DNA of 64,000 bases from Methanocaldococcus sp. GTDB taxonomy: Archaea; AGJL01; Methanococci; Methanococcales; Methanocaldococcaceae. The DNA is taken from the NCBI RefSeq assembly GCF_024490875.1, contig NZ_JACCLX010000041.1, forward strand, positions 1 to 64,000. The letters are read 5' to 3'. Of this stretch, positions 1 through 64,000 are shown piece after piece (the first letter of the stretch is position 1; the number at the start of each line of letters is the position of its first letter). The notes beneath the pieces are model-generated. The model was given only the letters and a program-made list of their open reading frames with translations. It was not told where the DNA came from and ran no database searches. A program made the translations under genes and the position numbers.

Positions 1-334
1 ATATAGGGGTTATAGTTCGGAGGGTCAATTACCCTTGTTATTTATATACCTCCGAACTTATATATAAATTTTTTTATTCTTAATTATTACTTTAAAAATC
101 CTTAAAATTTTTAATTTAAATCTAACTATCGGGGAAAATTAAAGATAAAAACAATTAAATAAAATCTTCCAAAAATCTCAATAATTTAATAAAATCAAAT
201 ACTCAAATTAATCAAAATAGAAGACCCTTCGAAATTTGATAAAATTCCTTAAAATTAAAAAATAATAAATTAAACTCCTCTAAATTAAAAATAAAAATTT
301 TTAGCGAGGGAAGATATATCAAAAAGCATAAATT
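1..334 (-). repeat. CRISPR leader / long repeat, copy 1 (5' side cut by window start)
   Basis: This stretch is nearly the same as 54788-55121, with equal length and only scattered substitutions. That second copy sits right beside a CRISPR array, so this is another copy of the leader ('long repeat' of Methanocaldococcus CRISPR loci). The leader-proximal end points left, so an array is expected just outside the window. A perfect 10-bp inverted repeat (AGTTCGGAGG at 14-23, CCTCCGAACT at 49-58) encloses one minus-strand TATA-like run, and another (about 58-68) follows it; these probably drive leftward pre-crRNA transcription. No open reading frame is present in 1-428. Confidence 0.8.
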
Positions 335-428
335 TTAAATATTCCAAGTATATTTATAACACCATAAAAATATTAAATACACTTAATAATAAGAATTTAG
401 GTTTATAACTAATTTGAAGGTGAGTAAG

Positions 429-3110
429 ATGGAACATAATTACAAAGTAAAATTATTTGATGAATTAGGATTTGTAAGAAAGAAGTGTAAAAAATGTGGG
501 CAGTATTTTTGGACATTAGATGAGGAGAGAGAAACTTGTGGAGACGCTCCTTGTGATATCTATTCCTTTATAGGAAAGCCAATAACTAAAAAGCCATACA
601 CTTACAAAGAAATGGTTAATGAATTTATAAACTTTTTTAAAGAACATGGACATCAACCAGTAAAAAGAGCACCTGTAACTGCAAGAAGATGGAGAGATGA
701 TATTTTATTAACAATTGCCTCTATTGCAGTATTTCAACCTTGGGTTACTAAGGGGATAGTTAAGCCAAAGGCTAATCCTTTAGTTATAGCTCAGCCATGT
801 ATTAGGTTGAACGATATAGATAATGTTGGAAGAACTGGAAGGCATTTAACATGCTTTACAATGGGAGGACATCACGCTTTTAATAGAGAGGATGATTTCA
901 AATATTGGCAGGATGAAACAGTTGAACTATGCTTTAACTTCTTTAAAAAATTAGGAATTGATGAAAAGTCAATAACTTTTATTGAGAGTTGGTGGGAAGG
1001 AGGAGGAAATGCTGGGCCGTGCTATGAGGTAATAACACATGGAGTTGAATTAGCAACATTAGTTTTTATGCAGTATGAAAAAGTTGGAGATAGCTATAAA
1101 GAAATACCATTAAAAATAGTCGATACTGGTTATGGAATTGAGAGATTTGTTTGGGCTTCAACTGGAGAACCAACAATATATGATGCTATATTTAAGAATA
1201 TTGTTAATAAATTAAAGGAAGATGCTGGAATTAATAATATAGATAAGGAGATTTTAGCTAAAATTACAGAAGTTGCTGGTTTGATGGATGTTAAGGATGT
1301 TGGAGATTTAAGAAAGTTGAGAGAAGAAGTGTCTAATAAAGTAAATATTCCAGTTGATGAATTAGACAAGTTAATATCCCCTTATGAAGATATCTATGCA
1401 ATAGCAGACCATACAAGGGCATTAACATTTATGTTAGGAGATGGAATAGTCCCTTCAAATGTTAAAGATGGATATTTAGTTAGAATGCTTATAAGGAAAA
1501 CATTAAGACATATGGATAGATTAAACCTTTCAATACCAATAACTGAGATTGTTGCAATGCAATTGGAAGATTTAAAAGATTTATATCCAGAATTATTAGA
1601 GATGGAAGATTATATTATGGAAATTCTACAAATAGAAGAAAAAAAGTATAGGCAAACAATTAAGAGAGGAAAAAATATCGTAGAGAGATTGTTAAAGAGT
1701 AAAAAAGACATTGATTTAGATACATTAATTGAATTATATGATAGTCATGGATTACCTCCTGAAATAGTTAAGGAAGTTGCTAAATCATTTGGTAAAGATA
1801 TTAAAATTCCAGATAACTTTTATACAATAGTTGCTGAAAGACACGAAAACAGAGAGGAAATTAAAGAAAAAGTTAAATTGCCAGAAGTTGATGTTGAAAA
1901 AACTGAACTATTGTTTTACAAATATCCAAAAATGAAAGAGTTTGAAGCAAAAATATTAAAAATTGTTGGTAATTATGTAATCTTAGATAAAACTGCCTTT
2001 TATCCAGAGGGTGGAGGGCAGAAGGCAGATACAGGATATATAATAAAAAGAGATAAGAAATTTAGAGTTATCGATGTGCAGAAAGAAAATGATATTGTAT
2101 ATCATAAAATAGAAAACTTAAATGATGAATTAAAAGAAGGAGATATCATTAGAGGAGTTATTGATTGGGATAGAAGATTAAATTTAATGAGACATCATAC
2201 TGCAACACACATTATAAATGCAGCGGCACAAAAAGTTTTAGGGAAACATGTTTGGCAGGCAGGTTCAGATGTTGATGTAGATAAAGCAAGATTAGATATA
2301 ACTCATTATAAGAGAATAAGTAGAGAAGAATTAAAAGAGATTGAGAGAATAGCCAATGAAATTGTTTTAAATAATTACAATGTAAAAAGTATAATTATGG
2401 ATAGAAATGAAGCTGAAGAGAAGTTTGGATTTAAAATATATCAGGGAGGGGTAGTTCCAGGAAATGTTTTGAGAATAGTTATTATTGAAGACGAAAATGG
2501 AAATATTGTGGATGTTCAAGCATGTGGAGGAACACATTGCCAAAACACTGGAGAAGTTGGTTTTATAAAGATAATTAAGACAGAAAGAGTTCAAGATGGT
2601 GTAGAGAGGTTGATTTATTCAAGTGGTTTAAGTGCTTTAAAAGCAGTCCAAGATATGGAAGATACTTTAGAGGAGAGTGCTGAAATTTTAAGATGTCCTG
2701 TTGAAGAATTGCCAAAGGTAATAAAGAGATTCTTTGAAGAGTGGAAAGAACAAAGAAAGAAGATAGAGGAGTTGGAGAAAAAGATAGGAGAACTTAAAAA
2801 ATTTGAATTAATGAATAAGTTTGGAACTGTTGGAGATTACAAAGTTTTAGTTGAAAAAGTTGATGCAAATCCAAAGGAAATGTTGAATATAGCTGATAAC
2901 TTAGCTACTGAAAATGCCATAGTTGTATTATTAAATGATAAAGGTAATATACTATGCAAAAGAGGAGAAAATGTTGATATAAAGATGAATGAGCTTATAA
3001 GATATATTGCTAAAGGAGGAGGAAGAGAGCATTTAGCTCAAGGAAAATATGAAGGAGATGTAGAGGAGATTAAAAAGAAAGTCATTGAATTCGTTAAAAA
3101 TAAACAATAA
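429..3110 (+). CDS. alaS: Alanyl-tRNA synthetase
   Basis: Class II synthetase charging tRNA-Ala, cytoplasmic, 893 aa, close to the usual archaeal length. It has the archaeal N-terminal cysteine zinc site (KKCxxC near residue 20, then CGDAPC), the class II aminoacylation core, the editing domain with HHTATH at about 589-594 and CGGTHC at about 699-704 that together bind the editing zinc, and a C-terminal C-Ala region. TTG at 414 and GTG at 420 are in frame, but the AGGTGAG ribosome site at 418-424 fits the ATG at 429. It stands alone, 295 bp or less from the CRISPR leader copy. Confidence 0.97.
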
Positions 3111-3182
3111 GAATCCTATTTTTATTATTTTAAGATTTAGATTTTAATTTTTTGATATAATTTTTTTCAAAGTGGTGATATT

Positions 3183-4124
3183 ATGGACACTATAAATGTT
3201 ATTGATTTATTCTCTGGCTGTGGAGGATTTTCAAAAGGTTTTTTAGATGAAAATTTCAGAATATTAGGAGCTATAGAGAACTTTAAGCCTGTTGTAAAAA
3301 CTTATCTATACAATATCAAAGCTCCAGTGTGGATGGAGGATATAAAGAGAATTCCTCCAAAAGCATTTGATGAATTTATAAAAAATGAAAAAGTTGATGT
3401 CATTATCGGCTCTCCTCCATGTGAGCCATTTACAAAGGCAAATAAACTAATTAAAGACAATCCATTAGATAGATTGTATAAAGACAAAATTGGCAGGTTA
3501 GTTTTATACTATATAAATTATGTAGATTACTTTACACAAAAAAATGAGGATTTAGTATTTGTTATGGAAAATGTGCCACAAATTAAAGAAATTAAAGATG
3601 AATTAAAAAAGTTGTTTGGAGATATAGGGCATAAGGTTTATTTTAATATATTAAGAGCGGAAGATTATGGAAATCCATCTAAAAGAGCGAGGATGTTTAT
3701 TTCAAATATAAAATTAAAACCAAAGAAAGTTGATAAAATCGTTGTTGTGGAAGAGGCTTTAAAAGATATTCCAAAAGATGCTAAAAACCATGAGATTAAA
3801 AAACTTTCTAAGGAAAAAGTAGAAATGATATCAAAATTAAAGTGGGGAGAGGCATTATATAGATATAGAGGAAAGAAAAAACTAATGTTTAATTGGTATC
3901 GTCTCCATCCTCATAAGTTAGCTCCAACTGTTAAAGGTAGAAGTAGATTTATCCATCCCTATGAAGATAGATTATTAACTGTAAGAGAACAAGCAAGATT
4001 AATGAGTTATCCTGATAATTTTATATTTTTTGGAGGAAAAGAAGTTCAATACAATCAAATTGGTGAAAGTGTTCCACCGATATTGAGTAAGGTAATAGCA
4101 AGGGAGATTAAAAAGAAATTATAA
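3183..4124 (+). CDS. DNA (cytosine-5) methyltransferase, solitary
   Basis: C5-cytosine DNA methylase, 313 aa. Motif I (DLFSGCGGF) lies at residues 8-16, the catalytic Pro-Cys (SPPCEPF) with Cys near 80, motif VI (MENVP) near 130, motif VIII (SKRARMF) near 175 and motif X (GESVPP) near the C terminus. The region between VIII and IX is short, so there is a single target-recognition domain. The ATG follows GGTGAT. No restriction endonuclease is adjacent. It resembles the type II methylase of the M. jannaschii MJ0563 family as I remember it, but the recognition site cannot be read from the sequence. Confidence 0.92.
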   Translation: MDTINVIDLFSGCGGFSKGFLDENFRILGAIENFKPVVKTYLYNIKAPVWMEDIKRIPPKAFDEFIKNEKVDVIIGSPPCEPFTKANKLIKDNPLDRLYKDKIGRLVLYYINYVDYFTQKNEDLVFVMENVPQIKEIKDELKKLFGDIGHKVYFNILRAEDYGNPSKRARMFISNIKLKPKKVDKIVVVEEALKDIPKDAKNHEIKKLSKEKVEMISKLKWGEALYRYRGKKKLMFNWYRLHPHKLAPTVKGRSRFIHPYEDRLLTVREQARLMSYPDNFIFFGGKEVQYNQIGESVPPILSKVIAREIKKKL

Positions 4125-4131
4125 AGTTTTC

Positions 4132-5412
4132 TTATTGTAATTCTTTAAACACATCTTCCATTGCCTTTATTGTCTTATCAACAACTTCATCATTGTGCTT
4201 TATTGAAGTAAAGCAACATTCAAATTGTGATGGAGGAACAAAAACTCCCCTCTCTAATAACTCCCAGAAATATTTCATATATTTCTCAACATCACTCATC
4301 TTAGCAATTTCGTAATTTATTACTTCTTTATCGTTGAAATATATTTGAAACATTGATGCAATATTATAAACCTTAGATTTAATATTATATTTATCAGATA
4401 ACTCTCTTAAAGTGTCTGCCAATATTTTAGCAGTTCTTGATGTTTCTTTATAAAATTTATCATCTAATTGTTTAAGAGTTTCAATTCCAGCAGTTATTGA
4501 TACTGGATTTCCATTAAATGTTCCTGCCTGATATATTGGACCTAATGGAGAAAACTGCTCCATAATCTCCTTTTTCCCAACAATAGCACCAATTGGAAAC
4601 CCTCCCCCTAATATCTTACCCAAAGTAGCAATATCTGGAACTACCCCAAAATATTCCTGAGCCCCTCCTTTTGCTAATCTAAATCCAGTTATAACTTCAT
4701 CAAATATTAATAAAATATTATTTTCCTCAGTTATTTCTCTTAAAAATTTTAAATAACCTTCTTTTGGTAAGATACATCCAACATTCCCCATTACTGGCTC
4801 AACTATAATACAGGCAATCTCATCTTTATTTTCATTTATTGCTTTTTTTACAGCATCTTCATCATTGAAAGGCACTAATATAGTGTTTTTTGTTGTTTCC
4901 TCTGGAATTCCAGGAGAGTTTGGATGTCCATGGGTTAATGCTCCACTACCACTTTTAACTAAAACATAGTCATGAGCTCCATGATAGGCTCCATCAAATT
5001 TAATAATCTTTTTTCTTCCAGTAACTCCTCTTGCCAATCTTATTGCTGACATCGTTGCCTCTGTTCCAGAATTGACAAATCTCACCATCTCTGCACAAGG
5101 TACTCTTTTAACAACTTCCTTAGCCAAAATTATCTCTTTCTCTGTTGGACATCCATATGCTGTTCCTAATTCAAGTTGCTCTTTTACAGCCTTAATAATC
5201 TTTTCATTTGCATGACCTAAAACCATAGGACCATAAGCTAAACAGTAATCAATATATTTATTTCCATCAACATCAAATAAATAACAATCTTTAGCTCTCT
5301 CAACAAAAAATGGATATGGCTTAAAGTATCTAACTGGACTATTAACTCCCCCTACTAAGTATTTTTTTGCCTCTTCAAATAATTCCTTTGATTTTTCCAT
5401 TTTTAATGCCAT
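4132..5412 (-). CDS. hemL: Glutamate-1-semialdehyde 2,1-aminomutase
   Basis: PLP enzyme converting glutamate-1-semialdehyde to 5-aminolevulinate in the C5 route to tetrapyrroles (needed for F430 and cobamides). The protein is 426 aa, typical for HemL. It shows DEVITGFR (cofactor aspartate), the PLP lysine in [11 protein letters not shown] near residue 266, and GTFNGNP near the end. An in-frame ATG lies at 5424, but GGTGGAA sits just upstream of the ATG at 5412, which is the better start. It is downstream of two small unknown genes on the same strand and may share their transcript. Confidence 0.95.
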
Positions 5413-5436
5413 ATTTTCCACCATCTAATTTTTATT

Positions 5437-5712
5437 TTAAATTAAGCCGTTAAACTTCAATATCCAGACAATAATTGCCACTAAAAAAAATGGTAGAACT
5501 CCACAGCCAAGCCACTGTTTTTGAGTTAAACTTTCACTACCAAATAATTTAGCAGAAATGTGTCCAAAAATCACAGATCCAATAAATAAAAATATTAAAG
5601 TTGTTATACCACTAAATATTCCCAAACCTGCTGTATATACATAATTAGCAAAATATCCAAAAATAATTCCACCAACTGTATGAATTAAGCAACATTTTCC
5701 TTCTAAATCCAT
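5437..5712 (-). CDS. Small membrane protein, unknown function
   Basis: A 91-residue protein with three likely hydrophobic segments (about 10-30, 32-52 and 68-88). It has glycine-rich helices, one loop with FGSESLTQKQW, and a Cys pair at positions 7-8. I do not recognise a family. It lies 1 bp after the 79-aa gene upstream and about 24 bp before hemL, so the three genes look like one transcription unit. The start ATG has AGAGGGAAT upstream. Confidence 0.72.
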   Translation of the reverse strand: MDLEGKCCLIHTVGGIIFGYFANYVYTAGLGIFSGITTLIFLFIGSVIFGHISAKLFGSESLTQKQWLGCGVLPFFLVAIIVWILKFNGLI

Positions 5713-5713
5713 A

Positions 5714-5953
5714 TTATTCCCTCTCTATATTTTCTATTGTATAAATTTCAATTTTTTCCTTAGGTCTTTTAGAATTTGTAAAAGAGTAATCTTCTACAAC
5801 TTCAACATCTTCATTAGCCCAAAATTCTTTATTTTTTAATATTTTATCCCCTATTTCTAACAAAAATGCAAACTTTCTTTTTGTCTTTAATGAACCTTTA
5901 TCTATCTCAATAACTTCTTTTTTGCATTTTGGTTTTATTATGGAATAGTGCAT
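5714..5953 (-). CDS. Small hypothetical protein
   Basis: A soluble, highly charged 79-aa protein rich in Lys and Glu; no family is recognised. The start is well supported by AAAGGGAT seven bases before the ATG. It is first in an apparent hemL-containing unit and is one base from the following membrane-protein gene. The spacing and conserved-looking context support a real gene, but no function can be given. Confidence 0.65.
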   Translation of the reverse strand: MHYSIIKPKCKKEVIEIDKGSLKTKRKFAFLLEIGDKILKNKEFWANEDVEVVEDYSFTNSKRPKEKIEIYTIENIERE

Positions 5954-6005
5954 ATATATCCCTTTTTGCTAATTAAAACAAAAAATTAAAATTTATAATA
6001 TAATT

Positions 6006-6929
6006 TTACTCGTTGTATGCTTTTTCTAATGGAGGAACAACCTGTTTCTTTCTTGACATAACTCCTTCTAAGAATACACTGTTTCCTTCTAATTTAACAT
6101 TAAATGCTTTCTCAAACATCTCCTTATTACCAACAACTAATGCCTCACTACCTTCTTTCATAATATCAGTTATCAAAAAGACAATCAAATCATAGCCCTC
6201 ATTTTTCAACTTCTCCTCTAATAATTTATATATATCTTCTTTTTTACTCTCAACCTCACTGACATCTATAACTTCTACTTGTCCAATTCCAACCTTCTTT
6301 CCATTGAAATCAAAATTCTTAAAGTCCATATTAATAATTTCTTCTGGTTTCAATTTACCAACAACAGACTTTGCCTTTAAAATTTCCATTCCAAATTCTT
6401 CGATGTTGCTTATTCCAACAATCTTAGCTAATTTTTTAGCCATCTCTTTATCTAATTCTGTTGTTGTTGGTGATTTAAATAAAACTGTATCTGATATTAT
6501 TGCACTTAACAACAAACCTGCTAAATCTGGCTTTAATTCTTTTTTCTTACCTCCTATTAAATCTATTGCATCTTTGAAATAAAGTTCTGCAATAACAGTT
6601 GCTGTTGAGCCAACTGGCTTAGCATAGTATAAAATTGGCTCAGTAGTGGTTAAACCTACTTTGTGATGATCTATAATTCCTATTAATTTCCCTTCCTCTA
6701 AGTCATCAAAACTTTGACTCTTTTCTGAGTGGTCAACTAAAATTATTTCTTTTCCTTTGGCAGATGTTATCAACTCTGGCTCCATAACTCCAAATTTTCT
6801 CAAAACAAACTCTGTCTCTGGATTTATATCTCCTTGTCTTGCAGGATAACAATCTAAGAAATAAGATAAAACAATAGCTGATGCTATACTGTCAGTATCT
6901 GGATTTTTGTGTCCTACTACATACTTCAC
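6006..6929 (-). CDS. ppaC: Manganese-dependent inorganic pyrophosphatase (DHH family)
   Basis: Family II pyrophosphatase hydrolysing PPi to phosphate, 307 aa. The DHH-domain metal ligands are visible: GHKNPDTDS at 6-14, LVDHSEK near 68, and IIDHHKVG near 90. The C-terminal DHHA2 domain ends in SRKKQVVPPLE, where the Ser-Arg-Lys substrate loop is expected. The start is GTG with AGGTGAG seven bases upstream. It is transcribed away from the H/ACA RNA at 6995, leaving a short divergent promoter region between them. Confidence 0.96.
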   Translation of the reverse strand: MKYVVGHKNPDTDSIASAIVLSYFLDCYPARQGDINPETEFVLRKFGVMEPELITSAKGKEIILVDHSEKSQSFDDLEEGKLIGIIDHHKVGLTTTEPILYYAKPVGSTATVIAELYFKDAIDLIGGKKKELKPDLAGLLLSAIISDTVLFKSPTTTELDKEMAKKLAKIVGISNIEEFGMEILKAKSVVGKLKPEEIINMDFKNFDFNGKKVGIGQVEVIDVSEVESKKEDIYKLLEEKLKNEGYDLIVFLITDIMKEGSEALVVGNKEMFEKAFNVKLEGNSVFLEGVMSRKKQVVPPLEKAYNE

Positions 6930-6994
6930 ATTCTCACCTTTTATTATTGTTATAAATGCTAAATTTTATATAACAAATTTTAGATATATATTTA

Positions 6995-7152
6995 CCCCCA
7001 ACGAACCGACCCAAATGGAGCACATCTATAAGAGGTTGCGATGATAGAGGGTTCGAAGTTGGGGGAACAGATAAAGGGAGGTCTGGGCGAGTCGTGGGAG
7101 AGAGCCCTTGCTCGATGAAGATGATCACGATACAGCACGACCTCCCACAGTT
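6995..7152 (+). ncRNA. Two-hairpin H/ACA guide sRNA
   Basis: A GC-rich island in AT-rich sequence folds into two hairpins. Hairpin 1 is closed by CCCCCAAC (6995-7002) with GTTGGGGG (7058-7065), followed by AACA and an H-box-like AGATAA (7069-7074). Hairpin 2 is closed by GGGAGGTC (7076-7083) with GACCTCCC (7139-7146), followed at once by ACA (7147-7149). Its inner stem TCGTG/CACGA frames an 8+8-nt pseudouridylation pocket (7084-7091 and 7131-7138). Kink-turn-like GATGA runs occur in both. A TATA-like TTTTATATAA lies at 6964-6973. The hairpin 2 pocket pairs with the archaeal 23S A-loop (see findings). Confidence 0.82.
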
Positions 7153-7266
7153 TAAAATGTTTTACTTTACGGTTTTACTTTGTTGTTATTGTTTATCCTT
7201 ATTTGTTTGTCTTTATTTTGTTTTTATTTTAGTTTTTATCATTATTTATAATTTTATCTTTATTTA
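7153..7266 (+). terminator. Long T-rich tract after the H/ACA RNA
   Basis: From about 7151 to 7262 the plus strand is a run of oligo-T groups broken by single other bases. Archaeal transcription ends at T-rich stretches, so this is a plausible terminator for the H/ACA RNA. It also covers the 3' flank of the convergent SepSecS gene. Confidence 0.45.
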
Positions 7267-8571
7267 TTAAATAACCTTACTCAACTTTTCAATAACGTTA
7301 TAGATATCCTCTTTTTTAACTCCAATAGCTGAATTTACTACTATATAATCATAAGGATACTCTCCCAAATAGCATGTTCCAAATTTATCATTCTTTCTAA
7401 CTCCTCTTGGCCCAGTTACTCTCAAATTATACAATTTACCTGCAACATTTAAAGGATCTTTTTTTGTAGTTATGCACGAAGAAATTGGATTTTTTACATT
7501 TAAAACCTTTTCTCCTTTTTTATTAGCCAAATCATTTAATAATTCATCCAATAACTTTTTACACTCTTTCTGTTCTTTCATTAAATCTATATAGTTTTTA
7601 GTTCCTATTGCTAAGAGAGATATTAAAATATTTACAATTGGATTTGCTGAGGCTCTTCCAGGATATGTTAAAGAGATTTCTTTTAAAAAACTCTCGTCCT
7701 TTGTATAAACTATTCCCCCACCAATTGGAGTAAATAAATTTTTGTCTGATGAACTAATAATTGCATCAACTCTATACCTTAAGGCTTTTCTTATTTTATC
7801 TATGTAATAAAAATTTTGAATTGCATAAGCACCATTTATAATATGTGGAATATTATAGTCTTGGCAAATTTTTGCAATTTCTTCAATATCGTCACTTTCT
7901 CTTGGTGGGAAAAAAGTTAAAGTGCTTAAAACTACTGGGTTATTTTTATTTTTAATCTCTTTTCTTACAGCATCTTCTATATCTGATACTTCAACTTTAA
8001 CGCTATCTCCATCTAAAACTGTCTCAACTAATCTCATTCTCATACCTATAAATGAAGTTGCCTTTATTGGGCTTTTGTGAGCGGCATATGGATAGATAAC
8101 AACATTAGAATTATATTTTTTTCTTGATGCAGATAATGATAATGATATACTCATACCAGTAGCAACTGGCGTGGCTATTGCTTTAACATTCAATCCTAAA
8201 CTTTTTAAAAAACTCTCTAATAATTTGTTAGTTAATTTATACATTACACTTGCTCCAGGAGCTTTTGGCTGAGGATCTATTAAATTTCCACTTCTCCCAA
8301 CCCCATGGCAGAAGTCAAAAACACTCTCTCTTTGTAGTTTGGTATAAACTCTCGCCTCTCTCTCACCAATTTGTATAACATTCGGATCTTTATCTGTATC
8401 CATAAAAGATAAAATTCTTAATAAAAATTTTATATGCTCCTCACTTATTCCTCTTTCAGGAACTTTTCTTTGCTCTAAAATATTTTCAATAATTTTTAAA
8501 TTTTCCTTTAAAGTTAATTTTCCTCTATTTTCCATGTGTTTTGGAATTAATCCAGAGATATCTATATCCAA
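7267..8571 (-). CDS. spcS: O-phosphoseryl-tRNA(Sec) selenium transferase (SepSecS)
   Basis: PLP enzyme that converts phosphoseryl-tRNA(Sec) to selenocysteinyl-tRNA(Sec), the last step of archaeal Sec synthesis; its presence implies a selenoprotein-making organism. The protein is about 434 aa, as usual. Visible are the phosphate-binding GRSGNLIDPQPKAPGAS region near residue 90 and the PLP lysine in SSSDKNLFTPIGGG near 278. In-frame GTG (8580) and ATG (8577) overlap the ribosome site AGGTGAT. The TTG at 8571 has normal spacing and is preferred, though the ATG is possible. Confidence 0.93.
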   Translation of the reverse strand: MDIDISGLIPKHMENRGKLTLKENLKIIENILEQRKVPERGISEEHIKFLLRILSFMDTDKDPNVIQIGEREARVYTKLQRESVFDFCHGVGRSGNLIDPQPKAPGASVMYKLTNKLLESFLKSLGLNVKAIATPVATGMSISLSLSASRKKYNSNVVIYPYAAHKSPIKATSFIGMRMRLVETVLDGDSVKVEVSDIEDAVRKEIKNKNNPVVLSTLTFFPPRESDDIEEIAKICQDYNIPHIINGAYAIQNFYYIDKIRKALRYRVDAIISSSDKNLFTPIGGGIVYTKDESFLKEISLTYPGRASANPIVNILISLLAIGTKNYIDLMKEQKECKKLLDELLNDLANKKGEKVLNVKNPISSCITTKKDPLNVAGKLYNLRVTGPRGVRKNDKFGTCYLGEYPYDYIVVNSAIGVKKEDIYNVIEKLSKVI

Positions 8572-8634
8572 AAGCATCACCTTTTTATAAAGGTTTAATT
8601 AAACTAATTATTAAAAATTCTATTGAGGGAAAAA

Positions 8635-9213
8635 ATGATTAATTTTTTATTAGTTGGAATTTGCATTTTAATGTTTGTTATTAGTTTTTTTGTTCCCCAA
8701 CTATATTATTATTTTGCCTTATGGCCAAATCTTGTTATATATATGCCTTGGCAAATAATTACGAGTATTTTTATGCATGCGAATATCACTCACTTATTGA
8801 TAAATATGTTTGTATTGTTTTTATTTGGAACATACTTAGAGAGAATAATAGGCTCAAAAAAATATCTTTTAATTTTTTTATTGTCTGGAATTTTAGGAAA
8901 TCTATCTTATATTGTCTATGCATATATAACTGGAAATTTTATTCCTTCTGTTGGTGCCTCAGGAGCCATATTTGGAATCTTAGGTACTTTAGCAGTTATT
9001 GCTCCAAATTTAAGAGTTGTTGTCTTTCCTCTACCAATACCAGTTAGTATTAGAATTGCTGTTGTATTATTTGCACTTATAGATTTAATTCTTCTACCAT
9101 ATTCTATGAAAACTGGAATAGCACATATTACTCATTTAACTGGATTAATAACTGGAATTATTTTTGGTTTATACTTACATAAAAAGTATAAGAATATAAA
9201 TGACTTCATTTAA
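8635..9213 (+). CDS. Rhomboid family intramembrane serine protease
   Basis: A 192-aa six-helix membrane protease. It has the rhomboid HANITHLLINM motif in helix 2, catalytic Ser near 109 in GASGAIFGILG, and catalytic His in HLTGLITGIIFGL near 167. Substrates are unknown. An in-frame TTG at 8623 lies ahead of the GAGGGA ribosome site, so the ATG at 8635 is chosen. It is followed 30 bp later by an M50 metalloprotease gene, so two intramembrane proteases may be co-expressed. Confidence 0.92.
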   Translation: MINFLLVGICILMFVISFFVPQLYYYFALWPNLVIYMPWQIITSIFMHANITHLLINMFVLFLFGTYLERIIGSKKYLLIFLLSGILGNLSYIVYAYITGNFIPSVGASGAIFGILGTLAVIAPNLRVVVFPLPIPVSIRIAVVLFALIDLILLPYSMKTGIAHITHLTGLITGIIFGLYLHKKYKNINDFI

Positions 9214-9243
9214 AATTTAAAATAAAAATTATGTGGTGAAAAG

Positions 9244-9822
9244 ATGTATAATATCTTTAAATTCTCAAAAAGAGAGATTATTGATTTAACTGCATCAGTC
9301 ATTGCAATAGCAATTATTTTCTCTTATCCTTTTCTCTCGTTGTATATTTTTATAGTTAGTTTAATAGCCGTTGGTAGTGGATTTATATTCCACGAATTAA
9401 TGCATAGAACAGTTGCAAGAAAGTATGGAGCATGGAGTGAATTTAGAGCATGGTATGAAGGTTTAGCATTGGCGTTAATATTAAAAATTGCATTGGGTTT
9501 TACATTCATAGCCCCCGGAGCAGTTTATATTTATAAAGATTATTTAACAGTTGAAGAAAATGGAAAAATTGCATTGGCTGGACCTTTAACAAATGTTGCC
9601 TTAGCATTTATATTTTTAATAATATCAATAATTTTTAAGTCAAATTATCTATTATGGTTTATAGGGAAATACGGTTTTATGGTTAACTTATTTTTAGCAG
9701 GATTTAACATGCTCTCAATTCCACCATTTGACGGTGAAAAAGTATTAAGATGGAATCCATTAATTTGGGCAGTTGTGGGAATTCCACTAATATGTTACAT
9801 AATTTATATGATGTTCTGGTGA
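9244..9822 (+). CDS. Site-2-protease-like M50 family membrane metallopeptidase
   Basis: A 192-aa multi-pass membrane protein with the zinc motif HELMH at residues 50-54 and a third-ligand motif [11 protein letters not shown] near 160, in the place of the NPDG of S2P proteases. GALxxxP-type loops (APGAVYI, LAGPLTN) are present. Such enzymes cut transmembrane segments of substrate proteins. The start is preceded by GGTGAAAAG. It follows the rhomboid gene and abuts the next membrane gene, whose ribosome site overlaps its stop codon. Confidence 0.9.
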
Positions 9823-9827
9823 GAGTT

Positions 9828-10346
9828 GTGAATATTAAAGAATTTTTTCAAATAATATCACTACTATATTTATTATTTTTATTATATGGATTTTTAGTAA
9901 TATCTAATTTTAATCTTTATTTAACTTTATTTTATGGCATACCAATAGTTTTTTGGGTAATCTGGGCAAAAATAAAAAAAGAAAGTTGGGATATATACAA
10001 TAAAAACAATAGAATAGTCCCTTTAACTATTACAACTTTATATATATTCTTATTATCATTATTTTGGCACAATATTTTTAATTTTATTTTTTTGGGGAAT
10101 GTTTTATTAATTCTAATAATTACAAAATTTTGGAAGATTAGTATGCACTGTTATGGACTTTCAGCAATGAGTTATTTAATTTATAAATTTACAGGCAATG
10201 TTTTTTTATTTGTAATATATATTTTTCTTTTAATTATTACAATATATGCAAGGATTTATCTAAAAAAGCACACATATTCCCAAGTTTTAGTAGGAACATT
10301 ATTGGGTTTTCTATTTAACTATGTCTTATTAAATGTCCTAAGGTGA
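9828..10346 (+). CDS. PAP2-like membrane protein, catalytic motifs incomplete
   Basis: About 172 aa with five or six hydrophobic helices. The C-terminal run [20 protein letters not shown] matches the last PAP2 (lipid phosphatase) motif, with Arg and His kept but the usual Asp replaced by Gln; a clear PSGH motif is missing. So this is a diverged PAP2-fold protein and activity is uncertain. A longer frame opens at 9750 inside the upstream gene, but GGTGAG at 9819-9824 points to GTG at 9828. Its stop overlaps the tyrA ribosome site. Confidence 0.78.
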
Positions 10347-10351
10347 AAATT

Positions 10352-11707
10352 ATGGAAAATATAAAAGACAAAAAAGATTTAACTATTTCAATAATTGGGG
10401 GAACTGACGGTTTGGGAAAATGGTTTGCTAAATATTTAAAAAATAAGGGTTTTAACATTATAGTTACAGGAAGAGATGTAGAAAAAGGAAAAAATGTTGA
10501 AAAAGAGTTAAATGTTAAATTTACAAACAACAATGTAGAGGCGGCTAAAAAAGGGGATATTGTTATAATTGCAGTTCCAATAACTGTTACTGAAAGAGTT
10601 ATTAAAGAAGTAGCTCCTCATGTAAGAGAAGGTTGCTTATTAATGGATATAACATCTATTAAAGAAATTCCTACAAAAACTATGGAAAAATATGTTAAAG
10701 AAGGAGTTACTGTTATTCCAACACACCCTATGTTTGGTCCATCTACTCCATCTTTATTAAGGCAGGTTGTTATTCTAACACCAACTGAAAAGCATAAAAA
10801 GAGCGAATGGTTTGAAAAAGTTTATAATTTTTTAGTTAAAGAAGGGGCTAAGGTTATTGTCATTCCAGCTGAAAAACACGACAGAATTATGGGAATTGTC
10901 CAAGGTTTAACGCACTTCGCATTTATATCTTTAGGATCTACTCTAAAAGAGTTGAATGTTGATATAAAAGAATCGAGAAAATTTGCCTCTCCAATTTATG
11001 AGTTGATGATTTCAATTATTGGAAGGATTATAGGACAAAATCCTTATTTATATGCTGACATTCAAATGTTCAATCCAAGAATACAGGAAATTCACAAAGC
11101 TTTTATAAATCAATGTATGGAAATTAGTAAAATCGTTGCAAATAAAGATAGAGAAGGTTTTGTAAAAATAATGAAAGAGGCGGCTAAGCACTTCGGTAGT
11201 GAGGCAAAGAGAGGGGCTTATTACTCTGACAAGGCAGTATTTGCTTTATCATCAGAAATTGAAAAATTAAATAAGTTAATAGGAAAAGAAATTGCTGTAA
11301 AAAATCTAAATTCAAATAATATCCATTTTGGAATTTTAAAAAATATTGAAGATGATTATTTAATATTAGAAAAAAATGGAAAAGAATTGAAGTTCAATAT
11401 ATTAAGAGTTGAAGTATTTTCTGGAGAAGAATTAAAGAACTTAAAGAAAAAATTTTTTGAGAGAAAATATTCAGATATATCTGTTTTATTTAAAAAATCT
11501 GTTGATGAAAATGTTATTTTAAATTTACTTAAAAAACTTTTTGATGTTGAAATAATTGACGTTTATGAAGGAGATAAAATTGAGGAAGGATATAAAAGTA
11601 TCACATTTAGAATTTATGGATATAGTAAAAAAGCTGAGTTAAAAGATATAGAAAAAGAATTTTTAAATATCATTAAAAATATTGGTGGAAAAGAGAGATT
11701 TAAATAA
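10352..11707 (+). CDS. tyrA: Prephenate dehydrogenase with C-terminal extension
   Basis: NAD(P)-dependent prephenate dehydrogenase of tyrosine synthesis, 451 aa. The Rossmann glycine motif IIGGTDGLGKWFA lies near 12-24, THPMFGP near 115, and HDRIMGIVQGLTHF (substrate region) near 170. About 150 extra C-terminal residues beyond the catalytic part may be a regulatory domain. AGGTGA at 10341 fits the ATG at 10352 better than the in-frame GTG at 10343. It is last in a run of plus-strand genes that begins with the rhomboid gene. Confidence 0.9.
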   Translation: MENIKDKKDLTISIIGGTDGLGKWFAKYLKNKGFNIIVTGRDVEKGKNVEKELNVKFTNNNVEAAKKGDIVIIAVPITVTERVIKEVAPHVREGCLLMDITSIKEIPTKTMEKYVKEGVTVIPTHPMFGPSTPSLLRQVVILTPTEKHKKSEWFEKVYNFLVKEGAKVIVIPAEKHDRIMGIVQGLTHFAFISLGSTLKELNVDIKESRKFASPIYELMISIIGRIIGQNPYLYADIQMFNPRIQEIHKAFINQCMEISKIVANKDREGFVKIMKEAAKHFGSEAKRGAYYSDKAVFALSSEIEKLNKLIGKEIAVKNLNSNNIHFGILKNIEDDYLILEKNGKELKFNILRVEVFSGEELKNLKKKFFERKYSDISVLFKKSVDENVILNLLKKLFDVEIIDVYEGDKIEEGYKSITFRIYGYSKKAELKDIEKEFLNIIKNIGGKERFK

Positions 11708-11708
11708 T

Positions 11709-12752
11709 CTATGGCTTCATATAAAATAGGTGACTCTTACAGTTGCAGTCAGAACATCCAAATCTTTCTATATAGTCGAATTCCTTTATAAACTCATTTG
11801 CCACTTCGCACTCAACTCTTTTGTTTGTTATAAAGATTTCCTCAACTTTACCGTATTTTAATAAATAATCTATGTGCCAGTGCATTTTTTTGTCATCTTT
11901 TAAATGTCTCTCTATTCTGTTTTTTAAGTTTATTGAATTTCCATAGGCAGAGCCAACATAAAAATAAATTCCTTTTTTAAAGAACTCCTCTTTCTTACCA
12001 AACTTTATTTTTTTACCTTCTTTTAGTTTAATCTTTAAAATATAAGTCCCTTTTTCATTAGGAATTTTATTTTTAGATACCTTTTTAAAATCAAATTTTT
12101 TTAAAATATTTTCAAAAACCTTAATTTTTTTGTAATAAGGGCATTTTAATCTAATCTCTTCAAAACATTTATCACATTTTGGTTTTGGAGAACATATTTC
12201 TCTACCAAAAACTACTAACAAGTTGTTAATTATTTTCCAATATTTTTTAGGAAGTTTTTTCCTTAATTCAAACTCAGTTTCTTCAGGAGTTTCAGTATCA
12301 ACAATTCCCCATCTATTACAAATTCTATGGACATGAGTATCAACGCAAATTCCATCCTTATCAAATGCCAAAGTTATGACTAAATTGGCTGTTTTTCTAC
12401 CAACTCCCGGTAATTTTAATAGATCTTCCAATGAGTCTGGAACTTTTCCATTATAATTTTCTTTTAAAATTATTGCCAATTTTTTTAAATTTTTTGCCTT
12501 ATTTTTATAAAAACCCGCTGGATATATTAATTTAGATAGTTCTTCTTCATCAATCTTTAATAAATCATCGACATTCTTAACAACATTAAATAATCTTTTT
12601 GAAACTTCTTCAGTTACTTCATCCTTCGTTCTGGCACTTATTATTGTTGAGATTAAAACTTTAAAAGGATCCCTATCCTTAGATATTTCAGTTACTACTG
12701 CATTTTTGTTTATTTTTTTAGAGAGTATTTCAATTAATTCTATTGAATCCAT
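11709..12752 (-). CDS. nth: Endonuclease III fused to a DUF123 domain
   Basis: Base-excision DNA glycosylase/AP lyase. Residues 1 to about 210 are the HhH-GPD enzyme: LPGVGRKTA with catalytic Lys near 120, VDTHVHR with Asp near 138, and an iron-sulfur cysteine set spaced C-x5-C-x2-C-x7-C, slightly different from the usual C-x6-C-x2-C-x5-C. Residues from about 230 form a DUF123 (GIY-YIG-like) domain with [11 protein letters not shown] and CSDCNC near the end. The fused form is known in methanogens. An in-frame GTG nine bases upstream is less likely than the ATG at 12752. Its stop lies next to that of the convergent tyrA. Confidence 0.93.
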
Positions 12753-12793
12753 AGTAATCACAAAAAGTTAAGGTTTATTTTAATTTTAATAAA

Positions 12794-13843
12794 TTATAAA
12801 ACTCTCTTTATAGCATTCCAAACTAAAAAACTCTGTGGCTTTAAAGTTCCTTCAATTGGATTTAAGAATAAAATATTCTTTTTAATTAAAAACTCTCTAA
12901 TTTTTTTAGGTATTTTAATATCTTCGATTATGTAATTTTCTTTAAATAAACTTAGATAATTAACAACTTCTTTATAAAATTCTTCATTATCCTCTTTTAC
13001 ATCTTCTAAAAAGTATTTTAACTTTGAAATTTCTATTTTTAACATTTCATTTAGTATATTATCTAATTCTCCATATCTCATCTCATCAATTACACTATAA
13101 ATATCAGAAGGTTTTCCACCAACATAAGAATAAATTAGTTCTTTTTCTTCATTTGATAGATTCTTATTTAATATTTCCTTAGCTAAGAAGTCCATAAATT
13201 TTAGAGCATTTTCCTTATTAAAATCATCTACTAATACATACTTAGCCCTACCGTCAAGCATAGCCTCATTATAAACTTTCTCAATAAACAAACTATCGGA
13301 ACTTAAACAGAAAACATGGCAAAGATGTAATTCTTTAGTTAAATTAATAAAGTAATTAAATAATTCATAAATTAAAAATCCATTAATTTTCATATCGTCA
13401 ATTTTTTGTAGTTCATCAATAATTAAAATTGGCTGTTTCCCCTGATTTTTTAACTCTAACAAAATATTAGTAATATATTTAAAAACATTTTTAGGGCTTT
13501 TTTTATCTAATAACTCATCTAATGTATTTTTAGGTATTGGAATTCCACTTACTACTGGAATGTCTTTAATTAGCCCCTTAATAATATCTAATGGTTTTTT
13601 ATCTTCACTATATTCTTCAAACAAAACCTCTATAAAGTCCTCATATTTAGAGATAAAAATCCCTCTAAGGTTTATATAAAAGACAACATACTTATTTCTA
13701 TTCAATCTATTGTTAATTACCTCATTAATTAAGGCAGTTTTACCACTATTTATAGGACCATATACAAAGTAAATAAAATTAGGTTCTCCCGCTATAATGG
13801 ATATGATTTTATTAATCTCCTTTTCTCTATCGAAGAATTTCAT
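12794..13843 (-). CDS. Archaeal STAND-type ATPase
   Basis: A 349-aa P-loop ATPase of the archaeal ATPase family (PF01637-like). It has Walker [13 protein letters not shown] near residues 29-40, Walker [11 protein letters not shown] near 145, and a C-terminal half that looks like a winged-helix region. Members of this family are abundant in Methanocaldococcus and mostly uncharacterised. It is a single gene with GGTAGAT before the ATG. Function is unknown. Confidence 0.8.
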
Positions 13844-13953
13844 AATTATCTACCTGGACTAATATTTTACAATATTAGCATAGTATAAGTTTTATTTTTG
13901 AAAAAATAGCTTAAAAAAATTAATAAAATAAAAAAATTAGATGTTGTTTATAT

Positions 13954-14337
13954 TTACTCTTCCTTCTTTTTAGTAGCAATCATAACCAACATTCCAATTA
14001 AATCTCCTTTCTTCACTTCTCCATCTATTCCACTAACAAAGGTAGCCATATCTAACTCTCTTTCACATTCAATAGGCATTGGTATCTCTTCCCCTACTGC
14101 AAGAACATGTCCTACTCTATGCCTTGCATAAGGACAAATTAAAAGAAGAGACATTGGTGGCACTTTAATTTTTTTAATTCTTATTGGTTTTACATCTCCT
14201 TGCTTAAACTTTTTATCTTCATCTGCAACTATTGGCCCAATTTTTGCTTCATTTTTAATTATTAAATCATATTTTAATTCTTCTTCTCTAATTTCCTTCT
14301 CTATTTCAGTTATCCTTCCAAGTATTCTAAATACCAT
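13954..14337 (-). CDS. DUF22-type conserved protein
   Basis: A 127-aa soluble protein with FRILGRITEIEKE at the start and PYARHRVGHVLAVGEEIPMPIE in the middle, resembling the methanogen DUF22 family as I remember it. No catalytic motif is recognised. The in-frame codon at 14349 lies before the GGTGGTG ribosome site, so the ATG at 14337 is used. It is about 54 bp downstream of atpD on the same strand and may be read with it. Confidence 0.7.
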   Translation of the reverse strand: MVFRILGRITEIEKEIREEELKYDLIIKNEAKIGPIVADEDKKFKQGDVKPIRIKKIKVPPMSLLLICPYARHRVGHVLAVGEEIPMPIECERELDMATFVSGIDGEVKKGDLIGMLVMIATKKKEE

Positions 14338-14390
14338 AAACACCACCAAAAATAAGAAAATTATTATTAATTATTTAGTTTTTAATTCAT

Positions 14391-15041
14391 TTATACTGCC
14401 TCTCCTTCTGCTTCTCTTTTCTCAATTCTCGATTTAATTAATTTCAATCTGAAGAAGTTCTCTCTTTCTATTTCATCCAATCTCATAGATATATATTTCT
14501 TCAATTCTTTTAATCTTGGAATTATAACATACTCCAAAGCATTAACTCTTCTCTTTGTTGTAATAATTTCTTCTGCTAACAACTTAATTGATGTTTCTAT
14601 TTCTGCTAATTCAGTAATTAATTCCAAAGATTCTTCAAATTTCTTTGCCGCTTCATCCAATTTTGAGCTAACGCCATAAGGTGAATATCCCCTTTCTCCA
14701 ACTTTTCTTCTAACATTGTATATTTCAAAAGTAGGAACAGTAACTCCCATTATATTCTTTGTATCCATATCAACCTCTAATTTATCATTCTTTGCGGCAA
14801 ATGATGCCTCTTTAACTGCCAATGTTCCCATAACTGTTTGAGCCATTATTAAATCTTTATAAGCCTCTGCCAATTTTTCTTCAACTTTATTTCTTAAATC
14901 TGATGCTTGCTCAATTATTTGAAAAAACTCCATAATTAAAGCGTCTCTTTTCTGTTTTAATAGCTTATGTCCTTTCTCTGCTAATTTTATTTTATTTTTT
15001 AATTTTAATAGTTCCATTCTTGTGGGATTAACTTTCTGCAT
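14391..15041 (-). CDS. atpD: A-type ATP synthase subunit D (central stalk)
   Basis: A 216-aa coiled-coil subunit of the A1 rotor shaft, working with the subunits encoded at 35584-44125. It begins [31 protein letters not shown], typical of D/V-type D, and ends in [20 protein letters not shown]. It lies more than 20 kb from, and on the opposite strand to, the main atp operon, where many archaea keep D at the operon's end. AGAGGGAT precedes the ATG. Confidence 0.95.
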
Positions 15042-15109
15042 ATTTAATCCCTCTTTAAGATTTTAACAATCTTAATAAAATGTAGTAAAATAAAAATTTA
15101 ATGGTTTGA

Positions 15110-15583
15110 TTATTTAAACATTTCTCTAACTTTTTCATCTGATTTATAAACTTTTTTCTTCATATTTTCTCTATACTCTTTTAATTTTTTCGCAATATTT
15201 TCATCTTTTAAAGATAAAATTTCTAAGGCTAAAATAGCTGCATTTTCTCCTCTATCAATTCCTACACTTGCAACAGGAATTCCAGGAGGCATTTGAACTG
15301 AACTTAATAAAGCATCTAAACCATTTAATTTAGCATCTACTGGAACGGCAATAACTGGTTTTGTTGTTAAACTTGCTATAACTCCTGGTAAGTGGGCGGC
15401 TAATCCAGCTATTGCTATGAAAACATCTGCCTTTGAATTTTTCACAATTTCTTCAACTAACTCAGGAGTTCTATGAGCAGATGCCACCCTAACCTCAAAC
15501 TCTACATTAAATTCTTTTAAAACATTTACAGCCTTTTCAGCAATTTTTAAGTCACTTTCACTACCCATTATTATACATATCAT
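15110..15583 (-). CDS. purE: N5-carboxyaminoimidazole ribonucleotide mutase
   Basis: Class I PurE of purine synthesis, 157 aa. It has the substrate motifs IIMGSESDL at the start, VASAHRTPE near 36, and [22 protein letters not shown] near 70. No PurK gene is nearby. The in-frame TTG at 15595 overlaps GGTGGTAA, so the ATG at 15583 is chosen. The gene is single and divergent from fumB. Confidence 0.95.
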
Positions 15584-15693
15584 ATTTACCACCAAAAAGA
15601 TCTTTGATTTTAGTTTTTACAATAAATTAATTATAAATAAATTATGGTAAAAATTAATTATAAAATTAAAAACAATTATGTGAGGTGAAAATT

Positions 15694-16293
15694 TTGGAAT
15701 ATATATTTAATGGGTTATCAAAAAAGGATGTTAAAAAGTTAAAAGTAGGAGATATAGTATATTTGAATGGAAAAATATATACTGCAAGAGATGAGGCACA
15801 TCTAAAAATTATTAAAATGATAAAAAATAATGAAAAACTTCCTTTTGATTTAAATGAGGCAATAATATATCACGCTGGTCCAATAATGAAAAAAATAAAT
15901 GATTCTTGGAAGTGTATCTCTATAGGGCCTACTACATCTGCAAGAATGAATAACTTAGAGGGAGAATTTATAAGATTAACCAATATCTCTGCTATTATAG
16001 GGAAAGGTGGAATGAAAAAAGAGTTATTAAGAGATTTTAAGAAATTTGGAACAGTATATTTAGCCGCTCCGGGAGGATGTGCCGCTCTGTTGGCTAATTC
16101 AGTTAAAAAAGTTAATAATGTATATTTCTTAGAAGAGTTAGGAATGCCAGAAGCTGTTTGGGAGTTAGAAGTTAATAACTTTGGTCCGTTAATTGTGGCA
16201 ATGGATTCCTATGGAAACAGTTTATATGAAGTCGTAAATGAAAATGTTTATAAAAATCTTAAAGAAATATTACCAGGTTATAAAAATTTATAA
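15694..16293 (+). CDS. fumB: Fumarate hydratase class I, beta subunit
   Basis: About 199 aa, the C-terminal half of the two-part Fe-S fumarase, of the incomplete citrate cycle. Typical motifs are YHAGPIM, IGPTTSARMN, IGKGGM and APGGCAALLA. The alpha subunit, which carries the cluster cysteines, is not in the window. GAGGTGA at 15682-15688 gives the TTG at 15694 normal spacing; the in-frame GTG at 15685 is inside the ribosome site. Confidence 0.93.
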   Translation: MEYIFNGLSKKDVKKLKVGDIVYLNGKIYTARDEAHLKIIKMIKNNEKLPFDLNEAIIYHAGPIMKKINDSWKCISIGPTTSARMNNLEGEFIRLTNISAIIGKGGMKKELLRDFKKFGTVYLAAPGGCAALLANSVKKVNNVYFLEELGMPEAVWELEVNNFGPLIVAMDSYGNSLYEVVNENVYKNLKEILPGYKNL

Positions 16294-16301
16294 AAATAAA
16301 A

Positions 16302-16601
16302 TTATAACAACTCTTCTAATTTTTTAATAACTTCATCTTTTTTAATGTCTCTAATTAATATAGTTTTTTGAGGATTTAACTTGCCAGAGACAATTTCAAC
16401 ATCTTTTTTAAAGATATCTTTAAAGAATTTGATTATCTCCTTATTTGCTTTTCCCTCAATTGCAGGAGCTTTTATTTTTACATTTAACCTTTTTCTCCAT
16501 TCATTTATTCCAGTAATTTCATTTTTTTTAGATCCTGCTTGAACATCTATGTCAATTAAGATTCCTTCTTTACTTTCTTTAATAATCTTCTTCATCTCCA
16601 T
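16302..16601 (-). CDS. DUF167 (YggU-like) protein
   Basis: A 99-aa protein with the DUF167 core: DIDVQAGSKKNEI, RLNVKIKAPAIEGKANKEIIKFF and IVSGKLNPQKTILI. The fold is known from structural genomics but the function is not. Its start lies 23 bases inside the 3' end of the tetraether synthase gene, in another frame, so the two are likely translationally coupled. A second ATG two codons later (16595) is also possible. Confidence 0.9.
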   Translation of the reverse strand: MEMKKIIKESKEGILIDIDVQAGSKKNEITGINEWRKRLNVKIKAPAIEGKANKEIIKFFKDIFKKDVEIVSGKLNPQKTILIRDIKKDEVIKKLEELL

Positions 16602-18099
16602 AATTTCCCATTTTATGCATTTTCTTCCATTCTTTTAAAGGAATTGAAAATTTATCTTCAATTTTTGGTCTATATATTGTATTATAGGAACAGAATGGAA
16701 TTATTCTATTGTCTGGCGTTGCATAATGGATACAACATCTATTAACTCTCCTTATATCGAAGTTATATGGATCCATAAAGTGCATACAACTTATCATTAG
16801 CATATGATAATGTAATTTAGCCAATGCGTTATAATCACTTTTTAAAACACCTATAATTAACTCAATTATTGTTTTTATATTTATTGACTTTGGTGCCTTA
16901 CTCAAATCAATTAAAGATGGTAATTTTAAAGCAATTTCTCCTAAAACTTTGGCGTTATGTATTTTTGAATCAGTAATTTCATCAATCTTTTCCTTAACTA
17001 ATTCTAAGAATCCTTCAACATCTATAAATCTTGGTAATGGAATTAATTTTCCATCTTCATCAACAAAAACATAGGTTGATGTTCCACAGTGTTGATGAGC
17101 ACTTAATACTGGCTTTTTATCGTTGGTTAGTTTTTCAACTAACACAGAAATTGGAGCAACAGATGGAACTGGATAAAAATCATCTACACAAATTTCTCCA
17201 TCAGTTTGTTCTTCAACTAACTTTATAAAGTCAGGAATTGTAATTCTTCCCTCTAACCTCGTCTTTTCATCAACTCTTCCAGTAAATGAAACTGGTTGGA
17301 AATTAACTCCTCTAACTATATCAACATTTTTAGCAGCATATTTTATAATTCCTCCAACCTCATTATTATTAACTCCTCTAACTAATGTAGGAACCAAAAC
17401 AACACTATCAAAACCTACTTTTCTACAATTCTCAATAACTTTTTGTTTTAAAGGTAGTAAGTTTCTACCTCTTGCAACTAAGTAAGGTTTTTCAGAAATT
17501 CCATCAAACTGTAAATAAATGGTGGATAAACCAGATTCTTTTAATTTTTTAAGGTAATTTATATTTTTCAATTTTATTCCATTCGTTGCCAATTGAATAT
17601 GTAAGAATCCTAATTCTCTTGCTGTTTTTATTAAATCTGGTAAATCATGTCTAACAGTTGGCTCTCCCCCTGCAAATTGAATTGCCGGTGTTGGTGGAAT
17701 TTCATTTCTTAAATTTATCATCATTCTCTTTATATCTTCAAATGATGGCTCATAAACCTTTCCTGATTTATTGGCGTTGGCAAAACATATTGGACAGTTT
17801 AGATTACATCTATTAGTTACATCTATATTAGCCAATATAGTCGTTGATTTGTGATTTGGACATAATCCACAATCAAATGGACAGCCATTTTTTATTTCTG
17901 TATTGGTCACTATAACTTTGTTTATAAATTCGTATTTTTCAAATTTTTTATATAATTCAGCATCTCCCCAATAGACATCTTTAAATTCACCATGCTCTGG
18001 ACATGTTTTCTTTATAATAATTTTTCCATCTTCTTCAATAATTATTGCTGGAATCCTTTTTAAACATACAGGACAAAGTGACAATGTTTTTTTCTCCAT
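16579..18099 (-). CDS. tes: Radical SAM tetraether lipid synthase (Tes-type)
   Basis: A 506-aa radical SAM enzyme. An N-terminal zinc-ribbon-like part (LCPVCLKR then TCPEHG) is followed by CPFDCGLCPNH and the SAM cluster motif CNLNCPIC near residue 80. Extra cysteines near the C terminus (CMHF, CCIHYAT, FCSY) fit additional Fe-S clusters. It matches M. jannaschii MJ0619, reported to join two archaeol tails into the tetraether lipid GDGT; the same protein was earlier linked to methylation of the methanopterin pterin. The mptN gene lies upstream on the other strand. The ATG at 18099, after GGTGAATG, is preferred to the one at 18111. Confidence 0.9.
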   Translation of the reverse strand: MEKKTLSLCPVCLKRIPAIIIEEDGKIIIKKTCPEHGEFKDVYWGDAELYKKFEKYEFINKVIVTNTEIKNGCPFDCGLCPNHKSTTILANIDVTNRCNLNCPICFANANKSGKVYEPSFEDIKRMMINLRNEIPPTPAIQFAGGEPTVRHDLPDLIKTARELGFLHIQLATNGIKLKNINYLKKLKESGLSTIYLQFDGISEKPYLVARGRNLLPLKQKVIENCRKVGFDSVVLVPTLVRGVNNNEVGGIIKYAAKNVDIVRGVNFQPVSFTGRVDEKTRLEGRITIPDFIKLVEEQTDGEICVDDFYPVPSVAPISVLVEKLTNDKKPVLSAHQHCGTSTYVFVDEDGKLIPLPRFIDVEGFLELVKEKIDEITDSKIHNAKVLGEIALKLPSLIDLSKAPKSINIKTIIELIIGVLKSDYNALAKLHYHMLMISCMHFMDPYNFDIRRVNRCCIHYATPDNRIIPFCSYNTIYRPKIEDKFSIPLKEWKKMHKMGNYGDEEDY

Positions 18100-18231
18100 C
18101 TCATTCACCATAACTATAAATTGAATCTTATTATTTCATTATTCTAATGTTTAATAAAAACTTTAATTATAACTAATACTTAAACTTATGTTATTGTTTA
18201 TTTTTATACTGTTAATCTTAGGAGGGATAAT

Positions 18232-19113
18232 GTGAAACTTGGTATTATTAGTTTAGATAGAGATAATATTGTTAATGATTTAATAAAATCTTGTAATAAG
18301 TTTGAAGTAGATTATAGAGTTATAAATCCCAAAAATATAGTGGCAGGGTTTAACCTAAATTTTAATTTAAAGTATTATAGAACATTGTTAAATACTTTTG
18401 ATGTTTTCTTTGTTAGAAATCTTGGTTGGGACAGTTTTTTTAGATTTGATGTTTTAAAATATTTAAATAAATATGTTCCTGTTATTAATCCTCCTAATAG
18501 TATAGATATTGCCTCAAATAAATTTTTAACATCAATGTATTTAGAGTTAAAAAATCTTCCTCAACCAAAAACTGTTGTTACAGAGAATATTACTGAGGCG
18601 TTACATTGGATAGAAACCTTTAAGGATGTAGTTATAAAGCCAATATTTGGATGTGGAGGAGAGGGAATTATTAGAATTAAAAAAGATATGCCTATAATAA
18701 CTAAAATACAGATGTTAAATGAATTTCAGAAAAAATACAAAACATTCTATATTCAAGAATTTATAGAGCCTGTTGGAAAATATTATAGAGATATAAGAGT
18801 TTTTGTTATAGATGATGAAGTTGTAAGTGCTATGTATAGAATTGGTGGAGAAAATTGGAAAAATAATGTTTCGCAAGGGGCTAAGATAGAAAAATGTAAA
18901 ATAACTGAAGAAATTGAAGATTTAGCATTAAAAGCAAAAGATGCTATAGGTTTATTTTATGCAGGAGTTGATTTAATAGAGTCAGAAGAAGGTTTAAAAA
19001 TATTGGAGGTTAATTCTACACCATCTTGGAGAGGTTTATCTATTGTTTCAGATATTAATATATCTGATAAACTTTTAGAAAAAATAATTCAGTATATAAA
19101 AAATAAGGAATAA
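18232..19113 (+). CDS. mptN: Tetrahydromethanopterin:alpha-L-glutamate ligase
   Basis: A 293-aa ATP-grasp ligase that adds glutamate to tetrahydromethanopterin to make tetrahydrosarcinapterin. Visible are the ATP-binding lysine region VVIKPIFGCGGEGIIRI near 130, QEFIEPVGKYYRDIRVFV near 175, and the metal-binding end GVDLIESEEGLKILEVNSTP near 245. It corresponds to MJ0620 rather than to the coenzyme F420 ligase CofF by neighbourhood; sequence alone does not fully separate the two. GGAGGG precedes the GTG start. Confidence 0.88.
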   Translation: MKLGIISLDRDNIVNDLIKSCNKFEVDYRVINPKNIVAGFNLNFNLKYYRTLLNTFDVFFVRNLGWDSFFRFDVLKYLNKYVPVINPPNSIDIASNKFLTSMYLELKNLPQPKTVVTENITEALHWIETFKDVVIKPIFGCGGEGIIRIKKDMPIITKIQMLNEFQKKYKTFYIQEFIEPVGKYYRDIRVFVIDDEVVSAMYRIGGENWKNNVSQGAKIEKCKITEEIEDLALKAKDAIGLFYAGVDLIESEEGLKILEVNSTPSWRGLSIVSDINISDKLLEKIIQYIKNKE

Positions 19114-19123
19114 TTAAAAATAT

Positions 19124-19642
19124 TTATTCATTTATTTTTTTTACAATAATTTCCAATGCATTCATAAATGCATCTTTTTCTGGGATTATAACTGCAACAG
19201 GGATATTAACAATTTTTTCAATTGTAGCACTAACGATAGGGGCACATACTATCCCTTTAACTCCTTCTCTCTCTGCCCTAACTGCGGCAACGATGCACTC
19301 TTCTAAAGAACCTGCTGGATACTCTTTTAATAAATAGCTTTTTCCATTAATTTCAATTTTTCTTGTAGTAATTCTATTTAATGCAGGTCTCGCTGCAATG
19401 ATTGCTATAATATTAGTATCTTCCTCTTTCTCAAAGGATCTTATAGTTTTTAAAATTTTTACAAGGGTTGAAACTCTAAAATCTTTTCCCTGAACTATTT
19501 TATATAATGTGCTGTATGGTATTCCAGAAATCTCAGAAAACTCCTTCAAAGTTAGACCCATTTCAAGTAAAATCCTTTTAAACTCTTCTACAAATTTTTC
19601 AGGAGATTCTATCTTTAATAACAATCTCTCACAAGCCTTCAT
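19124..19642 (-). CDS. HTH transcriptional regulator with C-terminal ligand-binding-like domain
   Basis: A 172-aa protein. Residues about 18-70 form an XRE/lambda-type helix-turn-helix (MGLTLKEFSEISGIPYSTLYKIVQGK). The rest (NIIAIIAARPALNRIT, ECIVAAVRAEREGVKGIVCAP) looks like an alpha/beta sensing domain shared by methanogen regulators. The ligand and targets are unknown. It lies between mptN (convergent) and ftsZ (same strand, about 138 bp apart), so it may act on itself or neighbours. Confidence 0.82.
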   Translation of the reverse strand: MKACERLLLKIESPEKFVEEFKRILLEMGLTLKEFSEISGIPYSTLYKIVQGKDFRVSTLVKILKTIRSFEKEEDTNIIAIIAARPALNRITTRKIEINGKSYLLKEYPAGSLEECIVAAVRAEREGVKGIVCAPIVSATIEKIVNIPVAVIIPEKDAFMNALEIIVKKINE

Positions 19643-19779
19643 ATAAATCCCTATCTTAAAATCTTAAAAAATTATCGAAACAACATTATAATCTAAAAAA
19701 TACAAAAATTATAAACAAAATCTGTAAATAAAAATTTTATAAAAAATAGTTAAAAAATTAAATAATAGTCTGTAAATTA

Positions 19780-20880
19780 TTATACTATAAAGTCGATGTT
19801 GCATTTTTTAAATTCTTTTTTAGTATTTTTATTATTATTTGTTTTAGGAATTAATCTTTTTGGTTTTGTATCTTTGCCTATAATATTTGGAGATTTTACT
19901 CCTGTAATTATAGCCATAACTCTTATACACCCTTCCATCTCTGGATCTATTCTTGCACCCCATATAACATTTGCATCTGGATCAAGTTCCTTAGTTATTC
20001 CTTCACCAATGTCATTTGCCTCTTTTAATGTTAAATCTGGCCCTCCAGTTATATGAATTAAAGCTCCTTTTGCCCCTCTATAATCAACATCTAATAATGG
20101 ACAACTTAATGTTTCTCTTACTACATTTTGAACTCTATCTCCTCTATCATTGCCATCCACTTCTCCAACACCTATCATCGCTACTCCTCCACCACCCATA
20201 ACTGCCTTGACATCTGCAAAGTCAATATTTATTAAACTTGGAACTGCTATTGTTTCTGTTATTCCTTTAACTGCCTGTGCTATAATTTCATCAGCCACTT
20301 TGAATGCATCATTTATGGGTAGATTCGGAACTAACTCTAAAAGTTTATTGTTATCTATTATAATTACAGTGTCACAAACTTCTGACATTCTTTTAATTCC
20401 TTCATCGGCCTTTTTCATTCTTGCTCTTTCAATTTTAAATGGATATGTAACAACACCTACAACTATTGCTCCATTTTCTTTGGCTATCTCTGCAACTACT
20501 GGAGCTGATCCCGTCCCTGTTCCTCCACCCATTCCCGCTGTGACAAATACCAAATCAGCCCCTTTTAACTGCTCTTCTAATATATTTTTAGCCATTTCAG
20601 CCGCTTTTCTACCAATTTCAGGATAACCTCCTGCACCTAAACCTCTTGTTAATGTAGAACCTATTAAAATTTTTTTATCTGCTTGTATTACTTCTAAATG
20701 CTGTTTATCAGTGTTAATCGCTATTGTTTCTGCTCCTTGAATTCCAATTTCCATTAATCTGTTAATTGTATTGTTTCCTGCACCACCACATCCAACAACT
20801 ACAATTCTTGCCTCTCCAAATTCATCCTTTAAATATCTTGTAGTATCATTTCTTGATAATGCATCTTTTACGAGTTTCAT
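19780..20880 (-). CDS. ftsZ: Cell division protein FtsZ (FtsZ2-type)
   Basis: Tubulin-like GTPase that forms the division ring, 366 aa. The motifs are [16 protein letters not shown] near 29, the tubulin signature [12 protein letters not shown] near 114, and NINFD-like [11 protein letters not shown] near 205. Its context next to the HTH gene and mptN matches MJ0622, the second FtsZ of M. jannaschii. A longer frame starts at 20934, but GGATGATAATT lies just before the ATG at 20880. Confidence 0.96.
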
Positions 20881-21046
20881 AATTATCATCCTGTAAATAA
20901 CTTTAATAATTAGAATTATCTTAAAATTTGTCATATGTAATTATTTGGTTACATGAATTAAATAAATAGACACTCTTATTATTTAGTGATAATTTATATT
21001 ATATAAAATTAACCAATAAGATATAAATATTATTTATGGTGAAATT

Positions 21047-21715
21047 TTGGTAAAAGTAAAAATATGTGGAATTACAAATAAAGAAGATATGGAGTATATA
21101 TCAAAAAAAGTTCATGCAGTAGGTGTTATAATTGATGTTCCTGTAAAAACTCCAAGAAAAATATCCTTAGATAAAGCTATAGAATTAAAAAAATACATAC
21201 CTCCATTTACATCATTGGTTTCTGTAATAATGCCAAATGATATAAAAGAAGTATTAGAGACTTATAAATTTTTAAAGCCAGACGCTATACAATTACATGG
21301 TTTTGAAAGTTTAGAATTTGTTAAAGATCTTAGAAGTTTAAAAAATAATGGAATAATAGATTTATATATAATTAAAGTTATCCATATACCAAAAGACGAA
21401 GAAATTGAATTTAAAAATTTACTAAATACAGCTAAAGATTATGAAAAATATGTAGATGCTATTTTAGTAGATACAAAAATAGAAAATGTAAAATTTGAGG
21501 GAAAAACTCACAACTGGGCAGTATCTAAGAAGTTGAGGGAATCTTTGAGAAAACCTTTAATTTTAGCAGGAGGTTTAAATAAGGATAATGTATTAGAGGC
21601 AATAAAAACAGTTAAACCCTATGCCATAGATGTATCTTCTTCATTAGAAAAATATGGAGGAAAAAAAGATTTTAAAAAAGTTGATGAATTTTTAAGTGTT
21701 ATTATTAGAATTTGA
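21047..21715 (+). CDS. trpF: Phosphoribosylanthranilate isomerase
   Basis: TIM-barrel isomerase of tryptophan synthesis, 222 aa. The N-terminal VKICGIT motif carries the catalytic Cys; QLHG near 85, DAILVDT near 142 and LAGGLNKDNV near 185 complete the active-site and phosphate regions. The start is TTG with GGTGA at 21039-21043. It lies near trpG and trpD but on the other strand, so the trp genes here are scattered rather than in one operon. Confidence 0.95.
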   Translation: MVKVKICGITNKEDMEYISKKVHAVGVIIDVPVKTPRKISLDKAIELKKYIPPFTSLVSVIMPNDIKEVLETYKFLKPDAIQLHGFESLEFVKDLRSLKNNGIIDLYIIKVIHIPKDEEIEFKNLLNTAKDYEKYVDAILVDTKIENVKFEGKTHNWAVSKKLRESLRKPLILAGGLNKDNVLEAIKTVKPYAIDVSSSLEKYGGKKDFKKVDEFLSVIIRI

Positions 21716-21723
21716 AAAATAAA

Positions 21724-22209
21724 TCATTTAAAATATCTTTTAATTTTATTTATTAACTCTCTCAAATCATTTATATTAGATGCCCGAATATCCTTTTTTT
21801 GGGGAAATTTTAAAATAATTTCATCAAAAATATTTGTATTTTGTGGTTTTTTCATCATATAATAGTATTTTGCTATGCAGTTAATTCTCGCGGTAATTAG
21901 TTCGCTTAAATATGTTAAACACATTTCCTCTGTAACAAGCCCCATATAGTTGTTTTTATTATCGTGTTTTAATAGGGATATTCCTACTAAAACTTCAATT
22001 ATATCAAATTTAACGAGTTCCTTAGAATTCTGTTGCTTCTTTTTTAACTCATATAAATAAATTGCTAAATCTCTAATAGAGTCCCAAGGTAAATTTAAAT
22101 TAACCTTATCTAAATCTTCTTTTTTTAATTTCCATAAAGGAACTTTTCTATCATCTAACAATACTGGATATTCTAAACAAAATTGATATAAAACTTCATA
22201 AACATCCAT
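21724..22209 (-). CDS. Conserved-looking hypothetical protein
   Basis: A 161-aa largely helical soluble protein; no family is recognised. It starts MDVYEVLYQFCLEYPVLLDD and holds an EEMCLTYLSELITARINCIAKYYYMMKK segment. It sits 24 bp downstream of trpG on the same strand and converges with trpF, so it may be co-transcribed with trpG. The ATG at 22209 is better placed to the upstream AGTGAAA than the in-frame GTG at 22218. Confidence 0.68.
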   Translation of the reverse strand: MDVYEVLYQFCLEYPVLLDDRKVPLWKLKKEDLDKVNLNLPWDSIRDLAIYLYELKKKQQNSKELVKFDIIEVLVGISLLKHDNKNNYMGLVTEEMCLTYLSELITARINCIAKYYYMMKKPQNTNIFDEIILKFPQKKDIRASNINDLRELINKIKRYFK

Positions 22210-22233
22210 ATTTTTCACTTAGTTTATTTTTGT

Positions 22234-22827
22234 TTAATATTCACTTTCAATAAAGTTCTTAATAAGTTTTAAACCTAAATCTGGAAATTTCAATTTGTCA
22301 GACTCTGTCAATATACTTTCAGGATGAAATTGAACACCTTCAATTGGCAACTTTTTATGTCTAACTCCCATAATATAGTTATCATCCAAACTTTTAGCAG
22401 TTATTTTTAACTCTTTTGGCACTTCTTTGGCTATTAATGAATGATATCTTCCTCCATAAAAAGGATTTGGTATATCTTTAAAAATACCTTCGCCATCATG
22501 TTTTATTAAACTTGCTTTTCCGTGCATGACTCTATTTGCCCTATCAACAACCCCTCCAAAAGCCTCAACAATACATTGATGTCCTAAACAAACCCCTAAT
22601 ATCGGAACATCAACCTCTTGAATTATTTTTATACAGTTTCCAGCGTCTTTTGGAGTTTTTGGACCAGGACTTATAATTATTCTATCTGGATTTATTTTTT
22701 TAATATCCTCTAAGGTTATTTTATTATCTACTAATTTAACTTTATGCCCCAATGTTCCTACATATTGAACTAAGTTCCAAACAAAGGAATCAATATTATC
22801 AATGATTAAAACTCTCTTAACTTCCAT
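22234..22827 (-). CDS. trpG: Anthranilate synthase glutamine amidotransferase subunit
   Basis: Class I glutaminase that supplies ammonia to TrpE, 197 aa. The triad region is present: GVCLGHQ with nucleophile Cys near 79, and GVQFHPES with His and Glu near 170. The oxyanion region SPGPKTP is also seen. The strong AGGAGG ends just before an in-frame TTG (22836); the ATG at 22827 has proper spacing. trpE is not in the window. Confidence 0.95.
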   Translation of the reverse strand: MEVKRVLIIDNIDSFVWNLVQYVGTLGHKVKLVDNKITLEDIKKINPDRIIISPGPKTPKDAGNCIKIIQEVDVPILGVCLGHQCIVEAFGGVVDRANRVMHGKASLIKHDGEGIFKDIPNPFYGGRYHSLIAKEVPKELKITAKSLDDNYIMGVRHKKLPIEGVQFHPESILTESDKLKFPDLGLKLIKNFIESEY

Positions 22828-22990
22828 TCTCTTCAAACCTCCTTAATAATTAATATTTAGCAAAATTAAAAATAATATTCTCAATAAAAATTAAATTTAA
22901 AAATAAGGAGATTTTTTATTTATAATTAACTACAACCTACAATCTAATTATACTTTATCTTATAACTTATAATTTTTTAATCAATTACCA

Positions 22991-24688
22991 TTACATCCTA
23001 CCAGGACAATTTATTCCTAACAACATTAATCCAGTTTCCAATACATTTTTAGTACTTTTGACTAACGACAATCTTGATTTTTTGATATTTTCATCTTTAG
23101 CCATTAAAATTGGACAATTTGCATAAAATCTATTGAATGTTTTGGCAAGTTCTAACAAGTAATTAGCTAAGATATGCACTTTTCTATTCTCAGCACTTTC
23201 TTTAATAATATCTTTAAACTCATTTAACATTTTAATTAAACTTTTTTCTTCGTTAGTTAATTCATAATCAAATATTGCCTCATCTTTAATGTTCTTATTT
23301 TCTGCCTCTTCCAAAATTCTGCAACATCTTGCGTGGGCATACTGTATAAATGGACATCCTACTTTTTCAAAATCTAACGCCTCATCCCATTTAAATATCA
23401 TTGACTTTTCTGGAGAAATTCTTGCAATGTTATATCTAACTGCCCCCAATCCAATATCATAGGCTATTTTTTCATCTACTCCTCTTTTTTTACACTCTTC
23501 CTTAGCTCTCTTTATAGCCTCCTCTAACAACTCATCAGCACTAATAAATCTACCTTTTCTTGTACTCATTGAACCTTCTGGAAGTGAGATAAATTCATAA
23601 AATATAACTTCTGGAACTTTACTACCTAACAATTTTAATGCTGCTTTAACCATTTCAGCAGTTAATTTGTGATCAGCTCCCAATACATCTATTCCAATGT
23701 CACACTTTGATAGTTTATCCAAATGATAAGCAATATCTCTCGTTGAATACAAACTTGTTCCATTAGCCCTTGCTAAAACCATTTTCTTTTGAATACCAAA
23801 ATCTGACAAATCGAGTATATATGTATCTTCTTTAATTACCTTACCAGTCTCCATTAACCTCTTTATAACATCTTTAACCATTCCATTTCTTACATAAGAG
23901 CTTTCCCAAACAAATGTATCATGTTTTATATTTAAATTTTTTAAGGTCTCTTTTATTCCATCCAATGCATAATTAACTGCAAATTCAAATTTTTTGACAA
24001 TTTCATTATCTTCATTCCTCTCCAAAGCATTTTCATATTCTCTCATTAATTCAAGGATTTTTTCCTCTTCCTCTGGATGTTCCTCTAAATACTTATTAAT
24101 TTTTACATAAGTTTCAGCAATTGCATTATCTTTCTTCTTATTTTCATCTAAACCAAACAACTCTATACCATAAACAACCAACGCCATCTGCCTACCCATA
24201 TCATTTACATAGTAGTGAGTTTCAACATCATAACCATAAAACTCCAATATTCTTTTTAAACTATCTCCAATAATAGCATTTCTCAAATGCCCTATGTGTA
24301 AAGGTCCGTTAGGATTTGCAGAAGTATGTTCTAAAATAATTTTTATTCCTTTTTTGTCTCCTCTCCCATAATTATGTCCTTCTTTAGTAATCTCCTCTGT
24401 TAAATCTTTACCTAATTTATTATAATCAATATAAAAGTTTATGTATCCATTAACTACCTTTATTTCTTTAACACCCTCAATATTCATACTTTTTAACTTA
24501 TTTGCTATACTTTCGGCAATCTCTTTTGGACTTTTCTTTAATTCTTTAGATAATTTAAAGCAAATATTAACAGAATAATCCCCTAATTCTAAATTTGGAG
24601 GTTCATCTAATTTTATATCTATTTCTTTTTTTAATTCTTCACTAATTACTTTTTTTAATGCATTTATAATATTACTTTTAACATCCAT
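22991..24688 (-). CDS. argS: Arginyl-tRNA synthetase
   Basis: Class Ia synthetase, 565 aa. The N-terminal additional domain ([19 protein letters not shown]) binds the tRNA D-loop. The HIGH motif appears in [15 protein letters not shown] near 127-133, and the MSTRKGRFI motif near 370 stands in for KMSKS. The anticodon-binding region ends with the family's C-terminal LMLLGI..PGRM. It is transcribed divergently from tRNA-Ala. Confidence 0.97.
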
Positions 24689-24770
24689 ATTCTTCCCTCT
24701 TCTTATTTATTTATTATCAATTAAAATTCATCAATTTAAATCCTAAATTAATTTAATTTATTGACAGAAA

Positions 24771-24781
24771 ATTTTATATAT
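24771..24781 (+). promoter_or_regulatory. Box A (TATA) of tRNA-Ala
   Basis: TTTTATATATG lies about 40 bases before the tRNA and is followed by a TGCA start-like element at 24787-24790. This is the textbook archaeal TATA-to-start arrangement for a stable RNA gene. Confidence 0.65.
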
Positions 24782-24814
24782 GATTATGCAATATAAAAAC
24801 TCTTGGTGTTGTGT

Positions 24815-24891
24815 GGGCTGGTAGCTCAGACTGGGAGAGCGCCGCATTGGCTGTGCGGGGGCCGCGGGTTCAAATCCCGCCCAGTCCACCA
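24815..24891 (+). tRNA. tRNA-Ala (GGC)
   Basis: A 77-nt cloverleaf including encoded CCA. The acceptor stem GGGCTGG pairs with CCAGTCC and contains G3:U70, the alanine identity pair. The D arm is GCTC/GAGC. The anticodon stem CCGCA/TGCGG encloses loop TTGGCTG with anticodon GGC at 24849-24851, and the T arm is GCGGG-TTCAAAT-CCCGC. A U at position 37 is unusual but does not disturb the fold. Confidence 0.93.
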
Positions 24892-24906
24892 TTTTTTTAA
24901 ATTCTT

Positions 24907-26175
24907 TTATTCTTTTATTGAGTTATATATTTTTTGAATAAATTCAACTTTTTTAACTACATCTATTGAAGTTTTACCTAATACTCTTATCATTGGCTCT
25001 TTTCCTAAACCTCCTTTGTCGTAAATAATATCTGGAATTTTACCAATTTTTTTACACGCTATTGTTGTTCCCCATTCCATTGTTGAAACATTTGGAGGCT
25101 CCTCACTCCTATCAAATGAAGAAATTATAAATTTATCTTTAAATTTCTCTTTTAATGTTTTTATTAAATCTTCATCATATTTTATATTCATACAACTTCT
25201 TATTTTAGGATCAAATTTACTTGCAGATAAAATTATCTTTGCAATGTGTTCAGAAGCCCCAAATTCTATATCTCCTACTACATAAAATCCTCCAAGCTTA
25301 TTTTTTATAATTCTACCAGTTAAAGCAGCAATATCATTAAAATCCTTTGGTAGTGGTAGAGATTCAGCAATATTACTCCCAACTTCTGGTATTAAAGTAA
25401 AATTAATCTTTTTTAGTAAGTATATAGCATAACTTAAATTCTTTATAACTGTCTCTTTATTGATATAAGTAGGATTAGAATTATATCCATATTTTGTTTT
25501 TTTAGCATATATAATTGAGGAAAGTATAAAATTCTTTGCCTCTTTAATGGCATCTTCTAATTTATATCCTTTTGATAAAAATGCTGTTATTGCCGTAGAA
25601 TAAACGCATCCAGTTCCATGAACTTCCTTATTTATTTTAAATCCTTTAAATATCTTTATAGTTGTAAAGTTTCTTTTTAAAATATCATCAATTCCTGTAA
25701 TTAAGATATATAAATCTTTTTTAAGATGGTAATTTTTATTTTTTACAAATTCCATAATTTTATTATACTCTTCTCTATTTGGAGTTATTAAGTAAGATTT
25801 ATTAAAGAGTTCAATATACTTCTCCATTAATTTTTCATCAACAAAATTATATTTAGTTGTAGATGCAAGAACTGGGTCGCAGATAACTTTTAAATCGTAT
25901 TTGTCAATATATTTCAGTAAAATATCTATACTCTGAGAAGTTAAAACGCCAGTTTTCACATACTTTATTTCAAATTCTTCAAACACTGATTTAAATTGAT
26001 TTTTTATATCTTCTTTTGGTAAGTCATATTTTTCATAAACCTCTTTATTTGTTTGAGGGATTATTGAAGTAATTATAGATGGACAATAAACTCCTAATGT
26101 GTGAGATGTTTTTATATCCGCTGAAATTCCTGCTCCACCAGTAGGATCATAGCCCCCAACAGATAATATTAACAT
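24907..26175 (-). CDS. thiDN: Bifunctional HMP-phosphate kinase / ThiN thiamine phosphate synthase
   Basis: A 422-aa fusion. Residues 1 to about 240 are ThiD (ribokinase fold): GGYDPTGGAGISAD at the start and the anion-hole motif EVHGTGCVYSTAIT near 190. Residues from about 250 are ThiN (SNIAESLPLP, ALTGRI, FGASEHIAKIIL, GLGKEPMIRVLG), the archaeal replacement of ThiE that couples pyrimidine and thiazole phosphates. The frame opens upstream, but the ATG at 26175 follows GGTGAG. A small coiled-coil gene and trpD lie directly upstream. Confidence 0.93.
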   Translation of the reverse strand: MLILSVGGYDPTGGAGISADIKTSHTLGVYCPSIITSIIPQTNKEVYEKYDLPKEDIKNQFKSVFEEFEIKYVKTGVLTSQSIDILLKYIDKYDLKVICDPVLASTTKYNFVDEKLMEKYIELFNKSYLITPNREEYNKIMEFVKNKNYHLKKDLYILITGIDDILKRNFTTIKIFKGFKINKEVHGTGCVYSTAITAFLSKGYKLEDAIKEAKNFILSSIIYAKKTKYGYNSNPTYINKETVIKNLSYAIYLLKKINFTLIPEVGSNIAESLPLPKDFNDIAALTGRIIKNKLGGFYVVGDIEFGASEHIAKIILSASKFDPKIRSCMNIKYDEDLIKTLKEKFKDKFIISSFDRSEEPPNVSTMEWGTTIACKKIGKIPDIIYDKGGLGKEPMIRVLGKTSIDVVKKVEFIQKIYNSIKE

Positions 26176-26188
26176 TAAACTCACCAAG

Positions 26189-26437
26189 TTATAAAGATTT
26201 TACATTGATTTCTCTTAAACATTTCATAATTCTATTTATATTTTCTTCTAAAAAATTAATTTTTTCCAAATCTTCTTTAATATCCTCTTTTTTAATTTCT
26301 CCACAAGATATTTTATTTTTAAGTTCATCAGTAGTTTTTACACCATATTTTTTCAGTATTTCATTTAATTCATTTTCAAGTTCATTTAACTCTTCTAAAA
26401 ATACTTTTTTCATAGATTTTATTATTATTTTTTCCAT
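26189..26437 (-). CDS. Small coiled-coil protein
   Basis: An 82-aa, Glu/Lys-rich protein predicted to be nearly all coiled coil (LEELNELENELNEILKKYG). Family and function are not recognised. It lies between trpD (2 bp upstream) and thiDN (13 bp downstream) on the same strand, with GAGAGGG before the ATG, so it is almost certainly part of that transcript. Composition-driven artefact is possible but the operon spacing argues against it. Confidence 0.68.
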   Translation of the reverse strand: MEKIIIKSMKKVFLEELNELENELNEILKKYGVKTTDELKNKISCGEIKKEDIKEDLEKINFLEENINRIMKCLREINVKSL

Positions 26438-26439
26438 CT

Positions 26440-27453
26440 TTAACCCTCTCTATAAAATTCTATTAAATCTTCTAATTTTTTCAAAGCCTTTCCTGAGTCA
26501 ATTGATTTTTCTGCCAACTTTATACCTTCCTCAACATCATTAGCAACCTCAGATATATATAAAGCAAATGCAGAATTTAATACAACAATATCTCTTTTAG
26601 CCCCAGTTTCTTCCCCTTCTAATATATTTCTAATTATTTTAGCATTTTCTTTAGCATCTCCTCCTTTAATATCCTCTAATTTAGATCTTTTTATACCAAA
26701 ATCTTCTGGTTCTATATAATAACTTCTTATCTTTCCATTCTTTAATTCAGATATTTTTGTTCTCCCTACTGTTGTAATTTCATCCATTCCACTACCATGA
26801 ACAACTAATGCCCCTCTTAATCCCAAATTTTTTAAAACATAAGATAATTTTTCAGTTAAATTTTCATCATAAACTCCCATTAATTGATAATTTGCATTTG
26901 CTGGATTGGTTAAAGGCCCCAAAATATTAAAGACAGTTCTAATTCCTAACTCTCTTCTAACTGGTGTAGCATACTTCATTGCTGGATGAAAGTTAGGGGC
27001 AAATAAAAACCCTATTCCTATTTTTTCTATTGATTCCTTAACTTTCTCTAATGGAACATTTAAATTAACTCCTAACGCCTCCAAAACATCTGCACTACCA
27101 CTTTTACTACTTACAGATTTATTTCCATGTTTAGCCACTGGAACATATGGAGAAACTACAAATGCAGTAGTTGTGCTTATATTAAATGTGTTTAAATTAT
27201 CTCCACCAGTTCCACAAGTATCTAACAACTTAGGAACTTTTGGATTTATCTTTAATGAAAATTCTCTCATAACTTTTGCAAAAGATGTTATTTCCTCTAT
27301 TGTTTCCCCCTTCATTCTTAAAGCTGTTAATAAGGCAGCTATTTGAGTTGGCTTTGCAATTCCTTCCATAATTTCTTTCATAACTTCTTCTGCTTCATTT
27401 TTATCTAAATCTTTAAATTCTACAACTTTTTTTAATGCCTCAGTAATAACCAT
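26440..27453 (-). CDS. trpD: Anthranilate phosphoribosyltransferase
   Basis: A 337-aa enzyme joining anthranilate and PRPP. The PRPP/magnesium motif [15 protein letters not shown] lies near 78, [21 protein letters not shown] near 103 binds anthranilate and PRPP, and [19 protein letters not shown] near 160 completes the active site. The ATG at 27453 follows GGTGATATTT. It heads an apparent unit with the coiled-coil gene and thiDN. Confidence 0.96.
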
Positions 27454-27584
27454 AAATATCACCACCTCAAATAATAGTAAAAAATAAAATTAATTGATGG
27501 ATGTATATATTTAGAGATAACTATTAGATTTAAAGATTTTGAATATCTCTCCATTTGAAACTTTTTTACTAACCATTATAAACA

Positions 27585-27594
27585 TTTATATAAA
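27585..27594 (+). promoter_or_regulatory. Probable TATA box of eno
   Basis: TTTATATAAA lies about 70 bases before the enolase TTG start, with a TGCA element at 27615-27618 about 30 bases further on as a likely start. The divergent trpD promoter would lie in the same 200-bp gap. Confidence 0.5.
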
Positions 27595-27655
27595 ATTAAG
27601 TAGTTAAATACTTATGCAATTTATTGTCTAAGAGAACATTAAAAATGGTGATATT

Positions 27656-28948
27656 TTGTTATACAATGTAGATGAAAGATTTGAAATTAAAGATATCGTT
27701 GCGAGAGAGGTTATTGATTCAAGAGGAAATCCAACAGTTGAAGTAGAAGTTATAACAAAAGGTAAAGGTTATGGTTCAGCAATAGTTCCTAGTGGAGCAT
27801 CAACTGGATCTCACGAGGCATTAGAGTTGAGAGATAAAGAAAAAAGATTTGGAGGAAAAGGAGTATTAATGGCTGTTGAAAATGTTAATTCTATAATAAA
27901 ACCTGAAATAGTAGGTTATGATGCAAGAATGCAGAGAGAAATAGATAATATAATGATTGAATTAGATGGAACTCCAAATAAATCAAAGTTAGGGGCTAAT
28001 GCTATATTGGCTGTTTCTTTGGCAGTTGCTAAGGCGGCGGCATCAACAGCAAAGATTCCACTGTATAAATACTTAGGAGGCTTTAACTCTTTTGTTATGC
28101 CAGTTCCAATGATGAACGTCATAAATGGAGGAAAACACGCTGGAAATGATTTGGACTTACAAGAGTTTATGATTATGCCTGTTGGAGCCATATCAATATC
28201 TGAATCTGTAAGAATGGGCTCAGAAGTTTATCATGTATTAAAGAAGGTTATTGAAGAGAAGTATGGTAAAAATGCTATAAATGTTGGAGATGAAGGAGGT
28301 TTTGCTCCTCCATTAAAAACATCAAGAGAGGCTTTAGATTTACTAACTGAAAGTGTTAAAAAAGCTGGTTATGAATGTGGGGAAGATATTGTCTTTGCCT
28401 TAGATGCCGCGGCATCAGAGTTTTATAAAGATGATGGTTACTACCATGTTGAAGGTAAAAAGTTAAGTAGAGAAGAATTATTAGATTATTATAAAGCATT
28501 AGTTGAAGAATATCCTATTGTTTCAATTGAAGATCCATTCCACGAAGAAGATTTCGAAGGATTTGCAATGATAACTAAAGAATTGGATATTCAAATTGTT
28601 GGAGATGACATATTTGTAACAAATGTTGAAAGGTTAAGAAAAGGTATAGAAATGAAGGCTGGAAACGCCTTACTATTGAAAGTTAATCAAATTGGAACTT
28701 TAAGTGAGGCAATTGATGCGGCAAATTTAGCATTTAGAAATGGTTATGGAGTTATTGTCTCACATAGAAGTGGAGAGACAGAAGATACGACAATAGCAGA
28801 TTTAGCAGTGGCATTAAACTCTGGGCAGATAAAAACAGGAGCACCAGCAAGAGGGGAGAGAACAGCAAAATACAACCAGTTAATTAGAATAGAGCAAGAG
28901 TTAGGAATAACGAAATACGCTGGAAAGAAATTTAGATGTCCATTCTAA
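27656..28948 (+). CDS. eno: Enolase
   Basis: Interconverts 2-phosphoglycerate and phosphoenolpyruvate; 430 aa, standard size. Motifs include [11 protein letters not shown] and [15 protein letters not shown] near the start, [12 protein letters not shown] near 210, the metal ligands in [20 protein letters not shown] and QIVGDDIF, and the catalytic lysine regions LLKVNQIGT and [10 protein letters not shown]. The start is TTG with GGTGAT at 27647-27652, a common pattern in this genome. Confidence 0.98.
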
Positions 28949-29040
28949 TTTATTTTTGCTTTATTTTTAATTTTTAAAATTATAATTTTTAGGATTAATT
29001 CGTTATTTTTTGATTATTTTTATTTTGTGAAGGTGAAATT

Positions 29041-30291
29041 ATGGACTTAGAAAAGTTAATAAAAATTGGTGAAAAAAATGGCTTTGAGACAGAAGTTTTT
29101 TTTGAAAAATCTTACTATACAGGAATAGATTTAGATGGAAAGAGTGTAGATAGTTTTCAAACAGAGGTTGATTATGGTATCGGAGTTAGAGTTCTAAAAG
29201 ATGGCAAAGTTGGTTTTGCCTATTCTAATAGATTTAATGAAAGTATTGTTTATAGAGCAATGAAAAACTTAGTAGAAGATAGATATACTAAATTTGCAGA
29301 GCCACAAAAGTATAAAGAGCCAAAAGGAATTTATTATAAAGAAATCCTAAATTTAGAGGAGGAAAAACTATTGGAATGTCTTATAACTATGAGGGATATT
29401 ATTTTAGACAATAATGCCACTGTTTTGAGCGGAGGAGTTTCGAAATCAGTAGGTTATGTAAGAATAATAAACTCTAATGGCGTAGATGTTGAATATGAAG
29501 ATACTTATTTTTCAGCATCAATATCAATAATGTATGAAGGAGAAACTTCCTATGAAGGAAAAACTCGACATAATATTTTCAATGTCGAAGAAATTAGTTA
29601 CAAGGCATTAGATTTGGCTAAAAAATCAGCAAATGGAAAAAGTATTTCATACAAAGGAAATATTATTTTATCTCCAAGAGCCTTGCGTGAGTTATTGGCA
29701 TATACATTGGTGCCAGCGTTTAGTGCTGAGAATGTTCAGAGAGATAGGAGTATTTTAAAAAACAAAATTGGAGAACAGATTTTTAATGATTGTATAACGA
29801 TAGTTGATGATGGAACTTTGGATTATGGTTTATACTCTTCAAAGTGCGATGATGAAGGAACCAAAACACAAAGAACTGTATTAGTGGAAAACGGAATTTT
29901 AAAAAATTATCTATATGATATAAAAAGGGCTAATAAAGAAGGAAAGACATCAACAGGAAACGCTTCAAGAGGTTATAGTTCTCTCCCATACATATCTCCA
30001 ACGAACTTTATTATTGAGAAAACTAATAACAGTTTAGATGATTTTGATGAATATATTTATATAAATGGAATTATTGGTTCTCACACATCAAATCCAATTA
30101 CAGGAGATTTTGCCGTTGAGATTCAAAACTCATACTATTACAAAAATGGAGAAATTATTCCACTAAAAAAAGGAATGTTTGGAGGAAATATATTTGAGAT
30201 GTTTAAAGATGCTATTCCTTTAAATGATGTAGAACAGAGAGGTAAGTTAATTTCTCCTTCAATAGTTTTCAAAGGAGAAATAGTTAGTTAA
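29041..30291 (+). CDS. TldE/PmbA-type protein of the TldD/PmbA protease family
   Basis: A 416-aa member of the modulator-of-gyrase family. The HExxxH zinc motif of the TldD partner is absent, so this is the TldE (PmbA) half of what in bacteria is a TldD-TldE metalloprotease. Family hallmarks include VDYGIGVRVLKDGKVGFAY near 40, the large C-terminal domain with ILSPRALRELL, and GIIGSHTSNPITGDFAVE near 335. A TldD partner is not in the window. Confidence 0.88.
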   Translation: MDLEKLIKIGEKNGFETEVFFEKSYYTGIDLDGKSVDSFQTEVDYGIGVRVLKDGKVGFAYSNRFNESIVYRAMKNLVEDRYTKFAEPQKYKEPKGIYYKEILNLEEEKLLECLITMRDIILDNNATVLSGGVSKSVGYVRIINSNGVDVEYEDTYFSASISIMYEGETSYEGKTRHNIFNVEEISYKALDLAKKSANGKSISYKGNIILSPRALRELLAYTLVPAFSAENVQRDRSILKNKIGEQIFNDCITIVDDGTLDYGLYSSKCDDEGTKTQRTVLVENGILKNYLYDIKRANKEGKTSTGNASRGYSSLPYISPTNFIIEKTNNSLDDFDEYIYINGIIGSHTSNPITGDFAVEIQNSYYYKNGEIIPLKKGMFGGNIFEMFKDAIPLNDVEQRGKLISPSIVFKGEIVS

Positions 30292-30294
30292 ATT

Positions 30295-32028
30295 TTATTT
30301 TTTTAATCTTTCCTTTAAATAATCTACCAATTCATCTATTCTAATTCTAATCTGCTCTCTGGTATTCCTCTCTCTAACTGTAACAGTTCTATCTTTTAAT
30401 GTTTGTCCATCTACTGTTATACAAAATGGAACTCCAATTTCATCAGCCCTCATATATCTTCTACCAATAGCTCCACTGTCATCATATTCAGCTATAATTC
30501 CATTATCTCTAAGTTTCTCTTTTATCTCCATGGCTATCTTTGGCATATCTTCCTTATTAACCAATGGTAAAACATATACCTTTATAGGAGCTATTGATGG
30601 TTTTAAATCTAAATAAACTCTATCATCTTCCTCTCTATATGAATGTTCTAATAAACAGTAGGTAATTCTATCGATTCCAAATGATGGCTCAATGACATGA
30701 GGAATTACTTTTTCTCCTTTAATAACTTTTTTAACCTTTTTTATTTCAACATAATCTTTTAAAATTTCAAATTCTTTCTCATTAATTTTTATAATTACTT
30801 TGCCATCTTTTTTAATATTTTTAACAAATTCTTCTTTCTCTTTTTCACTTAAATTGTTTATATACTCTTCAATTACTTTTGTATCTTTTTTAAATATCCT
30901 TCCAACAACTTTATAATTTAGATTTATTTCGTAAGTTTCTATCTCTTTTTCCTCATCAAACTCAACAAATATTGATAATTCTACACCACTATGGTAAGAA
31001 TGACTTCTTAAATCGTAATCTGTTCTATCGGCAATTCCTACACACTCAATCCATCCAAACCTCTCTGTGTATATCTCAGCATCCCAACAGTCCATTGCAT
31101 AGTGAGCCATCTCATTTGGTAAATGCTGTCTAAATCTAATTTTATCTTTATCAATTCCAATATTTTCTAAAAATCTCTTTGTTAAAGCTATAAAGTATGC
31201 AATTGTTTGATGCCTTATTATTCCCTTCTCAACTGCCTCTCCTATAGAAATTTTAATTATTTTCTCGTCCTCTGATAAGTTTTCATCCATCTGCCTTTCA
31301 GCTGGCAGTAATGGAACTATTTCATCTTTAACTAAATCAAATTTTTCATGCTCTTTTCTTTCTGGATGAACAAAGTATTCAATCTCTGCCTGAGTAAATT
31401 CTCTCAACCTTATAACTCCTTGCCTTGGAGAAATTTCATTTCTATAACTTTTACCTATTTGAACTACACCAAAAGGTAATTTATTTCTAAAAAATTGTGC
31501 TAATCTTTTGAATTGAATAAATATTCCCTGTGCTGTTTCAGGTCTCATATAACCAGTTCTCTTTCCTCCTGGCCCTATAGATGTAACAAACATTAAGTTG
31601 AATTTCTTAACATCTCCTAACTCTCCTCCGCACTTTGGGCATTTTATATTATACTTTTTAATTAATTCTTCCAATTCTTTCAATGTCTTTCCTTCTGTAT
31701 CTACATCTACAAACTCTTCAATTAAATGATCTGCCCTAAAACTTTCTAAGCAATTTTTACATTCTACAATTGGGTCTGTGAAGTTATCAACGTGCCCAGA
31801 TGCTTTTAAAACCTCATAAGGAGTTACTGTTGGGCTTTCTATTTCATAAAATCCTTCTTTTACAATAAATATTTCTCTAAATTTTGATATAATGTTATTT
31901 TTTAGTAAGCATCCTAATGGTCCATAATCTACAAATCCAGCAATTCCTCCATAGATTTCAAATGAACTCCATAAGTATCCTCTTCTTTTAGCCAAATCCA
32001 TAATCTTTTCATAAATATCTTTTTCCAT
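30295..32028 (-). CDS. glyS: Glycyl-tRNA synthetase (archaeal/eukaryal alpha2 type)
   Basis: Class II synthetase of 577 aa. The N terminus has RRGYLWSSFEIYGGIAGFVDYGPLG. A CxxC...CxxC zinc ribbon lies near 88 and 135. Motif 2 appears as YRNEISPRQGVIRLREFTQAE near 195, and motif 3 as EPSFGIDRI near 455. The C-terminal anticodon-binding domain has APIKVYVLPL. Only 4 bp separate it from the upstream CitG-like gene on the same strand. Confidence 0.97.
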   Translation of the reverse strand: MEKDIYEKIMDLAKRRGYLWSSFEIYGGIAGFVDYGPLGCLLKNNIISKFREIFIVKEGFYEIESPTVTPYEVLKASGHVDNFTDPIVECKNCLESFRADHLIEEFVDVDTEGKTLKELEELIKKYNIKCPKCGGELGDVKKFNLMFVTSIGPGGKRTGYMRPETAQGIFIQFKRLAQFFRNKLPFGVVQIGKSYRNEISPRQGVIRLREFTQAEIEYFVHPERKEHEKFDLVKDEIVPLLPAERQMDENLSEDEKIIKISIGEAVEKGIIRHQTIAYFIALTKRFLENIGIDKDKIRFRQHLPNEMAHYAMDCWDAEIYTERFGWIECVGIADRTDYDLRSHSYHSGVELSIFVEFDEEKEIETYEINLNYKVVGRIFKKDTKVIEEYINNLSEKEKEEFVKNIKKDGKVIIKINEKEFEILKDYVEIKKVKKVIKGEKVIPHVIEPSFGIDRITYCLLEHSYREEDDRVYLDLKPSIAPIKVYVLPLVNKEDMPKIAMEIKEKLRDNGIIAEYDDSGAIGRRYMRADEIGVPFCITVDGQTLKDRTVTVRERNTREQIRIRIDELVDYLKERLKK

Positions 32029-32032
32029 TTTT

Positions 32033-32914
32033 TCACCAAAGTATTGTTTTTCCAGAGTCTATTCTATCTAGTATAAATATCATTAATGACGAGGCAATTA
32101 AATCAGCAGTAGTTCCGGGATTTAATTTATTATCCTCCTTTGACAAATAATTATCAAATTCTTTAACCTTTTCTTCATTAAAGTTTTTTAATACATCTTT
32201 AGCCATTTTAGAAACTTTTAATGCTGTTTCAAAACCTTTCTTTCGTGCAATTAATGTATCAGGATATTCTGCCAATATGTTTAAAAATGTTTTCGTTACT
32301 GCTAAGTTGATATTATTTAACTCCTTATAATACTTTTTTAATAACTCATAACCTTCAAATGAGATTTTAAAGTTATCTACCCATTCTTTACTTATGTTAT
32401 CCCATTCTGCGGATATTTTATAAACATCTAAAAGAGTTAATCCTTTCTCTATAAGTTCTCTTTTTGCATCTTTTGAAGATACATCAGGTCCTTTTTTTGG
32501 CTTATCAACATAAGCCATTGCTATATTTATAGCATCATAGACATTTATTGCATCTTCAACAGTTGTATTTTCAGCTATTTTCTTTAAATTCTTTTTTAGT
32601 TCATTTTTATTAAAATTGTCTAACTTTCCAGAAGCCATTGCTATAGGGATGTGTAGCATTATAATTCCTAAATTAGCATTTGTTGGAGACCACTTCCTAC
32701 TCTCAATTACCGCCTTTTTTATATATAAGCCAACATTTTTGTCATCTTGTGATGCCTCATAGACAACATTTCCAAAGGCAATTCCAGAATTTATAAAGTG
32801 ATGATACTTTATATCTCTATAATCCCTATTTCTATGGACATTTCCAGGTTTAAAAGAACTAACTTCTAAACAGCAGGCAATTTGTGAGGCTTTCATAATA
32901 TCAAAAGGATTCAT
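32033..32914 (-). CDS. CitG/MdcB-family protein (triphosphoribosyl-dephospho-CoA synthase-like)
   Basis: A 293-aa all-helical protein of the family that makes triphosphoribosyl-dephospho-CoA in citrate-lyase bacteria. The family motif [17 protein letters not shown] lies near residue 18 and [16 protein letters not shown] near the end. Methanogens lack citrate lyase, so the true substrate here is unknown. It is read with glyS. Confidence 0.85.
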
Positions 32915-32980
32915 TTTTTCACCAAAATTTATTTGTATGTAGGAATATATAAGTTATATATAATTCAATTGGGTGAAAGT

Positions 32981-33476
32981 ATGAATGTAGTTGGGCTAAT
33001 ACTATATCTTTATGTTGGATTTTTATCATTCTTTCTTGGAATGATTCCTATATATTATGTTATAAAATACTCAAAGTTGGAAAGGGACAAAATAAAAAAC
33101 AATGCAATAATCCAATATAGGGAAAATCTTAAAAATCTTATGCCAAAGAGTTTTAGAAATTTAGTAATATCCTTCTTATTCATCATAGTCGTAATAACAG
33201 TTGTTAATATTTTTGTTTTTAAACTCTATACTTTTGCCTTATTTATGGATATAATATTGTTTATTTTAATGTGTTTTGTTGGATTTTATAGATTTCCAGT
33301 TTATATCTCCAAAGATGGATTTTATTTTGAAAAATTATATACTTGGAGATGTTTTGAAGGTTATGAAAAAGTTGGAGATAAAATAAAACTAATTGGAAAA
33401 AAAATATATCTCATCAGATGTTTATCTAAAAGATGATAAAAAACTTGAAGAAGTTCTTAAAAGATATTTCCATTAA
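32981..33476 (+). pseudogene. Membrane protein, paralogue of the next gene, apparently frameshifted
   Basis: Reading from the ATG at 32981 (GGGTGAAAG upstream), the frame holds two hydrophobic segments near the N terminus and two near 60-105, and stops at 33434-33436. The last in-frame residues (RCLSKR) look foreign. The adjacent frame from about 33405 reads SSDVYLKDDKKLEEVLKRYFH and stops at 33476, matching the C terminus of the next gene ([18 protein letters not shown]). The switch point falls in an 8-A run at 33397-33404. It is either a real inactivation, a sequencing error, or slippage. Function is unknown. Confidence 0.7.
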
Positions 33477-33488
33477 AGAGGGAATTTT

Positions 33489-34055
33489 ATGGATATTGAA
33501 CTACTATTATTTTTATTTTTCTTTCCTTGTTTTCTCATTGTAATTTTTATTTTCAGCCCAGAAGGAATTTTAGATTTATATCTATATATTAAATATAAAA
33601 AAGCAAAAAAAGATTGGCATTATATAACATCAACTAAGTTGGGAATGTATAAAGGTAGATGGATTTTTATGTTAATAATGGTTTTTATTCTTTTATCTAT
33701 CTCATTTTATCTTTTAATAAATATAAATCATCCAGATACAAAAATGGTAATTCTTTCAGTTGTATTTATATCAATTTTAACGATTTTTGATAAATTTAAT
33801 CCGATGTCAGGAAATGTTGAGATTTATAAAGAAGGAGTTATTGTATATTTTGAAATATTTAATTTCTTAAAACCATTTTTAAATTACTATCTACCATTAC
33901 CTTGGAAATTTTTTAAAGGTTATAAGGTAAAATCTAAAAATAAAAGAAAATATATTATTTTAGTTCCAAAATCAAAATTATTTTTTAACATCTATCTAAT
34001 AGACAACGATAATGTTGAAGAAATCATTAAAAATTATTTAAATCCTATTCAATAA
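33489..34055 (+). CDS. Membrane protein, paralogue of the preceding gene
   Basis: A 188-aa protein with an N-terminal hydrophobic helix and two more central ones, then a soluble tail with [20 protein letters not shown]. The equivalent WRCFEGYEKVGDKIKLIG in the upstream gene shows the two arose by tandem duplication. GAGGGAAT precedes the ATG. The last 18 bases overlap the convergent ITPase gene. No family is recognised. Confidence 0.72.
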
Positions 34056-34595
34056 GAATTTTTTAAACTCTTCAAAAGCCCTTTTTCTATGTGATATTTT
34101 ACTTTTCTCCTCTGGAGTCATCTCAGCAAATGTCCTATTTTCTCCCTCTGGGATAAAAATACTGTCATAGGCAAATCCATATCCTTTACTTCTAATAGTT
34201 TCTGAAACTTTTCCTTTAACTACTCCTTTAAACAATTTTACACCATTTTCATCGCAATAACCAATAACAGTTTTAAAATAAGCATCTCTATTATCCTTAT
34301 CTTCTAACAATTTTAAAATTCCTTCATTACCAATAGTTTCCTGAACAAACTTAGAATATGTTCCCGGAAATCCTTTTAAAACTTCAACGAAAAAACCACT
34401 ATCCTCAACAATAACAGGCTTTTTTAATATATTATAAATCCACTCTGTCCCAAATTCAGCAACTTCTTCTAAAGTTCCTTGAATTTCAGGATATTTTATT
34501 TTTATTTGCTCAATTTCTATATTTTTTAAATCTTTTAAAATAATATTAGCCTCTTTAATTTTGTGAGGATTTCCAGTAGCAAAATAGATTTTCAT
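34038..34595 (-). CDS. Non-canonical purine NTP pyrophosphatase (ITPase/XTPase)
   Basis: A 185-aa house-cleaning enzyme hydrolysing ITP and XTP, corresponding to MJ0226, the founding structural example. Motifs are [14 protein letters not shown] at the start, [17 protein letters not shown] near 65, and [10 protein letters not shown] and [10 protein letters not shown] towards the end. The frame extends to 34649, but GGTGATAATT sits right before the ATG at 34595. An H/ACA RNA lies 23 bp upstream on the same strand. Confidence 0.95.
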
Positions 34596-34617
34596 AATTA
34601 TCACCAAAATTTTTAAA

Positions 34618-34691
34618 GGATGTCCCCCCAGTTTAACACCCTCTATCATCCTAAAGCATCGCTATGTCAAGAGAGCTAACCCACTGGGGGG
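34618..34691 (-). ncRNA. H/ACA guide sRNA, predicted for 23S helix 69
   Basis: On the minus strand CCCCCCAGT (34691-34683) pairs with ACTGGGGGG (34632-34624), followed at once by box ACA (34623-34621) and three more bases. Inside, CTCTC (34675-34671) pairs with GAGGG (34643-34639). That leaves guide strands GGGTTAG (34682-34676) and TGTTAA (34638-34633), and GATGATAGAGGG supplies a kink-turn. The guides fit the 23S helix 69 sequence around U1915 (E. coli numbering), with the required 14-nt distance to ACA. A TATA-like CTATATAC lies upstream at about 34703-34710. Confidence 0.82.
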
Positions 34692-34776
34692 TTGTAAAAA
34701 AGTTAAGTATATAGAGTATAAATAATTTTAAATTAATTAATTCGAATTGACTAATTTATTTTTCTAAAATAGAAAA

Positions 34777-34864
34777 TGGTGCAGGGGAGGGGATTTGAAC
34801 CCCCGAACCCCTACGGGACCGGATCTTAAGTCCGGCGCCTTTGGCCAGGCTTGGCGACCCCTGC
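34777..34864 (-). tRNA. tRNA-Leu (TAA)
   Basis: Minus-strand class II tRNA, 88 nt with encoded CCA. The acceptor GCAGGGG pairs with CCCCTGC, discriminator A. The anticodon stem CCGGA/TCCGG encloses loop CTTAAGA (anticodon TAA), the long variable arm is TCCCGTAGGGGTTCG-like, and the T loop is TTCAAAT. A TATA-like CATATATATACTT at 34895-34907 (as read on the plus strand) is its probable box A. Confidence 0.95.
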
Positions 34865-34985
34865 ACCATAAGCGAATTATAGAATTGATGTTCTCATATA
34901 TATACTTTTCGGTTTTTGGTAAAGATAAATATATATTAATGAGTTCCTTTATTTTGTAAAAAATATTTATGTTGTGAGGTAAAGT

Positions 34986-35519
34986 ATGAAAAATTTAAAA
35001 AGGTTAACTATAATTTTATATAATTCTTATGATAAAACAAGATGGCACGAAGCTCATAAAAGATCTATTGCAAGGGCGGCGCCAATATGCTATGCCTTTG
35101 ATTGTAACTTGGCAATAATGGACTTTCCTTGCACTAAGGACAATATATTAAATATAAAAACTACAATTGGAAATTCTGGAGAATACTTAGAAAAATTAAT
35201 TGAGAAAAATAGATTTTTTATCGTTGATAAATTTCTTCCTCAGTTTGGGATTCCCATTGCTACAACATCTAAACCTGATGGTAATAAAGTAATATCTCCC
35301 TTAGAAACAGCATATTTATTAAAGAAGAAACCAGTTGGATTATATATAGGACTTGGAAGACATGGATTACCAAAGGATATAATGGATTCTTGTAAATATC
35401 ATCTAGACATTACTGAAAAAAGGATATCTTTAGAAACTTGTACGGCAATTGGTTGTATTCCAGCAGTGATCTATTCTCATACAAAGTATTTTAGTAAAGT
35501 AAAAAGTAGTTATAAATAA
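34986..35519 (+). CDS. DUF531 family protein
   Basis: A 177-aa soluble protein of the archaeal DUF531 family (recognised from [39 protein letters not shown]). [18 protein letters not shown] near 118 resembles the ligand-binding turn of SPOUT-like RNA methyltransferases, which is suggestive only. GAGGT precedes the ATG. It lies just upstream of the ATP synthase operon, separated by a 64-bp promoter region. Confidence 0.8.
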
Positions 35520-35528
35520 AAATAAAAA

Positions 35529-35538
35529 ATTTTATATA
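35529..35538 (+). promoter_or_regulatory. Probable TATA box of the atp operon
   Basis: TTTTATATAC, preceded by an A-rich BRE-like run, lies about 55 bases before the atpH start. The 64-bp gap between the DUF531 gene and atpH has no other candidate. Confidence 0.5.
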
Positions 35539-35583
35539 CACAAACTATTTTTAAATTACTATTACCAACTATTAGGTGGAAGT

Positions 35584-35898
35584 ATGAGTGTTAACATTAT
35601 GAATGCTATAAAGGAAGTAAAATTGGCTGAGGAAGAGGCTATTAATAAAATTGAAGAAGCAAAAAATAGAGCTGAACAAATAAAAAATGAAGCAATTGAA
35701 GAAGCAAAAAATCTTATTGCAAAAACTGAAGAAGAGGCTAAAAAAACTGTTGAAGAGATGATTAAAAAGGCTGAAGAGGAAGCTAAAAAAATAGCCCAAG
35801 AAATTTTAGAAAAAGCAGAAAAAGAAAGGAAAGAAATTATGTCTATTGCTAAGGTAAGAATATTATCTTTAAAGTTGTCTGAAATCCTTGAAATTTAA
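35584..35898 (+). CDS. atpH: A-type ATP synthase subunit H
   Basis: A 104-aa coiled-coil peripheral-stalk subunit that dimerises with E to hold the A1 head. The sequence from about 10 to 85 is an unbroken Ala/Glu/Lys heptad-like helix. It is the first gene of atpHIKECFAB; AGGTGGAAGT precedes the ATG. Its end lies 20 bp before the atpI start. Confidence 0.92.
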
Positions 35899-35917
35899 AT
35901 TAAACAAGGTGATTTTA

Positions 35918-37954
35918 GTGAAACCCGTAAGAATGAAGAAATTAAAAGCGGTGATATTGGATGAAAAAGTTGATAATGTTGTAAGACAGTTGCATGAATA
36001 TGGAATAGTTGAACTTTGTGATTTATCTGAAAAATTAGAAGATGTTGAGTGGAAATCTTTATTATCACCATCATCTCATGCAGACTATGTTAGAAATGTT
36101 ACTACACTGATGATTAAGGCAGGAAAAATATTAGATTTGTTTTCTAATGTTAATCCAAAAGAGGTTAGTATAAAAGATATTCTAAATCCAAAACCAATTG
36201 AAAAAAAGAAAGTTCAATTTAATACTCATGAAGAAGTTATTGAATACTGTGAAAAAGTATTAAATGAAATTAGTAAAGAAGTAGATGAGCCTTCAGAAAA
36301 ATTGAATGAATTAGAGAATAGAAAGTCAAGATTATTACAGTTGAAAGATCAAATATCTTACTTAAAAGGTTTAGAATTTGATTTAAAAGATCTTGGTCCT
36401 GGAGTTTATATTTATATTGGATGTGGAAGTGTCCCAAAAGAGAAAGTTAATGAATTAAAATCTGAATTAGATAAAGTTACTGAGGAGTATATTGAAGTAT
36501 TTACAGGAGAAGAATTTGAAAAAGACAATAAGATAAGGGTTCCAATAGTATTTGTTACATTAAAAGAAAAACTTGAAAGCGTATTATCCACATTAAGAAA
36601 GTTTGAGTTTGAGAGATACGACATAAGTGATATTGAAGGTACTCCAAAAGAGGCATTACAGAAAATAGAAAGTGAATTGAAGAATATAGAATCTAAAATA
36701 AAAAGTTTAATTGAAAAACTTAAATCTTTATCTAAGAAATGGGAAAATAAGTTATTGGTAGTTTATGAACTTCTATCAATAGAAAAAGAAAGAGGAGATG
36801 CCTATTCACAATTTGGTAAGACTAATAGAACTTACTACATAGAGGCATGGGTTCCTGCAAAAGATGCTGAAAAAGCTAAGAAAATAATAGAAGAATCCTC
36901 AGAAGGTTATGCATTTGTTGAAATATCTGAACCAGATGAGCCAGAAGAAAAGATTCCTGTATTGTTGGATAATCCAAAACCAATTAAACCATTTGAGATG
37001 CTTACAGAAATGTATGCTTTACCAAAATATAACGAAGTAGATCCTACATTATTAATAGTTCCTGGTTTCTTACTGTTCTATGGTATTATGCTTACTGATG
37101 CGGCATATGGATTATTTTTGACAATAGTTGGATTATGGACTTGGAAAAAAATAGGTAAGGTTAGTGAAGGTGCTAAAAAACTTGGCTATATATTAACATT
37201 GGCTGGAATTTCAACAATTATAATGGGTATTATAACAGGAGGTTATTTAGGAGATTTTATGTATGAATTTTTAAATATTGACATATACAAAATGGGATTG
37301 GCATTAGTCAATCCACTTGGAGCAAGCACTTTTATTAAAAATGGTCCAATAGCAATATTAGAATTCTCAATTGCTGTTGGTTTATTACATTTATTAATTG
37401 GATTAATTGTAGGATTTAAAGAGAATATTAAAAAAGGAAATACAGGGGATGCAATAATAAATCAAGGAATTTGGATTCTATTAATTCTAGCAATAATATT
37501 AGGAGTAATTATCTATTTAGTAACATCAAATATGATAGTAACTATTGGTATAATTGGAGTAGCCGCATTAATTGCAATAATTGTTTGTGCAATTAAAGGA
37601 TTTCAAGAAAATGGAATCATGGGAGCACTATTGGGAGCTATGGATATTACTGGTTTCTTAGGAAATGTTCTATCTTATGCAAGATTGTTGGCTCTCTGTT
37701 TGGCTACTGGAGGTTTAGCAATGGCTGTAAATATTATGGCTAAGATTGTTGGTGGTTCAATACCAATAATAGGAATTATAATTGCCATTATAATACTAAT
37801 AGGAGGTCATGCATTTAACTTCGTAATGAATGGTTTAGGAGCATTTATACACTCTCTAAGGTTGCACTATGTAGAGTTCTTTAGTCAGTTTTATGAAGGA
37901 GGAGGTAAAAAATTCAGTCCATTTAAGGCAAATAGAGAATATACTACAACATAA
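35918..37954 (+). CDS. atpI: A-type ATP synthase subunit I (membrane stator, subunit a)
   Basis: A 678-aa subunit providing the ion half-channels next to the proteolipid ring. The first ~370 residues are cytosolic, with coiled coils (about 90-140 and 235-280). The rest holds seven or eight membrane helices. The essential arginine is in LSYARLLALCLATGG near residue 590. The open frame begins at 35888, but AAGGTGAT at 35906-35913 selects the GTG at 35918. Confidence 0.95.
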   Translation: MKPVRMKKLKAVILDEKVDNVVRQLHEYGIVELCDLSEKLEDVEWKSLLSPSSHADYVRNVTTLMIKAGKILDLFSNVNPKEVSIKDILNPKPIEKKKVQFNTHEEVIEYCEKVLNEISKEVDEPSEKLNELENRKSRLLQLKDQISYLKGLEFDLKDLGPGVYIYIGCGSVPKEKVNELKSELDKVTEEYIEVFTGEEFEKDNKIRVPIVFVTLKEKLESVLSTLRKFEFERYDISDIEGTPKEALQKIESELKNIESKIKSLIEKLKSLSKKWENKLLVVYELLSIEKERGDAYSQFGKTNRTYYIEAWVPAKDAEKAKKIIEESSEGYAFVEISEPDEPEEKIPVLLDNPKPIKPFEMLTEMYALPKYNEVDPTLLIVPGFLLFYGIMLTDAAYGLFLTIVGLWTWKKIGKVSEGAKKLGYILTLAGISTIIMGIITGGYLGDFMYEFLNIDIYKMGLALVNPLGASTFIKNGPIAILEFSIAVGLLHLLIGLIVGFKENIKKGNTGDAIINQGIWILLILAIILGVIIYLVTSNMIVTIGIIGVAALIAIIVCAIKGFQENGIMGALLGAMDITGFLGNVLSYARLLALCLATGGLAMAVNIMAKIVGGSIPIIGIIIAIIILIGGHAFNFVMNGLGAFIHSLRLHYVEFFSQFYEGGGKKFSPFKANREYTTT

Positions 37955-38010
37955 AATATAAAAACAAAAAATACAAATTACAAAATTTAATAAAGATGAG
38001 GTGATGTATT

Positions 38011-38667
38011 ATGGTAGATGCTTTACTATTAGGAGCTATTGGTGCTGGTTTGGCAGTTGGACTTGCAGGATTAGGTTCAGGAATTGGTGCTGGAATTACT
38101 GGAGCAAGTGGTGCTGGAGTTGTTGCAGAAGATCCAAATAAGTTTGGTACTGCTATAGTCTTCCAAGCATTGCCACAGACACAGGGTTTGTATGGATTCT
38201 TAGTAGCAATTCTTATTCTGTTTGTTTTTAAAACAGCATCTCCTTGGGCAATGTTTGCAGCTGGATTGGCAACAGGTTTAGCTGGTTTATCAGCAATTGG
38301 TCAGGGTATTGCATCAGCGGCTGGTTTGGGAGCAGTTGCTGAGGACAACAGTATATTTGGTAAGGCGATGGTTTTCTCTGTCCTTCCAGAGACACAGGCA
38401 ATTTATGGTTTATTAATCGCTATTCTATTGTTAGTTGGAGTATTTAAAGGAGCTGGAGCTGTATCAGTTGCTGCCTTAGGTGCAGGGTTTGCAGTTGGGT
38501 TTGCAGGTCTCTCTGGTATTGGGCAGGGTATTACTGCTGCAGGGGCTATTGGAGCAACAGCAAGAGATCCAGATGCTATGGGTAAAGGGCTTGTTTTAGC
38601 AGTTATGCCAGAAACTTTCGCAATCTTTGGGTTGTTAATAGCAATCTTAATCATGCTAATGGTATAA
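38011..38667 (+). CDS. atpK: A-type ATP synthase proteolipid, triplicated hairpin
   Basis: A 218-aa rotor-ring subunit made of three tandem two-helix hairpins (about 1-75, 76-147, 148-218). The ion-binding carboxylate in helix 2 is Glu in hairpins 2 (LPETQ, Glu127) and 3 (MPETF, Glu201) but Gln in hairpin 1 (LPQTQ, Gln56). The ring thus has two carriers per six helices, as reported for M. jannaschii. This lowers the ion-to-ATP ratio and affects the direction in which the enzyme works. GAGGTGAT precedes the ATG. Confidence 0.96.
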   Translation: MVDALLLGAIGAGLAVGLAGLGSGIGAGITGASGAGVVAEDPNKFGTAIVFQALPQTQGLYGFLVAILILFVFKTASPWAMFAAGLATGLAGLSAIGQGIASAAGLGAVAEDNSIFGKAMVFSVLPETQAIYGLLIAILLLVGVFKGAGAVSVAALGAGFAVGFAGLSGIGQGITAAGAIGATARDPDAMGKGLVLAVMPETFAIFGLLIAILIMLMV

Positions 38668-38748
38668 ACCTTTACCCTCTTTTAAACCTTTTTAAACAAT
38701 ATATAAAATTAACTTTACTTAAAAATTTGATTTTGGTAGGTGAAATTA

Positions 38749-39360
38749 ATGGGAGTGGATAAGATAAAATCGAAGATATTAGAAGATGCAAAAGTCGAAG
38801 CTGAAAAAATCATTGCTCAGGCTGAAGAAGAAAAAAATAAAATTTTAGAAGAAGCTAAAAAAGAGGCTGAAAAAAGAAGAGTTGAAATATTAAAAAAAGG
38901 GGAGAAAGAGGCTGAAATGGTTAAAAACAGAATAATAGCAGAGGCTAAATTAGAGGCTAAGAAAAAGTTATTAGAGGCTAAAGAAGAGATCATTAATATG
39001 GCTATTAACAAATTAAAAGAAGAACTCCACAAATTACCAGAACAACCAGATTATAAAGATAAACTCATCAAATTAATAAAAGATGGGGCAATATCATTAG
39101 GTGGCGGAGAATTAGTTGTAAGATTAAACAGAAGAGATATGGAACTTATTGACGATGCTACATTGTGGGACTTAGAAAAAGAAATTGAAAATGTAACGAA
39201 AAAAGTGACTGTATTAAAAAAAGGAAAGCCTGTAAATATTATAGGTGGATGCATAATAGAAACATCTGATGGATTAAAATCATTAGATAACAGCTTAGAG
39301 GCAATATTTGAAAGGAACTTAAATATAATTAGAGCGAAAGTTACAGAGAAGTTATTCTAA
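38749..39360 (+). CDS. atpE: A-type ATP synthase subunit E
   Basis: A 203-aa peripheral-stalk subunit paired with H. The N-terminal ~95 residues are a charged coiled coil. The C-terminal globular part has [20 protein letters not shown] and [23 protein letters not shown], the family signature. The ATG at 38749 follows AGGTGAAATTA; an in-frame codon nine bases upstream is inside that site. Confidence 0.94.
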
Positions 39361-39373
39361 AAGGTGATGCCTA

Positions 39374-40576
39374 ATGGCGTTTGATAATATTGGGATATTA
39401 TTAAACTTAAAAACACTTTATTCAACTTTAATGACGTATTTTGATAATCCTTTAACTATACTTATTGTTATTGCAACTATAGTTATTGTTGTTACTGTAA
39501 TTGTTTGGATAGTAAAGATGGTTATTGATCTGGCACCTTATGCCTATGTAAATGCGAGAATAAGAAGTAAAGAGGCAAAATTATTGGACAATACGAAATT
39601 AAATGAATTAATAGAGTCAGGAAGTTTAGAAGAAATGATCGGCATATTAGAAGATACTGACTATGGGCAATATATTAGTGAAGTTTTAAATGAGTTAAAG
39701 GATCCTATTGCAGTTGAAAAAGCCTTAGATATGTATTTGGCTGATTTATATAATTTAATATTCAATATCTCACCAGAAAGTGCTAAAAATATTTTAAAAG
39801 TATTTTCTAAAAAGTTTGACATTAAAAATATAAAAACATTAATTAGAGCCAAATATTATGGATTAAATGCTGAGGAAACTTACTCCTTATTAATTCCATT
39901 AGGAAATATTCCTATTGAAAAACTAAAAGAATTATCTGAGGCAAAAACAGTTGAAGAAGTTGTTAGAGGTTTAGATGGAACAGAGTATTTTAAAGTGTTG
40001 CAGGAAGAATTGTCAAACTATGAGCAAACTTCTAGTATAACAGGGCTTGAGTTGGCATTAGATAGATACTACTTAAATGAATTAAGAAAAGTTATGATGA
40101 TAGAAGGTAAGGAAGAAGATTTATTTAGAGAATTTATAGGAACCTTAATTGATGTTGAAAACTTAAAGGTTATATTAAAAGGAAAAGCAGATGGACTATC
40201 TGCAGATGAATTAAGTAAATATGTTTCTTTAAGCGGTTATGAACTTCCAGAATGGAAATTAAAAGACTTAATGAGTGCTGAAGGGATAGAAGGAATATTA
40301 AGTGGCTTAGAAGGAACAAGTTATGCAAATGTATTATCAGAGTATATGGAAGAATTTGAAAAGACGAAGTCAGTATTTACTTTTGAAAAGGCATTAGATA
40401 GATTCATATTAGAGAAAGGTAAAAAACTATCTGTGAGAAAACCCTTTGGTGTAGGTCCAATTATTGGATTGATTGTTAGCAAAGAGCTCGAAGTTAAAAA
40501 CCTTAAAGCAATAATTAAAGGTAAAATAGAAAACTTAAAACCTGATGAAATTAGACGTTTGCTCATATCCTTATAG
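39374..40576 (+). CDS. atpC: A-type ATP synthase subunit C
   Basis: A 400-aa funnel-shaped subunit (like V-type d) linking the central stalk to the proteolipid ring. It has an unusual hydrophobic N-terminal helix (about 20-45), then three repeated helical units, each with DxxN/YL-type repeats (for example LELALDRYYLNEL and FEKALDRFILEKG). The last part, GPIIGLIVSKELEVKNLKAIIKGK, is the family signature. AAGGTGAT precedes the ATG. Confidence 0.93.
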   Translation: MAFDNIGILLNLKTLYSTLMTYFDNPLTILIVIATIVIVVTVIVWIVKMVIDLAPYAYVNARIRSKEAKLLDNTKLNELIESGSLEEMIGILEDTDYGQYISEVLNELKDPIAVEKALDMYLADLYNLIFNISPESAKNILKVFSKKFDIKNIKTLIRAKYYGLNAEETYSLLIPLGNIPIEKLKELSEAKTVEEVVRGLDGTEYFKVLQEELSNYEQTSSITGLELALDRYYLNELRKVMMIEGKEEDLFREFIGTLIDVENLKVILKGKADGLSADELSKYVSLSGYELPEWKLKDLMSAEGIEGILSGLEGTSYANVLSEYMEEFEKTKSVFTFEKALDRFILEKGKKLSVRKPFGVGPIIGLIVSKELEVKNLKAIIKGKIENLKPDEIRRLLISL

Positions 40577-40586
40577 GTGAGATATT

Positions 40587-40883
40587 ATGAAAATAGGTGT
40601 TATTGGTGATAGAGAAACAGCCACAGGATTTAGATTGGCTGGATTAACTGATGTTTATGAAGTTAAAAATAAGGAAGAGGCGATTAAAGCTCTAAAAGAT
40701 CTTGAAAATAATGATAATATTGCATTCATTATTATAACAGAGAGAATTGCTGAAAATTTAAAAGATGAAATAAAAAATATAAACAAGTATATTGTTGAAA
40801 TTCCTGATAAATATGGAAAAATTGAGAGAGTTGATCCTATTAAAGAATTGATTAGAAAAGCTATTGGAGTTACTATAAAATAA
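40587..40883 (+). CDS. atpF: A-type ATP synthase subunit F
   Basis: A 98-aa Rossmann-like subunit of the central stalk that moves with D and modulates ATP hydrolysis. It begins KIGVIGDRETATGFRLAG, the conserved F-subunit signature, followed by IAFIIITERIAENL near 49. It is 10 bp after atpC and 27 bp before atpA. Confidence 0.95.
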   Translation: MKIGVIGDRETATGFRLAGLTDVYEVKNKEEAIKALKDLENNDNIAFIIITERIAENLKDEIKNINKYIVEIPDKYGKIERVDPIKELIRKAIGVTIK

Positions 40884-40910
40884 AGTTATAACTGTAAAGA
40901 GGTCGATAAT

Positions 40911-42674
40911 ATGTCAGTTGTTGGGAAGATTATTAAAATAGCAGGACCTGTCGTAGTTGCAGAAGGAATGAAAGGAGCACAAATGTATGAAGTCGTTAAA
41001 GTAGGAGAAGAAAAATTAACCGGAGAAATTATTCAATTGCAAGATGATAAGGCAGTTATTCAGGTTTATGAAGAAACCACAGGAATTAAACCAGGAGAAC
41101 CTGTTGTTGGTACTGGATCTCCTTTGTCTGTTGAATTAGGGCCAGGAATGTTAAGAGCAATGTACGATGGTATTCAGAGACCATTAACAGCAATTGAAGA
41201 AAAAACTGGATCTATCTTTATTCCAAGAGGTGTTGATGTTCCAGCATTACCAAGAGACATAAAATGGGAATTTAAGCCAGTTGTAAATGAAGGAGATTAT
41301 GTAGAAGAAGGAGATATTATTGGAACTGTTGATGAAACTCCATCAATAGTTCATAAAGTATTAGTATCTGTTGGAGTTAAAGGAAAAATAGTTGAAATAA
41401 AGGAAGGAAAATTTACTGTTGAGGAAACAGTTGCAGTAGTTGAATTAGAAAATGGAGAAAGGAAAGAACTAACTATGATGCAAAAGTGGCCTGTAAGAAA
41501 AGGGAGACCATATAAAGAAAAGTTACCTCCAAAAATCCCAATGATTACGGGGCAGAGAGTTGAAGATACATTCTTTACATTAGCAAAAGGAGGAACAGCA
41601 GCAATTCCTGGACCATTTGGTTCAGGAAAGACAGTTACTCAGCATCAGTTGGCTAAGTGGTCTGATGCTGATGTTGTCGTTTATATTGGATGTGGAGAAA
41701 GAGGAAACGAGATGACAGAGGTTATTGAAGAATTCCCACACTTGGAAGATATTAGAACTGGAAATAAGTTAATGGATAGAACTGTATTGATAGCAAATAC
41801 TTCAAACATGCCTGTAGCAGCAAGAGAAGCATCAATTTATACAGGAGTTACAATTGCAGAGTACTTTAGAGATATGGGATATGGAGTTTTATTAACAGCA
41901 GATTCTACATCAAGATGGGCAGAGGCTATGAGGGAAATCTCTGGGAGATTAGAAGAGATGCCAGGGGAAGAAGGATATCCAGCATACTTAGCGTCAAGAT
42001 TGGCACAGTTTTATGAAAGAGCAGGAAGCGTCGTATGTTTAGGACAAGATAATAGAAAAGGATTCGTTTCAATTGTTGGAGCTGTCTCACCACCAGGAGG
42101 AGATTTCTCAGAACCTGTTACCTCAAACACTCTAAGAATTGTTAAGGTATTTTGGGCATTGGATGCTAACTTAGCAAGAAGAAGACACTTCCCAGCAATA
42201 AACTGGTTGCAGAGTTATTCATTATATATTGACGATGTTACAGATTGGTGGCATAAAAATACAGGACCAGATTGGAGACAGCTAAGAGATGAAGCTATGA
42301 GTTTATTACAGAAAGAGGCTGAACTTCAAGAGATCGTTCAGTTAGTTGGACCAGATGCATTGCCAGATAGAGAAAGGGTTATCTTAGAAGTAGCAAGAAT
42401 GTTAAGAGAAGATTTCTTACAGCAAGATGCATTTGATGAAGTAGATACTTACTGTCCTCCAATGAAGCAATACTTAATGTTAAAGATAATTATGACCTTC
42501 TACCAAGAAGCATTGAAGGCTGTTGAAAGAGGAGTAGATCCATCTAAAATATTAAAAGTTTCAGTTAAACAAGATATTGCAAGAATGAAATATATTCCAC
42601 ACGAAGAATTTATAAATGTTAAATCAAAAGAAATCTTAGAGAAAATTAAAAATGAATTGGGATCCTTACAATAA
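40911..42674 (+). CDS. atpA: A-type ATP synthase catalytic subunit A
   Basis: The 587-aa nucleotide-hydrolysing/synthesising subunit. It has the N-terminal barrel, the A-type specific bulge region (about 115-190), Walker [12 protein letters not shown] near 233, the catalytic glutamate region [12 protein letters not shown] near 258, and the Walker B region [17 protein letters not shown] near 325. There is no intein, and the frame is continuous. GAGGTCGAT precedes the ATG. Confidence 0.98.
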
Positions 42675-42724
42675 TTTAAACCTATTTAATTTTTTTATAA
42701 AAACTTTTTATTGAGGTGATGACT

Positions 42725-44125
42725 TTGGCAACATCTGCTATAGAGTATTCATCAGTTAAAAGTATTGCAGGACCTTTGTTAATTGTAGAGGGAGTAGAAG
42801 GAGCAGCATATGGGGAGATAGTTGAAGTTATATGTCCTGATGGAGAAAAGAGAATGGGACAAGTTTTAGAGGCAAGAGAAGGTTTAGCAGTAGTTCAGGT
42901 TTTTGAGGGAACTACTGGGTTGAGTACAAATCAAACAAAAGTAAGATTTACAGGAAAAACTGCTAAGATTGGAGTATCAATGGAAATGTTAGGAAGAATA
43001 TTTAACGGAAGAGGAAAACCTATTGATGGAGGACCTGAAATAGTTCCAGAAAAAGAATTAGATATTAATGGGTATCCACTAAATCCAGTTTCAAGAAAAG
43101 TTCCAAGTGATTTCATCCAGACAGGAATTTCAACAATCGATGGAATGAACACTCTCGTTAGAGGGCAGAAATTACCGATATTCTCAGGTTCTGGATTACC
43201 ACATAATCAGTTGGCAGCTCAGATTGCAAGACAGGCAAAAGTTAGAGGAGAAGGAGAAAAGTTTGCTGTCGTCTTTGCAGCTATGGGTATTACCTCAGAA
43301 GAGGCTAACTATTTCATGGAAGAATTTAGAAAAACTGGTGCATTAGAGAGAGCTGTTGTCTTTATAAACTTAGCTAACGACCCATCAATTGAAAGAATAT
43401 TAACTCCAAGACTTGCTTTAACTGTCGCTGAATATTTAGCTTATGAAAAAGATATGCACGTTCTCGTTATCTTAACTGATATGACAAACTACTGTGAGGC
43501 TTTAAGAGAAATCTCCGCCGCAAGAAACGAGGTTCCAGGAAGAAGAGGATATCCAGGTTACATGTATACTGACTTAGCTACAATCTATGAAAGAGCAGGA
43601 AGAGTTAAAGGTAGAAATGGAACAATAACTCAAATTCCAATCTTAACAATGCCTCATGATGATATAACACACCCAATTCCTGACTTAACAGGATATATTA
43701 CAGAGGGACAAATTGTATTGTCAAGAGAATTACATAGAAAAGGTATCTATCCGCCAGTAGATGTCCTTCCATCATTGTCAAGATTAGCTGGAAATGGACA
43801 AGGACCAGGTAAAACAAGAGAAGACCATAAAAAAGTAGTTAACCAAGCATATGCGGCATATGCAGAAGGTAGAAGTTTAAGAGACTTAGTTGCAGTCGTT
43901 GGGGAAGAGGCATTAACAGACAGAGATAGAGCATACTTAAAATTCGCTGACGAATTTGAAAAGAGATTTGTTAAACAGGGAATAGATGAAGATAGAAGTA
44001 TTGAGGAAACTCTTGACTTGTTGTGGGAGTTGTTAGCAATATTACCAGAAGAAGAGTTGAAGAGAGTAGATAGAGAATTAATTGAAAAATACCATCCAAA
44101 GTATAGGAAAAAACAAAATCAATAA
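42725..44125 (+). CDS. atpB: A-type ATP synthase regulatory subunit B
   Basis: The 466-aa non-catalytic partner of AtpA. The P-loop is replaced by [20 protein letters not shown], typical of B subunits. Other signatures are [58 protein letters not shown] and [28 protein letters not shown] (given here as family landmarks). GAGGTGAT overlaps in-frame GTG/ATG codons, so the TTG at 42725 is chosen. It is the last gene of the operon; D is elsewhere. Confidence 0.95.
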
Positions 44126-44144
44126 TTCTTAAATCTATTTAATT

Positions 44145-44525
44145 TTATATTTCATCTTCAAACTCTACTGTTACATTTTTTATATTAAATTCTTTACCTC
44201 CAGATAGTTTTAATCTCATACTGTTACACTTTGGGCAGTATATTTCAAATTCATCTACTATTTTTACATCCCCTTCATAACCACAATCTAAGCATTTACA
44301 TTTTGGTTTTATAAATTCAACATTAATTTTAGCCCCTTTACAGACAGTTCCCTCTGCAATAACATCAAAAGCAAATTTTAACTGTTCAACATTTATAAAA
44401 GTTAATTCTCCTATTTCTAAGTTTATTTCACTAACTTTTTTTATCTTTCTACCTTTTTCTTCTTCTTTTTTTATACTATTTAAAATAGCATCAAGCATTG
44501 CCGTAGCATAAGATAATTCGTGCAT
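44145..44525 (-). CDS. hypA: Hydrogenase nickel incorporation protein HypA
   Basis: A 126-aa metallochaperone for [NiFe]-hydrogenase maturation. The N-terminal MHELS supplies the nickel-binding His2, and the zinc site is CKCLDCG...CPKC near 75-105. The frame opens at 44549, but the conserved MHE start at 44525 follows GGGATAAAT. The open frame overlaps the upstream RNA-binding gene, so the two are probably co-transcribed. Confidence 0.95.
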   Translation of the reverse strand: MHELSYATAMLDAILNSIKKEEEKGRKIKKVSEINLEIGELTFINVEQLKFAFDVIAEGTVCKGAKINVEFIKPKCKCLDCGYEGDVKIVDEFEIYCPKCNSMRLKLSGGKEFNIKNVTVEFEDEI

Positions 44526-44541
44526 ATTTATCCCAAATTTT

Positions 44542-44994
44542 TTATTCAACTAAAAAACATTCTTTAATAATTTCTTTAACTTTTTCTTCTTTATTTTTTG
44601 GAGAGAATATTTTAAAGTTAAAAACTACCCTAATGATATCATCTCCATCCATAACTTTACATTTTCCTAAATAAGCCTTTTGCTTATCAAATCTAACATA
44701 AAATTTGTTATCCTCTATTCTAAGATGTAAATCTTTTTTTAATTTATTTATATTTCTCTCATCTGACTTTATTAAATCTATAATATGATTAAATATTTTT
44801 TTAGCCTCTTTACCTTCTACACTTACATTTATAATTTTTATTGGATTCCTAAAATAACCCTCTGTCTCTATCACATCTAAGTTTATTTTTTCCTCATCAA
44901 CATCCTCTGGAATAAAAAATTCTATAGCCTCTAAAACTTTATCTTCATCTTCGGTAGCATGAACTATAGCACTAATTTTTATAGAATTAAGCAT
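44542..44994 (-). CDS. RNA-binding domain protein of the COG1325 type
   Basis: A 150-aa protein with the archaeal RNA-binding/exosome-associated family pattern: ISAIVHATEDEDKVLEAIEFFIP at the start, GYFRNPIKIINV near 47, and LHLRIEDNKFYVRFDKQKAYLG near 95. The family is thought to bind RNA, but no precise function is set. GGGTG precedes the ATG. It is 16 bp upstream of hypA. Confidence 0.8.
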   Translation of the reverse strand: MLNSIKISAIVHATEDEDKVLEAIEFFIPEDVDEEKINLDVIETEGYFRNPIKIINVSVEGKEAKKIFNHIIDLIKSDERNINKLKKDLHLRIEDNKFYVRFDKQKAYLGKCKVMDGDDIIRVVFNFKIFSPKNKEEKVKEIIKECFLVE

Positions 44995-45069
44995 ATATTA
45001 ACACCCATAACAGTTGTTTTAAAGATTAAAATACTTTAAAAATAAAAGTTTAAAATAAAAATTATTTGG

Positions 45070-45336
45070 TTATGGTTTTGCTAAAACAATCTCTATTGTT
45101 GAAACATTAACCTCTCTACCGTCTGGATTTTTTACCTTGTCAGTTCCTATTTCTATTTTTTTAATTTTAATATCTTTGATAAATCTGTTTTTTATCATCT
45201 CTGCAACATCTACTGCCTTATTAATTGCTTTCCCTCTCGCCTTTATTACTACTTCGTCATTATTTGTCAATTGTGTTAAAACTGCTAAAACATAGTTCAT
45301 CACTGGCTTCTTCCCTATTAATACTACATTGTCCAT
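45070..45336 (-). CDS. albA: DNA/RNA-binding protein Alba
   Basis: An 88-aa chromatin protein. The Alba fold is clear: [21 protein letters not shown] at the start with the DNA-contacting lysine, [20 protein letters not shown] in the middle, and the beta-hairpin [22 protein letters not shown] at the end. GGTTGAGAG precedes the ATG. A TATA-like run at about 45389-45402 lies between it and the structured region further upstream. Confidence 0.96.
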
Positions 45337-45407
45337 ACTCTCAACCTTTTGTATGTTTTTATTATAATAATGTAGAAATAAACAATTACCTATTTATATT
45401 TTTCATC

Positions 45408-45490
45408 GAAACTTTTAGTAAAAGTTTCATCACCATAGGGCTCCGCCTTATTGGTATACCCTTGGGGAGTATAGTAATAGAGGGTTTTAC
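45408..45490. ncRNA. Structured GC-rich island, possible RNA of unknown class
   Basis: A perfect 9-bp hairpin GAAACTTTT/AAAAGTTTC with a 3-base loop (45408-45428) is followed by a GC-rich stretch. There CCATAGGGC can pair with GCCTTATTGG with one bulge, and TATACCC with GGAGTATA. It contains no ACA box next to a stem and no C/D boxes on either strand, so it is not an obvious snoRNA-like guide. It lies between the 3' end of the epimerase gene and the alba promoter. It could be a terminator, a processed leader or an independent RNA. Confidence 0.4.
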
Positions 45491-46401
45491 CTTTTAAGGT
45501 TTTTCATCCAATTAACAACTCTCTTTATCCCCTCTCTTAAATCAGTTTCTGGTTTCCAGCCCAATGATTTAGCTTTTTCTATATTTAAGTAAATTCTATA
45601 AATTTCTCCCTCTCTTGGTTTGTCATAAATTGGATTTCCTTTAAAACCTATTTCATTTTTTATAATATTATAAAGTTCATTTATAGAAGTTTCTTTACCA
45701 GTTCCTATATTAACTATCTCATTTTTCCAATTAAATGCCATTAGGTTGGCTTTAACGACATCTTTGACATATACAAAATCTCTTGTTTGAGTCCCATCTC
45801 CAAAAATAATAGGACTTTGATTCTTTAACATTCTATCTATAAAGATACTAATAACTCCCGCCTCCCCTTTTGGATCTTGCCTTTCCCCATATACATTTGA
45901 ATATCTTAAAATACAATATTTCAATCCATACAATCTATTGTATAATTTTATATACTCTTCTCCACAGTATTTACTTAAACCATAAGGAGATAATGGATTT
46001 ATTGGATGATTTTCATCTACTGGGAGATAGTTTGGTTCTCCATAAACTGCTCCTCCAGAAGAAGCAAAGATTATTTTATTAATGTCATATTTTCTCATAA
46101 ACTCTAATAAATTTAATGTTCCTATGATATTAATATCAGCATCATATATTGGATTTTCTATAGATATTCTTACATTTATTTGAGCAGATTGATGAATAAC
46201 TAATTCTAAATCTTTAAAATTGATTTTTTCATCTAAATCTTTATTTCTTATATCTGCATTAACAAACTCTGCCTTAGGATTTATATTATCTTTATTTCCA
46301 GTAGTTAAATTATCTAAAATTATAACATCATAGTTTTTTTTAATAAGTTCATCCACTATATGACTACCAATAAAACCTGCCCCACCAGTAACTAATATCA
46401 T
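45487..46401 (-). CDS. galE: NAD-dependent sugar-nucleotide epimerase (UDP-glucose 4-epimerase-like)
   Basis: Extended short-chain dehydrogenase of 304 aa. It has the Rossmann motif VTGGAGFIGSHIV at 4-16, the catalytic Ser/Tyr/Lys in SSGGAVYGE and YGLSKYCGE near 120-150, and NVYGERQDP near 170. Substrate (UDP-glucose, UDP-GlcNAc or UDP-glucuronate) cannot be decided here. The ATG at 46401 follows GGTGGAAAT. It is 16 bp downstream of sucC. Confidence 0.9.
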   Translation of the reverse strand: MILVTGGAGFIGSHIVDELIKKNYDVIILDNLTTGNKDNINPKAEFVNADIRNKDLDEKINFKDLELVIHQSAQINVRISIENPIYDADINIIGTLNLLEFMRKYDINKIIFASSGGAVYGEPNYLPVDENHPINPLSPYGLSKYCGEEYIKLYNRLYGLKYCILRYSNVYGERQDPKGEAGVISIFIDRMLKNQSPIIFGDGTQTRDFVYVKDVVKANLMAFNWKNEIVNIGTGKETSINELYNIIKNEIGFKGNPIYDKPREGEIYRIYLNIEKAKSLGWKPETDLREGIKRVVNWMKNLKR

Positions 46402-46417
46402 TATTTCCACCAAAAAA

Positions 46418-47515
46418 TTAAATTAACATTTCAATAAGTTTTTTTCCAGCCTCTTCCATAGAGGTTTCATAAGGAATTCCATGCTCTTCTAAAATCTTCT
46501 TACCAATTTCCTCATTAGTTCCCATCATTCTAACAGCAAATTTTATATTTGGATGCTCTTTTAGAACTTCAATAATTCCTTTTGCAACTTCATCACATCT
46601 TGTTATTCCTCCTAATATGTTAATAAATATTCCTTTAACATTTTTATTTTCTAAAACTTTTTTTAGAGCCAATTTTACTGTTTCAGTATCAGCCCCTCCA
46701 CCAATGTCTAAGAAGCACGCTGGTTTTCTGCCGAGGTTGTTAATTATATCCATACTTGCCAATGTTAAACCAGCCCCATTTCCTATAACAGCAACATCTC
46801 CATCTAATTCAACATAGGCAAATGGCAACTTTTCTTTGTTTTTGTATTCTTCAAATATCTCATAATTATGTCTAAATGAGGCATCATCATCTAAATGAAG
46901 GACTGCATCAGCGGCATAAACATTTCCATCCTTAGTTATAACTAAAGGATTTATTTCAACCATTGTTGCATCTAAATCTTTAAAGATTTTGTATAATTTA
47001 TAGATTATATCAGCAACTTTACCAATCTCACTACTTGGTAACTTAGCATCTTTAACTATCCATCTTGCTATATATGGTAGGAAAGGTTTTTTAATGTCAA
47101 TGTGATATTTTATAATCTTTTCTGGCTCTCTTTCTGCAACTTCTTCAATATCTACTCCACCCTTAGTTGAGAAAATAATCAATGGTTTTTTAGCATCTCT
47201 ATCAATAATAATTGATACATAGTATTCTTTCTCTATTGGTAATTTTTCTTCAACAAGAATTTTTTCTACTTTTTCTCCTTTAACTTCTTTGTTAAACAAT
47301 TCATTAGCCTTTTTTATAAATTCTTCCTTGTTTGATGCGAATAAAATCCCTCCTGCTTTTCCTCTTCCACCAACTAAAACCTGTGCCTTTAAAACAACCT
47401 CTTTATTAATACTTATGTTTTTTAAATCATCTCCTTTATTTATTAAAAAACTTTCTGGAACTGGAATTCCATACTCTTTAAATATTTTCTTTGCCTCATA
47501 TTCATGTAGTTTCAT
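46418..47515 (-). CDS. sucC: Succinyl-CoA synthetase (ADP-forming) beta subunit
   Basis: A 365-aa ATP-grasp subunit forming succinyl-CoA in the partial citrate cycle. It begins MKLHEYEAKKIFKEYGIPVPES, has KAQVLVGGRGKAGGI (ATP lysine) near 45, and ends with IGNGAGLTLASMD and FLDIGGGADTE, INILGGITRCDEVAKGI. The alpha subunit is not adjacent. The longer frame to 47566 is rejected because GGTGATAAAA lies just before the ATG at 47515. Confidence 0.96.
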   Translation of the reverse strand: MKLHEYEAKKIFKEYGIPVPESFLINKGDDLKNISINKEVVLKAQVLVGGRGKAGGILFASNKEEFIKKANELFNKEVKGEKVEKILVEEKLPIEKEYYVSIIIDRDAKKPLIIFSTKGGVDIEEVAEREPEKIIKYHIDIKKPFLPYIARWIVKDAKLPSSEIGKVADIIYKLYKIFKDLDATMVEINPLVITKDGNVYAADAVLHLDDDASFRHNYEIFEEYKNKEKLPFAYVELDGDVAVIGNGAGLTLASMDIINNLGRKPACFLDIGGGADTETVKLALKKVLENKNVKGIFINILGGITRCDEVAKGIIEVLKEHPNIKFAVRMMGTNEEIGKKILEEHGIPYETSMEEAGKKLIEMLI

Positions 47516-47591
47516 TTTTATCACCTTAAATATTATCTCATATACAAAAAGTTTTATTACAAACAACCATATAAAAACTTGGTGATACTTA

Positions 47592-48374
47592 ATGGAGATT
47601 CCAAAAACACATCCAAGGTATGAATCTTTAATGAAGAGAGAAAAAATTATTGAAGCATTAGATAAAGGGATTTTGGCTAAGGCAGGGTTAATAGCTCATG
47701 GTAGAGGGGAGACATTTGACTATTTAATTGGGGAAAAAACAACACCAATAGCATTGGAGGCAATAAAAGCTGCTTCTGCTTTATTAGTTTTAGCTGAAAA
47801 TCCAGTGATAAGTGTTAATGGTAATACCGTAGCTTTAGCAATAGATGAAGTTGTTGAACTTGCAAAAGAATTGAATGGAAAGATAGAGGTTAATTTATTT
47901 TATAGAACTAAGGAGAGAGAGATAGCTATAAAAAAAGCATTTGAAGAGAAATTTAAAGAGGATATAGAGACAGGAAAGATAAAAATTTTGGGTATTGATG
48001 ATGCCAATAAAAAAATTCCAAACTTAGACAGTTTGAGAGGAAAGGTTTCAGAAGAAGGAATATTTAGTGCGGATGTAGTTTTAGTTCCATTAGAAGATGG
48101 AGATAGGGTGGAGGCATTAGTTAATATGGGAAAAAAAGTTATATCAATAGATTTAAATCCATTATCAAGAACTGCAAGAAAATCCACTGTAACAATAGTA
48201 GATGAATTAACAAGAGCTTTACCTCTACTAATCAAATATGTCAGAGAATTTAAAAATAAAGATAGAGAAGAACTTTTAAAAATCATTGATAATTTTGATA
48301 ATTTGAAGAATTTAAAGGAGATGATTAACTATATTGCTGAGAGATTGAAAAATTTGAGTTTGGAGGAGTTATAA
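47592..48374 (+). CDS. 4-phosphopantoate--beta-alanine ligase (phosphopantothenate synthetase)
   Basis: A 260-aa archaeal enzyme that, with pantoate kinase, replaces the bacterial PanC/PanK steps of CoA synthesis. The signature includes [39 protein letters not shown], and [25 protein letters not shown] near 200. The divergent gap to sucC is only 76 bp, so the two promoters overlap. GGTGATACTTA precedes the ATG. Confidence 0.93.
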
Positions 48375-48433
48375 AATATATTATCATCAACTAAAATCTT
48401 CAAATCATTTATTAAACTTTACTTTGGGATAAT

Positions 48434-49153
48434 ATGAAAATAGTTTGGTGCATAACAGGAGCGGGACATTTATTAAGGGAGAGTTTTGAAGTTATGAAAA
48501 AATTGAAGGAAGAGATTGAAGATTTAAAAGTAACCACTTTACTTTCAAGGGCTGGAGAGGAAGTTGTAAAGATGTATGGTTTATTTGAAGAATTAAAATA
48601 TATCTCCAATGGAAATTATTATGAAGAGTTAATTTTAGAGAGAGAACATCCTTATTCATCTCCAATTACTGGAAGATTAAGCTTAGGAAAATATGATTAT
48701 TTAATATCTTCACCAACATCAGGAAATACTGTTGCTAAGGTAGTTAATGGAATAGCAGACAGTTTAGTAACAAATGCAATCGCACAGGCTGGAAAGGGAT
48801 TTGTTAAATCAATAATTGTTCCAGTTGATTACAAAGAGGGTATTATTATTACTAAACTTCCATACTTCATAGATAGAAAGAGATGCAAACTCTGTTTAAA
48901 ATGCATAAATGTTTGTCCTAATAAAGCCATAATTAAAAGAGATAACTTTGTTGAAATATTTTTACCAAAATGTGTTGGTTGTGGAAAATGTAAAGAAATC
49001 TGCCAATATAATGCAATAATTGAAGGAAAAGAAATTAAAATGAGAGTTAGAAAAATAGATGCTGAAAATACTAAAAAATTAATGGAGTTGGAGGATGTTA
49101 TTGTATTAAAGCATCCTTATGAGATTTTAGATTTTTTTGGAATTTATAAATAA
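48434..49153 (+). CDS. dmrX: Dihydromethanopterin reductase-type flavoprotein (DmrX-like)
   Basis: A 239-aa protein. Residues 1 to about 150 form a flavoprotein-like (UbiX/PanC-like fold) domain with CITGAGHLL and SSPTSGNTVAKVVNGI. Residues about 155-205 carry two ferredoxin motifs, CKLCLKCINVCP and CVGCGKCKEIC, for two 4Fe-4S clusters. The combination matches archaeal dihydromethanopterin reductase, which regenerates tetrahydromethanopterin. The assignment is by similarity, and the electron donor is unknown. Confidence 0.83.
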   Translation: MKIVWCITGAGHLLRESFEVMKKLKEEIEDLKVTTLLSRAGEEVVKMYGLFEELKYISNGNYYEELILEREHPYSSPITGRLSLGKYDYLISSPTSGNTVAKVVNGIADSLVTNAIAQAGKGFVKSIIVPVDYKEGIIITKLPYFIDRKRCKLCLKCINVCPNKAIIKRDNFVEIFLPKCVGCGKCKEICQYNAIIEGKEIKMRVRKIDAENTKKLMELEDVIVLKHPYEILDFFGIYK

Positions 49154-49158
49154 AATTT

Positions 49159-49614
49159 TTACTTTTTCTTTAATTTTATAATACAGGTTTCAGCAGGTTT
49201 TAGATTCATTTGATATCCTAAATTATATTTTAAAGTTTCACATATAAATCCTATTAATAACCCTCCCCAAGGACATGCAGTCCCTTCAAATTCATAGCCA
49301 CAAATCCTCTTTGGACAGAGATTGCATTTTGATATCTTTACAATAATCTCATCTCCCTCTTCCTTCATTTCAACATCTGCAAAATTTAGCTGGTTAAAAT
49401 ATCTTTCAATATCTTTAATATCTTTAAATTCATAGCCTTTACTCATTGCATAAATTGCCAATTCTTTCCCTGCATAAGAACCTGCTATATTACTTAAGCT
49501 TTGGGCTCCTTCTCCAATAATTACTTTTAACCCTACTGAATATCCTATAATTATTGCAGAAGCTATAGAGGGACATGGTGTGTTTTTTGTTCTTTTAATT
49601 TTATAGAGAATCAT
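49159..49614 (-). CDS. Cysteine-rich conserved hypothetical protein
   Basis: A 151-aa protein with a conserved-looking Cys set: CNLCPKRICGYEFEGTACP near 100-118 and a last Cys near 145. The region is like the C-terminal part of V4R/4VR-type small-molecule or metal-binding domains, but I cannot assign it with confidence. GGTGATAG precedes the ATG. It converges with the DmrX-like gene and diverges from the DUF371 gene. Confidence 0.7.
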   Translation of the reverse strand: MILYKIKRTKNTPCPSIASAIIIGYSVGLKVIIGEGAQSLSNIAGSYAGKELAIYAMSKGYEFKDIKDIERYFNQLNFADVEMKEEGDEIIVKISKCNLCPKRICGYEFEGTACPWGGLLIGFICETLKYNLGYQMNLKPAETCIIKLKKK

Positions 49615-49686
49615 TCTATCACCTCATAATTATTTATTATTAATTATTTTATATAAAATTTTAATTAGATTGTAAGAGGGGTATTA

Positions 49687-50100
49687 ATGGAATTTACAAT
49701 AAGGGCTAAGGGGCATAAAAATATCTCAGCAACTCATAAAACAACCTTGGAGATTACAAAAGAAGATTATTTAACACCAACAGGACATTGCATTATAGGA
49801 ATAGAGGCAAATAAATCTATGTTTGATTTTACAGATGAATTTAAAGAAAAACTTAGAAATGCTAAAAAAATCATTGTGGAAATTGAAGTTGAAGGAATAA
49901 AAGATACAATAATAGGAGAAGGGCACAAAGATTTAATTTTAAACCATCCAACAGACATAGTAATTAGAAAGAGTAACTATATATGTCCAAGAACGTTAAT
50001 GATTAATGCAAACAAATCAGCAAAAGATATTAATAGAAAAATTGTAAAAAAATTAAAAGAAGGCAAAAAATTAATTTTCAGAATAAAAATAGATGATTAA
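49687..50100 (+). CDS. DUF371 family protein
   Basis: A 137-aa protein with the archaeal DUF371 pattern: IRAKGHKNISATHKTTLEITKEDYLTPTGHCIIGIEA at the start and HPTDIVIRKSNYICPRTLMINANKSAKDI near 95. Function is unknown. GAGGGG precedes the ATG. Its stop overlaps that of the convergent AMP phosphorylase by 4 bases. Confidence 0.83.
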   Translation: MEFTIRAKGHKNISATHKTTLEITKEDYLTPTGHCIIGIEANKSMFDFTDEFKEKLRNAKKIIVEIEVEGIKDTIIGEGHKDLILNHPTDIVIRKSNYICPRTLMINANKSAKDINRKIVKKLKEGKKLIFRIKIDD

Positions 50101-51608
50101 AATCTTGAAATTTTTTGTAATAACATTCCTTCCACTTTAACAGGATATAATATTCTTGCCAATTTTGCAGCAGATTTTAATCTTTCCTCAGAATCCGAGT
50201 ATATTGTATATAAAACATCTCCCTTTTCTACTTTATTTCCAACCTTTACATTTAAATAAACACCAGCCTTTTTATCATTTGGAGCTCCTGCCTCTTTGGT
50301 AATTCTTGTGATTCCAGAATTAGATACTCTTGTTATATATCCATCAATTGGAGAATATATATCAGTGTAGTATTTTCCAACTTCAATTTCATCAGAACTA
50401 ACCTCTTTCCCTCCCTGAGCAATAATAATTTCCATAAATTTATCATGTGCCTTACCCTTTGCTAATATATCCTCAGCCATGTATTTTCCTTCTCCAGGGG
50501 GAGATACTCTACCCATTTCTAATAAAATTCCTGCAAGAGATATAGATTTCTCAACTAAACTTGTTGGTGCTTGTTTGTAATCTTCTAATGCCAATAATGC
50601 CTCTTTTGCTTCTAATGCTGGACCTATTGCCCTTCCAATTGGTTGACCCCCATAGGTAATAGCACATTCAGTAACTATTTTTAATCTTTCGCTTAACTCA
50701 ATAAAGTTCCTTGCTAAACTTGATGCCTCTTTTATACTTTTAACCTTTGCTCCATAGCCAGTTGGAATATCAATTAATAATTTATTAACACCCATTGCTA
50801 ATTTTTTAGCCATAACACTTGACAATAATAGTGGCTTGGGATCTATCCCCAAAGGTCTCTCTACATTTATAGTTATATCGTCTGCGGGGGCCAATTCTAA
50901 TGCCCCTCCCCAAACCATACATCCGTTAGTTTCTTTAACTACTCTTTTTATCTCTTCAATAGTTAGATCTACTCTTGTTAATACTTCAACAACATCCGCT
51001 GTTCCTGCGGCAGATGTTATTGCCCTTGAAGATGTTTTTGGAATCTTTAAGCCAGTAGATGCAACGATAGGAACTACAAGTAAAGCATATTTATTTCCAG
51101 GAACTCCACCAATTGAATGCACATCATATATTTGCGTCTCCCAACTAACCATTTTTCCAGTTTCAGCCATTCTAATTGTCATTGCCTCAATTTCGTCCAT
51201 ATCCATTCCATTTATATATAAAGATGTAACAAAGGCAGAAATTTCAATATTTGTTAATTTTCCATCAACCATTTCATCAATAATTGCAAAAATTTCTTCT
51301 TTTTTTAATTTATTACCATCCATTTTTTTTCTTATATATGCAAGAGATCTTGGTCTATCCGCGTGTCTTATTGTAACTATATCTCCTTCTTTAACATTTA
51401 ACTCCTTAACAAGTTTTTTAGGCAATCCTACTTCTCCTCTATTTATCAAACTGGTTGAAGAATACAAAACGCCAATAACTTCCTTATCATTAAATTTAAC
51501 TACTACTCTATCCTGAGGAAAGTATTGGGAACTTTTTAAATCTTCAGAATTTATTAAAACTAAATTCTCCAAGTCAATGTCTAATACTCTAACTTTCAAA
51601 AATAACAT
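50097..51608 (-). CDS. AMP phosphorylase (archaeal thymidine-phosphorylase family)
   Basis: A 503-aa enzyme releasing adenine from AMP to give ribose 1,5-bisphosphate, first step of the route feeding AMP into form III RuBisCO. The ~80-residue N-terminal extension is typical of archaeal AMPpase. The catalytic region has HSIGGVPGNKYALLVVPIVAS near 165 and KTSSRAITSAAGTADVVE near 190, and the C-terminal domain has YSPIDGYITRVSN. The ATG at 51608 follows GGGGATTA. Confidence 0.93.
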   Translation of the reverse strand: MLFLKVRVLDIDLENLVLINSEDLKSSQYFPQDRVVVKFNDKEVIGVLYSSTSLINRGEVGLPKKLVKELNVKEGDIVTIRHADRPRSLAYIRKKMDGNKLKKEEIFAIIDEMVDGKLTNIEISAFVTSLYINGMDMDEIEAMTIRMAETGKMVSWETQIYDVHSIGGVPGNKYALLVVPIVASTGLKIPKTSSRAITSAAGTADVVEVLTRVDLTIEEIKRVVKETNGCMVWGGALELAPADDITINVERPLGIDPKPLLLSSVMAKKLAMGVNKLLIDIPTGYGAKVKSIKEASSLARNFIELSERLKIVTECAITYGGQPIGRAIGPALEAKEALLALEDYKQAPTSLVEKSISLAGILLEMGRVSPPGEGKYMAEDILAKGKAHDKFMEIIIAQGGKEVSSDEIEVGKYYTDIYSPIDGYITRVSNSGITRITKEAGAPNDKKAGVYLNVKVGNKVEKGDVLYTIYSDSEERLKSAAKLARILYPVKVEGMLLQKISRF

Positions 51609-51714
51609 ACTAATCCCCATCTGAATTATTTTTAATCTATTATTTTTATTTAAGATTATATAAAAATATTGAATGAATATTGAATGTAATTATTAACTTT
51701 AGAGGGTGAGACCA

Positions 51715-52908
51715 ATGAAGTTAATAAAAAAATTGATGCCATTAAATAATGCCGAAAAAATAGTTTTTAATAATTTATCTGAATATATTGAAAAAAATAA
51801 AAAAATTAAAAAAGCTAATCTTATCGAGTCATTAAATAGAGTGTTATGTGAAGATATTATTTCTCCTATTGACTTACCATATTTTAATAGAGCGGCAATG
51901 GATGGATATGCAGTTATTGCTGAAGATACATTTGGGGCTTCTGAAACAAATCCTATAATACTAAATCTTGTTAATAATGATGAAATATTTTCAGGAGAGG
52001 CTAAAAAAATATTTACTGGAGAAAAATTACCAAAAAACGCTGATGCCGTAGTTATGAAAGAATTTTGTAACGAAGTTAAAGACTTTGTAGAAATTTATAA
52101 AAGCGTTCATCCTAATGAAAATGTATCAAAAGTTGGTGAGGATGTCAAAAAGGGAGAGATTGTTTTAAAAAAAGGAACTTTAATTAATCCATATCATTTA
52201 AATTTACTATCTTCATTAGGAATTAAAAAAGTTAATGTTTATGACTTAAAATTTGGAATAATCCCTACTGGGGATGAACTTGTTAGTTTAGAAGAGATTG
52301 AGAATATTGAGGAAGATATTAAAAAATTAAATGGAAAAGTTATAAATTCCAATGTGTATATGCTATATGGTTTAGTAAAAAATCTTGGATTTAATGGAAA
52401 AATTTATGATATAGTTGAAGATAACAGAGATTCATTAAAAAATACTATAAAATTAGCATTAAAAGAAAATGACATTTTATTAATAACTGGTGGAACTTCT
52501 GTAAGTGAGAGGGATATAACGGTAGAGACAGTTAAAGAGTTAGGTAACATTTTAATTCATGGAGTAAATATAAGGCCAGGAAAACCTTTTGGTTTAGGAG
52601 TTGTAAATAAAAAATTAATATTTATGCTATCTGGCTATCCAGTAGCGTCAGCAGTTCAATTTGAATTGTTTATTCAAAGATTTTTCACAAAAAGGAAAAA
52701 AATAATAATGCCTTTAAAAAGAAACATTGCCTCAGAACTTGGTAGAGTTGATTTTGTAAGAGTGAAAATAGATAAATATGTTGATCCTATAAGAATAACA
52801 GGAAGTGGAGTTATATCTTCATTAACAAGAAGTGATGGCTATATACTAATTCCAGAAAATGTTGAAGGTTATGAAAAAGGAGAGTTTGTAGAAGTTTATT
52901 TATTTTAA
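51715..52908 (+). CDS. moeA: Molybdopterin molybdenumtransferase MoeA
   Basis: A 397-aa enzyme inserting molybdate or tungstate into adenylated molybdopterin, needed for formylmethanofuran dehydrogenase and formate dehydrogenase. Motifs are LPYFNRAAMDGYAV near 55, GIIPTGDEL near 180, LITGGTSVSERDIT near 262 (Asp for metal), and MLSGYPVASAVQFELF near 300. The first in-frame codon (51706) is inside GAGGGTGAG, so the ATG at 51715 is used. The DUF354 gene follows 12 bp later. Confidence 0.94.
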   Translation: MKLIKKLMPLNNAEKIVFNNLSEYIEKNKKIKKANLIESLNRVLCEDIISPIDLPYFNRAAMDGYAVIAEDTFGASETNPIILNLVNNDEIFSGEAKKIFTGEKLPKNADAVVMKEFCNEVKDFVEIYKSVHPNENVSKVGEDVKKGEIVLKKGTLINPYHLNLLSSLGIKKVNVYDLKFGIIPTGDELVSLEEIENIEEDIKKLNGKVINSNVYMLYGLVKNLGFNGKIYDIVEDNRDSLKNTIKLALKENDILLITGGTSVSERDITVETVKELGNILIHGVNIRPGKPFGLGVVNKKLIFMLSGYPVASAVQFELFIQRFFTKRKKIIMPLKRNIASELGRVDFVRVKIDKYVDPIRITGSGVISSLTRSDGYILIPENVEGYEKGEFVEVYLF

Positions 52909-52920
52909 GGGGTGGTTATA

Positions 52921-53934
52921 TTGGATGTTTGGATTGACTTAACAAATGCTCCTCATGTTCATTATTTTTGTCAATTAATAAAAAAATTTGAAAAGGAAGG
53001 AATAGAATATTTATTAACTTACAGAGATTCAAAAAATTTAGATAAATTAGTTAAAATTTACAATTTTGTAGGAAAATGTATAGGAAAGCATGGAAAAACA
53101 TTAAAAGAAAAATTAATTTTTTACGCTGAGAGAGTTATTGGTTTATCTGAATTAATATCTAATGTAGAACCAAAAGTGGCAATAGCAAAACATTCAGTAG
53201 AATTGCCAAGAGTTGCCTTTGGCTTAAACATTCCAATTATTTTTGTTGTAGATAATGAATATGCAGAGGCTCAGAATAGATTAACTCTTCCATTGGCAAA
53301 TGAAATTATAAAACCAATAGCAACTGATGAAAAAAAACTTAAAGATTGCGGAGGAAGAAATTTTATAAACTTTGATGGAACTTGCGAAGTGGCAAATGTA
53401 AATTCTCGATTAAAGGGCTATTACCCGATAGATAACGATATTCTAAAAAAATTAGATATTGATAATAATAGACCTACAATAGTTATGAGACCATGTCCAA
53501 ATTCTTCCTATTGTAATGGACACAAGGATATTTTGCCAGATATTATAAAAGAACTAAAAAAAAGAATTGACTGTAATATAGTAGTTTTTCCAAGAGATGA
53601 TTATCAGAGAATAAATTATGAGAAACTTAATGTTATTGTTCCTAAGGAAGCAATTGATGCCTTATCTTTATTATATCACTCTGATTTTATGATTGGAGCA
53701 GGAGGAACTATGAATAGAGAGAGTGCTATTCTTGGAATTCCAACAATATCCTGCTATCCTCAAGAATTACTTGGAGTTGATAAATATTTAATTGAAAAAG
53801 GTAGAATGGTCCATACTAATAATATTAAGGAGATAATTAATTATGTTGAAGATAACTTAGGGAAAAAATTAGGAGTTATTGAGTTAGAAGACCCTACTGA
53901 TTTGATGCTCGAAAGAGTTTTTACTTATCTATAA
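52921..53934 (+). CDS. DUF354 (glycosyltransferase-like) protein
   Basis: A 337-aa protein of the archaeal DUF354 family, which has a GT-B-like fold similar to UDP-GlcNAc 2-epimerase. It begins DVWIDLTNAPHVHYFCQLI, then has AKHSVELPRVAFGL near 82 and the nucleotide-sugar loop region IGAGGTMNRESAILGIPTIS near 258. The substrate is unknown. GGGGTGG overlaps the upstream in-frame codon, so the TTG at 52921 is preferred. It is co-oriented with moeA, 12 bp apart. Confidence 0.85.
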   Translation: MDVWIDLTNAPHVHYFCQLIKKFEKEGIEYLLTYRDSKNLDKLVKIYNFVGKCIGKHGKTLKEKLIFYAERVIGLSELISNVEPKVAIAKHSVELPRVAFGLNIPIIFVVDNEYAEAQNRLTLPLANEIIKPIATDEKKLKDCGGRNFINFDGTCEVANVNSRLKGYYPIDNDILKKLDIDNNRPTIVMRPCPNSSYCNGHKDILPDIIKELKKRIDCNIVVFPRDDYQRINYEKLNVIVPKEAIDALSLLYHSDFMIGAGGTMNRESAILGIPTISCYPQELLGVDKYLIEKGRMVHTNNIKEIINYVEDNLGKKLGVIELEDPTDLMLERVFTYL

Positions 53935-53940
53935 TAGAGT

Positions 53941-54128
53941 AATATTTATACTCGGGACTTGATAATATCAAATCATAAAAAAATTTTGTTTTTTATTATA
54001 GTAATATTACAATTTTGATATTTTTCATATTACTATAATATTTTTGGTATTTTTATGATTTTATAATATTGAATTGAAAATTTACCGGGAGTCAGTATTA
54101 TTTTTAAAAAAGATGTGAATATAAAAAT
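53941..54128. repeat. ~188-bp imperfect palindromic repeat, copy A
   Basis: This copy and 54259-54445 are direct repeats with scattered differences. Each is itself roughly palindromic: ends carry ACTCGGG and CCGGGAGT, inner arms carry ATCAAATCATAAAA and TATGATTTTATAAT, and copy A has a perfect inner 14-bp pair (TATTATAGTAATAT with ATATTACTATAATA, loop about 19 bases). No reading frame is inside. It could be a small non-autonomous mobile element (MITE-like) or a hairpin-forming site. Confidence 0.75.
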
Positions 54129-54258
54129 GTATGAGTTTAATAGGAAATAAAGGATATTTTGCCTTTCTTTTATGCCTAAAAAATTATAATTATATCGGAA
54201 GATTTAAATTTATATTGCATATTTGTAATATGTTTTTAAAAAATTTTCATATTTACAT

Positions 54259-54445
54259 AATATTTATACTCGAAACTTAATAATATCAAATCATAAGAAA
54301 ATTCTGTTTTTTATTATACTCTATGAAGATTTTGAAATTTTTCATATTGTTATAATATTTTTTCGATATTTATATGATTTTATAATATTCAGATCGAAAT
54401 TTTCCCGAGGGTCGTTATTACTCTTAAAAAAGATGTAAATATAGG
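54259..54445. repeat. ~187-bp imperfect palindromic repeat, copy B
   Basis: This is the second copy of the element at 53941-54128, 130 bp further on and only about 40 bp from the CRISPR array. The inner palindrome has decayed (TATTATACTCTATG against ATATTGTTATAATA), while the outer parts are well kept. The unique 130 bp between the copies have no gene. Confidence 0.75.
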
Positions 54446-54487
54446 AATTCATAAATATTTTATACTATTAAAAATAAAAAATTTAAA

Positions 54488-54735
54488 TGCTTTTGTCCCC
54501 TTTGGGGCTTGATTTTAAACATTAATGCATTTTGATGGGTTAAGTTTTGTGGAGGTTAATTTCCATCCCCTTTGGGGCTTGATTTTAAACTTTTTGTATG
54601 TGCAGTTGTGGTTAATTAACAATACAAAATTTCCATCCCCTTTGGGGCTTGATTTTAAACGATAGAAATTATCGACTGTTCAGATAATGAGGAAATGGGC
54701 TTAATTTCCATCCCCTTTGGGGCTTGATTTTAAAC
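54488..54735 (-). CRISPR. CRISPR array, four repeats and three spacers
   Basis: Three 33-bp repeats are identical (54558-54590, 54628-54660, 54703-54735). They begin AATTTCCATCCCC on the plus strand, contain the short palindrome CCCCTTTGGGG, and end CTTGATTTTAAAC. A fourth at about 54488-54520 keeps the palindrome and the end but has lost the first eight or so bases. Spacers are 37, 37 and 42 bp. The leader is at the right, so crRNAs are read leftward with a 5' handle ATGGAAAT(T), and the degenerate repeat is the old, trailer end. No cas gene is in the window. Confidence 0.95.
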
Positions 54736-55121
54736 AGGACACAATTTGAAGAGATAATTTTCTAAAATTACTTTATTATACTTCTTTATATAGGGGTTAT
54801 GGTTCGAAGGGTCAATAACTGCTATTATTTATATACCTCCGAACTTATATATAAACTTTTCTATTCTTAATTATTACTTTAAAAATCCTTAAAATTCTTA
54901 ATACTAATTTAATTATCGGGGGAAATTGAAGATAGAAACAATTAAATAAAATCTCTAAAAAATCCCAATAATTTAATAAAGTCAAATACTCAAATTAATT
55001 AAAATAGGCGACCCTCCGAAATTTCCTAAAAATTTTTGAAATCAAAAAATAATAAATTAAAATCCCCTAAATCAAAAAATAAAAATTTTTAGCGAGAGAG
55101 GGTATATTAAAAGCATAAATT
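54736..55121 (-). promoter_or_regulatory. CRISPR leader / long repeat, copy 2
   Basis: From 54788 to 55121 this is the match to the window's first 334 bases; 54736-54787 is the leader-proximal part next to the first repeat. It has no reading frame. Read on the minus strand it offers TATA-like runs at about 54829-54840 and 54844-54856, within an inverted repeat (GGTTCGAAGG with CCTCCGAACT, one mismatch in this copy). The length is in line with the 'long repeat' of 391-425 bp described beside M. jannaschii CRISPR clusters. Confidence 0.85.
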
Positions 55122-55206
55122 ATTTTACATTATATAGACAGATATAGCCAAAGATATATATAAATGACTTAAATAAAAACAATAAAAATTATTGAATAGG
55201 GATAAA

Positions 55207-55872
55207 ATGGTTGATTCTAATTTTGATATTTCTCTATGGGTTAAGATGATTAAGGAAGGAATTGAGAAAAAAAACATAGATCCTTGGGATGTAAATATTT
55301 CTGAAATTGCAGATTACTATATAACTAAAATTAAAGAATTTAAAAAATTTGATATTAGATTATCGGCTGATGTAATTTTAGTAGGAGGAATACTTTTAAG
55401 GTTAAAATCAGAATCTTTGTATAATGAATGTAATATTGAGGAAGATGATTATGAAGATTTTTATATTGACGATAGTGAGATTAAAGAAAACAATAAGAAG
55501 AGTGTAAATAAAGAAAACTATAAAGATAAAAAAAGCAAAAAAACCTTAACCGTAGATGAGTTAATTAAAACTATTGAAAAAGAACTTAAAAAAGTAAAAA
55601 AGTCTAAAAGGAAAAAGAAAAAAGATATAAAAGAAGTAGAAGAAATCGTAGAGGAATTATTAAAAGAGGAAGACATTTCTGATATAATAGAAAAACTTTT
55701 GGAAGATTTAATGAAAGAAAAAATAATTATATATCAGGAAAAGTTTAAAACAAAGGATGAGAGAGTTAAATATCTTTTGCCTTCCTTATACTTGGCTAAT
55801 GATGGTAAGGTTGAGTTAATTCAGGAAAAATTTTTTGAAAAATTAATAATAAAATTTATTCAGGAATCTTAG
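55207..55872 (+). CDS. scpA: Segregation and condensation protein A (kleisin)
   Basis: A 221-aa kleisin that bridges SMC heads in the archaeal condensin. The N-terminal SMC-binding part has DISLWVKMIKEGIEKKNIDPWDVNISEIADYY, matching ScpA. A Lys/Glu-rich linker spans about 85-150, and the C-terminal winged helix has EKIIIYQEKFKTKDERVKYLLPSLYLANDGKVEL. The linker is long and charged, as in other archaeal forms. AGGGAT selects the ATG at 55207 over the TTG at 55192. Its last 17 bases overlap the convergent UbiD gene. Confidence 0.9.
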   Translation: MVDSNFDISLWVKMIKEGIEKKNIDPWDVNISEIADYYITKIKEFKKFDIRLSADVILVGGILLRLKSESLYNECNIEEDDYEDFYIDDSEIKENNKKSVNKENYKDKKSKKTLTVDELIKTIEKELKKVKKSKRKKKKDIKEVEEIVEELLKEEDISDIIEKLLEDLMKEKIIIYQEKFKTKDERVKYLLPSLYLANDGKVELIQEKFFEKLIIKFIQES

Positions 55873-57121
55873 CCCTTTCAAAATGCTCCTTTCCTTTAAT
55901 TAAACTCATTGTTGCATCAATTCCCACCTTTGTGGTTAATCTATTTTTTAAGTCACTTGAAGGGTCTAATGATGAGCCCTTTGCTCCAGGAATTATAATA
56001 ATATCTTTATCTCCTTGAACTCTTGTGGCAATAGCATACTCAACATCATTTATATCAAATATATTTATATCTTCATCAACAACTACCACATGTTTTAAAC
56101 TTGGATGTGATGCAAAAGCCGCCAATATAGCATTTTTTCCATCTCCTTCTGTTCTTTTTTCTATCTGCACTACTGCATGGAGCCAGCAACAACCTCCTTC
56201 AGTTAATACAACATTCTTTACAGTTGGAACAGTATTTCTAACCCCCTTAAATATTCTTGGTTCTTGAGGCATTCCCATTAAAGTTTTATGCTCTATTCCT
56301 CCGGGTAATAATGCGTGGAATATAGGCTTTTCTTTTCTATACAATTTTTTTATTTCAATAATTGGTTGTTTTCTAACAATATCGTAAGTTCCAGTTATAT
56401 CTACAAATGGCCCCTCGTAATCTAACCTATCAACGATAACTCCCTCAATAATAAATTCTGCTTCAGGAACTAACAAACCGTTATCTAACTCAAAAACCTC
56501 TATTTCTCCTCCTAACAATGATGCTGAAAATTTAAGTTCGTCAAATGTTATATCTGCTGATGTAGAGCCAGATAATAAAACTGCTGGATGAACTCCAATA
56601 ATTATTGCCACATCTAAATAACCTTTTTCTTTCAATGCCTTTTTATATAAAAAATGTAAATGTCTTTGTTCTACCATTCTTATAACTAAATGATTGTCTT
56701 TAACTAAAATTCTATGAATTGATAGATTATAGCCGTAATCTTCATCATTTACAACAACAACACCACTCGTTATATATGGACCAGCATCTTTTTCATAGTA
56801 TGTAGGAATTGGCACTTTTTTAATATACTCTGGCTCTTCTTCAATATACTTCTCTCTTAATTTATTATTTTTAATTAATTTTCCATCTTTTTCTTTTTCC
56901 ATTGCATCGAGCATAAAAAATATAAAGTCTTCTTTTTTCACATTGAAAATCTTTGCTAATGTTTCTCTACTACAAATATTACCAACTACTTCAAAGCCAT
57001 CCACATCTTTTATATAAACTGGCTTTCCATCATACTTCTTTAAGATTCTTGAAACTTCAAAAATTTTATTTGCCTTTTCTATTACAATTGGATTTAATTT
57101 ATCAATGATTTCTCTAATCAT
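55856..57121 (-). CDS. UbiD-family decarboxylase (probable anhydromevalonate phosphate decarboxylase)
   Basis: A 421-aa prenylated-FMN-dependent decarboxylase. UbiD landmarks are YNLSIHRILVKDNHLVIRMVEQRHLH near 140, the cofactor/metal region VAIIIGVHPAVLL, and the acid EGPFVDITGTYD near 240. In archaea a UbiD homologue decarboxylates trans-anhydromevalonate 5-phosphate to isopentenyl phosphate in the archaeal mevalonate pathway, which fits a single essential UbiD here. The exact substrate is inferred. Confidence 0.87.
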   Translation of the reverse strand: MIREIIDKLNPIVIEKANKIFEVSRILKKYDGKPVYIKDVDGFEVVGNICSRETLAKIFNVKKEDFIFFMLDAMEKEKDGKLIKNNKLREKYIEEEPEYIKKVPIPTYYEKDAGPYITSGVVVVNDEDYGYNLSIHRILVKDNHLVIRMVEQRHLHFLYKKALKEKGYLDVAIIIGVHPAVLLSGSTSADITFDELKFSASLLGGEIEVFELDNGLLVPEAEFIIEGVIVDRLDYEGPFVDITGTYDIVRKQPIIEIKKLYRKEKPIFHALLPGGIEHKTLMGMPQEPRIFKGVRNTVPTVKNVVLTEGGCCWLHAVVQIEKRTEGDGKNAILAAFASHPSLKHVVVVDEDINIFDINDVEYAIATRVQGDKDIIIIPGAKGSSLDPSSDLKNRLTTKVGIDATMSLIKGKEHFERAKIPE

Positions 57122-57272
57122 ACTTTCACCAAAATATTATGCTTAATAAAAATATCTTTATAAATCATAAATCTTTTGTTTTTATATATTTATGGTAGTG
57201 TCATAATCATACACTAAACCATAATTTTTATATATTAGTTTCATTATTTATTAATTTCGCATAGGTTGGTGA

Positions 57273-57351
57273 AGCGGGGTAGGGTAGCCAGGTCCATCCC
57301 GCCGGGCTCATAACCCGGAGATCGGAGGTTCAAATCCTCCCCCCGCTACCA
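57273..57351 (+). tRNA. Initiator tRNA-Met (CAT)
   Basis: A 79-nt tRNA with encoded CCA. The acceptor AGCGGGG/CCCCGCT starts with A1:U72, and the anticodon stem CCGGG/CCCGG has three G:C pairs next to loop CTCATAA. Both are archaeal initiator features. The T arm is GGAGG-TTCAAAT-CCTCC. A TATA-like TTTTTATATATTAG lies about 45 bases upstream, with TCGCA 13-17 bases before the gene. Confidence 0.95.
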
Positions 57352-57420
57352 TTTTTGTTTTTTATTTTGGACAATTACATTTATAAATTTAAATATATCG
57401 ATATTATTGATAATAAAAAT

Positions 57421-57491
57421 AAATGTTCCCCCCGTATCCTACCCTCTCTCATCCATAGCACAGCCTCGTCGAGAGCGTGGGCCTCGGGGGG
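57421..57491 (-). ncRNA. H/ACA guide sRNA
   Basis: On the minus strand CCCCCCG (57491-57485) pairs with CGGGGGG (57434-57428), followed by A and box ACA (57426-57424). CTCTC (57475-57471) pairs with GAGAG (57448-57444), leaving guide strands AGGCCCACG and GGTAGGATA. GATGAGAGAGGG (57453-57442) is nearly the same kink-turn block as in the H/ACA RNAs at 7040 and 34650. The fold and boxes are clear; the target is uncertain. Initiator tRNA-Met lies 70 bp away on the other strand. Confidence 0.78.
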
Positions 57492-57564
57492 CAAATAAAT
57501 ATTATTTAACTATAATTATAATATTATTTTATAAATATAAATTTTATAAAATATTAAAATTTTA

Positions 57565-58494
57565 TTATTCTAAGGTTCCCACTCCAACTATTCTAACTTT
57601 TGCACTACCATCTATTAAACATACTTTATCTCCAACATCGTAGGCAATATTTTTTTGTAGTTTTAATTTAACATTATTTCCATTAACTTCTTCAACAGAG
57701 CAAGGAACACTTTGTAGTCCTACAATTATTTGATAATTCTCTCCTTCTTTTACATCTTTCTGTCTAAAAGGATTCCAATTTATTTTTATATCAAGCTCAT
57801 TAGTTACTTTTAGATCTTTATCAGATAATATATAACCTCTGTCTAATTCCTCAGTAGTTATTCCTTTTAACGCTAAACCTACTCTATTCCCTGCCTTTGC
57901 CTCTGTAAAATCATTGTCGTGAATTTGAATGCTTCTAACCATAACTGTTTTGTTGATTGGATATATATTTAAATTATCATGAACTTTCACTGTTCCAGAT
58001 TCTACTTTACCTAATATCACAGTTCCAACACTTCTAACTGTAAAATAGTGGTCTATAGGAATTTTTACATTTCCATCATAATCTCTTTCTACATTTAAAT
58101 TAACTATTTTCTCTCTAATGTCTATAAAATTCTTCTCTAATATTTCAAAATTTCTCATTGAAGTTTGTGATATTATATTTTTTAGCATATCAACATCGAC
58201 ATAATCCCCTAAAACAAAAAAGCCTTTGTCTATTTCAAACATATCTAAGGCTAAGAGAGTTTCACCTAACTCTCCAGTAATTTCATCAATAAAAACTAAA
58301 GCATAATCCATCATATTTATTGTATATATTAAGGGATTTATTCTATCAGGATATCTCGTAGGTTCTACATAGCATATTACTTTTTCTCCCTGTTTATAGT
58401 TATAAAAAGTTATATCTGTTGATGTTCCTTTTTTTCCCAACTCTTTTCCAATGCCTTCAATGTGTCCAAATAACCCTACTGTTAAACCTTCCAT
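57565..58494 (-). CDS. Elongation-factor-Tu-like protein with degenerate GTPase domain
   Basis: A 309-aa protein related to the EF-Tu/SelB/EF-1-alpha group. The N-terminal part aligns as VGLFGHIEGIGKELGKKGTSTDITFYN, where the P-loop GHxDxGKST is altered and shortened, so GTP hydrolysis is doubtful. From about 145 the barrel domains follow: IPIDHYFTVRSVGTVILGKVESGTVKVHDNLNIYP and AKAGNRVGLALKGI, typical of EF-Tu domain 2. It is similar in type to 'EF-1-alpha-related' proteins of methanogens. Role is unknown. Confidence 0.72.
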   Translation of the reverse strand: MEGLTVGLFGHIEGIGKELGKKGTSTDITFYNYKQGEKVICYVEPTRYPDRINPLIYTINMMDYALVFIDEITGELGETLLALDMFEIDKGFFVLGDYVDVDMLKNIISQTSMRNFEILEKNFIDIREKIVNLNVERDYDGNVKIPIDHYFTVRSVGTVILGKVESGTVKVHDNLNIYPINKTVMVRSIQIHDNDFTEAKAGNRVGLALKGITTEELDRGYILSDKDLKVTNELDIKINWNPFRQKDVKEGENYQIIVGLQSVPCSVEEVNGNNVKLKLQKNIAYDVGDKVCLIDGSAKVRIVGVGTLE

Positions 58495-58556
58495 TTAACC
58501 ACCATTCAATTATTTTTTAAACTTTTTATTTAACCCTATTTATATGACTCTACCAA

Positions 58557-59591
58557 CTATATAATAATTTCAAACAAAGTTAAAAAATTAAAAATAGATA
58601 TATAGATATATATTATAACAACTGCAACAATTAAAAGAATACACCAAACCAATATTGAAAAAATTGTTAATTTCTTTGCCTCTTCTTTATCCCACAACTT
58701 ATAAGGAGAAATTCCATATATTGCAAAAATAACACTTGAAGATAAATTTATACAGATTATATTTATTAAAAATAACATTAAAATCGGAATAGACTCAATA
58801 AAATATCCAGATCCTATGGTTAATCCAAAAACAACTAATGGAGGCAGTAATGCTACTGCAATCATCACGCCTACAACGACAGAAGGGATGTCAGAAACTA
58901 CAGACAACGCACCAACGATACCAGCACATAATGCTATTATAATATCCTCAATCCCTAAGTTCATTCTTGATATTATTTGTGGGTTTTTTATAGATATTGG
59001 AAGAATATGCCCCAAAAAAACTGATAATATTATTACTAATCCAATGCCTAAAATTAAATCTTTTAAAGATTTTTTTGCTAAATCTCTATCGGCAATTGCC
59101 ATAGAAAAAGACAATGCCATATTTGGGCTTAAAAGAGGAGCGATAATCATAGATGCTATAATAATTGCTACATCATTTTTCCATATCCCTATTACAGCAA
59201 CAATTGTTGATAATATTACCATCAAATAGTATTCCTTTGGAGAATGTACTATCTCTGAGACTTTATTGTATATTTCTTGCCGACTCAATCTTTCTAATTC
59301 TTGGACTTTTTCTGGATCTTCTTCATTACTTTCTTTTTCATCTTTTTCTACTGCAGGAATTGTAGCTTTTGGCTCAAACACAATAATTCTGAATTTAGAA
59401 CCTCCATATTCTTTATTAAGTTTATCTAATATTACTTCAGTGTTTTTCAGTGTTGTTAATATCTTTATAACCGTAAAGTTATTTGTTTCTTCTACACTAT
59501 ACCATATAATATCTTCACAGTTCTCTAAAAAATTATCCATCCCACTAAAAAGATGTTTTGGAACATAACATTCTATATATCTTAATTTCAA
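58557..59591 (-). CDS. DUF389 membrane protein
   Basis: A 344-aa protein. The N-terminal soluble domain (about 1-120) is followed by six or more helices with the DUF389 core IIASMIIAPLLSPNMALSFSMAIADRDLAKKS near 145 and VGVMIAVALLPPLVVFGL near 240. Function is unknown; the family is found in many prokaryotes. The start is TTG with GGGGAT five bases upstream. Confidence 0.85.
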   Translation of the reverse strand: MKLRYIECYVPKHLFSGMDNFLENCEDIIWYSVEETNNFTVIKILTTLKNTEVILDKLNKEYGGSKFRIIVFEPKATIPAVEKDEKESNEEDPEKVQELERLSRQEIYNKVSEIVHSPKEYYLMVILSTIVAVIGIWKNDVAIIIASMIIAPLLSPNMALSFSMAIADRDLAKKSLKDLILGIGLVIILSVFLGHILPISIKNPQIISRMNLGIEDIIIALCAGIVGALSVVSDIPSVVVGVMIAVALLPPLVVFGLTIGSGYFIESIPILMLFLINIICINLSSSVIFAIYGISPYKLWDKEEAKKLTIFSILVWCILLIVAVVIIYIYISIFNFLTLFEIII

Positions 59592-59658
59592 AAAAATCCC
59601 CTACTTAGAATATTATTAATACTTTTGACACTATAATATATTTAAATAATGCAACCGT

Positions 59659-59670
59659 AAAATATATATA
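59659..59670 (+). promoter_or_regulatory. Probable box A of tRNA-Ser
   Basis: AAATATATATAC about 45 bases before the tRNA, with a TGC start-like site at 59695, is the likely TATA box. It overlaps a short inverted repeat ATATACT/AGTATAT. Confidence 0.5.
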
Positions 59671-59710
59671 CTAAATCAGTATATTCTTCATAGTGCTTAA
59701 CAGTTTATGA

Positions 59711-59800
59711 GCAGGGGTAGCCAAGCCAGGACTACGGCGCTGGACTTGAGATCCAGTGGGGCTTTGCCCCGCCTGGGTTCAAATCCCAGCCCCTGCGCCA
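59711..59800 (+). tRNA. tRNA-Ser (TGA), probable integration site
   Basis: A 90-nt class II tRNA with encoded CCA. The acceptor GCAGGGG pairs with CCCCTGC and discriminator is G, as in serine tRNAs. Anticodon stem CTGGA/TCCAG encloses CTTGAGA (anticodon TGA). The long variable arm is GTGGGGCTTTGCCCCGC-like, and the T arm is CTGGG-TTCAAAT-CCCAG. The gene is complete, and a tyrosine integrase gene starts the flanking element just downstream, so this is probably the attachment site. Confidence 0.95.
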
Positions 59801-59866
59801 TACTCTTTTATCATTGTTATATTCCAAATTTAGACAAATTGTGGCTATTTACACCTACTTTTTACA

Positions 59867-59924
59867 CAGGACTAAATCCCGCATCATTTTTAAGTCCTAT
59901 ACAGATGTATTATCAACAGGACTA
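59867..59924. repeat. CAGGACTA repeats beside the integrase gene
   Basis: CAGGACTA occurs at 59867-59874 and 59917-59924 and, inverted with one change, as AAGTCCTA at 59892-59899. The same eight bases are also in the tRNA-Ser D-arm (59727-59734). The regular spacing of about 25 bp suggests binding sites for the integrase or another element protein, but this rests on an 8-base match. Confidence 0.35.
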
Positions 59925-59939
59925 CTAACAACCATAAAA

Positions 59940-60917
59940 TTAAAGAATCTTTTTTATCGTTTTTAAAAGCTTTTGAGTTCTCTCTTTTGAGTGTGAGTAA
60001 AATAAAGTGGTATCTAATGTTTTATGACCTAAATATTCCTTAACTATATCAATCGGAATTCCTTTTTCTAATAAATCCACACATCTGCCATGTCTTAAGC
60101 TATGCAATGTTATTCTTCTGCCTTCTGGAATTTTACCTTCTTTTTTAAGCTCTTTAACAGCTTTATTAAATACTTTAAGTATTGTATTTCTACTTAGCTT
60201 ACCTCCTTTCTGGCTCTGGAATAGATAGTCATCTGGTGACTGTTTAGGATTAAATTGAATATACCACTTCAACGCCTCCAATGTAGCATCTGAGCATACA
60301 ACGACTCTTTCCTCATGTGTTTTGGTATTTGTGATTCTAAATGTTCCATTATCTAAATTACAATCCTTATATTTTAAGTTCAAAATCTCTGAAATCCTAC
60401 ATCCAGTGTCCCAAAGCACCCTAATTATTAACGCATTCCTTATACTCATTCTACTATTTGATTCAAGCATCTTCTCCAAAATTAAGTTGAGTATGTTGCT
60501 ATCAACAGCATCGTAATGCTTAACTTCAATTTTAGAAAATCTTTTCCTTTCTTTACTTTCTTCTATAAAATCACTAATAACATGTTGCATCCTCATAATT
60601 CTATAAAACACTTTTAACAAAAGATAGTATTTTCTCTGTGTGTTTTTAGAGACTTTCCTCTCTTTCTCCAAATAGTTAAAGAACTTAACAAAATCATGAG
60701 TCTCCAATTTGTCTGGACTTTTACCCAACCTATTATAACAAAAGTCAAGAAATACTTTTAGCCTCGTTATATCTGATTTTATTGTCTCCTCCTTTATGCC
60801 ATCAAATTCTCTCTCTTCTTTAAATTTCTGTATCCATGGTTTCATCTCGTCTGTTTCTTCTATGTCATCCGGCCTCTTGATTAATAAAAGATTTTTTATA
60901 TTAAGTCCGCTCCCCAT
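59940..60917 (-). CDS. Tyrosine recombinase (integrase)
   Basis: A 325-aa XerC/D-like integrase. An N-terminal SAM-like core-binding domain (about 25-125) is followed by the catalytic domain with Arg174 in GCRISEIL, the beta-hairpin lysine in TKTHEERVV, H272xxR275 in HSLRHGR, His in YLGHKTLDTT and the nucleophile Tyr307 in LFYSHS. The gene is not split by integration, unlike SSV-type elements. GGTGAATG selects the ATG at 60917 over 60923. It overlaps the 82-aa gene upstream by 17 bases. Confidence 0.93.
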   Translation of the reverse strand: MGSGLNIKNLLLIKRPDDIEETDEMKPWIQKFKEEREFDGIKEETIKSDITRLKVFLDFCYNRLGKSPDKLETHDFVKFFNYLEKERKVSKNTQRKYYLLLKVFYRIMRMQHVISDFIEESKERKRFSKIEVKHYDAVDSNILNLILEKMLESNSRMSIRNALIIRVLWDTGCRISEILNLKYKDCNLDNGTFRITNTKTHEERVVVCSDATLEALKWYIQFNPKQSPDDYLFQSQKGGKLSRNTILKVFNKAVKELKKEGKIPEGRRITLHSLRHGRCVDLLEKGIPIDIVKEYLGHKTLDTTLFYSHSKERTQKLLKTIKKIL

Positions 60918-61149
60918 CTTCATTCACCAAAATAACATAATTTAAATATAAGTTGGTTGCTTTACCAAATCTTTGGTAAATTTTCCTTTCCTCCTCCGTT
61001 AAAATTATGGTTCTCTTACATCTCTTCCTGGCTTCAACAACCTTTTTTAATTTCTCAGGGTCTATCTGCTTTAAATCTTCAAGTTTATGCAGATGATACC
61101 TAAGTTGCCTACTGTCTATATTTTTATAGAGATAAAAAGTAACTTTCAT
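60901..61149 (-). CDS. Small hypothetical protein of the element
   Basis: An 82-aa basic protein with no recognised family. RQLRYHLHKLEDLKQIDPEKLKKVVEARKRCKRTI suggests a short helical nucleic-acid-binding or regulatory protein, which is a guess. Its end overlaps the integrase start, so translation is likely coupled. The frame opens at 61182, but GGTGAGAGTT precedes the ATG at 61149. Confidence 0.68.
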   Translation of the reverse strand: MKVTFYLYKNIDSRQLRYHLHKLEDLKQIDPEKLKKVVEARKRCKRTIILTEEERKIYQRFGKATNLYLNYVILVNEDGERT

Positions 61150-61171
61150 AACTCTCACCAAAAAGAAAAAA

Positions 61172-61711
61172 TTATTCTTCAATTAAACCACAATCGACTA
61201 ATATTTTGTATAGCTCGTATGTTCTCTTAATGTCAAGCTGTAAGTGATGCAATATTTTATCCAGAGCTTCTTTATCATCTTCTTTCTCATATCTTTCCCA
61301 AAGTTGTGGTATTTCACATCCATCAACATCATCATTCTGTATATCAATGTTAAAGAACTCACAGTATGCTTTTAAACTCCTACCTCTAATATATCCCCCT
61401 CCATTCAGAATTTGCATCAAATCCTTTCTTCCTTCGTATTTTTCGAAGTATTTTATCCTAATCCTGTAATATAACGACCTAAGTTTGATAAATTGCCAAT
61501 CAAATTTGTTTATATTAAATCCTATCAACTGCTCTATACCTTCTTCAGATACTTTCCCCCAAAATTTAGTTAGTAATTCTTTCTCATCTTTCGATGTCAA
61601 TAACTGAATATCTAACTTGTCCTCTCTAATAACACCCAAGCCTATCGCTACAATCCTATTCTTCAAGGGGTCAAGCCCCGTTGTTTCAATGTCTATAATA
61701 GCAACTGTCAT
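61172..61711 (-). CDS. DnaQ-like 3'-5' exonuclease (DEDDh)
   Basis: A 179-aa exonuclease-fold protein. Exo I is IIDIETTGLDPLKNRIVAIG (Asp7, Glu9), Exo II is LIGFNINKFDWQFIK with Asp near 72, and Exo III is HHLQLDIKRTYEL near 160, giving the DEDDh set. It could proofread or process DNA for replication, recombination or host interference by the element. GGAGGGG precedes the ATG. It lies between the HTH-ATPase gene and the 82-aa gene. Confidence 0.87.
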   Translation of the reverse strand: MTVAIIDIETTGLDPLKNRIVAIGLGVIREDKLDIQLLTSKDEKELLTKFWGKVSEEGIEQLIGFNINKFDWQFIKLRSLYYRIRIKYFEKYEGRKDLMQILNGGGYIRGRSLKAYCEFFNIDIQNDDVDGCEIPQLWERYEKEDDKEALDKILHHLQLDIKRTYELYKILVDCGLIEE

Positions 61712-61733
61712 TTTACCCCTCCTCCTTTGATAA

Positions 61734-62984
61734 TTAAGGAATTACCATCTTATTAGCAGGGATGAAATAACTACTTCCAACAGTAGGAATGCTGAAAACT
61801 CCCTCCCCACTTTCTACATTTCGAGTAGGATATGATACATTATTCTTTGAGGAATCCTCTTTAACCAAAGTGAAAGTTTTAAGAATGTATTTCATGAACC
61901 TATAGGCATCATCCACAGCCACATCTGGATTTTTATTCAATGAATAACTAAATTTCAAAATCTCAAATGCATGGTGTAAAAGCCCATTATCCATAGATAC
62001 AGGTTGCCAAAGCTCGTTTATTCCCTTTAATTTTCTATGATTTACAGTTAAGAAGTCATTTTTTAATACTGCACTATACTCTCTCTCAATCCTCCACTGC
62101 CTTGCTGAAAGCTGTTGGTCCATGTTTCCTTCTCTATCTACATGGTAGAGATTGGCAATTTCTTTCTCTTTTAAAATCTCTAAATACGTCCTACAAGCTC
62201 CAACATCAATTGTAAAGAACTTTAAGTGGTTGAGTTTTTCAATAAATTTATCTTTTATGTCTTTAGGAATTGTTTTTATTATCTTAAAGTCATCTAAATC
62301 TAAAGTAAAGAATTTAAAGTCATTATCAAACTCTGAAGGCATTTTTATTCTTAAAGGAAGGAATCTAAATAAAAACTCACTTGGGGCAATTCTTGACTTT
62401 GGCACAACATCATACCTATCAAATATCTTAGTGTCTTCAAACCTCCAATCGTGCAAATATTGTTGCTCTATAATTTTGATATTGTCTTTAACCATGTCTA
62501 TGTATTGATACATGTCTTTTCTATGCATATCTACCAGTATTTTTGGATTATTTTCTAAGTCAGGATAAACTGCCTTTATGCATGTTGTTTTTCCTACATA
62601 CTGAGGACCAAAGATTATTAACCTTAAATTTGTGTATTTAGAAATTAATAATGCCGTTATTGGAATACTATATGATGTAGAGTGCCAATTATACTCCTTC
62701 AAAACCTTTTTAATATATGAGTTAATACCTGTTATTGTGTCAATATCTTTCGGGATTTGAATGTGAGGGATTTCGTTTTCATTACTGCTATGTGGCTTGG
62801 CAAGGGCGTAGTATTTGGTCCTACCTTCTTGCTCCACTACCTTAATTAAGCCATTGTCTTGGAGATACTGTAGTTTTTTAGAAATTAGTCCGGGATTTAT
62901 ATTAAAGGCTTCTGCAATTTCTTTATTTGTGGCTTTGCCTACTTGGGATAAGTATAATAAGATTCTTTCACTAACTTCGTCCAT
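61734..62984 (-). CDS. HTH plus P-loop ATPase of the element, unknown function
   Basis: A 416-aa protein. Residues about 1-65 are an ArsR/MarR-like winged helix (ILLYLSQVGKATNKEIAEAFNINPGLISKKLQYLQDNGL). A P-loop GPQYVGKTTC lies near 125-134, followed by LVDMHRKD and KFFTLDLDDFKII. The C-terminal third has no known family. It is the largest gene of the operon. It may be a replication or partition protein or a regulator that uses ATP; I do not recognise a described family. GGTGATATT precedes the ATG. Confidence 0.8.
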   Translation of the reverse strand: MDEVSERILLYLSQVGKATNKEIAEAFNINPGLISKKLQYLQDNGLIKVVEQEGRTKYYALAKPHSSNENEIPHIQIPKDIDTITGINSYIKKVLKEYNWHSTSYSIPITALLISKYTNLRLIIFGPQYVGKTTCIKAVYPDLENNPKILVDMHRKDMYQYIDMVKDNIKIIEQQYLHDWRFEDTKIFDRYDVVPKSRIAPSEFLFRFLPLRIKMPSEFDNDFKFFTLDLDDFKIIKTIPKDIKDKFIEKLNHLKFFTIDVGACRTYLEILKEKEIANLYHVDREGNMDQQLSARQWRIEREYSAVLKNDFLTVNHRKLKGINELWQPVSMDNGLLHHAFEILKFSYSLNKNPDVAVDDAYRFMKYILKTFTLVKEDSSKNNVSYPTRNVESGEGVFSIPTVGSSYFIPANKMVIP

Positions 62985-63040
62985 AATATCACCGAAATAT
63001 TTAAGAATAGAAACTTAGAAAAACAAAAATGGGTTAAGCA

Positions 63041-63316
63041 TTAAGCCCCAACTTTAAGTGGCTCAGGAACTTGTCCATTTACTACCTTCTGTCTTAAATC
63101 TATCTCAATAATTTTATCCTCACTCGTGAGTTTCTCTAATATCTCCATACAAAGTTTCTCTGCTCTTTCTTTATCATCAGTTTGTATTACTGCCGAATAC
63201 TCATCTTTGCCAATCTCATACACTATTTCCACATCATAATTAACTCTTATAGCCACAATCTTCTCAATATTTATTGCACGTGTATAATGTTCTTCTTTAA
63301 TAACTAAAAACCTCAT
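63041..63316 (-). CDS. Small element protein, unknown
   Basis: A 91-aa protein that starts MRFLVIKEEHYTRAINIEKIVAIRV and continues with alternating hydrophobic strands and one helix (DKERAEKLCMEILEKL), like small beta-rich phage proteins (PH-like or YopX-like folds). No firm family. Its ATG overlaps the stop of the AbrB-like gene (ATGA), and AGGTGAAATT lies inside that gene, so the two are coupled. Confidence 0.72.
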   Translation of the reverse strand: MRFLVIKEEHYTRAINIEKIVAIRVNYDVEIVYEIGKDEYSAVIQTDDKERAEKLCMEILEKLTSEDKIIEIDLRQKVVNGQVPEPLKVGA

Positions 63317-63483
63317 AATTTCACCTCAAAATTGTTTTTTAAATTTTTTCTATCTTTTTCATTACAATAAATAATAATTGTTGCTCTTTTTCCAATGAAC
63401 CTTTTAGGGACATAGACATGGGCGGTATTCCCATACGGTTTTATGGGCTTGTCATGAATTACTACTGCTTCTGAATATTCCAT
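63313..63483 (-). CDS. AbrB-like / DUF2080 family small protein
   Basis: A 56-aa protein with KPYGNTAHVYVPKRFIGKRATIII, the pattern of archaeal 'transposon-encoded' DUF2080 proteins and AbrB-like DNA-binding folds. It is the first gene of the element operon and a candidate autoregulator. The frame opens at 63525, but GGTGGAA selects the ATG at 63483. The start is overlapped by ATTGCCAAT operator-like sites. Confidence 0.8.
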   Translation of the reverse strand: MEYSEAVVIHDKPIKPYGNTAHVYVPKRFIGKRATIIIYCNEKDRKNLKNNFEVKL

Positions 63484-63493
63484 AGTTCCACCT

Positions 63494-63620
63494 ATTGCCA
63501 ATGGTGGCATTATTGCCAATATCAAAAATGGCGTTTCTTATATATATACTTTTCTATTATTGACAATATTGGCATAAATGACAATAACAAATATTATGCC
63601 AAATAAACATATTGTCAATA
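63494..63620. promoter_or_regulatory. Divergent promoter and operator array of the element
   Basis: Between the two divergent genes are ATTGCCAAT direct repeats (63494-63502 and 63512-63520), a near-palindrome TGGCATTATTGCCA (63505-63518), and a large inverted repeat. In that repeat TATTGACAATAT-TGGCATAA (63558-63577) is mirrored by TTATGCCA (63594-63601) and ATATTGTCAATA (63609-63620), with a 7-bp spacer only in the right arm. A TATA run at about 63538-63549 serves the leftward operon. The likely binders are the winged-helix protein or the AbrB-like protein. Confidence 0.65.
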
Positions 63621-63639
63621 AAAAACGGAAGGAATTAGT

Positions 63640-64000
63640 ATGCTTAACGAAATTAAATTATTAAAAATATTATCAAAAAAAAATAATTATTTAGTATTGA
63701 AAACATTATTTAAAAATAATGCTTTATATTTTAGAGAATTAAAAAAAGAATTAAAAATGGATGGTAAAACAATATATCGTGCATTAGAAGAATTAGTTAA
63801 TGCTGGATTAGTTAAAAAGGAAATAGAAGAGCCAGAGAAACGAACATCAAGAGTATATTACTCACTTACAGAGTTTGGAAAGAAAGTAGTAAAAATATAT
63901 GATTACATAGAGCAATTAGAGAAAGAATTAGAAGATAAAAATGCAATAATCATTAATGGTAATGTTGGAGATAATAATATTATTGCTAACAAAATTCAGA
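63640..64000 (+). CDS. Winged-helix transcriptional regulator (3' end beyond window)
   Basis: The frame runs open to the window end, at least 120 codons. Translation from the ATG gives a winged helix: LLKILSKKNNYLVLKTLF, YFRELKKELKMDGKTIYRALEELVNAGLVKK, and a wing with RTSRVYYSLTEFGKKVV, then a helix that may mediate dimers. It looks like the HxlR/MarR/ArsR-type regulators. GGAAGGAATT precedes the ATG. It is divergent from the element operon and probably controls both promoters. Confidence 0.85.
   Translation, partial: MLNEIKLLKILSKKNNYLVLKTLFKNNALYFRELKKELKMDGKTIYRALEELVNAGLVKKEIEEPEKRTSRVYYSLTEFGKKVVKIYDYIEQLEKELEDKNAIIINGNVGDNNIIANKIQ

Follow-up and report, generated by a model that had tools for sequence, protein, structure and literature searches.

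Eight short dyads form an array in the 156-bp gap that separates a DUF2080 (AbrB-like) gene from a divergent winged-helix (WH) gene, at the right-hand end of the window (the whole 64,000-nucleotide stretch of Methanocaldococcus sp. DNA that was analyzed). The array is probably, at a likelihood that we would put near 0.7, the operator of a WH repressor switch acting both on an integrase operon and on the WH gene itself. These genes belong to a 25.3-kb element that is integrated in tRNA-Ser, begins at 59745, and carries 57-bp att repeats. The contig extends beyond the window, and 3.5 kb inside the element (contig 74600-78118; L013:15600-19118) reads N. From the AbrB-like gene, a run of leftward genes reaches the integrase with intergene gaps of -4, 56, 22, 22, and -23 bp, and the run from AbrB-like gene to integrase is presumably co-transcribed. 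The features on which the argument depends are as follows, from left to right.

59745 to 59801, plus strand: attL, 57 bp, 3' end of tRNA-Ser(TGA) (gene 59711-59800), with an exact copy, attR, at contig 85038-85094
59940 to 60923, minus strand: tyrosine integrase, last gene of the leftward run
60901 to 61182, minus strand: DUF2540 protein, in the leftward run
61172 to 61711, minus strand: 3'-5' exonuclease-like protein (RNase_H_2), in the leftward run
61734 to 62984, minus strand: wHTH-ATPase, 416 aa, with an N-terminal winged helix and a weak AAA match
63041 to 63316, minus strand: gene for a 91-aa protein, in the leftward run
63313 to 63483, minus strand: DUF2080 (AbrB-like) gene, first of the leftward run, start set at ATG 63483 with GGTGG upstream
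63496 to 63518, no strand: putative left operator cluster, TGCCA at 63496, TGGCA at 63505, and TGCCA at 63514, 9-bp step
63541 to 63548, minus strand: predicted TATA box of the leftward operon, from sequence and promoter scoring across homologs, preceded by a BRE-like AGAAAAG
63561 to 63583, no strand: putative right operator cluster, TGACA at 63561, TGGCA at 63570, and TGACA at 63579, 9-bp step, upstream of the WH gene
63597 to 63601, no strand: TGCCA box standing alone, +18 relative to the final box of the right cluster and close to where the WH promoter is presumed
63613 to 63617, no strand: TGTCA box, also alone, contained in ATTGTCAAT and +16 relative to the preceding box
63640 to 64000, plus strand: WH gene (HxlR-type), presumed repressor, ATG 63640, 128 aa, ending past the window at contig 64026

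The initial annotation had singled out this gap for an array of ATTGCCAAT/TTGGCAT motifs, and these motifs are indeed present, with ATTGCCAAT at 63494 and 63512, ATTGACAAT at 63559, ATTGTCAAT at 63611, and TTGNCAT half-motifs at 63569, 63578, and 63596. The true unit of the array is the 5-bp dyad TGNCA on a 9-bp step. Its eight copies start at 63496, 63505, and 63514, at 63561, 63570, and 63579, and at 63597 and 63613; the first six make up two 23-bp clusters of three boxes each with an exact 9-bp step, one on either side of the predicted leftward BRE/TATA, and the last two boxes then follow singly. ATTGNCAAT equals its reverse complement at every position but the center base, so any two copies can be read as both direct and inverted repeats. 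A large TATTGACAATAT...ATATTGTCAATA inverted repeat had also been described, and it is exact over 13 bp (TTATTGACAATAT at 63557-63569 and ATATTGTCAATAA at 63609-63621), but since the boxes are self-complementary and repeated, it is a by-product of the palindromic boxes and not a separate feature. The further proposal that this repeat is asymmetric, with 7 extra bases in its right arm and halves that are bound separately, is not supported: no such bases were found, both arms are 13 bp, and each box is palindromic in its own right. The claim of 7 bases may have referred to the last box, which lies 16 bp, not 9, from its neighbor.

Both the number of boxes and their spacing go beyond what base composition produces in shuffled sequence. 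The eight TGNCA dyads in 156 bp compare with a maximum of six in 5,000 dinucleotide-preserving shuffles, and the count of boxes sharing one step was reached by none of the 5,000 (0/5000). Across the 1,468,100-bp genome, the form TGNCA-N4-TGNCA-N4-TGNCA occurs exactly twice, both times in this array, while the two-box form is found at 15 places, including four in the 88 bp spanned by the two clusters, compared with six occurrences of a reversed control pattern. Because there is no further triple box in the genome, the array is probably one local control point and not part of a regulon.

The position of the boxes relative to the predicted promoter is consistent with such a control point. The leftward start site is expected near 63519, as predicted from the sequence, and the left cluster overlaps this predicted start site and the leader of the leftward operon; the right cluster, upstream of the leftward BRE, precedes the WH gene. 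The array had been said to cover both divergent promoters, and it does cover the predicted leftward promoter and the region before the WH gene, but a promoter for the WH gene is not clearly recognizable. The longest AbrB-like frame (63313-63525) starts at TTG 63525, inside the array, and ATG 63483, with GGTGG upstream, appears to be the likelier start.

Both proteins encoded beside the array belong to DNA-binding families. WH matches Pfam HxlR at 35.0 bits against a curated cutoff of 20.8, and its predicted structure (pLDDT 81), modeled from the window's own 120 residues as a single sequence, resembles HxlR, YodB, and QsrR among solved structures, with TM scores of 0.73/0.80 against Bacillus subtilis HxlR. 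By profile and modeled fold, WH is an HxlR-type winged helix, and members of the HxlR family bind short dyads as dimers. The AbrB-like protein matches Pfam DUF2080 at 31.8 bits against a cutoff of 21.5, and the AbrB-like family is of the swapped-hairpin DNA-binding type. Among close WH homologs, the wing and the C-terminal part are conserved and residues from about 20 to 55 vary; this stretch includes the recognition helix but is wider than it, and the idea that only the recognition helix is variable was rejected. We also observed that the last 26 residues of WH (63946 to contig 64026), after the C-terminal helix, form a tail conserved in the closest WH subfamily (INGNVGDNNIIAN...NSKI.FKK), which perhaps serves oligomerization.

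The same arrangement is found in related genomes. WH homologs occur in 20 of 36 genomes of the class, and 33 regions with a divergent AbrB-like/WH pair, the window included, were collected, with gene starts in the relatives set by rule. In the window and in each of seven long stretches (8/8 elements), the AbrB-like gene leads a same-strand run that ends in a homologous integrase, and the WH gene is divergent from it. The middle genes of the run vary among these eight elements, and two of the runs hold one larger gap (301 and 201 bp). Searches with WH and the ATPase against phage and plasmid records gave no match, and searches with WH, two relatives, and a five-sequence alignment against genome and viral contig collections confirmed no related locus.

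A set of 27 non-redundant homologous gaps contains 45 inverted repeats in which 4-bp arms enclose a 4-bp spacer, where 14.6 would be expected (z 8.2), and the enrichment holds without the window (z 7.4). Spacers of 2, 6, 8, and 10 are enriched as well, as expected from nested palindromes. By comparison, 32 control divergent gaps, taken from the window and other genomes of the class and enlarged from a first set of 10 intergenic regions, contain 12 such repeats against 13.1 expected (z -0.3), and a general repetition score also separates homologous from control gaps (p 8.7e-8). A clear N4 dyad was not seen in several of the homologous gaps. The dyads cluster around the predicted leftward TATA, with 26 of 34 falling 20-46 bp away from it on one side or the other against 13.6 expected; the p-value is optimistic because the band was picked after the data had been seen.

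Conservation of half-sites in related elements had been named as a check on the array; when it was run, the geometry proved to be strongly kept but the sequence did not. Individual gaps have palindromes of their own, such as GTTAGTAATAAC (L041 and L043), TCCAATATTGGA (L056), GTGATTCATCAC (L027), and TTCGAACA (L032), and the sequence common to the window and its four closest relatives is a TATTGG core only. Putative operator sequences differ between elements while their geometry is conserved. We also considered whether operator words follow the recognition helix, which was not supported beyond near-identical pairs: a partial Mantel comparison of shared 6-mers gave a partial r of 0.09 (p 0.04) over all pairs, and in this crude test the co-variation was gone without the near-identical pairs (r -0.05). 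Two regions, L060 and L061 (G018 and G020), carry three tandem DUF2080 (AbrB-like) genes instead of one beside the divergent WH gene. In L031 and L033 (G004 and G007), two near-identical WH genes with no detected AbrB-like neighbor face lipoprotein-like genes, and repeated TTAGCAAAAATGTTAA-like motifs lie upstream of the WH genes.

A genetic switch between maintenance and excision of the element had been suggested, and the layout, namely the position of the array and the run to the integrase in all eight elements, backs it in the form of repressed maintenance versus integrase expression. This is the best reading because the array spans the predicted leftward promoter and the run behind that promoter ends in the integrase. 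We infer that WH is the ligand and that it both represses the operon and regulates itself. WH, made rightward, would bind the 9-bp-spaced TGNCA boxes, probably as dimers. At the left cluster it would cover the start site and leader and stop transcription of the AbrB-like-to-integrase operon, and through the right cluster and both single boxes it would govern its own promoter. Upon a drop in WH occupancy, the AbrB-like protein, the 91-aa protein, the wHTH-ATPase, the exonuclease, the DUF2540 protein, and the integrase would be expressed, and the element would then replicate, excise, or both. The AbrB-like protein may be a second ligand that opposes WH in a Cro-like manner.

Reasoning by analogy, the best reading of the WH switch is that it works like the lysogeny repressors of phiCh1 and phiH and like F55 of SSV1. 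A repressor-operator system has been described for phiCh1 (PMC8371274; PMC6471424), and phiCh1 Rep and phiH RepR, both from haloarchaeal viruses, resemble the arrangement here in being element-encoded repressors with operators at the promoters of active-state genes. The host group is a different one, however, the run that would be controlled here starts with an AbrB-like gene and ends with an integrase, and the likeness is one of layout. F55 is a small repressor whose 11-nt binding site recurs several times in early promoters and in the promoter of F55 itself; it keeps the carrier state and downregulates the SSV1 integrase operon (PMC9608457; PMC8371274). It has been described as unique to SSV1 and its sites are found at several separate promoters, whereas here a single array with a 9-bp step serves one divergent pair. 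The lambda cI/Cro right operator combines divergent small DNA-binding proteins with three-box operators at facing promoters and sets a repressor against an early operon. The differences from lambda are that the promoters here are archaeal BRE/TATA promoters, that the folds are winged helix and AbrB-like, and that the integrase lies at the far end of the operon.

Alternatively, the AbrB-like (DUF2080) protein could be the main ligand, with the array as its autoregulatory site and WH acting elsewhere. Its gene adjoins the array and is kept together with it in the relatives collected, the family is a DNA-binding one, and the DUF2080 match is above cutoff, but L031 and L033, in which no AbrB-like neighbor was detected, still carry TTAGCAAAAATGTTAA-like inverted motifs (judged by eye), which points to WH; we regard this alternative as unlikely. 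The array could also be a partition (centromere-like) site at which WH nucleates on the 23-bp sites and then spreads, as AspA does on pNOB8. AspA, too, has a winged helix, its target being a 23-bp palindrome that precedes its own gene (PMC5120986), and the WH family gives a weak profile match to it (E 0.003). Here, by contrast, the geometry brackets a promoter and faces an integrase operon, the spacing between the dyads and the leftward TATA stays fixed among homologs in an operator-like way, and no ParA or ParB match was found among the element proteins scanned (part of the frames, with 3.5 kb that reads N), so that a partition role seems very improbable.

We give similarly little credence to replication-origin iterons or arm-type integrase sites. 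The short spaced repeats do lie near a putative replication gene and the integrase gene, but 3.7 kb separates the array from attL, the array brackets a promoter, and a better candidate for an origin is found elsewhere. At contig 64300-64600 (L013:5300-5600), to the right of the WH gene, a very AT-rich stretch is bordered by TCATACCG-like repeats that occur in both orientations; it sits in a 574-bp non-coding region just past the window and is a candidate replication origin. AT-rich DNA is rich in spurious inverted repeats (63 pairs within 1 kb), but functionless chance repetition is ruled out for practical purposes by the shuffles, the genome-wide counts, and the control intergenic regions.

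The module that we read as a WH repressor switch is also carried by MspFS406-22_IP1, a member of the pT26-2 family that, like the element here, uses a tRNA-Ser site, with an att of 54 bp versus 57 here (PMC6972569). The two elements share a homologous integrase, DUF2540, the wHTH-ATPase, the AbrB-like gene, and WH, and the att coordinates of our G007 relative agree with those of MspFS406-22_IP1 (PMC6972569). The family has seven conserved core genes, and those of its members that occur in Methanococcales use tRNA-Ser as their integration site and have long att repeats (PMC6972569), a site trait that the window's element has (tRNA-Ser, 57-bp att repeat). Membership of the window's element, suggested by the tRNA-Ser site and the FS406-22 relative, was nevertheless rejected on the core genes: none of those common to MspFS406-22_IP1 and pMEFER01 were found in it, and the acylphosphatase-like gene alone matches pMEFER01, whereas the FS406-22 element matches the core strongly (both comparisons being made with 3.5 kb of the window's element that reads N). 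Because a true pT26-2 member carries the module and the window's element is without the core genes, the module resides on at least two kinds of element. Another candidate, pURB500 of Methanococcus maripaludis, was rejected: it has DUF2540 and a homologous integrase, but an AbrB-like/WH pair could not be made out clearly. A tentative extension, possible though short of probable, is that the AbrB-like/WH switch and the integrase form an exchangeable regulatory cassette on otherwise unrelated methanococcal elements, in which operators would have diverged under one geometry and every element would be an immunity group to itself, much as lambdoid phages are.

How integration and excision are controlled is established for only a few archaeal elements; those that one review discusses are SSV1 and phiCh1 (PMC8371274). 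We found no published description of the module and no mention of DUF2540 in the literature searched, which lay mostly outside subscription journals, and the pT26-2 paper makes no mention of AbrB, operator, or repressor (PMC6972569). The module is widespread in Methanococcales, and its putative operator is compact and clearly defined, with many sequence variants and one geometry; the specificity of repressors, immunity to superinfection, and the exchange of modules among archaeal mobile elements are therefore directly testable.

Two further genes lie in the part of the element beyond the window. Besides the integrase beside attL, the element has a second tyrosine recombinase gene (contig 80122-80886; L014:1122-1886), and near attR it encodes a small TFIIB-type zinc ribbon protein (contig 84250-84636; L014:5250-5636) that is possibly a transcription factor of the element.
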